The notes under the pieces were generated by a model. That model was not told the DNA's origin. It was given only the letters and a program-made list of their open reading frames with translations, and ran no database searches. Shown in pieces: positions 1-44,296 of a stretch of 44,296 bases of DNA. The number at the start of each line of letters is the position of its first letter. Within the stretch, counting starts at the first letter, position 1. Position numbers and translations under genes: made by a program. Source of the DNA: Bacilli bacterium (GTDB lineage: Bacteria > Bacillota_I > Bacilli_A > RF39 > UBA660); assembly GCA_017622175.1 (NCBI GenBank), contig JAGARQ010000017.1, positions 1-44,296 of the forward strand. The letters are read 5' to 3'.

Positions 1-1084
<1,084 letters not shown>

Positions 1085-1087
<3 letters not shown>

Positions 1088-1357
1088 AATGTAAAAAATT
1101 GGCTTATTAGAATTATTATTTTCAACTACAGTATTATCTCTAAAAACATCATCAGATGGACTTTTAATTACATCTGCAATTCTAAACATAGTTCTAGCAT
1201 TATTAATAATTGGTTTAACTTGATAAACAATAGGAATTGCTTGATTTATAATCCCTAATGTTTTTTGTGTACCATCTAAAATACCTGTCCAATTTACATT
1301 TTTAAGTGCATTCAATCTTCCTAAAAAACCAGGCTTCATCATTTGATTAGGGAACAT
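1085..1357 (-). CDS. YqfQ/VrrA-like small protein of unknown function
   Basis: A 90-residue protein starting MFPNQMMKPG, followed by a stretch (NVNWTGILDGTQKTLGIINQ, then VYQVKPIINNARTM) that resembles the Bacilli YqfQ/VrrA family: short Pro/Gly-rich N-terminus and a helical repeat-like core. That family has no established molecular role. The start is supported by GAGGTGG about four bases upstream on the minus strand (1361-1367). It converges with tgt and diverges from pilC. The family call rests on pattern resemblance only; the existence of the gene is better supported by its start site, terminator and position. Confidence 0.6.
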
Positions 1358-1410
1358 ATTCCACCTCTAATATAAATATATGTAAAAAAAATAAAAAAGT
1401 TAATTTATCA

Positions 1411-1439
1411 TTCCAAAAAAAAAATAACTGTGATACAAT
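1411..1439 (+). promoter_or_regulatory. Probable promoter of pilC-pilD
   Basis: Extended -10 element TGATACAAT (hexamer TACAAT at 1434-1439) lies 30 bases before the pilC start. The -35 position (TTCCAA at 1411-1416, 17-bp spacer) is weak. An AGAGGAGG ribosome site follows. Confidence 0.5.
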
Positions 1440-1469
1440 AAAATAGAATAATAAGAGGAGGCTAGACAT

Positions 1470-3008
1470 ATGAAGTATATCTTGATGCCATTTATAGCAA
1501 TTTATCATGTTGTTAGTGCAGTAATGTCAGTCCCTGGAAAACTGCTTCAAAAAATTGAAGATAAAGCATTTGAAGCAAAAGATAAAAAGCAAAAACAAAA
1601 AGAAATGAAAGAATTAGAAGCATTAAACTCAACTAATTCTCAAGTAGCAGAAACAAACGTATCACAAACAGCACCTGTTGCAGTAGCTGAAACATCTACA
1701 GCAGCATCTCAACAAGCAGAACACGCAGAAACAGTCGAGGGAGAAGCTAAGTTAAGTGATATGTCATCTGAAGCTGAATCTAACGAGAAAAAAGCTCGTC
1801 CAATGAAATCATTCCGTTATGTAGTTATGAATTCATTTGGTAAAAAAGAAACAGGAACGTTTGACGCTGAAGAAGAAAATGACGTAAGAGCATTCTTATT
1901 ATCTCAAGATTATGAAATATTAGAAGTAAAAGAACGAAGTAAATACGATATTGATATCAATATTGGAAACAAGATTAGTGCAGAAGATTTATCTTTCTCA
2001 TTAACTCAATTATCTACATATATTAAATCTGGTATTCCATTAGTTGATGGTGTAAAGATTCTTGCTAAACAAACAAGAAAAGCAAACTTAAAGAAAAGTT
2101 TTAACCAACTAGTATATGAATTATTACGAGGAGAAAGTTTCTCGAACGCCATGATGACTCAAGGAGAAACATATCCTAAGTTATTAATCAACATGGTAAA
2201 GACAGCTGAAATGACAGGTGACTTACCATCAATACTAGATGATATGTCTGAATACTATACATCAATGGAGCGTACAAGAAAGCAAATGAAGTCAGCTATG
2301 ACTTATCCAATTGTCGTATTAACAATTGCCTTTGCCGTATTAATATTTATGTTAGTATATCTAGTTCCACAATTCTCTGGAATGTATGCTGATAATGATG
2401 CAACAATGCCGGCATTAACTTTAGCTATTCTAGATATAAGTGAATTTATTCAAACAAACTGGTTAATTCTACTATTATGTTTAGTAGCAGTAATTGCAAT
2501 ATTTATGTATTTATTTAAACATGTTATCAGTTTTAAAACGGCAGTTCAAACTGCATTAATGCATTTCCCAGTAGTAAAAGATATTATTATCTATAATGAA
2601 ATTGCAAACTTCACAAAAACTTTTGCATCTCTAATTAACCACGGAGTATTCATTACAGATAGTATGGAAATCTTATCAAAAATTACTGACAATGAAATTT
2701 ATAAAAAAATTATTAATAAAACTCTTGTTAACCTGGGAAAAGGAGATACAATCTCCATGGCCTTCAAAGGTGAATGGGCCATACCAATTGTTGCCTATGA
2801 AATGTTAGTCACAGGAGAAACAACTGGTCAATTAGGTACTATGATGGAAAAGGTTGCAGATCACTTCCAAAACTTACACAAAGGTGTAATTGATCAAATG
2901 AAGAGTTTAGTAGAACCAGTACTTATCTGTTTCTTAGCAGTAGTAGTTGGAGTTATCCTAATCTCTATCATTCAACCAATGTTTGGTATTTACCAATCAG
3001 TACAATAA
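1470..3008 (+). CDS. pilC: Type IV pilus / type II secretion inner-membrane platform protein (PilC/GspF family)
   Basis: PilC/GspF platform proteins anchor the assembly ATPase and the growing pilin fibre in the membrane. Residues about 113-160 match the N-terminal region of the family (FRYVVMNSFGKKETGTF). Two homologous helical domains follow (about 170-270 and 370-475), and three membrane segments sit near residues 272-300, 330-350 and 480-505. Odd: residues 1-112 are an extra extension made of a hydrophobic start, a Lys/Glu-rich helix and an Ala/Ser/Glu low-complexity linker. AGAGGAGG precedes the ATG. pilD follows after 25 bases with its own ribosome site. No assembly ATPase (PilB) or retraction ATPase is nearby, so the rest of the machine must be elsewhere. 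Confidence 0.9.
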   Translation: MKYILMPFIAIYHVVSAVMSVPGKLLQKIEDKAFEAKDKKQKQKEMKELEALNSTNSQVAETNVSQTAPVAVAETSTAASQQAEHAETVEGEAKLSDMSSEAESNEKKARPMKSFRYVVMNSFGKKETGTFDAEEENDVRAFLLSQDYEILEVKERSKYDIDINIGNKISAEDLSFSLTQLSTYIKSGIPLVDGVKILAKQTRKANLKKSFNQLVYELLRGESFSNAMMTQGETYPKLLINMVKTAEMTGDLPSILDDMSEYYTSMERTRKQMKSAMTYPIVVLTIAFAVLIFMLVYLVPQFSGMYADNDATMPALTLAILDISEFIQTNWLILLLCLVAVIAIFMYLFKHVISFKTAVQTALMHFPVVKDIIIYNEIANFTKTFASLINHGVFITDSMEILSKITDNEIYKKIINKTLVNLGKGDTISMAFKGEWAIPIVAYEMLVTGETTGQLGTMMEKVADHFQNLHKGVIDQMKSLVEPVLICFLAVVVGVILISIIQPMFGIYQSVQ

Positions 3009-3033
3009 AAAAGAAGTAATAAGGAGGATAATT

Positions 3034-3801
3034 ATGAATATATTATATTTAATTATCTTTTTTATTTTTGGAACACTAATGGGATCATTTCTTACAGTCA
3101 TTGGTCTTCGTCTTCCAAAAAAAGAAAATTTCACAACAACTCATTCCCACTGCGATAGCTGTGGTCATGTCTTAACAATGATTGAAATGATCCCAATTGT
3201 ATCTTATATATTCCAAAAAGGTCGTTGTCGTCATTGTGGTCAAAAAGTAGATATATTATCAACCTATGTTGAACTATTTACTGGAGCATTATTCGCAGTT
3301 GCTTTTTATGCTTTTGGCTTTTCATATGAATTACTAATTGCCTTAGGAATTGTTTCCTTACTAATGATCGTAGTTGTAAGTGATATAACATATTTAATTA
3401 TTCCAGATGAAGCCTTAGTTTTCTTCTCTGTGTATTTTATAATAATTCAAATTTTAAATTTAGGATTACTTGGAGCAGGAAAACAAATCTTATCAGGATT
3501 ATTCCTGTTTGGAGTAATGTATTTAATTATGATAATAGGAAATAAAACCCTAAAAAAAGAAAGCCTTGGTGGAGGAGACATTAAAATGATGTTTGTTTTT
3601 GGACTTATTCTTGATCCACTACTTGGAACATTAGCAATCTTCATTGGAAGTCTAATTGCCTTACCAACATCATTAATATTATTAAAAAAACAAAAAGAAA
3701 GAGTAATTCCTTTTGGACCATTTTTATTACTAGCATTAACATTTATATACTATGCTCAAATAACAACACCAATGGTCTTAGAATTTTTAAGAGTTTCATA
3801 A
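3034..3801 (+). CDS. pilD: Prepilin peptidase / N-methyltransferase (type IV leader peptidase)
   Basis: This membrane aspartyl protease cleaves type IV prepilins after glycine and may N-methylate the new terminus. The 255-residue protein has the N-terminal GTLMGSFLTVIGLRLP segment, two CxxC pairs of the cytoplasmic zinc loop (HCDSC and RCRHC), and the two catalytic aspartates in VVVSDITYLIIPD and GGGDIKM, with several membrane helices. I chose the ATG at 3034 because AAGGAGG lies just upstream; a longer frame starting at 2983 would overlap pilC. A likely substrate in the window is the prepilin-like adhesin at 31319-33064, by inference from its leader. Confidence 0.95.
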   Translation: MNILYLIIFFIFGTLMGSFLTVIGLRLPKKENFTTTHSHCDSCGHVLTMIEMIPIVSYIFQKGRCRHCGQKVDILSTYVELFTGALFAVAFYAFGFSYELLIALGIVSLLMIVVVSDITYLIIPDEALVFFSVYFIIIQILNLGLLGAGKQILSGLFLFGVMYLIMIIGNKTLKKESLGGGDIKMMFVFGLILDPLLGTLAIFIGSLIALPTSLILLKKQKERVIPFGPFLLLALTFIYYAQITTPMVLEFLRVS

Positions 3802-3802
3802 C

Positions 3803-3831
3803 AAAAAGAAAGTAAAACCTTTCTTTTTTTT
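3803..3831 (+). terminator. Intrinsic terminator after pilD
   Basis: Stem AAAAAGAAAG / CTTTCTTTTT (3803-3812 and 3819-3828) with a six-base loop and trailing T-run. Confidence 0.8.
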
Positions 3832-3868
3832 TCTAATTATTGTACTATATAAGCAGGTGGTGAGTCTT

Positions 3869-5191
3869 ATGAGAAATATATCTATTTTACCAGCAGATAC
3901 ATATTCAGTAATAAATAAAACAGTTATTAATGATACTGATAAAAAAATTGTATCTATGCTTTATCAACCAATCATAGGATTCGCAGCAGTATCTTTATAT
4001 TTCACATTACTTGATGATTTAGATAAATCAGAACTTATGAGCGAAGATCAAACTCATCATCATTTGATGGCTACAATGCAATTAAAATTAGAAGATATTG
4101 TAATAGCAAGAGAAAAACTTGAAGGAGTAGGTTTAATGAAAACCTATCTAAAAAAAGGTTCAATAAATAATTATGTTTATGCAGTATACTCACCAATATC
4201 TGCCAATGATTTTTTTAATCATCCAATATTAAATGTTGTACTATACAATAATTTAGGAAAAAAAGAATACGAAAAACTTCTAAATTACTACAAGATTCCA
4301 CGTTTAAATTTAAAAGACTATGAAGATATTACCTGTAATTTTGATGATGTGTTCACATCAGTTAGAGGAAATGCTCTTGAAATGAATGAAGATATCACAA
4401 AACGTGATTCTAATAACATTGAAATAAATAAAGGAATAGATTTTAATTTATTATTATCATCAATTCCAGATAACAACTTAACAGAAAAAACATTTAATAA
4501 AGAAACAAGAGAATTAATTAATGCCTTAAGTTTTGCTTATAATCTATCAACATTAGATATGCAAAACTTAGTAAGAGATTCAATAAATGAAAAAGGCTTA
4601 ATTGATAAAACATTATTAAGAAAAAGTTGCAGAGATTATTATCAATTTGATAATAATGGAAATCTACCAACACTAATTTATAATAAACAGCCAGACTACT
4701 TGAAAAAACCAACTGGTGATACTTCTAAGTGGGCAAGAATGGTCTATGCTTTTGAAAATCTAAATCCATATCAATTCTTAAAAGCTAAATATAAAGGAGC
4801 AGAACCCACTGACAGAGATAAAAGACTAATAGAAAGTCTTTTAGTAGATCAAAAACTAAATCCTGGGGTAGTTAATGTTTTAATTGCTTATGTATTAAAA
4901 ATTAATAATGAACAATTAAAGAAAAGTTATGTAGAAACAATTGCTGGTCAATGGAAAAGACTTAATATAGAAACAGTAGAAGAAGCAATGAAAATTACAG
5001 AAAAAGAACACAAAAAACTAAAAAAAGCTATAGCTGAAAAATCAACTAAATCCCAAACAACATCTAAGAAGATTAAAGAAAACACATCAGTTCCAGCCTG
5101 GTTTAATCAAGAAAAAGAAACAGAAACACCTACAGAAACTGATCGTGAAGCCTTTGACGAACTAGATAAGATATTACAAGAACTTGTCTAA
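3869..5191 (+). CDS. dnaB: Replication initiation / primosome protein DnaB (Firmicutes type, DnaD-like domains)
   Basis: Firmicutes DnaB, unlike the E. coli helicase of that name, helps load the replicative helicase at oriC and at PriA restart sites. The N-terminus (about 1-150, starting ILPADTYSVIN, then DKKIVSMLYQPIIGFAAVSLY) fits the family's winged-helix domain. The C-terminal part (about 285-370, ENLNPYQFLKAKYKGAEPTDRD then WKRLNIETVEEAM) fits the DnaD/DnaB C-terminal domain. The tail is Lys/Thr/Glu-rich. The ATG at 3869 is preceded by AGGTGGTGAG; an in-frame GTG at 3857 lies inside that site and is unlikely. In Bacillus subtilis dnaI normally follows dnaB; here it does not. Confidence 0.85.
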   Translation: MRNISILPADTYSVINKTVINDTDKKIVSMLYQPIIGFAAVSLYFTLLDDLDKSELMSEDQTHHHLMATMQLKLEDIVIAREKLEGVGLMKTYLKKGSINNYVYAVYSPISANDFFNHPILNVVLYNNLGKKEYEKLLNYYKIPRLNLKDYEDITCNFDDVFTSVRGNALEMNEDITKRDSNNIEINKGIDFNLLLSSIPDNNLTEKTFNKETRELINALSFAYNLSTLDMQNLVRDSINEKGLIDKTLLRKSCRDYYQFDNNGNLPTLIYNKQPDYLKKPTGDTSKWARMVYAFENLNPYQFLKAKYKGAEPTDRDKRLIESLLVDQKLNPGVVNVLIAYVLKINNEQLKKSYVETIAGQWKRLNIETVEEAMKITEKEHKKLKKAIAEKSTKSQTTSKKIKENTSVPAWFNQEKETETPTETDREAFDELDKILQELV

Positions 5192-5212
5192 AAAACTTAT
5201 TTATGTTATACT
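5184..5212 (+). promoter_or_regulatory. Promoter for the HD-domain gene, overlapping the end of dnaB
   Basis: TTGTCT (5184-5189), 17-bp spacer, TG-T-TATACT (5207-5212). The -35 lies within the last codons of dnaB. A second candidate, TTGAAA (5256-5261) with 18-bp spacing to TGT-TATCAT (5280-5285), lies downstream. Confidence 0.65.
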
Positions 5213-5225
5213 AACACCTGCTTGT

Positions 5226-5260
5226 GTCAAGGAAAATTAAATAAGTTATTTTACCTTGAA
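5226..5260 (+). promoter_or_regulatory. Hairpin in the leader of the HD-domain gene
   Basis: TCAAGG plus AAAAT pairs with ATTTT plus CCTTGA across a short AT-rich loop. The loop contains the right half of a longer inverted repeat, AACTTATTTA (5195-5204) with TAAATAAGTT (5238-5247), so the two folds exclude each other. No T-run follows the hairpin. I do not recognise a known riboswitch class. Confidence 0.4.
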
Positions 5261-5332
5261 AAGACTATTAACTTTATGTTATCATTATAGAGTAGAAAAT
5301 AGCATACAATAAACAAGTAAAGGAAGTAACAA

Positions 5333-5833
5333 ATGAATAAATATAAAGATAGTGAGTTTCATAGAATAGTTAAACCACTTTTAGATAACTGTCCATTTGA
5401 AACAACAAAAGAAGAAAAACATCATGGTATAACAAGATATGACCATTCTATGAGAGTAGCTTACTTTTCATATAAAGTAACGAAATTATTACATTTAGAT
5501 TATAAAGAAACCACAGAAGCAGCATTATTACATGATTTCTTCACAGACGAAGTAAAAGAAAAAAATGGATTAGCAAGATTAAGACAACATCCAACATGTG
5601 CTGTAGAAAATGCCAAAAAATATTTTGAATTAAGTGATAAACAAGAAGATATAATTAAAACACATATGTTCCCAGTAACATTTACTCCGCCAAAATATTT
5701 AGAAAGTTGGATAGTTGATTTAGTAGATGATGCAGCATCAATTTATGAACGAGCAACAACTATGAAAGACTCAATTAAAACAGCAGCATCATTCATATTT
5801 GTTTTTATAATTAACTATATCAAAATGCATTAA
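5333..5833 (+). CDS. HD-domain phosphohydrolase, substrate unknown
   Basis: A 166-residue single-domain protein with the HD metal-site pattern: His38 in YDHSMRV, His67-Asp68 in LLHDFF, His111 in KTHMFPVT and an Asp near 129-132 in DLVDD. Such proteins hydrolyse phosphate esters of nucleotides or related compounds with a divalent metal; the substrate cannot be told from sequence. AAAGGAAG precedes the ATG. It is transcribed as a single unit, with its own promoter upstream and a terminator 1 base beyond its stop. Confidence 0.8.
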   Translation: MNKYKDSEFHRIVKPLLDNCPFETTKEEKHHGITRYDHSMRVAYFSYKVTKLLHLDYKETTEAALLHDFFTDEVKEKNGLARLRQHPTCAVENAKKYFELSDKQEDIIKTHMFPVTFTPPKYLESWIVDLVDDAASIYERATTMKDSIKTAASFIFVFIINYIKMH

Positions 5834-5860
5834 AAGGAGCAAATACATTGCTTCTTTTTT
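5832..5860 (+). terminator. Intrinsic terminator after the HD-domain gene
   Basis: AAAAGGAGCAA (5832-5842) pairs with TTGCTTCTTTT with one G-T wobble, followed by T residues. Confidence 0.85.
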
Positions 5861-5884
5861 AAAATAATAGAAAGGATTGAGATT

Positions 5885-7504
5885 ATGAAAAAAACATTCA
5901 TATTTGGACATAAAAAACCGGATACAGATTCAGTAATGTCAGCAATTGCCTTATCTCATTTAAAAAATGCTTTAGGTGAAAATACAGAACCAAGAATATT
6001 AGGTGCAATAAACAAAGAAACAACATATGCCCTAAAATATTTTAATTTAAAAATGCCAGAGTATTTAAATGATGTAAAATTACAATTAAAAGATGTTAAC
6101 TTTCATAAAGGGTTTTTAATAAAAGAAACAGACTCTATTTATAACGGATATCAATACATGTTAAGAGAAGGTCTTACTGGTTTACCAGTGGTTAAAGAAA
6201 ATGGTGAATTCAAAGGATTGATTACCATCAAGGACTTATCTCATACTATGATTAATGAAAATGTTGATGACTTATATACGTCATATGATAATTTATTAGA
6301 GGTTTTAAAAGCAGAGCCAATTTTACGCTTTAATGATGAAATAGTAGGTAAAACACTAGTAGCTTCATATCGTAGTACTACATTTATGGAAAATGTTAAA
6401 TTAGAAAAGAATATGATTTTAATAGTAGGAGATAGACATAGTATTATTGAATATGCAGTTGAATCAGGAATTAAATTATTAATTATCTCATCTGATTCAG
6501 AAATTAAAGAAAAACATATTGAAATTGCTAAACAAAATAAAGTAAACATTATGCGTACAGCCTATGATACTTATCATATAGCCAAATTACTTACACTAAC
6601 AAACTACATAAAAACAATGATTAGAAGTTATAATCCTACAAAATTTGAAAATACAGAATTTGTAGATAGTGTAATTGAAATAAATAATAAGTTAAAACAT
6701 ACTAATTATCCAATTGTAGATAAGAGAAATAAATGTTTAGGATTACTTAGAATAACAGATTTAAATGAAAAAAATCCTAAAAAGGTCATCTTAGTAGATC
6801 ATAATGAAAAACTTCAAAGTGTTGAAGGGCTAGATGAAGCAGAAATCTTAGAAATTATTGATCACCATAACTTAGGAAGTATTACAACAAATACTCCAAT
6901 TAACTTTAGAAATATGGCAGTTGGTTCGACTTGTACAATTATTTATACATTATATAAAGAAAGAGAAGTGCCAATTCCAAAAAGCATTGCCGGAGCATTA
7001 TTATCAGGTATTATTTCTGATACACTTATATTAAAAAGTCCAACAGCAACATCAAAAGACATTGCTGCTGTCCAAGAATTAGCAAATATTGCTGAAGTAA
7101 ACTACATTGATTACGGAATGGCAATGTTAAAAGCAGGAACATCATTAGAGGGAATGAGTAAAGCTGATGTTTTATATAATGACTTCAAATTATATACAGT
7201 AAACGGCAGAACTTTTGCAGTAGGTCAATTCTTTACTATGAACTTTGATGAAATAGAAAGAGAAATAGAAGACTACATTCATGTACTTGATGACGTGGCT
7301 GAAGCAAATAATTATTCATTAGTAACACTATTTGTAACAGATATTATCAATAACGGTAGTTATGTCATCTATAATACAAAAGGTCAAGAAATAGTATCTC
7401 TTGCCTATGAAAAAGAAAATATAAAACAAGGACAATTTATTAGAAACTGTGTATCACGTAAAAAACACGTTGTTCCAATGATTATGGAAGTTCTAGAAAA
7501 CTAA
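5885..7504 (+). CDS. ppaC: Mn-dependent family II inorganic pyrophosphatase with CBS and DRTGG regulatory domains
   Basis: Hydrolyses pyrophosphate to phosphate in the cytoplasm. The DHH catalytic domain is split: the N-terminal part has GHKKPDTDSV, then CBS repeats and a DRTGG domain (about 70-300) are inserted, then the catalytic part resumes with LVDHNE and IIDHHNLG, and a DHHA2 domain ends in SRKKHVVPMI. At 539 residues it has the usual length of CBS-containing PPases, in which adenine nucleotides bound by the CBS pair tune activity. GAAAGG lies upstream of the ATG. The next gene starts nine bases after its stop, so it probably leads an operon with the undecaprenyl phosphate genes. Confidence 0.95.
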   Translation: MKKTFIFGHKKPDTDSVMSAIALSHLKNALGENTEPRILGAINKETTYALKYFNLKMPEYLNDVKLQLKDVNFHKGFLIKETDSIYNGYQYMLREGLTGLPVVKENGEFKGLITIKDLSHTMINENVDDLYTSYDNLLEVLKAEPILRFNDEIVGKTLVASYRSTTFMENVKLEKNMILIVGDRHSIIEYAVESGIKLLIISSDSEIKEKHIEIAKQNKVNIMRTAYDTYHIAKLLTLTNYIKTMIRSYNPTKFENTEFVDSVIEINNKLKHTNYPIVDKRNKCLGLLRITDLNEKNPKKVILVDHNEKLQSVEGLDEAEILEIIDHHNLGSITTNTPINFRNMAVGSTCTIIYTLYKEREVPIPKSIAGALLSGIISDTLILKSPTATSKDIAAVQELANIAEVNYIDYGMAMLKAGTSLEGMSKADVLYNDFKLYTVNGRTFAVGQFFTMNFDEIEREIEDYIHVLDDVAEANNYSLVTLFVTDIINNGSYVIYNTKGQEIVSLAYEKENIKQGQFIRNCVSRKKHVVPMIMEVLEN

Positions 7505-7513
7505 GGAGGAAAC

Positions 7514-8353
7514 ATGAAAGATAAATTATTTTTAATATTAAAAGGTTTTTTATTAGGAATAGCTAATATTATTCCAGGAGTAAGTGGAGGAACACTTGCT
7601 TTAACACTTGGTATCTATCAAGATTTAATTGGTGCAATTAGTCACTTCTTTAAAAATTTAAAGAAAAACTTAGCATTCTTAATTCCACTTGGAATTGGAA
7701 TGCTAGCAGCAGTACTTTTAGGAAGTAAAGTAATTACATATTGTTTAGACAAATTTACTTTACCAACAACATTATTCTTCATAGGTCTAATAGTAGGAGG
7801 AATTCCACTATTAACTAAAAAATTAAAAGGTAGAAAAGTAAAACCATTTAATTTAGCAGTATTTTTACTTACATTTAGTATTGTAATGATAATGACATTC
7901 TTAAATGCAGGAAATAATGCAGTTGATTTAACAAACATGTCAGTTATAAAGTTCCTAATTTTAATTGTTATTGGAATGGTTGCAGCAGCAACAATGGTAA
8001 TTCCAGGAGTAAGTGGTTCATTTGTATTAATGTTATTAGGATATTACATACCAGTAGTTGGAACAGTTGGAAACCTAACAAATTTCAGTGAATTAGGACA
8101 TAACTTATTAATATTAGCTCCATTTGGAATAGGGATTGCAATTGGTATTGTAGGTATTGCTAAACTTATTGAATTCTTACTTAAGAAATATGAAATACCA
8201 ACATACTATGGAATTATTGGATTTGTTACATCAAGTGTAATTGGATTAGGTATTGGATTAATTGGTGTAGAAACATCAACATTACAAGTGCTTGCGGGAT
8301 TAGTATTATTTATTTTAGCATTTGTAATAGGTTATAAGTTAGGAGATGAGTAG
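7514..8353 (+). CDS. popT: DUF368 membrane protein, PopT-type polyprenyl-phosphate transporter
   Basis: A 279-residue polytopic membrane protein with the two internally repeated signatures of DUF368: NIIPGVSGGTLALTLGIY near residues 18-35 and VIPGVSGSFVLMLLGYY near 160-180. Published work on the DUF368 family (PopT) assigns translocation of undecaprenyl phosphate back across the membrane for envelope lipid recycling. Here the gene directly precedes uppP: its TAG stop is immediately followed by the uppP ATG, and AGGAGATGAG spans its last codons. The ribosome site AAGGAGG overlaps the end of ppaC. The gene symbol is transferred from the family. Confidence 0.85.
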   Translation: MKDKLFLILKGFLLGIANIIPGVSGGTLALTLGIYQDLIGAISHFFKNLKKNLAFLIPLGIGMLAAVLLGSKVITYCLDKFTLPTTLFFIGLIVGGIPLLTKKLKGRKVKPFNLAVFLLTFSIVMIMTFLNAGNNAVDLTNMSVIKFLILIVIGMVAAATMVIPGVSGSFVLMLLGYYIPVVGTVGNLTNFSELGHNLLILAPFGIGIAIGIVGIAKLIEFLLKKYEIPTYYGIIGFVTSSVIGLGIGLIGVETSTLQVLAGLVLFILAFVIGYKLGDE

Positions 8354-9166
8354 ATGGATTTTCTATCAATAATTATATTAGGTATTGTCCAAGGTATTGC
8401 AGAATTCCTTCCAATCTCATCATCAGCTCACTTAATTATATTTAGAGATATCTTTGGCATTGGAGCATCAATGCCAAAAGATATGGCTTTATCATTTGAT
8501 ATAGCTCTTCACTTTGGTACATTACTAGCAATCGGTTTATACTTCTTTAAAGATTTTATAAACATGATTGCTAAAGGGTTTACCCGTGGTGTAAAAGATG
8601 ATCAAGGAAAAATTCTTTGGTATCTAGTAGCTGCAACAATTCCAGCAGCCATCGCCGGATTATTATTCGAAGATATAATTGAAGATTTAATTAGGGGAAA
8701 CTTCTATGTAATAGCAGCAGCATTAGCTATCATGGGAATCTTAATATATCTTGCAGATAAACTATGTAAAAACAAAAGAGAAATTAAAGATATGACTTTA
8801 AAAGATGCTTTAATTATTGGATGTTCACAAGTACTTGCATTAATACCAGGATTCTCTCGTAGTGGAACAACAATAGCCGCAGCAAGAGCATTAGGTATTG
8901 AAAGAGAAAATGCTGCAAAGTTTTCATTCTTCTTATCAGCACCAGTTGTCTGTGGAGCGGTAGTACTAGAACTTTTAGATAAAGCAACTTGGGCTATAAT
9001 TATGGCAGAGCCAATGACATTTATCTTAGGAATTATTATTTCATTTATAATTGGATTAATCTGTATTAAATATTTATTAAAATACTTACAAAAACATAAT
9101 TTTAAAATCTTTATGATTTATAGAATTGCAATAGCAATCGTTGTACTATTATGTACAATATTTTAG
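8354..9166 (+). CDS. uppP: Undecaprenyl-diphosphatase (UppP/BacA)
   Basis: Dephosphorylates undecaprenyl pyrophosphate to the monophosphate carrier used for peptidoglycan and other surface polymers. The 270-residue membrane protein has the family signatures: ILGIVQGIAEFLPISSSAHL at the N-terminus with the conserved Glu and Ser/His, and CSQVLALIPGFSRSGTTIAA in the second half with the conserved Arg. It starts at the base after the popT stop, and its last codons plus stop (TTTAGGAGGG) supply the ribosome site of the next gene. The family is linked with bacitracin tolerance. Confidence 0.97.
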   Translation: MDFLSIIILGIVQGIAEFLPISSSAHLIIFRDIFGIGASMPKDMALSFDIALHFGTLLAIGLYFFKDFINMIAKGFTRGVKDDQGKILWYLVAATIPAAIAGLLFEDIIEDLIRGNFYVIAAALAIMGILIYLADKLCKNKREIKDMTLKDALIIGCSQVLALIPGFSRSGTTIAAARALGIERENAAKFSFFLSAPVVCGAVVLELLDKATWAIIMAEPMTFILGIIISFIIGLICIKYLLKYLQKHNFKIFMIYRIAIAIVVLLCTIF

Positions 9167-9174
9167 GAGGGTAT

Positions 9175-9933
9175 ATGGATAGCGTAAAATTAGGATTACT
9201 AACAACACTTCTTCTTGGAGTATTTATCATAATCGGAGCATTAATTGCTTTACTAATAAAGAAAAAAGATAAGGTAGTAGATTTCTCATTAGGTTTAGCA
9301 TTTTCAATAATCGTTATGCTAATACTAACACACATGTTACCAGAGACAATAGAATCCCTTGGTTTAAAAAATATTTACTTATTTATAATTTTTGTAGTAA
9401 TAGGATACATGATATTAAAATTACTAGATAATTTTGTACCAGATCATGATGATGACGGTAAAGGTATGGATCACCACGAATTAAGAGAAAACTTAATTCA
9501 TATCGGTGTTATTACATCTATTGCCTTAGTACTTCATAATATCATTGAAGGAATGGCTGTATATTCAACTGTTTTATCTGATGCTAAATTAGGTCTAGCT
9601 GTTACAACAGGAATAGGTTTTCATAATATTCCTTTAGGAATGGTAATAGCTGGAACATTCTATCAAAGTAATGAAAACATCTATAAATCAATCTTAAGTA
9701 TTTTATTCGTATCATTATCAACATTCTTTGGAGGATTAATAATGTTTTTCCTAGGAATATCTGAAATATCTCCAATCGTATCAGGAATATTACTATCAGT
9801 AACTCTAGGAATGCTAGTATTTATATCAATTACAGAATTACTTCCAAGAATAAAAAATACAAAAAATAAAAAAGTAACTGCAATAGGAATTGTTGTAGGA
9901 ATAATCATTCAATTAATTGCCTTATTTATCTAG
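9175..9933 (+). CDS. ZIP family divalent metal transporter (GufA-like)
   Basis: A 252-residue membrane protein with the two ZIP metal-site helices: HNIIEGMAVY (about 122-131) and GIGFHNIPLGMVIAG (about 146-160). A variable Asp/His-rich loop (VPDHDDDGKGMDHHE) fits the usual cytosolic metal-binding loop. ZIP proteins import Zn, Mn, Fe or other divalent ions into the cytoplasm. I chose the ATG at 9175, eight bases after the uppP stop, because TAGGAGGG precedes it; the longer frame from 9151 overlaps uppP. As last gene of the operon led by a Mn-dependent pyrophosphatase, Mn supply is an attractive but unproven role. Confidence 0.9.
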   Translation: MDSVKLGLLTTLLLGVFIIIGALIALLIKKKDKVVDFSLGLAFSIIVMLILTHMLPETIESLGLKNIYLFIIFVVIGYMILKLLDNFVPDHDDDGKGMDHHELRENLIHIGVITSIALVLHNIIEGMAVYSTVLSDAKLGLAVTTGIGFHNIPLGMVIAGTFYQSNENIYKSILSILFVSLSTFFGGLIMFFLGISEISPIVSGILLSVTLGMLVFISITELLPRIKNTKNKKVTAIGIVVGIIIQLIALFI

Positions 9934-9946
9934 GCAATTTTTTATT
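9915..9946 (+). terminator. Intrinsic terminator overlapping the end of the ZIP gene
   Basis: AATTGCC (9915-9921) pairs with GGCAATT (9933-9939) around an 11-base loop containing the TAG stop; a T-rich tract follows. Confidence 0.75.
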
Positions 9947-9974
9947 TTACAAAATAAAAAAAGATTGATAAAAT
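9946..9974 (+). promoter_or_regulatory. Promoter of the variable surface protein gene
   Basis: TTTACA (9946-9951), 17-bp spacer, TGA-TAAAAT (hexamer 9969-9974). The -35 overlaps the T-tract of the preceding terminator. Start site would fall about 15 bases before the ATG. Confidence 0.7.
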
Positions 9975-9995
9975 AAACATATAATAGGTGATTAT

Positions 9996-11258
9996 ATGGA
10001 GCATAATAGAAAACAAAAATTATTAATGATTATTGCGCTAGTAGTAGGAATTGCATCCCTATCTGTAGGTTTTGCAGCGTTCTCAGTAAGTTTAAATATC
10101 TCTTCAAGTGCAAGTGTAAGCCCTAGTTCTGATACATTTAGTGTTAAATTTTCAACTAGTCAAAATAGTTTAGTTGTTGGTGCAGTAACACCATCAAGTA
10201 AAACAACAGGTATCGCAACAACAGATGGAGTAATTGATAATGGAACTAATCCAACAATTAAAAATTTATCCGCAACATTTACTAGTCCTGGACAATATGT
10301 AGAATATACTATTTATGCTAGAAATGAAGGAGAATACACAGCTTATTTAAATAATATTAATTTCTTGGGAGATAAAACTTGTACAGGAGAAACAGGAACA
10401 ACAACTTCATTAGTTACAAGTGCATGTGAATCAATTAATATCTCCGCAACAATAGGAAATACAACATATACAGAAACAACACCTATAGAAGGACATACTT
10501 TAGCAAAAGGTGTAGGAGAACAAATCAAAATAAGACTTGAGTATTCATCAAGTGGTACAGCAGTAGATGGTGCATTCTCAATTGAATTTCCAAATGTAGC
10601 ATTAGTTTACTCAACATTAGATGATTCAAGTATTCAACCAACAGTAACAAAAGTAGTAAACTTAGTTAGTGGAAACTTAAATGATCCAGGAAGTATAGTA
10701 TCCATTGGAGATGAACAATTCTATGTATTTGGTCAAGAAGATGGAAATGTCAAATTACTTTCAATGTATAACTTACATGTAGGAAATCAGTATGATGATG
10801 ATAATGGACCTATTGCATTAAGCAATCCAACAGGAATACAAAACAGCAAAGCTATTGGTTATTTTGATGGATATTCTCCAGAAAATCCAATTATAGGAGC
10901 AACAGCATTTTCATCAGATAGTCAAAAAGGTACAAATTATAGCGATTATAACGGAAGTATAGTAGAAGGATATGTAAATAACTATGCATCATATTTAGAA
11001 GGCTTAGGAGCAAATATAGAAGAAGCAAGACTAATAACAAAAGAAGAATTAGAAGCGTTAGGGTGTGCCAGTTCTAATATAACATGTAGTGGAGCTCCAG
11101 AATTTGTATACAAAACATCATATTGGTCGGGGTCGGCCTTTGATACTAACTATGTATGGAATGTAGGTAGTTATGCTATCTTTGGCGCCGACTCCTATAG
11201 CGGTGTTAACGCTTTCGGCGTGCGTCCAGTTATAGAAATCTCAGTATCTGAATTCTAG
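9996..11258 (+). CDS. Membrane-anchored surface protein with C-terminal C-type-lectin-like variable domain (candidate DGR target)
   Basis: A 420-residue protein. Residues about 9-30 (LLMIIALVVGIASLSVGFAAFS) form a signal anchor. A Ser/Thr-rich beta domain (about 40-205) looks like TasA/camelysin-type extracellular repeats, with two cysteines (about 130 and 144). From about 220 (IGDEQFYVFGQEDGNVKLLS) a second domain begins that resembles DUF6273-type C-type-lectin-like folds, with a CASSNITC pair and a final YWSG...FGVRPVIEIS block. Bases 11121-11230, coding the end of that block, are about 49% G+C by my count in a very AT-rich gene, and use GGC, GCC, GAC, TCC, AGC and TTC codons. That is the pattern left by adenine-directed mutagenesis of AAC/AAT template codons, as in DGR targets. 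A hairpin follows the stop. Host function is probably ligand binding or adhesion. Confidence 0.8.
   Translation: MEHNRKQKLLMIIALVVGIASLSVGFAAFSVSLNISSSASVSPSSDTFSVKFSTSQNSLVVGAVTPSSKTTGIATTDGVIDNGTNPTIKNLSATFTSPGQYVEYTIYARNEGEYTAYLNNINFLGDKTCTGETGTTTSLVTSACESINISATIGNTTYTETTPIEGHTLAKGVGEQIKIRLEYSSSGTAVDGAFSIEFPNVALVYSTLDDSSIQPTVTKVVNLVSGNLNDPGSIVSIGDEQFYVFGQEDGNVKLLSMYNLHVGNQYDDDNGPIALSNPTGIQNSKAIGYFDGYSPENPIIGATAFSSDSQKGTNYSDYNGSIVEGYVNNYASYLEGLGANIEEARLITKEELEALGCASSNITCSGAPEFVYKTSYWSGSAFDTNYVWNVGSYAIFGADSYSGVNAFGVRPVIEISVSEF
11121..11240 (+). other. Candidate DGR variable region (VR) at the 3' end of the surface gene
   Basis: Codons from Tyr376-Trp377 to the GVRPVIEI block are GC-rich and dominated by NNC/NNT forms, unlike the A/T-ending codons before it. 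The GC-rich GGCGTGCGTCC at 11217-11227 could be part of the initiation-of-mutagenic-homing segment. The template repeat and reverse transcriptase are not in this window, so the call is by composition, position and the hairpin downstream. Confidence 0.6.
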
Positions 11259-11272
11259 AAATCTATGATTTC
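11258..11272 (+). repeat. Small inverted repeat at the stop codon of the surface gene
   Basis: GAAATC, loop TAT, GATTTC. The first G is the last base of the TAG stop. It lies between the variable region and the larger hairpin at 11278; no T-run follows. Confidence 0.5.
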
Positions 11273-11277
11273 GTTAT

Positions 11278-11307
11278 GGGTACAATTTGTGGAACAAATT
11301 AGTACCC
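11278..11307 (+). repeat. Strong hairpin/cruciform downstream of the candidate variable region
   Basis: GGGTAC-AATTTGT (11278-11290) pairs with ACAAATT-(A)-GTACCC (11294-11307), 13 bp with a one-base bulge and an apical GGA(A). No T-run follows, so it is not a standard terminator. In Bordetella phage BPP-1 a hairpin/cruciform just beyond the variable region is needed for DGR target recognition; this element sits in the comparable place. Confidence 0.7.
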
Positions 11308-11368
11308 AGCTAAACCAGCCGAAAGCTTACTTGTAATAAAAAACATAATTGATAATATAAAAAATAAT

Positions 11369-11387
11369 ACAAATAATTATTATTTGT
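11369..11387. promoter_or_regulatory. Perfect palindrome upstream of the small membrane protein
   Basis: ACAAATAAT-T-ATTATTTGT is a perfect 19-base palindrome just upstream of the GAGGGG ribosome site. It may be an operator or an mRNA hairpin. Its CAAAT/ATTTG half-sites recur in the tandem repeats at 16619-16668. Confidence 0.45.
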
Positions 11388-11404
11388 TGATAGAGGGGAT
11401 AAAT

Positions 11405-11548
11405 ATGAAAAAAATAAAACCTAATTTAATGGGTATACTACTAATAGTATTTGGAGTAATTGTTATAGTACTAGGAATATTATTCTTCGCAGTAGATCCA
11501 AATAGAAATGAAATGCCTAAAATAGAAAATATAATAAATACTTATTAA
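11405..11548 (+). CDS. 47-residue single-pass membrane protein, unknown function
   Basis: A small gene: MKKIKPNLMG, then a continuous hydrophobic helix (about residues 9-30), then a short polar tail (VDPNRNEMPKIENIINTY). GAGGGGAT ends seven bases before the ATG and a strong terminator directly follows the stop, which together support expression. No family recognised. It sits between the variable surface protein and the phosphohexomutase and is far too short to be a DGR accessory (Avd) protein. Confidence 0.65.
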   Translation: MKKIKPNLMGILLIVFGVIVIVLGILFFAVDPNRNEMPKIENIINTY

Positions 11549-11572
11549 GATATCATTATGATATCTTTTTTA
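11547..11572 (+). terminator. Intrinsic terminator after the 47-residue membrane protein
   Basis: AAGATATCA, loop TTA, TGATATCTT and T-run; the stem starts within the TAA stop. Confidence 0.9.
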
Positions 11573-11649
11573 GTGTAAAGTAGAATAAAAACAACGTGAT
11601 AAATACTAAATATTATGATACGATAGTATTGTATATAATAGGAGGACAT

Positions 11650-13035
11650 ATGAGAATAAAAGAGAATATAGATGTAAATATATTCAGGGGTTATGATATT
11701 AGAGGAATAGTACCAGAAGAATTAGATATGGATACTGCATATACTATTGGACTTGGATTTGGTACATATATTAAAAATCTAGGAAAAACTACTTGCGTAG
11801 TTGGATATGATAATAGATTAAGTAGTCCAGAACTAAGTAGTGCTTTAATGACAGGAATTAAACAAACTGGTATTAATATAATATCCCTAGGCTTAGTAAC
11901 AACTCCAATGTATTATTATGCTTGTATTAAATTAAACGTATATAGTGGTGTAATGGTAACTGCATCACATAATCCAAAAGATGATAATGGATTTAAATTT
12001 GCCTTCGATGAAAAAGGGAACTGTAAAGGACAAGAAATCCAAGATTTCCTAAAATTCATTCAAAAAGGTGAATTTGCTAAAGGTGATGGAGTAATTAAAA
12101 GATATGATATTAGACCAGACTATCTAGAATTATTTAAAAATAGTTTAAGCTTTGGTAATAAAAAAGTAAAAGCAGTAATTGATTCAGGTAATGGAACAAC
12201 ATCAATTATAGCTAAAGAACTATATGAAATGTTCCCAATTGAATTAATATCAATTAATGACGAAAGTGATGGAACATTCCCAAATCACCATCCGGATCCA
12301 TGCGTTGAAAAGAACTTAGAAATGTTAAAGAAAAAAGTTTTAGAAACAAATGCTGATGTCGGATTAGGTTTTGATGGTGATGGAGACAGAATGGGATTAA
12401 TTTCAAAAACAGGAGAGTTTATCCCAACTGATTACTATATGGTAATGATTGTAAGAGATCTTATAGATAAAGTAGACAATAAAAAATTCTTATGTGATGT
12501 TAAATGTTCCAAAACACTAAGTGATGAAATTGAAAAACTAGGTGGAGAAACAATTACATACCGTACAGGAAACTCATATACAAAAGCGGCTGTACGTGAA
12601 TATGATTTACCATTTGGTGGAGAATTATCAGGACACGTATACTTTAGAGATCGTTTCCCAGGATTTGATTCAGGTTTATATGCAGGACTTCGTCTATTAG
12701 AATTATTATCTAGAACAGACAAATCAATAGATGAACTACTTGAAGGAATCACAAAATATCATTCGACTGATGAATTAAAATTCAAAAGTGATGATGATTA
12801 TAAATTCGATATAGTAAATAAAATAGAAGAATATGCTAAAGAAAAAAATTATAAGTATTTAAATATTGATGGAGTAAAAGTTTTATTTGATGATGGATGG
12901 GCACTAGTTAGAGCCTCAAACACAGGACCAAATATTACAGCAAGATTTGAAGCTAAAACAGAAGACCGTTTAGAAGAAATCCAAAATGAATTTGTCTCAT
13001 TAATAGAAAAATACAATAAAGACTTAGCAAATTAA
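11650..13035 (+). CDS. Phosphomannomutase/phosphoglucomutase (alpha-D-phosphohexomutase)
   Basis: Interconverts hexose 6-phosphate and 1-phosphate, feeding nucleotide-sugar and cell-surface polymer synthesis. The 461-residue protein has the four-domain layout of the family: FRGYDIRG at the N-terminus, the catalytic phosphoserine loop TASHNPKDDNG with Ser106, the metal loop GFDGDGDRMG (about 238-247), the sugar-binding GGELSGH, and a C-terminal phosphate-binding RASNTGPN. These match the AlgC-like dual PMM/PGM group; sugar preference is not certain. The ATG at 11650 follows AGGAGGACAT; a TATAAT at 11634-11639 may be the -10, its -35 being poor. Confidence 0.92.
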   Translation: MRIKENIDVNIFRGYDIRGIVPEELDMDTAYTIGLGFGTYIKNLGKTTCVVGYDNRLSSPELSSALMTGIKQTGINIISLGLVTTPMYYYACIKLNVYSGVMVTASHNPKDDNGFKFAFDEKGNCKGQEIQDFLKFIQKGEFAKGDGVIKRYDIRPDYLELFKNSLSFGNKKVKAVIDSGNGTTSIIAKELYEMFPIELISINDESDGTFPNHHPDPCVEKNLEMLKKKVLETNADVGLGFDGDGDRMGLISKTGEFIPTDYYMVMIVRDLIDKVDNKKFLCDVKCSKTLSDEIEKLGGETITYRTGNSYTKAAVREYDLPFGGELSGHVYFRDRFPGFDSGLYAGLRLLELLSRTDKSIDELLEGITKYHSTDELKFKSDDDYKFDIVNKIEEYAKEKNYKYLNIDGVKVLFDDGWALVRASNTGPNITARFEAKTEDRLEEIQNEFVSLIEKYNKDLAN

Positions 13036-13053
13036 AAATATAAATTTAATATC

Positions 13054-13082
13054 TTGCACTAAATAAAAAACTATGTTATATT
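13054..13082 (+). promoter_or_regulatory. Promoter of helD
   Basis: TTGCAC (13054-13059), 17-bp spacer, TG-T-TATATT (13077-13082). The start site would be near 13089, leaving a leader of about 100 bases. Confidence 0.75.
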
Positions 13083-13085
13083 GGT

Positions 13086-13151
13086 TAGGACGTTTTCTTG
13101 AAAAAATTATACATAACAACAAGTCCTGCATGATATATATGTAGTTTTTTT
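13086..13151 (+). promoter_or_regulatory. Possible transcription attenuator in the helD leader
   Basis: A terminator-like hairpin CTGCAT (13126-13131), 7-base loop, ATGTAG (13139-13144) is followed by seven T residues. An upstream AGGAC (13086-13090) can pair with GTCCT (13123-13127), which shares bases with the terminator stem, so the folds compete. The helD ribosome site lies beyond. No known RNA family recognised. Confidence 0.5.
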
Positions 13152-13188
13152 GCTTGCTTAGTTTCGAATGAAAAATAAGGAGGTAAAT

Positions 13189-15222
13189 ATGGCAATCAGT
13201 GAAGCAGAATTTCAAAAAGAAAAAAAGATATTAAAGAAAGTTCAAAAATTATTAGGAGAGACCTTATCTAACTTAGGTGATGATGTATATCAAGATGAAG
13301 AGAACCTACTAGAATTCAAAAAAATGATGTGGGAAAACTCAACAAGTTTTGACGAAGCAGAAATGCGTCAAGTAATGGCTGCAACATCAATGGAAGCGGA
13401 GAAGGCTCTACAAAAACAAAGACGCTTTAAAAAATTATGTCAGATAAAAAACAAACCTTACTTTGCATCCATAGTATTTAAAGATGATGAAAATGGAAAA
13501 ATATATAATATTTATATTTCTCTAACATACTTAAAAGATGAAAACTTAAATAACATTTTATATGACTGGCGTAGTCCAATCTGTAGTTTGTTTTATGACT
13601 ACGAAACAGGACCATGCGAATATAAGGCACCAGGTGGTATCTATACAGGTGAATTAAAAAGAAAAAGACAATATAAAATAGAAAACAATCAATTGGTTGG
13701 AGTCTTTGATAACTCTTTAAATATTGATGATGAAGTTCTACAAGAAGTTCTTGCAACAGAATCAAGTGAAAAGATGAAAAACGTAGTTAATACCATTCAA
13801 CAAGAACAAAATAAAGTAATTCGTAACTTAGAAGATAATAACTTAATAGTTCAAGGAATTGCTGGTTCAGGTAAAACAACAGTTGCTCTACATAGAATAG
13901 CCTTTCTTTTATACCAATTAGAAAGACTTTCTAGCAATAACATACTTATCTTTTCACCAAACAATGTTTTCACAGAATATATTTCAGATGTTTTACCATC
14001 ACTTGGAGAAGCAAATACCCTACAAACAACCTTTGCTGATTACATGTCTGCCTTCATAAAAGAATATAAAGACGTTGAAACATTCACAGACTTCGTTTCA
14101 AGATATTATACATACCAAGAAACATACCCAGAACTTGTAAAATATAAACAGAGTGATGAAATAATAGAACACTTAGATGCTTACCTAAAAGATTATATAA
14201 ATAATTGTAAATACATAAATTCATTTACTGAAAACGAAATAAACTTCGTTGATAAAGATGAAATAAACGAAATGTTACATTATAAATATGATCGACTACC
14301 ACTATTTGAAAGAACAGAAGAAATAGCTAAAAAATTATCATCTAACTTTTATAAAGGTAGTGGTAAGAAAAATAAAACATTTGGTAAACTACTAAGAGAA
14401 AATTCAAACTTTGTAAAGGACTACAAAGAAATTTATAAAAACTTCTGGAAAAGTGAATTTACAGAAATGAAGTTACCAGATACCATAATTAACAGTTTCG
14501 TAAATAAAGATGTAATCAATTATGAAGATGCCTTATTATTTGCTTATATCAAAGGTACTCTTGAAGGATTTATTTATGAAGCAAATATTAAACAAGTAAT
14601 TATCGATGAAGCACAAGACTATAATAGACTTCAATATATAATTATTTCAAAAATCTTCCAAAAAGCAGACTTTACAATTCTTGGAGACATCAATCAAAAT
14701 ATAAATCCATATTATGCCTATAAATCTCTAGAAGATTTAAAAGATTTATTTAAAGGAGAAACAAAATATCTTGAACTTTTAAAAACATATCGTTCATCTC
14801 CAGAAATAATTGCTTATACAAATAAAATATTAAATTTAAAACATGTAAATGCAATTAGAAGAGATAATAATAAACCAGTAGTCATAAGAAAAGGAGTTAA
14901 AGATTTAAAAACTTCACTTCTAAATGATATAAAAACACTTCAAGAAGAATACAAATCTACAGCTATTATTACAAAAGATAATGTTGAAGCAGAAAAAATT
15001 TATAACATGCTAAAAGATGAATTAAATATTTCATTAGTAGAAGCAACCTCTAAAAAATTCCATAAAGAATTAATAATTATTCCAGCATATACTGCTAAAG
15101 GTTTAGAATTTGATAGTGTAATAATCTACAATGATCGTAATAATTCATATAAAGCAAATGAAAAAAATCTATTATATGTTGCTTGTACAAGATGTCAACA
15201 TGAATTATATATCTACAATTAA
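13189..15222 (+). CDS. helD: HelD-type UvrD/Rep-like ATPase (RNA polymerase recycling factor)
   Basis: HelD binds core RNA polymerase in Firmicutes and uses ATP to release it from stalled or post-termination complexes. The 677-residue protein begins with a charged helical arm (residues 1-90) as in HelD. It then has a family segment YDWRSPICSLFYDYETGP, the Walker A IAGSGKTTVALHR (about 221-233), a Walker B-like VIIDEAQDYNRLQY, ILGDINQNI, LLKTYRSSPEI and a C-terminal YTAKGLEFDSVII with LLYVACTR. The ATG at 13189 is chosen because AAGGAGGTAAAT precedes it; an upstream ATG at 13168 lacks a site. HelD can protect against rifampicin in some bacteria; that is family knowledge, not seen here. Confidence 0.88.
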   Translation: MAISEAEFQKEKKILKKVQKLLGETLSNLGDDVYQDEENLLEFKKMMWENSTSFDEAEMRQVMAATSMEAEKALQKQRRFKKLCQIKNKPYFASIVFKDDENGKIYNIYISLTYLKDENLNNILYDWRSPICSLFYDYETGPCEYKAPGGIYTGELKRKRQYKIENNQLVGVFDNSLNIDDEVLQEVLATESSEKMKNVVNTIQQEQNKVIRNLEDNNLIVQGIAGSGKTTVALHRIAFLLYQLERLSSNNILIFSPNNVFTEYISDVLPSLGEANTLQTTFADYMSAFIKEYKDVETFTDFVSRYYTYQETYPELVKYKQSDEIIEHLDAYLKDYINNCKYINSFTENEINFVDKDEINEMLHYKYDRLPLFERTEEIAKKLSSNFYKGSGKKNKTFGKLLRENSNFVKDYKEIYKNFWKSEFTEMKLPDTIINSFVNKDVINYEDALLFAYIKGTLEGFIYEANIKQVIIDEAQDYNRLQYIIISKIFQKADFTILGDINQNINPYYAYKSLEDLKDLFKGETKYLELLKTYRSSPEIIAYTNKILNLKHVNAIRRDNNKPVVIRKGVKDLKTSLLNDIKTLQEEYKSTAIITKDNVEAEKIYNMLKDELNISLVEATSKKFHKELIIIPAYTAKGLEFDSVIIYNDRNNSYKANEKNLLYVACTRCQHELYIYN

Positions 15223-15247
15223 AAGAAAGAGTATCTCTTTCTTTTTT
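15221..15247. terminator. Bidirectional terminator between helD and the flippase gene
   Basis: AAAAGAAAGAG, loop TAT, CTCTTTCTTTT with a T-run on the plus strand and a shorter one on the minus strand; convergent genes end on either side. Confidence 0.85.
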
Positions 15248-16538
15248 ATTTAGAAAAAGCTTTTTTAACCTTATAAATATCATAAATAGTAACAAGTAAT
15301 ACATTTATACTAATTGCAAAAATTAAGCCCCAAATACCTATTTTTAATAGTGAAAAAGCAACTAATAAAATAGATCTAGTAATAGAACCAATAATATTAG
15401 CAATCATTACATCACTACTTTTACCAATAGCATCTAAACAACTAGATAAAGGTGCTTGTAAATACTGAAGTAAACAAATAGGAGCAAGAAACTTCATATA
15501 ATTAATACCTTCATTAGTATGATAAATTAACTTTAAAAAAATACTAGGAAAAACAGTAAATAAACAAGTAAAAAATAAACCAATACTAATAGATAAACAA
15601 ATACCTAATTTTAATTTTCTTTTAGCAGAATCTATTCTGTTATTAGCATAATCTTTAGAAATATTAGGAAGCAATGCTTGAGAAATAGACCCAGTAAAAA
15701 AAGAGGGAAGAAGAAGTATAGGCATAACATACCCTGATAAAATACCATACTCTCTAGTAATAAAAGGAATAGTATATCCAACACTAAGTAAAGTATTATT
15801 AAGTAAAATAGGTTCTAAAAAATAGCCAATACTACCAACTAATCTTCCTGTTGTAGTAGGAATACAAGTAGTTAAACTATCTTTAATATATTTCTTATTT
15901 AAAAATAGATCACTTCTTTTAATCTCAATCTTTTTAGGTAAAAATAAAATTAGTACTAAAGCAGACACACTTTCACTAATAACATTAATTAATACTAAAA
16001 AACAAACTAAATAACTAACTCCTTTTTTAATAAAAAAAGGAGTAAACAAAACTATACAAATAAGTCTAACTAAATCCTCAATAATATTAGAAATAATATG
16101 TGGTAACATTCTTTCTTTACCAAAAAAATAACTTCTACAAATACTAGAAATACTAATAAATGGAATAACTATTCCAATGGCTAAAATACCATAATATAAG
16201 TCATTATTCTTTAATAAATTATTAGCAAGAAAAGGACTAATTATAATAATAACGACTACTAAAAATAAATTGATCAAAAGAAGAACAACAAATACAGAAA
16301 AAAACAAATTCTTATTATTTCTTTTATCTTCAGCAACTAATCTTGATAAAGAAACTGGAAAACCAAATTGACTAAGTCCAATAAACAATGAAAAAGTTGG
16401 CAGAATCATCATATAAAGACCAAGTACAGTAGAACCAACCATTCTTCCAATAACTATTTTTATAATCATTCCCAGTATTTTAGTAATACATCCACCAACC
16501 AATAATATAAGTGTAGATTTAATTAATTTATCTTTCAT
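15246..16538 (-). CDS. MOP-superfamily flippase, SpoVB/MurJ-like polysaccharide or lipid II exporter
   Basis: A 430-residue protein with about 12-14 membrane helices. It opens with TLILLVGGCITKILGMIIKIVIGRMVG and LGLYMMILPTFSLFIGLSQFGFPVSLSRLVAE, typical of SpoVB/MurJ-type members of the MATE/MOP superfamily that flip undecaprenyl-linked precursors outward. Which lipid-linked substrate it moves cannot be decided. It is the only plus-converging gene in the central region. I see no Shine-Dalgarno before the ATG; a TATATT hexamer lies six bases upstream on the minus strand, which would suit a leaderless transcript. Confidence 0.85.
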   Translation of the reverse strand: MKDKLIKSTLILLVGGCITKILGMIIKIVIGRMVGSTVLGLYMMILPTFSLFIGLSQFGFPVSLSRLVAEDKRNNKNLFFSVFVVLLLINLFLVVVIIIISPFLANNLLKNNDLYYGILAIGIVIPFISISSICRSYFFGKERMLPHIISNIIEDLVRLICIVLFTPFFIKKGVSYLVCFLVLINVISESVSALVLILFLPKKIEIKRSDLFLNKKYIKDSLTTCIPTTTGRLVGSIGYFLEPILLNNTLLSVGYTIPFITREYGILSGYVMPILLLPSFFTGSISQALLPNISKDYANNRIDSAKRKLKLGICLSISIGLFFTCLFTVFPSIFLKLIYHTNEGINYMKFLAPICLLQYLQAPLSSCLDAIGKSSDVMIANIIGSITRSILLVAFSLLKIGIWGLIFAISINVLLVTIYDIYKVKKAFSK

Positions 16539-16599
16539 AATAAAAATATATTCAAAAAAACTATTGATTATTATAAAAGTGTGGTATCATTAATATGAA

Positions 16600-16668
16600 G
16601 GGTAGAAACCCCTAAAAGCAAATGTAAATATTTGTAAATCGAACAAATGTAAAAATTTGTAAAAGAAG
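16600..16668 (+). repeat. Tandem 25-base repeats with inverted half-sites in a long leader
   Basis: After a small GGGT-AGAA-ACCC hairpin (16600-16611), two 25-base units start at 16619 and 16644. Each contains CAAAT, six bases, ATTTG and then a GTAAA run; they differ at a few positions. They lie in the divergent region of the flippase gene and the acidic membrane protein and could be tandem operators or paired RNA hairpins. The rest of this 213-base gap holds the promoter at 16702-16730. Confidence 0.5.
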
Positions 16669-16701
16669 ATGTAAAATGTTAGTAGTTAGAATCGATAGTT
16701 C

Positions 16702-16730
16702 TTTAATAAAAAATTAGGCTATGATATTCT
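16702..16730 (+). promoter_or_regulatory. Promoter of the acidic membrane protein gene
   Basis: TTTAAT (16702-16707), 17-bp spacer, TGA-TATTCT (hexamer 16725-16730). The -35 is imperfect. Confidence 0.5.
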
Positions 16731-16751
16731 AATATTGTAGAGGTGAACACA

Positions 16752-17978
16752 ATGAACGAATTAATCAGTTTTTTAACATCACAGGAGATAATTGTTGTCT
16801 ACATAGTGGTAGCGGTAGCATGCTTACTATGTTTCGCTATATATTTAGTTGATAAAACTTACTACAAGAGAAAACAACGTCATAATACAAGGGAATTAAA
16901 CAAATTAGTTGAAGAAGTTTCAGAAATTATGGAAGAAGAGTTCGAAGAACCAGCTCCAGTAGAAGTATTTAATACTCCAGTTTTAGAAACAATCGATACA
17001 GTAGCTTATTCTGCAAAAGTTAATGAACCAGTTATTATTTCAGAAGAAAATAACATCCAAAACGTAGTTGAGGAAGTAAAAGAAGAAGTAATTGAACCGG
17101 TTGCAGAAGCAGTTGAAGAAGAAGTTATTGAACAACTTGAAATTGAAGAATTAGAACCAATAAACGTTGAAGAAATTATCCTTGATACAATGACAGAAGA
17201 AGTAGTAGAAAATATTGAAGAACAACAAGAAATAAAAGTAGAAACACTTGAAGAAGTAAAAGAAGAAGTAATTGAACCAGTTGTAGAAGAAGAATTAGAA
17301 TATACAACTATTGAACCAAATAGACAAGAAGCTCAAGAAGAGTTAATGCGTCTAACACAAGAATTAGAAAAAGCTGAACAAGACCAAAAGAATATTGATT
17401 TAACTGCATATGAAGAAGAACAAGAAGAAAATGCAATTATAAGTTTAGAAGAATTAGTTCAAAAGAGTAAAGCAATGTATGAAGCAAACGAACTTACTCA
17501 ATACGAAGATGAAGGTAACGAACCAATCTCTTTAGCTGATTTAGAAATGAGAATGAATAAAGTACAAGAAGAAGTAGCTGCTATTGAAAGTATGGAAGAA
17601 ATAACAGAAGAGGTAAATTACGATATTCCAGTAATTACTGAAAGTTTTGATATTAACGCAGTAATCCCAGCATTAGAAGCAATTGCTCCATCTGAAGAAG
17701 TAGAAGAACCAAAACAAATGGTATTAGATGACTTTAATTCAATTAAACTAGAACCAGTAGTTGAAGAGAAAAAAGAACCTGCAAGACCTGCATATCAATC
17801 AACTAAGAAGTTTGAAAGAAGTCCAGTTATTTCACCAATTTATGGAATTGAAAGAACTGAAACAAAAGAAGATATTGAATTAGAAAATACAGCTAATTAT
17901 GAAAAATTAGATGAAGAAATAAAGAAAACTAATGAATTCTTAATGACCTTAAGAGAATTACAAAAAAATCTAGATTAA
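16752..17978 (+). CDS. Acidic single-pass membrane protein with C-terminal coiled coil, function unknown
   Basis: A 408-residue protein. One N-terminal membrane helix (about residues 13-32, VVYIVVAVACLLCFAIYLVD) is followed by a basic stop-transfer stretch, then about 300 residues extremely rich in Glu and Val, including two near-identical EEVKEEVIEPV repeats. A short motif KFERSPVISPIYGIE (about 355-369) stands out from the low-complexity sequence, and a helical end (EEIKKTNEFLMTLRELQKNL) follows. The shape, a bitopic protein with a long acidic cytoplasmic tail and a short linear motif, suits a scaffold, perhaps in cell division or envelope work, but that is speculation. GTAGAGGTG precedes the ATG at 16752. 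Confidence 0.8.
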   Translation: MNELISFLTSQEIIVVYIVVAVACLLCFAIYLVDKTYYKRKQRHNTRELNKLVEEVSEIMEEEFEEPAPVEVFNTPVLETIDTVAYSAKVNEPVIISEENNIQNVVEEVKEEVIEPVAEAVEEEVIEQLEIEELEPINVEEIILDTMTEEVVENIEEQQEIKVETLEEVKEEVIEPVVEEELEYTTIEPNRQEAQEELMRLTQELEKAEQDQKNIDLTAYEEEQEENAIISLEELVQKSKAMYEANELTQYEDEGNEPISLADLEMRMNKVQEEVAAIESMEEITEEVNYDIPVITESFDINAVIPALEAIAPSEEVEEPKQMVLDDFNSIKLEPVVEEKKEPARPAYQSTKKFERSPVISPIYGIERTETKEDIELENTANYEKLDEEIKKTNEFLMTLRELQKNLD

Positions 17979-17998
17979 CTTCGGTTAATCTTTTTTAT
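17972..17998 (+). terminator. Intrinsic terminator with UUCG loop
   Basis: GATTAAC, TTCG tetraloop, GTTAATC, then six T residues; it overlaps the TAA stop of the acidic protein. Confidence 0.92.
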
Positions 17999-18016
17999 TT
18001 GTCTTGATTTGTTCGA

Positions 18017-18045
18017 TTGTAAAGAGTATCAAAATATGATATAAT
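18017..18045 (+). promoter_or_regulatory. Promoter of the 18070-mtaB-recD2 group
   Basis: TTGTAA (18017-18022), 17-bp spacer, TGA-TATAAT (hexamer 18040-18045), close to consensus. Confidence 0.8.
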
Positions 18046-18069
18046 ATAACCACGAATTGAGGGATGTTT

Positions 18070-18765
18070 ATGAAAAAAATATTACTACTAATTATTGCAT
18101 GTGTTTTATTATTTATAACTTATGATTTCTATGATTCAAAAAAAGAAACAACGAAAAATCAAGATGATCAAAAAGTTATTTCATATCGTATAGAAGAAAA
18201 CTTAATTGAAGAAGAAAATACTCAAGAAGATGTAACAGAAGATGAATTTACATGTTATATTTCTGAAATAAATAATGAAGTAGAAGATATTACAAATCAA
18301 GAGTCTTTAACAGAAGAAGAACAAAATGTACTAAAAAATACTTTTATAACATTAACAGACTTTATTTTTTATAATGGAACAATTAAAGGAAAAACATTTA
18401 ATGAATTAACTACATCTGCTAAAGAAAGTGTTATATCGTTATATGAAAAAATTGATAGTAAAATAGAATCAAAAATTCCTAATTATAAAGAGACAATCAA
18501 AGAAACAAGTAAAAAAACATATAAAAATATAAAAGAAAAACTTACAACATTAAAAGACGATTTATTATTAAAATATAAAACAGAAATTGGAGAAGAAAAT
18601 TATCAAGATCAAGAAGAATTAATTGATGAGAGTATAAATACTATGAAAGAATCATTTTCTCCAGTAATTGATACAATTGTTGATAAATCAAAAGAAATAT
18701 ATGAAACTGCTAAAGATAAAACAAGTTCTTGGTATCAAGAATGGAAAGAAGAGAATAGAAGATGA
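18070..18765 (+). CDS. Membrane-anchored hypothetical protein with long helical region
   Basis: A 231-residue protein with an N-terminal hydrophobic segment (MKKILLLIIACVLLFITYDF). The IIAC at residues 8-11 loosely resembles a lipobox, but hydrophobic residues continue beyond the cysteine, so a plain membrane anchor is likelier. The rest is Lys/Glu-rich and probably helical, with a small folded part around residues 60-115. No family recognised. I chose the ATG at 18070, since GAGGG sits six bases before it; an ATG two codons upstream abuts that site. The stop TGA overlaps the mtaB start by four bases, so the two are translationally coupled. Confidence 0.75.
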   Translation: MKKILLLIIACVLLFITYDFYDSKKETTKNQDDQKVISYRIEENLIEEENTQEDVTEDEFTCYISEINNEVEDITNQESLTEEEQNVLKNTFITLTDFIFYNGTIKGKTFNELTTSAKESVISLYEKIDSKIESKIPNYKETIKETSKKTYKNIKEKLTTLKDDLLLKYKTEIGEENYQDQEELIDESINTMKESFSPVIDTIVDKSKEIYETAKDKTSSWYQEWKEENRR

Positions 18766-20033
18766 GAACAGTAGGAGTATTAACATTAGGTTGCAAAGTA
18801 AATACTTATGAAAGTGAATATATAATAAGTAAACTTAAAGAAAACGGTTATGAAATAAAAGATTTTAATGATATCTGTGATGTTTATATTATCAATACAT
18901 GTACAGTTACAAATACAGCAGATATTAAATCTAAGAAAATGATAAAAGCAGCAATTAAAAGAAATCCTAACGCTTGTGTAGTAGCGATGGGATGTTTCAT
19001 AGAAGCAAATAAAGATTATGAAACTACAGGATTAGATATCGTAATTGGTAATAAAGATAAATCAAAAATAATTGAACTTTTAGATGAATATTTTGAAAAG
19101 CAAGAAACATTAAAAAGATTATATAAAGAAGAAAAAACAGTCTTCGAAGATATGTATATTACAGATTTTCCAGGAAGAACCAGAGCTTTTGTAAAAATCC
19201 AAGATGGATGCGAAAATTTCTGTAGTTACTGTATTATTCCTTTTGTAAGAGGAAAATGTAGATCAAAAGATAAAGGCCAAGTAATAAAAGAAATAACTGA
19301 TTTAGTAAATAATGGTTATCAAGAAGTGGTTTTAACTGGTATTCATACAGGAAATTATGGAGTAGACCTAAACACAAACTTTGCTACTCTATTAAAAGAG
19401 TTAGTTAAAATTGAAGGACTAAAACGTTTAAGAATATCTTCAATTGAAATAACAGAATTAACTAAAGAAGTATTAGATGTAATTAAAGATAATAAAGTAA
19501 TTGTTGATCATATGCACATTCCTCTTCAAGCAGGAAGTAATGAAGTATTAAAATTAATGAATAGAAAATATGATTTAGATTTTTTCTATAATAAAATAAA
19601 AGAAATAAGATCTATTCGTCCAGAAATATCAATCACAACAGACGTACTTGTAGGTTTCCCAGGTGAAACAGAAAGTATGTTTCAAAGAACAATTCAAACT
19701 TGTAAAGAATTAGAATTAACTAAAATGCACGTATTCCCATTTAGCTTAAGACAAGGGACTAAAGCAGAAACTCTTCCTAATCATATAGAAGCCGAAGAAA
19801 AGAAAGCTCGTGCTAGAAGATTATTAGAAGTATCTAAAGAACTAGAGTTAAACTACTACAATAAATATCTAGAAAAAGAAGTAGAAGTATTAATTGAAGA
19901 AACGAAAGATGGTTATAGTTTAGGACATACGGGTAATTACTTATATGTAAAAATTAATAAAGAATTACCACATAATACATTTGTAAATGTTAAAATAACA
20001 AAAATAGAATATCCATACTGCATCGCAGAATAA
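18762..20033 (+). CDS. mtaB: tRNA t6A37 methylthiotransferase MtaB
   Basis: Radical-SAM enzyme that adds a methylthio group to t6A at position 37 of ANN-decoding tRNAs, giving ms2t6A. The 423-residue protein has the three-domain methylthiotransferase layout: N-terminal domain with cluster cysteines 11, 47 and 78 (LGCKVN, NTCTVT, MGCF), radical-SAM CENFCSYC (Cys150, 154, 157), and a C-terminal TRAM region. LGCKVNTYE and the overall order favour MtaB over MiaB and RimO. It overlaps the upstream gene by ATGA, and recD2 follows 14 bases on with its own AAGGAGG. Confidence 0.93.
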   Translation: MRTVGVLTLGCKVNTYESEYIISKLKENGYEIKDFNDICDVYIINTCTVTNTADIKSKKMIKAAIKRNPNACVVAMGCFIEANKDYETTGLDIVIGNKDKSKIIELLDEYFEKQETLKRLYKEEKTVFEDMYITDFPGRTRAFVKIQDGCENFCSYCIIPFVRGKCRSKDKGQVIKEITDLVNNGYQEVVLTGIHTGNYGVDLNTNFATLLKELVKIEGLKRLRISSIEITELTKEVLDVIKDNKVIVDHMHIPLQAGSNEVLKLMNRKYDLDFFYNKIKEIRSIRPEISITTDVLVGFPGETESMFQRTIQTCKELELTKMHVFPFSLRQGTKAETLPNHIEAEEKKARARRLLEVSKELELNYYNKYLEKEVEVLIEETKDGYSLGHTGNYLYVKINKELPHNTFVNVKITKIEYPYCIAE

Positions 20034-20047
20034 AACAAGGAGGCTCA

Positions 20048-22240
20048 ATGGCAACATACATCAAAGGACAATTTAGAAAATGTATATACCAAAATGCTAG
20101 TGGTTACACCATTGGCCTTTTTAGAGTGCAAGACGTTAGTGATGAATCCTTAGCTGATTATCTAGATAGAACCATCACTTTTACAGGATATTTTCATGAA
20201 TTAAATGATATTGATACATACATGTTTTACGGAAAATTAGTAAGTCATGAAAAATATGGAGAACAGTTCCAAGTAGATAATTATGAAAGATGTAAACCTG
20301 AAGAAAAAGATTCAATAATAGAGTTTTTAACTAGTGGTCTATTTAAAGGAATAGGAGACAAAAAAGCTAAAAAGATAGTAGATATTTTAGGAAAAGATAC
20401 CCTAAAAATAATCTTAGAAAATCCTGAAAACTTATTATTAATCCCAACAATTACCAAAGCAAACGTTGATACTCTTCATAATAAATTAAAAGAATATGAA
20501 GCAAGTTATGAGACAATACTATTTCTAGGTAATCTTGGCTTTTCAACCAAAGATTCAATGTTAGTATACAACTACTATAAAGATAGAACTAAAAGTGTAA
20601 TTGAAAATGATATCTATCAATTAATCTACGATATTATTGATATTAATTTTAAAAAAATAGATCAAATTGCCATTAATATGGGAATAGAAAAAGATGATAT
20701 CATTCGTGTAAAAGCTTCTCTTATCTATATTATGACAGAAGTATCTAATACCTATGGACATAGTTATTATTACAAAGAAGAACTTATGTCATTATTACCT
20801 AGAGTACTAGGAGTAGAAATATCTCATACAGAATTTGATAAAGCTATTGAAGATTTATTAATTGATATTAGAGTAGTAATAAAAGATGAAAAATATTACT
20901 TAAAAGATATGTATGATTCAGAAACATTAATTGTAAAAAGATTAAGATTATTAGAAAATAATCCAATAAATACAGATAAATATTTAGAAGATAAAATAAA
21001 CGACTTAGAAAGTTTCTTTGAAATAACATATAATAATGAACAAAGACAAGCAATCAAAGAAAGTTATGAAAAAGATTTTCTAATAATTACTGGTGGTCCA
21101 GGAACTGGAAAAACTACTATTATGAAAGGGATAACTGAATTATATAGACAACTAAACAAATTGTCATATGAACGCTTACAAGAAAAAGTTGCTTTACTTG
21201 CTCCAACAGGAAGAGCTGCTAAACGAATGACCGAAACAACAGGTCTTCGTGCATCAACTATTCATAGATTCCTAAAATGGCAACGTGATACAAATAAATT
21301 CCAAGTAAATGAATATAATAAAAGTAAAGTTGAATTTGTTATCTTAGATGAAGCAAGTATGGTTGATACATACCTTATGGCCGCCTTATTAAAAGGAATA
21401 TCTGCTAACTGTAAAATAGTAATGGTAGGAGATGATCATCAATTACCATCAGTTGGTCCTGGCCAATTACTTCATGATTTAATTGAATCTGAAAAATTAA
21501 GTGTAGTTAAACTTAAAGAATTATACCGTCAAGGAAAAGATTCAAATATTATTTCACTTGCTTATGATGTAAGAAATGGTGAAGTAATACCTCAAATATT
21601 TAATAAAGAAGAAGATCTTACTTTTATAAGTTGTCCAGGAGAACAAGTAATTCCAAACATTATGGAAATTGCTACTACATATAAAGATTTATCATACAAG
21701 AATTTCCAAATACTTGCTCCTATGTATAAAACATATACTGGAATTGATGAAATAAATAATCATCTGCAAACAATTTTTAATCCAAAAGACAATTCTAAAA
21801 AAGAATTAAAAATTGGTGATGTAATCTTTAGAGAACAAGATAAAGTAATTCAATTAACTAATATGCCGGATGATAATGTTTATAATGGAGATATTGGAAT
21901 AATAGATAGAATAGTAATATCTCCAAAGAAAGAAATTCATATTGATTTCGATGGAAACATAGTTAAATATACACCAACTAACTTTAATTGTTTTAGACTT
22001 GCATATGCAATATCTATTCATAAAGCCCAAGGATCTGAATTTGATGTTGTAATTATGCCAGTAGTAAGAAACTATGGTAAAATGCTATATCGAAAATTAA
22101 TGTATACAGGAATCACAAGAAGTAAAAAGAAATTATACTTAATAGGTGATTTAAATGCTTTAAATATCGCAGTAGCAAACACCTCAACAGATATTCGTAG
22201 AACTACAATAAAAGATTTTCTAATTAATGGTATAAAATAA
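20048..22240 (+). CDS. recD2: ATP-dependent 5'-3' DNA helicase RecD2 (RecD/TraA family)
   Basis: RecD2 helicases act in DNA repair and replication-fork maintenance outside RecBCD. The 730-residue protein has the RecD2 N-terminal region with an OB-like start (GQFRKCIYQNASGYTIGLFR), helix-hairpin-helix repeats (about 95-200, SGLFKGIGDKKAKKIVDILG), Walker A GGPGTGKTT (from about 349), VILDEASMVD, MVGDDHQLPSVGPGQLL, LKELYRQ, and a C-terminal SIHKAQGSEFD with YTGITRSKK. It is in line with mtaB and probably shares its promoter at 18017. Confidence 0.95.
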   Translation: MATYIKGQFRKCIYQNASGYTIGLFRVQDVSDESLADYLDRTITFTGYFHELNDIDTYMFYGKLVSHEKYGEQFQVDNYERCKPEEKDSIIEFLTSGLFKGIGDKKAKKIVDILGKDTLKIILENPENLLLIPTITKANVDTLHNKLKEYEASYETILFLGNLGFSTKDSMLVYNYYKDRTKSVIENDIYQLIYDIIDINFKKIDQIAINMGIEKDDIIRVKASLIYIMTEVSNTYGHSYYYKEELMSLLPRVLGVEISHTEFDKAIEDLLIDIRVVIKDEKYYLKDMYDSETLIVKRLRLLENNPINTDKYLEDKINDLESFFEITYNNEQRQAIKESYEKDFLIITGGPGTGKTTIMKGITELYRQLNKLSYERLQEKVALLAPTGRAAKRMTETTGLRASTIHRFLKWQRDTNKFQVNEYNKSKVEFVILDEASMVDTYLMAALLKGISANCKIVMVGDDHQLPSVGPGQLLHDLIESEKLSVVKLKELYRQGKDSNIISLAYDVRNGEVIPQIFNKEEDLTFISCPGEQVIPNIMEIATTYKDLSYKNFQILAPMYKTYTGIDEINNHLQTIFNPKDNSKKELKIGDVIFREQDKVIQLTNMPDDNVYNGDIGIIDRIVISPKKEIHIDFDGNIVKYTPTNFNCFRLAYAISIHKAQGSEFDVVIMPVVRNYGKMLYRKLMYTGITRSKKKLYLIGDLNALNIAVANTSTDIRRTTIKDFLINGIK

Positions 22241-22245
22241 TAAAA

Positions 22246-22271
22246 CACCTCTCATAATAAAGATAGAGGTG
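22246..22271 (+). promoter_or_regulatory. Hairpin pairing with the ribosome site of the small membrane protein
   Basis: CACCTCT (22246-22252) is exactly complementary to AGAGGTG (22265-22271), the Shine-Dalgarno of the gene starting at 22277. No T-run follows, so it is more likely a translation-limiting fold than a terminator. Confidence 0.55.
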
Positions 22272-22276
22272 ACATT

Positions 22277-22447
22277 ATGAAAAGAAATAATACAATGAGA
22301 AATATGGCAATTGCTGCAATTCTTGGAGGAGCAGGGGTAGCTGGATATATGTACATGAAAAATAATCCAAGAGTAATGAAAAACATCATGAGTATGATGA
22401 AAGATATGGAAAAAGCAAAATTATCAATGCTTGACAAAGCAGAATAA
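22277..22447 (+). CDS. 56-residue membrane protein, possibly DUF3918/YrzQ-like
   Basis: MKRNNTMRNM, then a hydrophobic segment AIAAILGGAGVAGYMYM, then a Met/Lys-rich helical tail (NNPRVMKNIMSMMKDMEKAK). Length, one Gly/Ala-rich helix and the basic Met-rich tail resemble small Bacilli proteins of the DUF3918/YrzQ type; this is a loose match. It follows recD2 by 36 bases, its ribosome site can be paired in a hairpin, and a terminator directly follows, which supports it as a real gene. Confidence 0.65.
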   Translation: MKRNNTMRNMAIAAILGGAGVAGYMYMKNNPRVMKNIMSMMKDMEKAKLSMLDKAE

Positions 22448-22468
22448 CTAGAGCAATCTAGTTTTTTT
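22446..22468 (+). terminator. Intrinsic terminator after the 56-residue protein
   Basis: AACTAGA, loop GCAA, TCTAGTT and T-run, starting in the stop codon. Confidence 0.88.
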
Positions 22469-22469
22469 G

Positions 22470-22498
22470 TTGTATGAGAAACATTATTATGTTATAAT
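22470..22498 (+). promoter_or_regulatory. Promoter of the 22523 gene
   Basis: TTGTAT (22470-22475), 17-bp spacer, TG-T-TATAAT (hexamer 22493-22498). Confidence 0.8.
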
Positions 22499-22522
22499 AT
22501 AGCCAATTTCAAGGGGGAAGTT

Positions 22523-23758
22523 ATGAAAGATAAAAAAGAAAAGAAAATGTTAACTACTGAAGAAATAATGCAAAGAGAAAAGAAACTTGATGATATTATG
22601 ACGTGTGCTTTTTGTTCGGTTGGCTTCTCATCAGCAACAGCATCAATTATTTCAGTAGTAACAGGCTGTATAGAAAAACCAGAAACACTTCCATATTTTA
22701 TAGCAGGAGGAGTAGCAGCGCTTCCAGTATTTTATATACTATTAAGAAAATTACGTAAAAAACTAGACAACAATTTTAGAAAAGATATGGTTTCAGCGGC
22801 AAACTTATTTTCAATGATGGGAGAATTTTACAAACAAGACCGAATTATTGATGAAAATACATCAGTATTTTTATACGATTTAGAATTAAAATTTAAAGAA
22901 GGAAATATTGAGCTTCCAACTTCACAAATGTTTTGTTTAAATAAACTATTATATTTAGTAAATCTTAACTATTTTGACGAAATAAAAGAAAAAATCCCAT
23001 CTATAACAAGAGAAAAATTAATAAGTCATATAATAGATCAAGCTATAATATATTATAAAAGAACTAACAAGAAAACTTTTGATGAAAATGATGCTAAAGA
23101 AATAATTGATTATTGTCTATTAATTCAACCAGAAATTAAAAAAGCGATAATAAAAGAATTTAAAGATTCAAAAATAAAAATTGCTAATGAAATTGATTAT
23201 GCAATAGAGAAAAAAGATACAAAAAACTTAGTTGAAATAGATACCTATGAAAGTTTTTTAACATCTGTACAAAATAATAAAGGCTATAATTTTGATATCA
23301 CATCGGAGTCAGATTTAAATGCCATAATTTTATTAGCATCAAATCACGAAAATATAAGACAATATGGTAATCCGGATTCTCCAAAATGGGATATGGATTT
23401 CTTAAATAGAGTATTAACGCTAATTGCTACTAACTATCGTCAACAATTAATAGAGTATCACGAAGATTATTCTAATCTAGCTCTAGCAACAAGTTTTATA
23501 CTAAACGCCACCACATACGCCTTAGTTAATAAAAAAGAAGAAGTAGGGCAAAGAGAAATACTAAGTACCTTTAAAAATTGGAGATACATTCCTTTTTCTA
23601 TGCAAGACAAAATTCTAACAAAATTATTTGAAGAAGATGGAATTGACTATAGTCTTCATCCATATCGTGAAAGAAAAGACCCATCCCTAATAAAAAGACC
23701 AAAAATTATAAAATTAAATGAGAATTTCTTTAGAAACAATCGAACTACCGAAGAATAA
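22523..23758 (+). CDS. Hypothetical protein with two membrane helices and a large soluble domain
   Basis: A 411-residue protein. A charged N-terminus is followed by two hydrophobic segments (about residues 27-48 with CAFCSVGFSSATASIISVV, and 55-75 with PYFIAGGVAALPVFYILL). The remaining 330 residues are soluble, Lys/Glu/Asn-rich and mostly helical, with no motif I recognise. The topology suggests both ends in the cytoplasm. A single-gene unit: near-consensus promoter upstream, AAGGGGGAAG before the ATG, weak terminator downstream. Confidence 0.8.
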   Translation: MKDKKEKKMLTTEEIMQREKKLDDIMTCAFCSVGFSSATASIISVVTGCIEKPETLPYFIAGGVAALPVFYILLRKLRKKLDNNFRKDMVSAANLFSMMGEFYKQDRIIDENTSVFLYDLELKFKEGNIELPTSQMFCLNKLLYLVNLNYFDEIKEKIPSITREKLISHIIDQAIIYYKRTNKKTFDENDAKEIIDYCLLIQPEIKKAIIKEFKDSKIKIANEIDYAIEKKDTKNLVEIDTYESFLTSVQNNKGYNFDITSESDLNAIILLASNHENIRQYGNPDSPKWDMDFLNRVLTLIATNYRQQLIEYHEDYSNLALATSFILNATTYALVNKKEEVGQREILSTFKNWRYIPFSMQDKILTKLFEEDGIDYSLHPYRERKDPSLIKRPKIIKLNENFFRNNRTTEE

Positions 23759-23770
23759 AACGGTAGTTTT
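23743..23770 (+). terminator. Hairpin, probable terminator after the 22523 gene
   Basis: AACTACCG (23743-23750) pairs with CGGTAGTT (23761-23768); only a short interrupted T-run follows. Confidence 0.6.
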
Positions 23771-23836
23771 CATTTGTCAAAAATACGTTAAAACCATTGA
23801 TATACAACAAAATCTGTCAAAAAAAGTAAACTTACG

Positions 23837-23865
23837 TTGAAAAGAATTCGTTTTTTCGTTATAAT
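23837..23865 (+). promoter_or_regulatory. Promoter of parE
   Basis: TTGAAA (23837-23842), 17-bp spacer, TATAAT (23860-23865). Upstream, TGTCAAAAA and TACGTT each occur twice (23775-23789 and 23815-23838); the second TACGTT overlaps the -35. Confidence 0.82.
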
Positions 23866-23896
23866 AACTAATAGTTAGATATTAGGAGTGATAAGA

Positions 23897-25804
23897 ATGG
23901 CATTAAAGTACGATGACTCGTCAATCAAAATCTTAGAAGGATTAGATGCAGTAAGAAAAAGACCAGGTATGTATATTGGGTCAACAGACAAGAGAGGATT
24001 ACACCATTTAGTATGGGAAATCGTCGATAATGCAATTGACGAAGCTATTAACGGTTTCGGAGATTCTATTAAAATTACCATTCATAAAGATAAATCAGTA
24101 AGTATTGAAGACCATGGACGTGGACTTCCTACTGGAATGCATGCATCAGGTGTATCTACACCAGAAGTAATTTTTACAGTCCTACACGCTGGAGGAAAGT
24201 TCGAAAGCGAAGGATATAAAGTATCTGGAGGATTACATGGTGTTGGTGCCAGTGTCGTTAATGCATTATCAAAATGGTGTGAAGTAACAATTAAAAGAGA
24301 TAAGAAAGAACATTATATAAGATTTGAAAATGGGGGACATGTAGTTACACCATTAAAAGAAATTGGTACTACAAATAAAACAGGTACTACTGTTCGTTTC
24401 TTACCAGATGATGAAATATTCTCATCAACAAACTTCTCATATACAACAATTTGTGAAAGAATGCAAGAAAGTGCTTTCTTGCTAAAAGGAATCACAATTG
24501 AAGTAATTGATGAAGAAGATGAAAGAAGTTCTAAATTCTACTACGAAAGAGGTATTGAAGAATTCGTAGAAGATTTAAATAAAGGAAAAACTACACTACA
24601 TAAAGTTTTATCAATCAATGGTTCAAAAGACAAAATGGATATTGAAATAGCTTTACAATATACAGACACATACAATGAAAATATTGTAAGTTTTGTTAAC
24701 AACGTTAAAACTATTGATGGTGGTTCTCACGAAGTAGGATTTAAGACAGCTTTAACTAAAGTATTTAATGATTACGCCAAAAGTAATGGTTTCATTAAAG
24801 GAAAAGATAAAGCTTTAGAAGGTAGTGACGTAAGAGAAGGTCTTACAGCTATTATTAGTTTGAAAATTCCTGAAGGAATACTTCAATTCGAAGGACAAAC
24901 TAAAGGTAAACTTGGAACACCTCAAGCACGTGTTGCTGTAGAAGCAATTGTTTCAGAACAAATGCGTGTTTTCTTAGAAGAAAATAAATCTATTGCAACA
25001 GATATTATCAATAAAAGTTTAAGAAGTAAAATTGCTCGTGAGGCAGCAAGAAAAGCAAGAGAAGAAGCACGTAAAGGAACTTCTCGTAAGAAAGAAGAAA
25101 GATCTCTTTCTGGAAAACTTGCTCCTGCCCAAAGTAAAGATAAAGATAAAAAAGAATTATTCTTAGTCGAAGGAGATTCAGCAGGTGGATCTGCAAAACA
25201 AGGCCGTGATCGTAAGTATCAAGCAATCCTTCCATTAAGAGGTAAAGTTTTAAATACAGAAAAAACAAAAGAAGATGAAATCCTTCGTAATGAAGAAATA
25301 AATACAATGATTTATACAATTGGAGCTGGATATGGTTCTAACTTTGATATAAAAGATTGTGAATATTCAAAAGTAATTATCATGTCCGATGCCGATGAAG
25401 ATGGAGGACATATTCAATGTTTACTTTTAACTTTCTTTTATCGCTACATGAAACCACTTATTGAAGATGGAAGACTTTTCGTAGCACTTCCACCATTATT
25501 TAAGATTCAAAGCGGGAAGACAATAGAGTATGCTTACACAGTTGAAGAAATGAAAGAAAAGTCAAAAGGAAAAAAATGTGATATTCAACGTTATAAAGGA
25601 CTTGGTGAAATGAACGCTGACCAACTTTGTGAAACAACAATGAAACCAGGAAGTAGAACACTAATCAGAGTTAACATCGAAGATGCTCAACTTGCTGAAA
25701 AACGTGTATCAATCCTTATGGGTGATGATGTACCGCCAAGAAAAGAATGGATTGAAGAGAATGTTGAATTCTCACTTGAAGATGATTATCAAATTCAAAA
25801 CTAA
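23897..25804 (+). CDS. parE: DNA topoisomerase IV subunit B
   Basis: ATPase subunit of topoisomerase IV, which decatenates replicated chromosomes with ParC. The 635-residue protein has the GHKL ATPase motifs (EIVDNAIDEA, DHGRGLPTG, VSGGLHGVGASVVNALS) and a TOPRIM domain with LFLVEGDSAGGSAKQGRDRKYQA, LPLRGKVLN and DADEDGGH. The APAQSKDKDKKELFLVEGD stretch and length favour ParE over GyrB, as does linkage to parC. The residue after the metal aspartates is Gly-Gly rather than the usual Gly-Ala; this is minor. ATTAGGAGTGAT precedes the ATG at 23897; a GTG at 23888 lies inside it. Confidence 0.93.
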   Translation: MALKYDDSSIKILEGLDAVRKRPGMYIGSTDKRGLHHLVWEIVDNAIDEAINGFGDSIKITIHKDKSVSIEDHGRGLPTGMHASGVSTPEVIFTVLHAGGKFESEGYKVSGGLHGVGASVVNALSKWCEVTIKRDKKEHYIRFENGGHVVTPLKEIGTTNKTGTTVRFLPDDEIFSSTNFSYTTICERMQESAFLLKGITIEVIDEEDERSSKFYYERGIEEFVEDLNKGKTTLHKVLSINGSKDKMDIEIALQYTDTYNENIVSFVNNVKTIDGGSHEVGFKTALTKVFNDYAKSNGFIKGKDKALEGSDVREGLTAIISLKIPEGILQFEGQTKGKLGTPQARVAVEAIVSEQMRVFLEENKSIATDIINKSLRSKIAREAARKAREEARKGTSRKKEERSLSGKLAPAQSKDKDKKELFLVEGDSAGGSAKQGRDRKYQAILPLRGKVLNTEKTKEDEILRNEEINTMIYTIGAGYGSNFDIKDCEYSKVIIMSDADEDGGHIQCLLLTFFYRYMKPLIEDGRLFVALPPLFKIQSGKTIEYAYTVEEMKEKSKGKKCDIQRYKGLGEMNADQLCETTMKPGSRTLIRVNIEDAQLAEKRVSILMGDDVPPRKEWIEENVEFSLEDDYQIQN

Positions 25805-25822
25805 TTAAAGTAGGTGAGTTCG

Positions 25823-26305
25823 GTGAAAGAAAATACATTTGATATTCCAGCATATAAAGTTGGAATAGTTATGATTCAAAATGAAAGAAATGTTCCTCAT
25901 GAATCAGAAGATTACGAACAAGCGGTAAATGAAGAAAGAGTAATATTTGTTCCGTTTGAAGATGTTGATGGGCTATCTGTCAAAGATGTTAGAAGATGGT
26001 TAGGGATAAATGAAATAATGCTTTATTTCTATTGCCGTTACCAAGCAAAGTCATTTGGTAGAAATGTGATAGGACACCATCAAGGAACTATTTTTAAACC
26101 ATGGTTTTATATAGGTGAAGAGGTATTAGATGAAAGAGAAAATATGACTATCGATAAAGCCATTGAACAAACTATGGAAGAATTATATCCAGAAATGAAT
26201 GATGAACAAAAAAGTTGTATTCATTGTTTTTTCGAAAGATATCAAGATAAAACATATGCTAAAACAAGACAGCATATAAAAAGATTACAAGAACAAAATA
26301 ATTAA
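25823..26305 (+). CDS. Hypothetical protein between parE and parC
   Basis: A 160-residue soluble protein of mixed helix and strand with no motif I recognise; it contains a Cys-x-x-Cys-like CIHCFFERYQDK near the C-terminus and a His-rich GHHQGTIFKPWFYIGEE segment. Start uncertain: GTG at 25823 is preceded by TAGGTGAG, while an earlier in-frame GTG at 25814 lies inside that site. It is tightly spaced in the parE-parC transcript (18 bases after parE, 31 before parC), so co-expression with topoisomerase IV is likely. Confidence 0.75.
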   Translation: MKENTFDIPAYKVGIVMIQNERNVPHESEDYEQAVNEERVIFVPFEDVDGLSVKDVRRWLGINEIMLYFYCRYQAKSFGRNVIGHHQGTIFKPWFYIGEEVLDERENMTIDKAIEQTMEELYPEMNDEQKSCIHCFFERYQDKTYAKTRQHIKRLQEQNN

Positions 26306-26336
26306 ACACAAAAATAAATAGAAATAGGTGATGCGA

Positions 26337-28898
26337 ATGCCAAAGAAAAAAGTTGAAGTTGAAGAGGTAATTGAAAAGATTTTTGATTATACTCTAGAAG
26401 ATATTATGGGAGAACGATTTGGAAGTTATTCAAAATATATTATTCAAGATCGTGCAATTCCAGATGCTAGAGATGGTTTAAAACCGGTTCAAAGACGTAT
26501 TCTATACTCAATGCATAAAGAAAGAAATACATTCGACAAAGGTTACAGAAAATCTGCTAAAACTGTCGGAGATGTTATCGGTAATTACCATCCACATGGT
26601 GATACTTCTATCTATGATGCAATGGTAAGAATGTCTCAACCTTGGAAAACAAGATTACCATATATCGATATGCATGGAAATAACGGATCTATCGATGGTG
26701 ACTCTCCAGCTGCTTATCGTTACACAGAAGCACGTCTATCCAAAATAAGTAATGAAATGCTTCGCGATATCGATAAAGATACAGTTGAATTCTCACCAAA
26801 CTTCGATGATACAACAGTAGAACCAACAGTTCTACCAGCAAGATTCCCAGCTTTATTAGTATATGGAGCTCAAGGTATTTCTGCAGGATATGCAACAAAT
26901 ATTCCACCTCACAATTTAACAGAGTTAATTGATGCCACAATTCATCGAATTGATTTTCCAAACTGTGGCTTAGATACTTTAATGAAGTATGTTAAAGGGC
27001 CAGACTTCCCAACAGGAGGAATTGTTGAAGGGCTTGCCGGAATTAAAGAAGCCTATGAAACAGGTCGTGGGAAAATCATTGTTAAAAGTAGATATACAAT
27101 AGAAGAATCTAAATCATGTGATTCAATCGTAATCACCGAAATACCATTTGAAGTAAACAAAGCTTTAATGGTTAAGAAAATAGATGATATTAGAATAGAT
27201 AAAAAAATAGAAGGAATTATTGAAGTTCGTGATGAATCTGCAGCCGATGTACGTGTAGTAATTGATATTAAGAAAAATGCTAATAAAGATTTAATTATCA
27301 ACTACTTATTAAAGAATACAGACATGCAAATAAGTTATAACTTCAATATGGTTTCTATCGTAAACAGAAGACCAAAACTATTAGGTCTTGCTGGAGCATT
27401 AGATGCCTTCATTGCTCATCAAAAAGAAGTAGTAAGAAGAAGAACAGAATTTGATTTAAAACACGCTAAAGCAAGATACCACATTGTTGAAGGTTTAATT
27501 AAATGTATTTCAATTTTAGATGAAGTTATTAAAGTAATTCGTGCTTCTAAAAATAAAGCTGATGCTAAAGACAACTTAGTTAAAGAATTTGAATTTACTG
27601 AAGCTCAAGCAGAAGCAATCGTTACATTACAACTATATCGTTTAACAAATACTGACGTAGTAGCTTTAGAAAACGAAAAAGAGTCGCTTGAAAAAATTAT
27701 TAATGGTTTAACTGCGATTCTTGGTAGTGAAGAAGTTCTAAAATCAGTAATGAAAAAAGATTTACGCGATGTTAGAAACGAATATGAAACTCCAAGACTT
27801 ACAGATATAAAAGATGAAATAACTGAAATTAAAATAGATACAACTGCTATGATTCCAAAAGAAGATGTTGTTGTTATGGTAACAAAAGACGGATATATTA
27901 AACGTACATCCTTCAGAAGTTATTCAGCATCAAATCCAGAAGATATTACAATAAAAGAAAATGATTATATCTTAGGAATCTATGAAATGAATACAACAGA
28001 TACAATTCTAGTTGTAACAACAGCAGGAAATTACTTACATATTCCAGTACATATAATTCCAGATTTAAAATGGAAAGATATGCCAAAGCATGTAAGTAAT
28101 ATAATTGAAATATCTCCTGAAGAAAGTGTTGTAACTGCAATTCCTGCATATGACTTCCAAACAGAGAAGAATGTAGTAGTGGTTACAAAGAATGGTATGG
28201 TAAAACGTTCTAAACTAAAAGAATTTAAACTTCAAAGATATTCAAAAGCAACAAGTTGTATGAATTTAAAAGATGACGATCAAGTAATCGCAGCATTCGT
28301 TGAAGATAAACCAAATCTATTCTTAGTAACAGATTCAGGTTATGGTTTAGCATTCCCATCAGAAGAAGTACCAATTGTCGGTGTTAAAGCTGCTGGAGTT
28401 AAAGGGATGAAATTAAAAGACGATTATTTAGTATCAGCAAATATGTTTGACTTTAATCAAGATGAATATATTACAGTAATTACTGATAAAGGAACTGCTA
28501 AACGTGTTCGTTTAAACGAATTTGAACTTCTATCTCGTGCAAGACGTGGTCTACAAATAGTAAGAGAAGTTAAAACAAATCCATATAAAGTACTAAAAAC
28601 ATTTGTAGTTGATAATAAAGAATTTATTGGAATCAAAAACGATGACATTAAAACAATGAAATTAACAGAACTTCCAATAGCTGATAGATACTCAACAGGA
28701 AGTTTAATAAGCAAACATCAATTAACAGATGCCTTCATAGTTGCAAATCTTACAAAAGCAACTCAAGAAGAACTACCATTAGTAGAAGTAGAAGAAATAG
28801 AAGTATTAGACGAAGCACCAACTCCATCAAAAAAAGATAGAGTATCATTAAAAGAAATAGACGATCGTCTAATGACAATTGATGACTTTCTAAATTAA
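26337..28898 (+). CDS. parC: DNA topoisomerase IV subunit A
   Basis: DNA breakage-reunion subunit partnering ParE. The 853-residue protein has the GyrA/ParC winged-helix start (SYSKYIIQDRAIPDARDGLKPVQRRIL), VGDVIGNYHPHGDTSIYDAMVRM (quinolone-resistance region), and AAYRYTEARLS with catalytic Tyr129 by my count. A C-terminal beta-pinwheel of repeated strands follows (VVMVTKDGYIKRTSF, VVVVTKNGMVKRSKL, ITVITDKGTAKRVRL). There is no canonical QRRGGKG GyrA box in the tail, which supports ParC. ATAGGTGATG precedes the ATG at 26337; upstream in-frame starts lie within this site. Confidence 0.93.
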   Translation: MPKKKVEVEEVIEKIFDYTLEDIMGERFGSYSKYIIQDRAIPDARDGLKPVQRRILYSMHKERNTFDKGYRKSAKTVGDVIGNYHPHGDTSIYDAMVRMSQPWKTRLPYIDMHGNNGSIDGDSPAAYRYTEARLSKISNEMLRDIDKDTVEFSPNFDDTTVEPTVLPARFPALLVYGAQGISAGYATNIPPHNLTELIDATIHRIDFPNCGLDTLMKYVKGPDFPTGGIVEGLAGIKEAYETGRGKIIVKSRYTIEESKSCDSIVITEIPFEVNKALMVKKIDDIRIDKKIEGIIEVRDESAADVRVVIDIKKNANKDLIINYLLKNTDMQISYNFNMVSIVNRRPKLLGLAGALDAFIAHQKEVVRRRTEFDLKHAKARYHIVEGLIKCISILDEVIKVIRASKNKADAKDNLVKEFEFTEAQAEAIVTLQLYRLTNTDVVALENEKESLEKIINGLTAILGSEEVLKSVMKKDLRDVRNEYETPRLTDIKDEITEIKIDTTAMIPKEDVVVMVTKDGYIKRTSFRSYSASNPEDITIKENDYILGIYEMNTTDTILVVTTAGNYLHIPVHIIPDLKWKDMPKHVSNIIEISPEESVVTAIPAYDFQTEKNVVVVTKNGMVKRSKLKEFKLQRYSKATSCMNLKDDDQVIAAFVEDKPNLFLVTDSGYGLAFPSEEVPIVGVKAAGVKGMKLKDDYLVSANMFDFNQDEYITVITDKGTAKRVRLNEFELLSRARRGLQIVREVKTNPYKVLKTFVVDNKEFIGIKNDDIKTMKLTELPIADRYSTGSLISKHQLTDAFIVANLTKATQEELPLVEVEEIEVLDEAPTPSKKDRVSLKEIDDRLMTIDDFLN

Positions 28899-28900
28899 TA

Positions 28901-28927
28901 AAAAAGCACTGAATAACGGTGCTTTTT
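28901..28927 (+). terminator. Intrinsic terminator after parC
   Basis: AAAAAGCAC pairs with GTGCTTTTT (28919-28927) around a nine-base loop. Confidence 0.9.
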
Positions 28928-28934
28928 GTGTATC

Positions 28935-28963
28935 TTGATAAAAATGATAAAATATGATATAAT
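28935..28963 (+). promoter_or_regulatory. Promoter of the CDP-alcohol phosphatidyltransferase gene
   Basis: TTGATA (28935-28940), 17-bp spacer, TGA-TATAAT (hexamer 28958-28963). Confidence 0.82.
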
Positions 28964-28991
28964 ATAGAACGTCTTCAAAGAAGGTGATTAA

Positions 28992-29828
28992 ATGAGTAAT
29001 GAAGAAAAACAAAAAATCATTGATAAATATAAAAAAGATATAAATGAAGCCATAGAAGATTTAAAAACACCAGGTAAAAGACATAAACAAATACCAAATA
29101 TCTTAACGGCTTCACGACTTTTATCTCCACTTGCAATTCTGCCAGCCGCATTTTCTGGAAACATAGGATTAACTGCAGGACTTGCTGTGGGTTTCGGTTT
29201 AACAGATTTAGCCGATGGTGCAATTGCTAGAAAGTTTGAATTAGTAAGTGAATTAGGAAAAGATTTAGATGCTGTAACAGATAAAGTATATGTAGGAACT
29301 CTTCTAATTGCCTCTGCATTCTTTAATCCAATTCTTCTATGTAACTTAGGACTTGAAGGAGCAATAGCTGGAATAAATATTAAACAAAAACTATCTGGCA
29401 AAGAAACTGGTTCAACAATGATTGGTAAATATAAAACTTGGGCAGTATTTGGATTAGCAGCCTTAGGATTAATTGCTCCACAACTGGGACTATCTTGGTT
29501 AGTAAATGTTCTTGCTTTAGGAACAGCAGCAATGCAAGGTTTAACAATAGGATCATATCTTACAAAGTATGGTAAATCAGATAAAATGACACAAACACCA
29601 GAAGTTCCTACAGTAGTTGATCACATAATACCTGATGAATTAAAAATACCTGGCGCAACTAAAACAAAGACAAAAAATAAAAGGCCAGTACCAGTTGAAA
29701 CAGATGTAACACTTGAAGAACTAAGGCAAATGAGTGAATTTCTACATCAAGAGCAACAAAACAGAAGACATCATTCTGAAGATAAAGCTAAGGTCTTTCA
29801 AAAAACTGATACAAATAATAATCAATAA
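28992..29828 (+). CDS. CDP-alcohol phosphatidyltransferase family protein, PgsA-like
   Basis: Family members transfer a phosphatidyl group from CDP-diacylglycerol to an alcohol in phospholipid synthesis. The complete signature is present: Asp72, Asp75-Gly, Ala79-Arg80, Gly89, Asp93 and Asp97 in TDLADGAIARKFELVSELGK and onward. IPNILTASRLLSPLAI before it is typical of PgsA-like enzymes, followed by several membrane helices up to about residue 195. Odd features are a soluble Lys/Glu N-terminus of about 30 residues and a basic, hydrophilic C-terminal tail of about 85 residues. The acceptor alcohol is not certain. AAGGTGATT precedes the ATG. Confidence 0.82.
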   Translation: MSNEEKQKIIDKYKKDINEAIEDLKTPGKRHKQIPNILTASRLLSPLAILPAAFSGNIGLTAGLAVGFGLTDLADGAIARKFELVSELGKDLDAVTDKVYVGTLLIASAFFNPILLCNLGLEGAIAGINIKQKLSGKETGSTMIGKYKTWAVFGLAALGLIAPQLGLSWLVNVLALGTAAMQGLTIGSYLTKYGKSDKMTQTPEVPTVVDHIIPDELKIPGATKTKTKNKRPVPVETDVTLEELRQMSEFLHQEQQNRRHHSEDKAKVFQKTDTNNNQ

Positions 29829-29852
29829 GAAGATTTTTAATCTTCTTTTTTT
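29827..29852 (+). terminator. Intrinsic terminator after the phosphatidyltransferase gene
   Basis: AAGAAGATT, loop TTT, AATCTTCTT and T-run, overlapping the stop codon. Confidence 0.9.
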
Positions 29853-29884
29853 CTTTTTAAAACATAAAATATATTGGTGATATT

Positions 29885-30220
29885 ATGTCAAAAGAAAACT
29901 TTAAAAATTTTGCTAAAGAACATCCTGAACTTGCAGATAATGTTTTAAAAGGAAAAACCACCTGGCAAAAACTATATGAATTATATGATATATATGGAGA
30001 AAAATCTAATATCTGGGGAAGATTCCAATCATCCCACGAAGAACTACAATTACCTTTAAAAGATTTTTTTCAAACATTAAAAAATCTTGACATGGAAACA
30101 GTTCAAAAAGGAGTGACAAATCTTCAAAAAACTATTGGTCTAATACAAGATTTAGGAATAACTCAAAAACAAAATACAAATTATGAACCACAACCAATAT
30201 ATAGGAGGTTTGAAGATTAA
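29885..30220 (+). CDS. ylbD: YlbD-like protein
   Basis: A 111-residue protein whose first 60 residues (FKNFAKEHPELADNVLKGKTTWQKLYELYDIYG) match the pattern of Bacilli YlbD, annotated as a putative coat protein in Bacillus subtilis. In a lineage with no other sporulation gene visible here, a spore role is doubtful. It starts the conserved ylbD-ylbE-ylbF-rsmD block. TTGGTGAT precedes the ATG and its stop overlaps the next start by one base. Confidence 0.75.
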   Translation: MSKENFKNFAKEHPELADNVLKGKTTWQKLYELYDIYGEKSNIWGRFQSSHEELQLPLKDFFQTLKNLDMETVQKGVTNLQKTIGLIQDLGITQKQNTNYEPQPIYRRFED

Positions 30221-30441
30221 TGAAATTAGAAACAATTAATTATATAAAAAACAACCCGTTAATATATAATTATTTAAGAGAAGATTCATCATGGTACAAA
30301 AGACTAAATAGAGGTGATGATGTTTTAAAAGAACTAGAAGAAACAGCTAAAAAATATTATAAGCAAACTCCGGAAGATAAATTAAAAAAACTTTCTAAAA
30401 ATATTGAACTAATCAAAACATTTCTAGAAGTAATGAACTAA
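30220..30441 (+). CDS. ylbE: YlbE-like protein
   Basis: A 73-residue protein (INYIKNNPLIYNYLREDSSW, then YKRLNRGDDVLKELEETAKKYY) fitting the small Bacilli YlbE family of unknown function. The start overlaps the ylbD stop (TAATG) and AGGAGG lies about 11 bases upstream, so translation is likely coupled. Confidence 0.75.
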   Translation: MKLETINYIKNNPLIYNYLREDSSWYKRLNRGDDVLKELEETAKKYYKQTPEDKLKKLSKNIELIKTFLEVMN

Positions 30442-30445
30442 ATAT

Positions 30446-30453
30446 GGTAAAAT
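30446..30453 (+). promoter_or_regulatory. Extended -10 element abutting the ylbF start codon
   Basis: TG-G-TAAAAT with its hexamer at 30448-30453 ends six bases before the ATG at 30460. Transcription would begin at or next to the start codon. No good -35 is visible. Confidence 0.45.
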
Positions 30454-30459
30454 AACTTT

Positions 30460-30744
30460 ATGGAAGAATTATATATAAAATTAGATAATCTAAAACTTGC
30501 ACTTGATGAAACAAAAACAATTCAAGAAATAAAAAGATTAACTAAAAAAATAAGCAAAAATAAAGAACTATTAGAACTAATAGAAAAATACAATTATACA
30601 CAAGACGAAAGGATAAAAGAAAAAATAATTAGTAATGAAGAGTTTATGGAATATAAACAACAAGAAACAGAACTTAATTTACTAATATTAGAAATAAATC
30701 AAGAATTAAAGAAAATAACAAAGAAGGATAAGTGTGGTCTATGA
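30460..30744 (+). CDS. ylbF: YlbF/YmcA-family protein
   Basis: A 94-residue, fully helical protein (IQEIKRLTKKISKNKELLELIEKYN) of the YlbF/YmcA type. In Bacillus subtilis YlbF, YmcA and YaaT form a complex that guides RNase Y in mRNA maturation and affects competence, biofilm and sporulation; whether the partners exist here is unknown. No Shine-Dalgarno precedes the ATG. Its TGA stop overlaps the rsmD start by four bases. Confidence 0.75.
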   Translation: MEELYIKLDNLKLALDETKTIQEIKRLTKKISKNKELLELIEKYNYTQDERIKEKIISNEEFMEYKQQETELNLLILEINQELKKITKKDKCGL

Positions 30745-31286
30745 AAGTAATTAGTGGATTATATAAAGGAAGAAATATTGAAGGTTTTGATTTAGATGGT
30801 ACTCGTCCAACTATGGAAAGAGTAAAAGAATCATTATTTGCAATTATTCAAAATAATCTTCAAGATAGCATTGTTTTGGATTTGTTTTCTGGAAGTGGAA
30901 ATTTAGGAATAGAAGCATTAAGTCAGGGAGCAAAATATGCTTATTTAGTAGATTCAAACCCCAAAGCAACTAAAACAATAAAAAGAAATTTAGAAAATAT
31001 AAATATTAAATCAGCAGAAGTAATAAACATGGATTATATAAAAGCACTTAATTACTTAAAAGAAAAAAATATAAAATTAGATATAATTTTTTTAGACCCA
31101 CCATATAAGACAGCATTTATTGAAAAAAGCATTGAATTAATTACAAATAATAATTTATTAAATAAAGATGGTTTAATAATTTGCGAAAGCGATAGCTTAG
31201 ACAGAATTGTATATAATGAAAACTATAAAATAATCAAAGATAAAAAATATGGAGATAAATGGGTAGTTATTCTAAAACAAATATGA
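30741..31286 (+). CDS. rsmD: 16S rRNA guanine(966)-N2 methyltransferase RsmD
   Basis: SAM-dependent methyltransferase acting on 16S rRNA in the small subunit. The 181-residue protein starts MKVISGLYKGRNIEG as usual, then has RPTMERVKESLFAII, the SAM-binding VLDLFSGSGNLGIEALSQGA and the catalytic DPPY motif. The ATG at 30741 is preferred because the family begins at this point; a GTG three codons upstream is possible. In Bacillus subtilis (ylbH) it follows ylbG and precedes coaD; neither is present next to it here. Confidence 0.93.
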   Translation: MKVISGLYKGRNIEGFDLDGTRPTMERVKESLFAIIQNNLQDSIVLDLFSGSGNLGIEALSQGAKYAYLVDSNPKATKTIKRNLENINIKSAEVINMDYIKALNYLKEKNIKLDIIFLDPPYKTAFIEKSIELITNNNLLNKDGLIICESDSLDRIVYNENYKIIKDKKYGDKWVVILKQI

Positions 31287-31292
31287 TAAAAT
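31285..31292 (+). promoter_or_regulatory. Extended -10 element before the prepilin-like adhesin gene
   Basis: TGA-TAAAAT (hexamer 31287-31292) overlaps the rsmD stop codon; no clear -35 at 17-18 bp. A GGTGA ribosome site follows at 31309. Confidence 0.4.
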
Positions 31293-31318
31293 AAGTTTTA
31301 GAATAGATGGTGAATAGA

Positions 31319-33064
31319 ATGAAGAAATTGAATAATAAAGGGTTTGCAGTATCATCATTATTGTACGGTCTTATGCTTGTAGCATTTTTAATAGTAAGTA
31401 TTTTAATGAGTATAATGTCAACAAATAGAAAAAACACTTCTACATTAGTAAAAAAAATAGAAGAAGAATTAAATAGATATAGTCAAACCGCAACAGAATT
31501 GTCATCAACAGAAGGGACACAAGAATTTATAGTTCCTTATGGTAAAGCAGGATGGTATAAAATTGAATTATGGGGTGCAGCTGCTAAAGATGTTGATTCC
31601 GTAAACGAAACAGAATCAAGACGTGGAGCCTATACAACGGGAATTATTTATTTAGACGAAAACACTCATTTATATTTTCAAATTGGTTCCCAAGGTGGAG
31701 TTGGAGGAACAAAAAACAACATTGATAGTTCCAATAATCACGGTGGAGGAGCAACCGATGTTCGACTAGCTGGAGGAAATTGGGACAATGCTGATGGCCT
31801 AGGTTCCAGAATTATGGTTGCTGCTGGAGGATCATACTCTTCAAATGCAAATAGACGTGGTTCTGGATATGGATATCAAAGTTATTACTCACATAAATAT
31901 TATGGTACTGATTTTTACGATGGTGGTTCATTTATTGCAGGATATCCTGGACAGTCGCCAATCACATATACAGATCCAATTACAAATGAAACAAAAAAAT
32001 ATATGTTTAGCAGTGCGCTGATGTTATCTGCTGTAAATGCTGGAGAAGGAAAAGCAAAGATTGAACTAATTTCAACACAAGGTCCAACTGAACCTCCAGC
32101 AAAAAAATCAAGCGCACTAAACGGAGTTCGATATATCAAAAACTGCGTAAAATTTCAAGATAGCCAAACAAAAGAAGCATGGCGAGAAATTATAGTAATT
32201 GCTAAAGACCCAACGTCTGGAAGACTAATAAATATTGCAGAAGGAAAATCAATAAGATATGGAAAAGAAGCTAATGTCTTGACTTCAACAAACTATGTAA
32301 ACGGTTTAACAGATAATAGTTTAGCACCAATAACTACTTCATCTTTGACAGCATCTTCCGCATTAAAAACAGGTACGTTATATGATAGTTGTATTTATTT
32401 AGATTTGGGCACTAATATAGACTTAGAGGAAATATTTATATTCCATAGTAATCCTGATAAAGCAGGTGATACAGCAGACTACAGCGCTGATATAGTTACA
32501 GTTCAAGGAACTGGAACCCCTGTAACGGTATTAAGGAATTCAACTACTAAAGCTCAAACCCCAACAGAAACCCATATGGGAGTAAGAATTTCTGATAGAA
32601 ATGCAGAGGTTTCGTATGGGCAAGTAATTCCAACTGGCAATTACTATATTCAATCATCTTTAGCTGACAACAGATTTTTATCAACAAAAGAAGGGCTAGC
32701 TAAAATGCTATTATTCTCTGGAGATAACCAACAACGATGGAGTATAACATCAATCGGAGGTACAGATTATAAAGTTTTAGATGGAGCAGATCAAATGGCT
32801 TTACAACCTCAAGAAGGTGGGCAAGAAGTAGGAGAATTTATAACCAATCATACAAAATTCCGTGAAATTTATGATTGGGAAAAATGGAGTATTAATGCTG
32901 TACCATTTCAAAATGGCTACTATGTTTTCGAATCACTTTCAGGACATAATTTATGTATGGCAACAGAAGGAACAGAAAGAAATGCAGCATATCGTTTAAA
33001 AATGACTACATGCGATCCAACAAACCCAACACAATGGTTTAAACTAATTAATGCAGATTACTAA
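31319..33064 (+). CDS. Prepilin-like surface adhesin with glycine-rich domain and C-terminal ricin-type beta-trefoil
   Basis: A 581-residue protein. The N-terminus MKKLNNKG|FAVSSLLYG has a short basic leader ending in Gly followed by Phe and a 25-residue hydrophobic helix, the type III (prepilin) layout, though the usual Glu at +5 is missing. Residues about 65-250 form a glycine-rich domain (KIELWGAA, GGVGGT, GGGATDVRLAGG). A middle beta region (about 285-420) loosely resembles galactose-binding or discoidin modules. The last 150 residues look like a ricin-type trefoil with QQRWSI and TQWFKLI repeats and YYVFES. It may be a pilus-tip or cell-surface lectin processed by PilD (3034-3801). The ATG at 31319 follows GGTGA. 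Confidence 0.72.
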   Translation: MKKLNNKGFAVSSLLYGLMLVAFLIVSILMSIMSTNRKNTSTLVKKIEEELNRYSQTATELSSTEGTQEFIVPYGKAGWYKIELWGAAAKDVDSVNETESRRGAYTTGIIYLDENTHLYFQIGSQGGVGGTKNNIDSSNNHGGGATDVRLAGGNWDNADGLGSRIMVAAGGSYSSNANRRGSGYGYQSYYSHKYYGTDFYDGGSFIAGYPGQSPITYTDPITNETKKYMFSSALMLSAVNAGEGKAKIELISTQGPTEPPAKKSSALNGVRYIKNCVKFQDSQTKEAWREIIVIAKDPTSGRLINIAEGKSIRYGKEANVLTSTNYVNGLTDNSLAPITTSSLTASSALKTGTLYDSCIYLDLGTNIDLEEIFIFHSNPDKAGDTADYSADIVTVQGTGTPVTVLRNSTTKAQTPTETHMGVRISDRNAEVSYGQVIPTGNYYIQSSLADNRFLSTKEGLAKMLLFSGDNQQRWSITSIGGTDYKVLDGADQMALQPQEGGQEVGEFITNHTKFREIYDWEKWSINAVPFQNGYYVFESLSGHNLCMATEGTERNAAYRLKMTTCDPTNPTQWFKLINADY

Positions 33065-33090
33065 AAGATAGTTTTATACTATCTTTTTAT
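33064..33090 (+). terminator. Intrinsic terminator after the adhesin gene
   Basis: AAAGATAGT (33064-33072), loop TTTAT, ACTATCTTT and T-run. Confidence 0.9.
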
Positions 33091-33102
33091 ATTATTTTGA
33101 AA

Positions 33103-33129
33103 TTAGCACAAACTATTGACAAGTGCTAA
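33103..33129 (+). promoter_or_regulatory. CIRCE operator 1 (HrcA site)
   Basis: TTAGCACAA, nine bases, AAGTGCTAA. This inverted repeat matches the CIRCE consensus (TTAGCACTC-N9-GAGTGCTAA) in spacing and most positions and covers the -35 of the hrcA promoter. Confidence 0.88.
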
Positions 33130-33144
33130 AAAAAGTCATACAAT
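33116..33144 (+). promoter_or_regulatory. Vegetative promoter of the hrcA-grpE-dnaK-dnaJ operon
   Basis: TTGACA (33116-33121), 17-bp spacer, TACAAT (33139-33144), between and partly inside two CIRCE operators. Confidence 0.92.
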
Positions 33145-33148
33145 ATCA

Positions 33149-33175
33149 TTAGCACTCATAAAATGAAAGTGCTAG
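33149..33175 (+). promoter_or_regulatory. CIRCE operator 2 (HrcA site)
   Basis: TTAGCACTC, nine bases, AAGTGCTAG, directly downstream of the -10 and immediately before the GGAGG ribosome site of hrcA. Confidence 0.93.
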
Positions 33176-33187
33176 GAGGTTGATGTT

Positions 33188-34177
33188 ATGTTGACTGAAA
33201 GACAAAACCAAATGTTAAAACTAATAGTAGAAAGATATATCAAAGATCCAACACCAGTTGGTTCCAAAGTTATTTCTAAAACGCTAAATTGTTCATCAGC
33301 TACAATTCGTAACGAAATGGCAACTCTTGAAGATTTAGGACTATTAGAAAAAACACATACATCTTCTGGTAGAATTCCAAGTGAAAAAGGTTATCGTTAT
33401 TACGTAGATAACTTAATGGAACTAAAGAAAATGAATGCCGAAGATATGTTGAAATTACAAATTGTCTTCCGCAACCAGCAACTTGCACTATCTGATGTAA
33501 TTACTAAGAGTTTACAGGTTATATCAGATATGATGAATTATACAACTGTAGTGCTTGGTAGCACATCTCATGAGAATCTTCTTAAACAAATAGAAGTAGT
33601 TCCTATTGATGACGTTAGTATAATCGTAATTATAGTTACTGACAAAGGCCATGTAGAACATAAAAGTATTAAATTACAAGATGTTCCACTTGAAGAAGTA
33701 AAGAAAACAGTAGGCTTAATCAATAACTTAATCTCTGGTACCCCAATTGATGAAGTTAGTACAAAATTGGAGTATGAAGTAAAACCTATTATAGGAAATT
33801 ATGTTAAACAACATGAACAATTATATAACGCTTTCTATCATGTATTTAATGACTTCACTAATCAAGAAGTAAACATTGTAGGAAGACATAAAATTCTAGA
33901 ACAACCTGAATTTTCAAGCAATATAGAAAAGATAAAAACAGTATTCAATAAGCTAGAGGATCGAGAAACTCTCCGTAGCATTGAAGAAGATGGTGATAAT
34001 AATATCAAAGTATATATTGGAAATGAAAATAACATCGATAGTGATGTAACAGTCATCAAAACTAAATTTAAAAGTGGAGATGAAGAAGGAACTATCGCCA
34101 TTATCGGCCCAAAGAGAATGGAATATGATAGAGTGGTTGGAATGCTAGAATACATGAAAGAGAATATAGAAAGGTAA
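33188..34177 (+). CDS. hrcA: Heat-inducible transcription repressor HrcA
   Basis: HrcA binds CIRCE and represses chaperone genes; its folding depends on GroEL, so it releases DNA on heat stress. The 329-residue protein has the winged-helix N-terminus (MLTERQNQMLKLIVERYI, PVGSKVISKTLNCSSATIRNEM, LEDLGLLEKTHTSSGRIPSEKGYRYYVD) and the GAF-like core. It is first in the operon and autoregulated by two CIRCE sites. AGGAGG lies nine bases before the ATG. Confidence 0.97.
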   Translation: MLTERQNQMLKLIVERYIKDPTPVGSKVISKTLNCSSATIRNEMATLEDLGLLEKTHTSSGRIPSEKGYRYYVDNLMELKKMNAEDMLKLQIVFRNQQLALSDVITKSLQVISDMMNYTTVVLGSTSHENLLKQIEVVPIDDVSIIVIIVTDKGHVEHKSIKLQDVPLEEVKKTVGLINNLISGTPIDEVSTKLEYEVKPIIGNYVKQHEQLYNAFYHVFNDFTNQEVNIVGRHKILEQPEFSSNIEKIKTVFNKLEDRETLRSIEEDGDNNIKVYIGNENNIDSDVTVIKTKFKSGDEEGTIAIIGPKRMEYDRVVGMLEYMKENIER

Positions 34178-34181
34178 TTAT

Positions 34182-34784
34182 ATGACAGAAGAAAAAGAAG
34201 AAATCTTAGAAGAAGTAAAAGAGGAAGGTTGTTGTTGTAATCATGAACATCAAGATGATGTACCACACTGTTGTGGAGGTGGATGCCATCATGAGCAAGA
34301 ACCTAATAATAAAGAAGTTGAACTTACAAATGAAGTAAATCGTTTAACTGAAGAAAATAAAAATTTAGTAGAAAAAGTTAAATTAACTCAAGCAGAATTA
34401 ATAAATTATCGTAAAAGAAAAGATGAAGAAACAGCTAACTTATTAAAATATGCTAATCAAGATTTAATTCTAGAAATTATCCAAGTAGTAGATAATTTTG
34501 AAAGAGCAATTAAATTAGATGATAATAATTTAACAGAAGATATATCAAAATTCTTAGCTGGATTTAAAATGATGTATGCATCATTAAAAGAAACATTAAC
34601 AAGATTCGGCGTAGAAGAAATAAACCGAGTAGGGCAAATATTTGACCCTTCTCAAGAACAAGCACTACTTACAGACTGCGTAGAAGATAAAGATGATGAA
34701 GTAGTATTAGAGGTTTTATTAAAAGGTTATAAATTAAAAGATCGTGTAATTAGACCTGCCTCAGTAAAAATAAATCAAAAGTAA
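34182..34784 (+). CDS. grpE: Nucleotide exchange factor GrpE with Cys/His-rich N-terminus
   Basis: GrpE speeds ADP release from DnaK. The 200-residue protein has the long coiled coil (about 45-90, LTEENKNLVEKVKLTQAEL, then NYRKRKDEE), the VVDNFERAI region, and the C-terminal beta domain (RFGVEEI, FDPSQEQAL, VLLKGYKLKDRVIRPASVKI). Odd: residues 17-37 hold six Cys and five His (GCCCNHEHQ, HCCGGGCHHEQ) in the normally acidic, disordered N-terminal tail. That arrangement could bind zinc or copper or sense oxidants. It starts four bases after the hrcA stop. Confidence 0.95.
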   Translation: MTEEKEEILEEVKEEGCCCNHEHQDDVPHCCGGGCHHEQEPNNKEVELTNEVNRLTEENKNLVEKVKLTQAELINYRKRKDEETANLLKYANQDLILEIIQVVDNFERAIKLDDNNLTEDISKFLAGFKMMYASLKETLTRFGVEEINRVGQIFDPSQEQALLTDCVEDKDDEVVLEVLLKGYKLKDRVIRPASVKINQK

Positions 34785-34788
34785 TTAA

Positions 34789-36660
<1,872 letters not shown>

Positions 36661-36664
36661 ATTT

Positions 36665-36692
36665 AAGTAGTCCTAATTTTTTAGGGCTACTT
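36665..36692 (+). terminator. Intercistronic hairpin between dnaK and dnaJ
   Basis: AAGTAGTCCTAA, loop TTTT, TTAGGGCTACTT: 12 bp with one wobble. Only CCTTT follows, so it may reduce readthrough into dnaJ or protect the upstream mRNA end rather than terminate fully. Confidence 0.6.
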
Positions 36693-36725
36693 CCTTTAAA
36701 TATTAAATGTAAGGAAGTGAACTAG

Positions 36726-37892
36726 ATGAGTAATGCTGATTCTACAAAAAGAGATTATTACGAAGTCTTAGGTGTAGATAAAAATGCAAGCGAAGCAGAA
36801 ATTAAAAGTGCTTTCCGTAAAAAAGCAAAAGAGTTTCACCCAGACTTAAATAAAGATAATCCTGATGCAGAAGCAAAATTTAAAGAAGCTCAAGAAGCAT
36901 ACTCAGTATTATCTGATGAAAGCAAGAAAAAAATGTATGACCAGTATGGGCATGCTGGAGTAGGTAATAGTGGTGCAGGAGCTTCAGGGTTCGGTGGCTT
37001 TAACGGTGGCGGCTTCAGTGGAAGTGGTTTCGGATTCGATGATATTTTTGAAACAATCTTCGGAGGTGGAGCAGGCTTTGGAGGTGGCTTCCAAAATTAT
37101 GGTGAAGACCCTCGTTCACGTGTAAGACGTGGAAGTGATGCACTAATGAGAATGTCAGTTGAATTTGAAGAAGCAATCTATGGAACAGAAAAAAAATTCA
37201 ATTTAGATGTTGTAGAAGAATGTGACGAATGTCATGGACGTGGCGGTTTTGATGCTGAAAAATGTTCTACATGTCATGGTAGTGGAACTATCACGACTCA
37301 ACAAAATACAATTCTAGGTTCATTTATGTCTAAGACAACATGTCCTGACTGCGGTGGGCTTGGAAAAACATATAAACGTAAATGTACTGAATGTAATGGA
37401 AAAGGAAGAATAAAACGTAATAAAAAAATTACAATCAATATTCCTGCTGGTATTAATACCGGTGATAGATTACGCGTAAGTGGTAAAGGTAACCCAGGAC
37501 AAAACGGTGGAGATAACGGTGATTTATATATCGAATTTATCGTAGGTAATCACGACTTCTACATTAGAGATGAAGACGATATTTACTTAGAAGTACCACT
37601 AACAATCACAGAAGCAACTCTAGGTTGTAAAAAAACAATTCCAACACTGTATGGAAATGTAAAATTAAATGTTGCTGCTGGTACAGATAGTGGAGATAAA
37701 CAACGTATTAAAGGAAAAGGTGTAGATAACGAATATCATAAAACTAAAGGTGATATGTATGTTATATTTAAAGTAATTACACCAAAGAAATTATCTCGTG
37801 CAGAAAAACAATTATTTGAAAAATTAGATAAAACTTTAGAAGATGACAGTGTTATCAAAAAATTCAATAAATTTACAGAAAAGAACGATTAA
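36726..37892 (+). CDS. dnaJ: Chaperone DnaJ (Hsp40)
   Basis: Delivers clients to DnaK and stimulates its ATPase. The 388-residue type I protein has the J domain with HPD (YYEVLGVDKNASEAEIKSAFRKKAKEFHPD), a Gly/Phe-rich region (about 75-125), four CxxCxGxG zinc motifs (CDECHGRG, CSTCHGSG, CPDCGGLG, CTECNGKG) and C-terminal substrate domains. GGAAGTGAAC precedes the ATG. It ends the heat-shock operon. Confidence 0.98.
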   Translation: MSNADSTKRDYYEVLGVDKNASEAEIKSAFRKKAKEFHPDLNKDNPDAEAKFKEAQEAYSVLSDESKKKMYDQYGHAGVGNSGAGASGFGGFNGGGFSGSGFGFDDIFETIFGGGAGFGGGFQNYGEDPRSRVRRGSDALMRMSVEFEEAIYGTEKKFNLDVVEECDECHGRGGFDAEKCSTCHGSGTITTQQNTILGSFMSKTTCPDCGGLGKTYKRKCTECNGKGRIKRNKKITINIPAGINTGDRLRVSGKGNPGQNGGDNGDLYIEFIVGNHDFYIRDEDDIYLEVPLTITEATLGCKKTIPTLYGNVKLNVAAGTDSGDKQRIKGKGVDNEYHKTKGDMYVIFKVITPKKLSRAEKQLFEKLDKTLEDDSVIKKFNKFTEKND

Positions 37893-37909
37893 AAATTCGC
37901 TCTTTTTTT
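37879..37909 (+). terminator. Intrinsic terminator after dnaJ
   Basis: AAAAGA-A-CGA pairs with TCG-C-TCTTTT around a loop holding the stop codon, then seven T residues. A further small inverted repeat, GTTGC-ATCT-GCAAC, follows at 37910-37923 without a T-run. Confidence 0.8.
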
Positions 37910-37943
37910 GTTGCATCTGCAACACAATAAAATTACATCCTCT

Positions 37944-37951
37944 GATATAAT
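37944..37951 (+). promoter_or_regulatory. Extended -10 element before thyA
   Basis: TG-A-TATAAT (hexamer 37946-37951), 45 bases before the thyA ATG; the -35 is poor. Confidence 0.55.
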
Positions 37952-37995
37952 TAAAACAGACTAGTCAGAACAAAATAAAAAACAGGAGGAATAAA

Positions 37996-39033
37996 ATGAC
38001 AAAAGGAGACAAATTAACCAAGAAAATATTTGAAAGAATATTAGAAGATGGTTGTATGGACAAAAATCCAAGACCACATTATGAAGATGAATACGTTGGA
38101 GCAGTATATGACCCAGATACAAACACAATAATAACTGCTGATAACGAGGTAATAGAACTACAACCTAATCAAACTGCACATCCACAAAAAGATAAGGTTG
38201 TAATATGGACACCAGCACATACTTTAAGTGTAAATGATGGAGTTGAGTGTTCATACGATTTATCAAAAGGAGAAAGTCCACTAATAACCTTAAGACCAAT
38301 AGCAGCAAAAGCATCTATTGCAGAAATATTATGGATTTATCAAAGAGAAAGTAACGACTTAGTTGAATTTGATGAATTACTTGGAAAAAACACTTGGGAA
38401 CAAGATCATAAGATAAATAACTGGTGGGATGAATGGGCGCTACGCGATGAAAACGGAGAATATATTTTAAATGAAAAAGGTCATCCTCACATTGGAAGCA
38501 CCTATGGAGAAGTAGTAAGAAAACATAATTTAGTAAAAAAACGATTAAAAGAAATGAAAGAAAATCCAGATGGAAGACGACATATTATAAGTTTATGGCA
38601 AGATGATGATTATGATTTACCTCACGGGTTAAAACCATGTGCCTTTATGACAGTATGGAACGTAAGACATGGAAAAGACGGAAAAGATTATCTAGATATG
38701 ACATTAGTTCAACGCTCTAGTGACTTTGCAACAGCTGGATGTATAAATCAAGTACAATACTCAGTGCTATTAATGCTATTTGCACGTCATTTAGACCTGA
38801 CTCCAGGAATATTCACTTGGAAACCCATTAATGTTCAAATCTATGATAGACATATAGAACAAGTAAAAGAAATGTTAGGAAGGGATTCAGTAGATTGTGC
38901 ACCATATATAGAATTAAATCCAGAGAAGACTGATTTTTATGACTTCACACCAGAAGATATAAAAATCAAAGAATATCCTCTTCAAAAGATTAAAACTAAA
39001 AACCCACAATTACCATTCCCGTTAGGTATTTAA
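37996..39033 (+). CDS. thyA: Thymidylate synthase (ThyA)
   Basis: Makes dTMP from dUMP using methylene-tetrahydrofolate. The 345-residue protein has the catalytic-Cys region LPHGLKPCAFMTVWNV, RRHIISLWQ with the phosphate-binding arginines, QRSSDFATAGCINQVQYS and the C-terminal LPFPLGI. It is longer than the E. coli form, with an insertion in the first half like the Lactobacillus-type enzymes. CAGGAGGAAT precedes the ATG. folA follows after one base, the usual pairing since ThyA oxidises the folate that FolA reduces. Confidence 0.97.
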   Translation: MTKGDKLTKKIFERILEDGCMDKNPRPHYEDEYVGAVYDPDTNTIITADNEVIELQPNQTAHPQKDKVVIWTPAHTLSVNDGVECSYDLSKGESPLITLRPIAAKASIAEILWIYQRESNDLVEFDELLGKNTWEQDHKINNWWDEWALRDENGEYILNEKGHPHIGSTYGEVVRKHNLVKKRLKEMKENPDGRRHIISLWQDDDYDLPHGLKPCAFMTVWNVRHGKDGKDYLDMTLVQRSSDFATAGCINQVQYSVLLMLFARHLDLTPGIFTWKPINVQIYDRHIEQVKEMLGRDSVDCAPYIELNPEKTDFYDFTPEDIKIKEYPLQKIKTKNPQLPFPLGI

Positions 39034-39034
39034 T

Positions 39035-39520
39035 ATGAAAAATATAACAATGATAGCCGCAGTAGGGCAAAATAGAGAATTAGGAAAAGATAATAAATTA
39101 TTATGGCATTTACCAGAAGATCTAAAATTCTTCAAAGAACAAACAATGGGTAAACCTCTTGTTATGGGCAAAAGAACATTAGATTCACTTCCAAGATTAT
39201 TACCGGGAAGAAAGCATCTTGTTTTAACACATCAAGAATTAGAACCGAATGATCAAATAATAGTATTTCATAGCATTGAATCACTAATGGAATACATAGA
39301 GACATTAGATCAAGAGGTGATGGTTATAGGTGGAGCCCAAATCTATAAACAAATGTTAGATTTATCTGATAAAATGTTATTAACAGAAGTAGCTGCTCAA
39401 ACAGAAGCAGATGTCTATTTCCCTGAATTTAATTATAATGATTGGAATTGTGAAGAACTATGTCATCATCAAGAAGGAGATATTAAATATAAACACCTTG
39501 TTTACACAAGAAAAAAATAA
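39035..39520 (+). CDS. folA: Dihydrofolate reductase
   Basis: NADPH-dependent reduction of dihydrofolate to tetrahydrofolate. The 161-residue protein has MIAAVGQNRELGKDNKLLWHLPEDLKFFK, GKPLVMGKRTLDSLPRLLPGRKHLVLT, MVIGGAQIYKQ and the TEVAAQTEADVYFPEF end. The start codon lies one base after the thyA stop with only a weak AGGT site inside thyA, so translation probably depends on coupling. No aberrant resistance-type insertion is seen. Confidence 0.96.
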   Translation: MKNITMIAAVGQNRELGKDNKLLWHLPEDLKFFKEQTMGKPLVMGKRTLDSLPRLLPGRKHLVLTHQELEPNDQIIVFHSIESLMEYIETLDQEVMVIGGAQIYKQMLDLSDKMLLTEVAAQTEADVYFPEFNYNDWNCEELCHHQEGDIKYKHLVYTRKK

Positions 39521-39542
39521 AGAGCCATTAGGTTCTTTTTTA
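39519..39542 (+). terminator. Intrinsic terminator after folA
   Basis: AAAGAGCC, loop ATTA, GGTTCTTT (one wobble) and T-run, overlapping the folA stop. Confidence 0.87.
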
Positions 39543-39571
39543 TATACAATAAACAATATTTTTGATAAAAT
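39543..39571 (+). promoter_or_regulatory. Promoter of the DUF975 gene
   Basis: TATACA (39543-39548), 17-bp spacer, TGA-TAAAAT (hexamer 39566-39571), overlapping the folA terminator. Confidence 0.6.
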
Positions 39572-39594
39572 GAAAATAATAAGGAGGATAAACA

Positions 39595-40218
39595 ATGACT
39601 AGAAGCGAAATAAAAACATGGGCAAAAGAAAAAATTAAAGGTAATATGTGGACTGTATTAGGTGCTATATTAATTGCTAATTTAATTGGCAGTATAACAT
39701 CTTCAGTAACCGTAGAAAATGAAGGTATAGCCTTAGTAATAACTATTGGTGGTGGAATACTTGCTTATTTTATGGAAGTTGGTCTAATAAGATATATGAC
39801 TAATTTTGTAAAAGGAAAAGAAACATCTTTTGAATTGTTATTTTCTAAGTTTAAAGACTGGAAACAAATAGTAATTACTTACTTGCACCAATTTGCTATT
39901 ATCTTTTTATGGACATTATTATTTATAGTACCAGGTATTATAAAAGGGTATGCTTATGCACTAGTTGCATATATTATAGCTGATGATTCTAATATTTCAT
40001 CAAAAGATGCACTGAAATTAAGTGAAGAAATGATGAAAGGCCATAAAGGAGAATTATTTGTTTTAGGACTAAGTTTCATTGGTTGGCATTTACTTGCAAT
40101 ATTAACACTAGGTATCCTAGAAATTTGGATTATGCCATATCAACAAACAGCAACAACAAAGTTCTTGCTTAACATCAAAGAAAACTACAAAAAAACAAAA
40201 GAAATTGAAGTTATTTAA
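39595..40218 (+). CDS. DUF975 family membrane protein
   Basis: A 207-residue membrane protein. It starts with the DUF975 pattern SEIKTWAKEKIKGNMWTVLGAILI, has about five membrane segments, and contains the family-like LLFIVPGIIKGYAYALVAYIIADD and ALKLSEEMMKGHKGELFVLGLSFIGW. The family is common in Firmicutes and its role is not established. AAGGAGG precedes the ATG and it forms its own unit. Confidence 0.85.
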   Translation: MTRSEIKTWAKEKIKGNMWTVLGAILIANLIGSITSSVTVENEGIALVITIGGGILAYFMEVGLIRYMTNFVKGKETSFELLFSKFKDWKQIVITYLHQFAIIFLWTLLFIVPGIIKGYAYALVAYIIADDSNISSKDALKLSEEMMKGHKGELFVLGLSFIGWHLLAILTLGILEIWIMPYQQTATTKFLLNIKENYKKTKEIEVI

Positions 40219-40221
40219 ATT

Positions 40222-40249
40222 AAAAGATAGTTATAAGACTATCTTTTTA
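40222..40249 (+). terminator. Intrinsic terminator after the DUF975 gene
   Basis: AAAGATAGT pairs with ACTATCTTT across a six-base loop, then T-run. Confidence 0.88.
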
Positions 40250-40271
40250 TGTCAAATAAAAAAACGATTGC

Positions 40272-40301
40272 TTGACTGCAAATAAATAAGTAGTGTATAT
40301 T
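40272..40301 (+). promoter_or_regulatory. Promoter of the sortase gene
   Basis: TTGACT (40272-40277), 18-bp spacer, TATATT (40296-40301). A TATAAT-like ATATAATA near 40306 is a less likely -10 because it adjoins the ribosome site. Confidence 0.55.
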
Positions 40302-40325
40302 CTAAATATAATAGGGTGATTATAT

Positions 40326-41144
40326 ATGAACAAAATGAAACCAAACACAAATATCAAAAAGAAAAGAAAAAAAGAATTTGATACATTAAAAGCATTTTTT
40401 ATTTTTTTAGGAGTATTTGCATTAATTTTAAGTGCTTTTTCTATATACGATTGGTATCAAGAAAAAAACTATGAAGTACCAGGAGTAGAAGAGTTAAAAA
40501 ACAAAAAAGAAGAAATTGGTTATAGTGACAAAGATGATAATGAACAATTCTTAATAGATGCTCCATATGTTAATAATTTACCAAATGTAAGAAATCAATA
40601 TGGTAATAATGATATTCAAGCAAAATTAGAAATACCAGGTCTAGAAATAGATACTTACGTTACAAGAACAGTTAATAATGAATATTATTTAGATCACAGT
40701 ATATACAAACAAAAAGATGGAATTGGATATCCATTTATCGACTATAGAAATGTTGATTTAAAAAATGCCAAACAAATTAATATATATGGTCATAATTCAC
40801 AAGTAGAGTCTTTACATGACAAGTTAGAACTAATTAACTTAAGAGCATACTTAGATAAAAACTTCTTTGATAATTATAAGTATATGTATTTAAGCATTGA
40901 CGATGGAAAATATAAATATCGAGTAGAAGCAGTAAAGATTGTAACTGCAGCTGATCCAGAACATATGAAAGTAATTTTCTTTAGTGATGCAGATTTTGTT
41001 AATCATACAAGAAAACTATATCAAAATACAACATATATTAGAGAGGATACAAAAGTATCAAAAGATGATAAATTATTGATATTACAAATATGTAATTATA
41101 ATCCACAAAATTCATACCTAATTATAATTGGTAAACAAGTATAA
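40326..41144 (+). CDS. Class B-like sortase, catalytic arginine apparently replaced
   Basis: Sortases cleave a sorting signal and attach surface proteins to the cell wall or polymerise pilins. The 272-residue protein has an N-terminal basic segment, one membrane anchor (about 21-42), and a sortase fold: LEIPGLEIDTYVTR, FIDYRN, INIYGHNSQ with the catalytic His156, and LLILQICNYN with Cys256. Odd: the usual LSTC is LQIC, and by position the catalytic Arg eight residues after Cys is Tyr264 (NSYLIIIGK). Either Arg sits elsewhere in the fold or the enzyme is altered. A likely substrate, ending in IPNTG, is encoded two genes downstream. GGGTGATT precedes the ATG. Confidence 0.82.
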   Translation: MNKMKPNTNIKKKRKKEFDTLKAFFIFLGVFALILSAFSIYDWYQEKNYEVPGVEELKNKKEEIGYSDKDDNEQFLIDAPYVNNLPNVRNQYGNNDIQAKLEIPGLEIDTYVTRTVNNEYYLDHSIYKQKDGIGYPFIDYRNVDLKNAKQINIYGHNSQVESLHDKLELINLRAYLDKNFFDNYKYMYLSIDDGKYKYRVEAVKIVTAADPEHMKVIFFSDADFVNHTRKLYQNTTYIREDTKVSKDDKLLILQICNYNPQNSYLIIIGKQV

Positions 41145-41192
41145 AAAACAAGAAAGTTTTGTAATGAAAACTTGCTTGTTTTTCTTTTTTGT
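41145..41192 (+). terminator. Intrinsic terminator after the sortase gene
   Basis: Two stacked stems, AAACAAG/CTTGTTT outside and AGTTTT/AAAACT inside, separated by a small internal loop, then T-rich sequence. Confidence 0.85.
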
Positions 41193-41235
41193 GGTTAAAT
41201 CATATTATAAGAATATAAAATAGGAGAGTAATGAT

Positions 41236-41586
41236 ATGGCATATGGAATAACAAGTGAATCACAATTAATTGATATCTATACAATTATGGATGGAATCAA
41301 CAAATATCGTACAGCTATAGAAGATTTTGTAACATGCGGAAAAAAAGTAATAACAGCGAGCGAAATTTGTTCAGCAGATGCAATGTCAGTAGACAACGAT
41401 ACATTACAATATCCAATTGAATCACTAGGAACAGAAATACAAGCATTAAAAGATCAATTAAATGCTATTGCAGATGAAGTTCTTTTTGAAGCTCAATTAG
41501 TACGTCAATCACAATATAATGAATTACTTGAATATCAAAGACAACAAGCTTTGTTACAACAACAGCAACAAGGACAAAATCCATAG
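41236..41586 (+). CDS. Small helical protein paired with the large IPNTG surface protein
   Basis: A 116-residue protein, predicted mostly helical, with two Cys in the middle (about 34 and 45) and a Gln-rich end (QQALLQQQQQGQNP). No signal peptide or membrane segment. Size, helical nature and the tight spacing (ten bases) before a large secreted protein are reminiscent of the small helical partners of WXG100/LXG systems; there is no WXG motif, so this is a guess. AGGAGAGT precedes the ATG. Confidence 0.7.
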   Translation: MAYGITSESQLIDIYTIMDGINKYRTAIEDFVTCGKKVITASEICSADAMSVDNDTLQYPIESLGTEIQALKDQLNAIADEVLFEAQLVRQSQYNELLEYQRQQALLQQQQQGQNP

Positions 41587-41596
41587 GAGGTAGAAG

Positions 41597-44296
41597 ATGG
41601 CAAAATTAAAATACAATGAAACTTTAGTTAATAATGCAATCGATGAACTTGGTGCTGCTAGTAATCAATTAATTAATACAGAAGATGATATGCGTTCTGC
41701 ATTAACAATTATTGCCAATGCCCAAGGAATTCATCATGTTCATACAGATACGCTATTCAATACACTTGGATTTCCTGCAGCATGTCAAGAGATGATTGAA
41801 GAAACAATTACAAGTATAAAAAATAGAGCAACAGAAATAGAAGCATATAACAAAGAATATGAAAATGCTTCATTCTTAGAAAAACTTGGTTCAACAGCAG
41901 GATTATTCTTAACAAAAATTTGTGAAGGTTTTGCATCAGCTGGAGAACAAATAGTTGATGGTTTTGCATCAGTGCTAGGAATGGGAGTTGGATTAGTTTC
42001 TAAAGATGCTCAAAATAGTATCGCTAACTTTATTAAAAAAGACCATGTTGGTGATTATTTTAATAATTTATATGATACTAGTCTAAAAAGTATGGTTATA
42101 AAAAGTTGGGCCTCAGAAAAAGGCTTAGCTTGTAATATATTTAAGGGTGTCGGTACCGGGCTTGGATATGCCGCTGCATTAGCAGCTGGAGGAGCAATTT
42201 CTGGAGGTTTATCAACTGGAACAATGATAGGTGCAAAAATGGGAGCCGCTACTTTGATGTCATCACTTCCGGCAGCAGCTACTATTGCTGGAGTTGCTGG
42301 TATTGGAGCTGGAACTCAAGCCGGATTAAAAGGTGGTCTTGATTATAATGACGCCTTCTGCTACGGAATCAAATATGGAGCAATTCAAGCAGGAACAACT
42401 GTTGTATTCTCCCTTGCCTTCAAAGCTTTATCAAAAGGATGGAATTTATTAAAATCAAAAATAAAAGGAACACCAAACTCTACAAGTTTAACTGTTGTCA
42501 ACAATAATGGAACAATAGGTGGTGCAGGAACAACTCCGGGAGGAACACCTCCAGGTGGAACTCCATCAGGAGGAGCCGGAACTGCTGCAGCACCAAAAAC
42601 TGGTTATACATTTAAAAGCAGTTATACAGCAGGTAATGGAAAAGCCTATACTTGTTTAGATGATGTATGGGATGATGTTGTTGGTGGTAACCTTTCTAAA
42701 TCTCAACTACGAGATATTATTAAAAATACAGTTGGAATTGACGATAGTGGAATTGGACATACATTTATGTCTGATGCCATTAACGTAATGAAGGGTAAAG
42801 TACCAACTACTCCATCATGGAGAACACTTGCACAACAAATGGCTGGAACAGCTGATGAAACAATGGCAGCAGCAACAGGAAATATGGCTGGAACTGGAAC
42901 AGGTACCGGTTCTTCAATGGCAGGTACTGTTGGAGATGATATGTTTACATCATCTGGCTCATCAAGTTCACAAGTTGCACAAGATTTAGTAGAATCAACA
43001 ACTCAAACTGGAGCTGGAACAACACAAGATGTTATTGAAGCAGCTGCAGGAGCCGGAGCAGATGATATGGCAGCTGCCTCAGCAAGAGATCAATTAAATT
43101 CAATCAGAAATAGTATGAATAAAATGGGTGAAAACCTAATTAAAGATCAAAATGCTTTAACAGCAGCTCAAACTGCTTTAGACGATGCTATTGCTAGTGG
43201 AGCAGACGATGCAACAATAGCATCATTAAAGAAAGCTGTAGAAAAAGCTCAAACAACATATAACGGACAATATCAAAGACTATTAGCAAAACAACAACAA
43301 TACGTCGATTTAACCAAAGGTGGACAATTCGATGCTGTAGGAACAGAAAAATACAAATTAATAGTTGGAGATGATGTAGTAGCTGGACCAAATTCAGTAG
43401 ATGGAAATATTACTACATTAAGAGCAGGAACAACAACTGCAAATGGAACCGTTGAATATCGCCCAAATTGGACAAACGCAACAGCTAAAGCAGAAGGTCA
43501 AATAAATGCTCGTGAGTTTGCAAAACTATTAGATGACCAATATGGTCCAGTAGTTCCAACTCCAACAGCACCACCAACAGCTTTAGCAACAATTGGGCCA
43601 ACTGCCTTAGCAACTCTTGCTCCATCAATAGTACCAACATCTCCTGGAACGGCACTAGCAACAATTGGCCCAACAGGTCTAGCAACAATTCCGCCAAAAG
43701 GACCAACAGCACTTGTGCCAACAACACCACCAGGACCAATTGCAACAATTGTACCATCAATAGTGCCAACTGTAACAGTTGTGCCAACTATTGCGCCTCC
43801 AATTACACCAGTAAAAGGAGATACAATTATCTTTGGTGTTGTTGAACCAAAAGAAATTGTTCCAACACCATCAATTACAATTATTCCTGGAACAGTTGAA
43901 CCAGTAACAACACCACCAATAATTACGACACCACCTGTTATAACAACACCACCGGTAATAACAACTCCGCCGGTAATAACAACTCCACCAGTTATAACAA
44001 CACCGCCAATAATTACGACACCACCAGTAGTAATAACAACACCACCACCGGTAATAACAACACCGCCAATTGTTACTACAGCCCCACCAGTAATTACAAC
44101 AACCCCACCAATCGATCAAGAATATGTTCCAATTCCAAATACAGGAATCGGAGGAAGCAGAAGTTCAAGAGGATTTGGCGTTGCTCCAGCAGTTGCTGGT
44201 GCAGTAGCGGGTATTGCTGGAATAGTAGGTGGAAGTCTACTTAGAAGTGGAACACGAGATTATAGAGAAAAAGAAGAAGAGGAAAGTGAGGAGTAA
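41597..44296 (+). CDS. Large surface protein with helical N-terminus, Pro/Thr repeat stalk and IPNTG cell-wall sorting signal
   Basis: An 899-residue protein, with its stop at the last base of the window. Residues 1-100 are helical (NETLVNNAIDELGAASNQLI, ITSIKNRATEIEAYNKEYEN) and lack a signal peptide. Residues about 105-290 contain Gly/Ala-rich hydrophobic stretches (GVGTGLGYAAALAAGGAISGG). A Gly/Thr linker, a mixed domain, an Ala-rich coiled coil (about 495-575) and a small domain follow. Then come ALATIGPT-type repeats and about ten TTPPVI repeats, IPNTG at 846-850, a Gly/Ala-rich hydrophobic segment and a charged tail. The end is a classical sortase signal. AGGAGG precedes the ATG. No family assigned to the N-terminal part. 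Confidence 0.85.
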   Translation: MAKLKYNETLVNNAIDELGAASNQLINTEDDMRSALTIIANAQGIHHVHTDTLFNTLGFPAACQEMIEETITSIKNRATEIEAYNKEYENASFLEKLGSTAGLFLTKICEGFASAGEQIVDGFASVLGMGVGLVSKDAQNSIANFIKKDHVGDYFNNLYDTSLKSMVIKSWASEKGLACNIFKGVGTGLGYAAALAAGGAISGGLSTGTMIGAKMGAATLMSSLPAAATIAGVAGIGAGTQAGLKGGLDYNDAFCYGIKYGAIQAGTTVVFSLAFKALSKGWNLLKSKIKGTPNSTSLTVVNNNGTIGGAGTTPGGTPPGGTPSGGAGTAAAPKTGYTFKSSYTAGNGKAYTCLDDVWDDVVGGNLSKSQLRDIIKNTVGIDDSGIGHTFMSDAINVMKGKVPTTPSWRTLAQQMAGTADETMAAATGNMAGTGTGTGSSMAGTVGDDMFTSSGSSSSQVAQDLVESTTQTGAGTTQDVIEAAAGAGADDMAAASARDQLNSIRNSMNKMGENLIKDQNALTAAQTALDDAIASGADDATIASLKKAVEKAQTTYNGQYQRLLAKQQQYVDLTKGGQFDAVGTEKYKLIVGDDVVAGPNSVDGNITTLRAGTTTANGTVEYRPNWTNATAKAEGQINAREFAKLLDDQYGPVVPTPTAPPTALATIGPTALATLAPSIVPTSPGTALATIGPTGLATIPPKGPTALVPTTPPGPIATIVPSIVPTVTVVPTIAPPITPVKGDTIIFGVVEPKEIVPTPSITIIPGTVEPVTTPPIITTPPVITTPPVITTPPVITTPPVITTPPIITTPPVVITTPPPVITTPPIVTTAPPVITTTPPIDQEYVPIPNTGIGGSRSSRGFGVAPAVAGAVAGIAGIVGGSLLRSGTRDYREKEEEESEE
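43901..44111 (+). repeat. 18-base coding repeats (TTPPVI) in the stalk of the surface protein
   Basis: About ten tandem units of 18 bases encode TTPPVI or close variants; synonymous changes between units show they are not perfectly recent copies. Such stalks project domains through the cell wall. A less regular set of ALATIGPT repeats lies just upstream (43570-43700). Confidence 0.9.
44132..44146 (+). other. IPNTG sortase recognition motif codons
   Basis: Codons for Ile846-Pro-Asn-Thr-Gly850, followed by a hydrophobic segment (GVAPAVAGAVAGIAGIVGG) and a basic then acidic tail: the tripartite cell-wall sorting signal. Confidence 0.85.

Follow-up and report, generated by a model that had tools for sequence, protein, structure and literature searches.

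Does a DGR that lies elsewhere in the genome rewrite the end of a gene for a membrane-anchored protein in a Bacilli bacterium (RF39; UBA660)? In a DGR, a template RNA is carelessly copied and the copy is pasted into a gene, so that many versions of a binding site arise. The sequence studied here, called the window throughout, is the whole 44,296-nt contig JAGARQ010000017.1 of assembly GCA_017622175.1, which comprises 66 contigs and 1.43 Mb at 95% completeness. The target gene (9996..11258, plus strand), delimited by its open reading frame and by alignment with paralogs, encodes 420 amino acids that form an N-terminal hydrophobic segment, an N-terminal domain shared by a large paralogous family and a C-terminal DUF6273-like (C-lectin-like) domain. 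The family of this N-terminal domain (MEHNRKQKLL...GFAAFS...LNISSSA) has about 28 matches in the source genome, several of them in tandem clusters. The hydrophobic segment, together with membership of so large a family, suggests that the predicted protein is displayed at the cell surface, where it may bind a ligand. A sequence-only reading of the window had described the C-terminal domain as C-type-lectin-like. Pfam C-type-lectin models gave no match to the target protein, but a weak relation to DUF6273, seen through matches of family members, lends weak support to the broader description, as DUF6273 has been reported with a C-lectin fold (PMC10743442). A search for PDB sequence relatives of the domain found none, and a structure model built from the single sequence (pLDDT 40) was too poor for use.

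The end of the gene departs sharply from its surroundings in composition. Bases 11121-11230 have a G+C content of 49.1%, against 29.9% for the whole window, a value reached by 0.6% of all 110-base windows. This bears out the sequence-only reading, which had put the segment at about 49% G+C in an AT-rich gene and had pointed to its NNC/NNT codons. Counting 28 codons from TCG GCC onwards against the 379 codons in the remainder of the gene, we found that 24/28 end in C or T compared with 169/379 elsewhere (Fisher p=2e-5) and that 10/28 end in C compared with 28/379 (p=6e-5), while GC3 rises to 12/28 (0.43) from 42/379 (0.11; p=5e-5). The homologous segment of four full-length paralogs (C11, C29, C38 and C52) has 30-35% G+C and no such shift, and in a fifth paralog (C35) the end has a GC3 around 0.1, indicating that the shift is a property of this gene copy rather than of the domain. 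Across relatives, segment GC3 falls mostly into two groups, at about 0.5-0.8 and 0.03-0.2, with C11 (0.29) and L263 (0.26) between them; the window segment, at 0.48 in this comparison, marks the lower edge of the upper group. A 674-aa protein (L053, contig C59) carries the same C-terminal domain in two tandem copies, the second of which has a GC3 of 0.45 near its end and there an ACG GGG TCG start resembling that of the window segment; this second copy is perhaps a decayed variable region (VR).

Comparison with an ortholog from another species of the genus resolved the segment into its parts. The ortholog (L055 1202-2389, genome G002) shows the same rise of GC3 at its end. Alignment of the two genes delimits a 5' anchor of 21 identical bases (11118..11138, plus strand), a variable core (11139..11214) with 25 differences, of which 23 fall at first or second codon positions, and a 3' anchor of 28 identical bases (11215..11242) that encodes GVRPVIEIS and at which, judging by its position, the IMH would be expected. 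The VR thus lies at or near the end of the gene, as first proposed, with limits slightly displaced from the earlier coordinates. Differences at codon positions 1, 2 and 3 number 12, 11 and 2 within the VR and 95, 71 and 144 outside it (positions 1 and 2 against position 3, Fisher p=9e-5), corresponding to divergences of 30%, 28% and 5% inside and 28%, 21% and 42% outside. Just 2 of 40 third positions in the VR have changed, and when every 32-codon window of the gene was scanned, third-position changes relative to those at positions 1 and 2 together were fewest in the VR. This A-restricted pattern, tested between orthologs against a template repeat (TR) that is itself reconstructed, is the DGR signature: a template rewritten at its adenines would account for it, whereas ordinary divergence would not.

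The same alignment yields much of the template. Setting A wherever the two VRs differ, which gives a minimum estimate of template adenines, we reconstructed TCATATTGGTCGGGGTCGGCCATTGATACTAACAATGTATGGAATGTAAGTAGTAATGCAAACTTTGACACCAACTACTATAACAATGATAACGAAATCGGCGTGCGTCCAGTTATAGAAATCTCA, encoding SAIDTNNVWNVSSNANFDTNYYNNDNEIGVRP. The window and congener VRs have no non-A mismatches to it, by construction, and paralog C11 has 30/83. Because third positions in the VR are nearly unchanged between genes that have diverged by 42% at third positions outside it, both lineages appear to have been written recently from near-identical templates. The congener G002 carries the VR signature, but neither an RT (reverse transcriptase) nor the large hairpin described below was found in it.

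The source genome encodes a single RT, in a DGR cassette on contig C42 whose known template belongs to another class than the window VR. This RT (L014 4493-5977; 494 aa, PF00078, motifs IGAMTSQ and YMDD) is fused at its C terminus to a MutS domain I (MutS_I), and its best PDB sequence relative is 8ub7, which we take to be the BPP-1 bRT DGR complex. The cassette consists of the RT, an Avd-like protein of 123 aa encoded upstream of it (with a weak Avd model score, E=0.003), a TR and an adjoining VR, and remote VRs lie on contigs C8 and C66; with each A read as N, the TR matches itself and all three VRs with zero mismatches. As a source of the window VR the C42 TR was rejected, giving no match at <=8 non-A mismatches in 60 bases, and it serves other genes. 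About 400 bp upstream of this TR, on the minus strand (L014 about 6915-7030), we observed a second copy of the template module, with a 3' flank 93% identical and an interior nearly devoid of adenine. Its 3' end reads CGTCCGT, as in the VRs, where the intact TR has CGTCTGT; possibly this copy is a template that came to target itself until its adenines were burnt out. Contigs C8, C42 and C66 all end within near-identical DGR target genes, and contigs C55 and C63 end within N-terminal halves of the target family, breaks which indicate that DGR loci are under-assembled in this genome.

A closer counterpart of the window gene stands beside a complete cassette in G276, a genome of another genus in the same family. 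On contig C76 of G276 the order is target, TR, MutS_I-like gene, Avd and RT, MutS_I forming here a 133-aa gene of its own, flanked by TR and avd, and the C-terminal domain of the target is homologous to that of the window gene. The TR encodes SAFDTNNVWNVNSNGNFNNNNYDNDNNYGVRP, matching the template reconstructed for the window in length, frame and invariant positions. It writes four VRs in the homologous domain, one adjoining and three on other contigs, which differ from it at 19-22 of its 33 adenines and at 2-5 of its 63 other bases. RT homologs (E<=1e-15) occur in 133 of 291 family genomes, a count that possibly includes some non-DGR RTs, and of 30 RT loci that were scanned, about half have a TR/VR pair next to them. 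Seven relatives (L242, L064, L065, L067, L069, L070 and L071) show the RT-MutS_I fusion seen in C42, one of them just below the Pfam cut-off.

The resemblance to G276 extends beyond the coding sequence to two hairpins 3' of the VR. The small hairpin, GAAATC-TAT-GATTTC (11258..11272, plus strand), lies directly at the stop codon and has a counterpart, GCCAC-GAA-GTGGC, at the equivalent place in the G276 DGR. The large one, TGGGTACAATTTGT-GGA-ACAAATT(A)GTACCCA (11277..11308, plus strand), is a candidate DGR target hairpin. Its loop is GGA, a single base bulges from the stem and there is no T run; the DNA fold computed over 11190-11345 has z=-4.6. The cis VR of G276 is followed by an equivalent pair, the large member of which agrees in shape, in its bulge and in the GGA loop, and lies at nearly equal spacing; between window and G276, 5/13 of its base pairs are compensated, with both sides changed and pairing kept, which we treat as supporting evidence because the comparison covers two sequences. 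In BPP-1, a hairpin 3' of the VR is needed for efficient homing (PMC3240598). Retention of a hairpin of the cis type suggests that the window gene once adjoined a cassette of its own, or does so in other strains. The hairpin was also considered as a universal mark of targets and rejected as such, given that the remote VRs on C8 and C66 and the congener VRs end in terminator-like hairpins.

Neither a pattern in which A is tolerated nor blastn found a TR for the window VR in the assembly (95% complete, 66 contigs), where the sole match to an A-tolerant 60-mer was the window VR itself, and none was found in the two congeners G001 and G002. Across about 380 (386) family genomes the reconstructed TR returned poly-A artefacts only, and a pattern for the G276-type TR returned G276 only. 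No TR or RT follows the hairpin within the 44,296-nt window, and phage and viral collections gave nothing relevant; short stretches of the 5' anchor (15 and 18 bases) matched some viral contigs. The genome thus contains the DGR-type RT that the sequence-only reading had anticipated, complete with TR and remote VRs, but the near-identical template repeat expected beside it was not found in the assembly. A second cassette could be missing from the assembly, because contigs C8, C42 and C66 end in DGR target genes; the template of the window VR may be unassembled, or it may have been lost.

Loss of the template bears on whether the VR is still being written. It is quite possible, though not the reading to which we incline, that the VR is a relic, written by a G276-type cassette that has since disappeared, so that diversification has ended, the C42 DGR being of another template class and unable to serve the gene. 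Such a history would be in keeping with the absence of a matching TR from the assembly searches and the poor fit of the C42 TR, with a cis-type hairpin that is followed in the window by neither TR nor RT, with a comparable VR in a congener lacking any RT, and with the like case of SP32 in Treponema denticola (PMC4891356). Set against it are the VR third positions, with 2/40 changed compared with 42% elsewhere, which point to recent writing in both lineages, and the division of the assembly into 66 contigs with breaks in the target genes of C8, C42 and C66, which leaves room for a second cassette. The relic is a sub-case of writing by a DGR in trans with the activity removed, and the confidence placed in the two overlaps. 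An origin without any DGR, by gene conversion, ordinary divergence or selection for diversity in a binding loop, the G+C shift having come with horizontal transfer of the segment, is very improbable: the gene does belong to a paralog family with divergent tails, in which window and C11 differ at all codon positions (14/18/18), but window and congener keep their third positions while positions 1 and 2 change, the changed stretch is flanked by two perfectly conserved anchors, and in G276 TR, RT and Avd can all be seen with the homologous domain.

We are thus left with the reading first proposed, that 11118-11242 is, with high confidence from the sequence comparisons, a VR written by a DGR from elsewhere in the genome. 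Three lines of evidence carry this reading: orthologs differ in an A-restricted pattern, the source genome itself contains a DGR with remote VRs, and in G276 a homologous domain is accompanied by TR, RT and Avd. For which TR and RT would serve the window gene, and for continuing activity, we rely on inference. The most likely process is mutagenic retrohoming in trans, with a membrane-anchored lectin-like protein as its target. An error-prone reverse transcriptase would copy a template RNA with AAC/AAT codons, misreading its adenines, and the cDNA would then take the place of the VR; the 3' anchor, and probably also the hairpin after the gene, would guide it there. The outcome would be a randomized patch of about 25 residues at the C terminus of a membrane-anchored lectin-like surface protein. 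We also entertain, as a doubtful extension, the idea that a single RT-MutS_I fusion drives several template classes and dispersed chromosomal lectin-like genes, the window gene among them, in a small-genome lineage with related RTs in nearly half of its sampled species, and that the MutS-type domain steers the mispaired cDNA/target duplex past repair.

Remote targets of this kind are easily overlooked: according to Roux et al., their own survey method, which looks for a VR beside an RT, misses them (PMC8144416). Here such a target was recognized, and its template largely reconstructed, from two orthologs alone in the absence of a template, and the finding suggests that in a small-genome bacterial family a set of chromosomal surface proteins undergoes diversification in trans. 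Among the closest parallels, Treponema denticola has remote DGR targets, including in isolate SP32 a VR left from a DGR type absent from its own genome (PMC4891356). As here, VRs lie far from the core cassette and one VR fits a template type not found in its own genome; unlike T. denticola, with its HRDC accessory gene, the window system has accessories of Avd-like and MutS_I type, and its target is DUF6273-like. Thiohalocapsa PB-PSB1 has incomplete DGR loci and candidate remote targets for which diversification in trans has been proposed, with diversification seen in populations (PMC10907252). It shares with our case the presence of several DGR classes per genome and of targets without a complete adjoining cassette, but its targets are putative conflict-system sensors, whereas the window target is a membrane-anchored lectin-like protein. 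As in the BPP-1 DGR (bRT, Avd and Mtd; PMC3240598), an A-specific VR lies at the C terminus of a target with a C-lectin fold, here a putative one, and is followed by a 3' hairpin; unlike in BPP-1, the target is chromosomal and remote, the RT of the source genome is fused to MutS_I, and the hairpin is longer, with a 3-base GGA loop in place of the 4-base GRNA. Finally, in gut phages too a DGR hypermutates a C-lec domain of DUF6273 type, to which the domain of the window gene is weakly related through family members; there the domain belongs to receptor-binding proteins (PMC10743442), whereas the window target belongs to a chromosomal family of membrane-anchored proteins.
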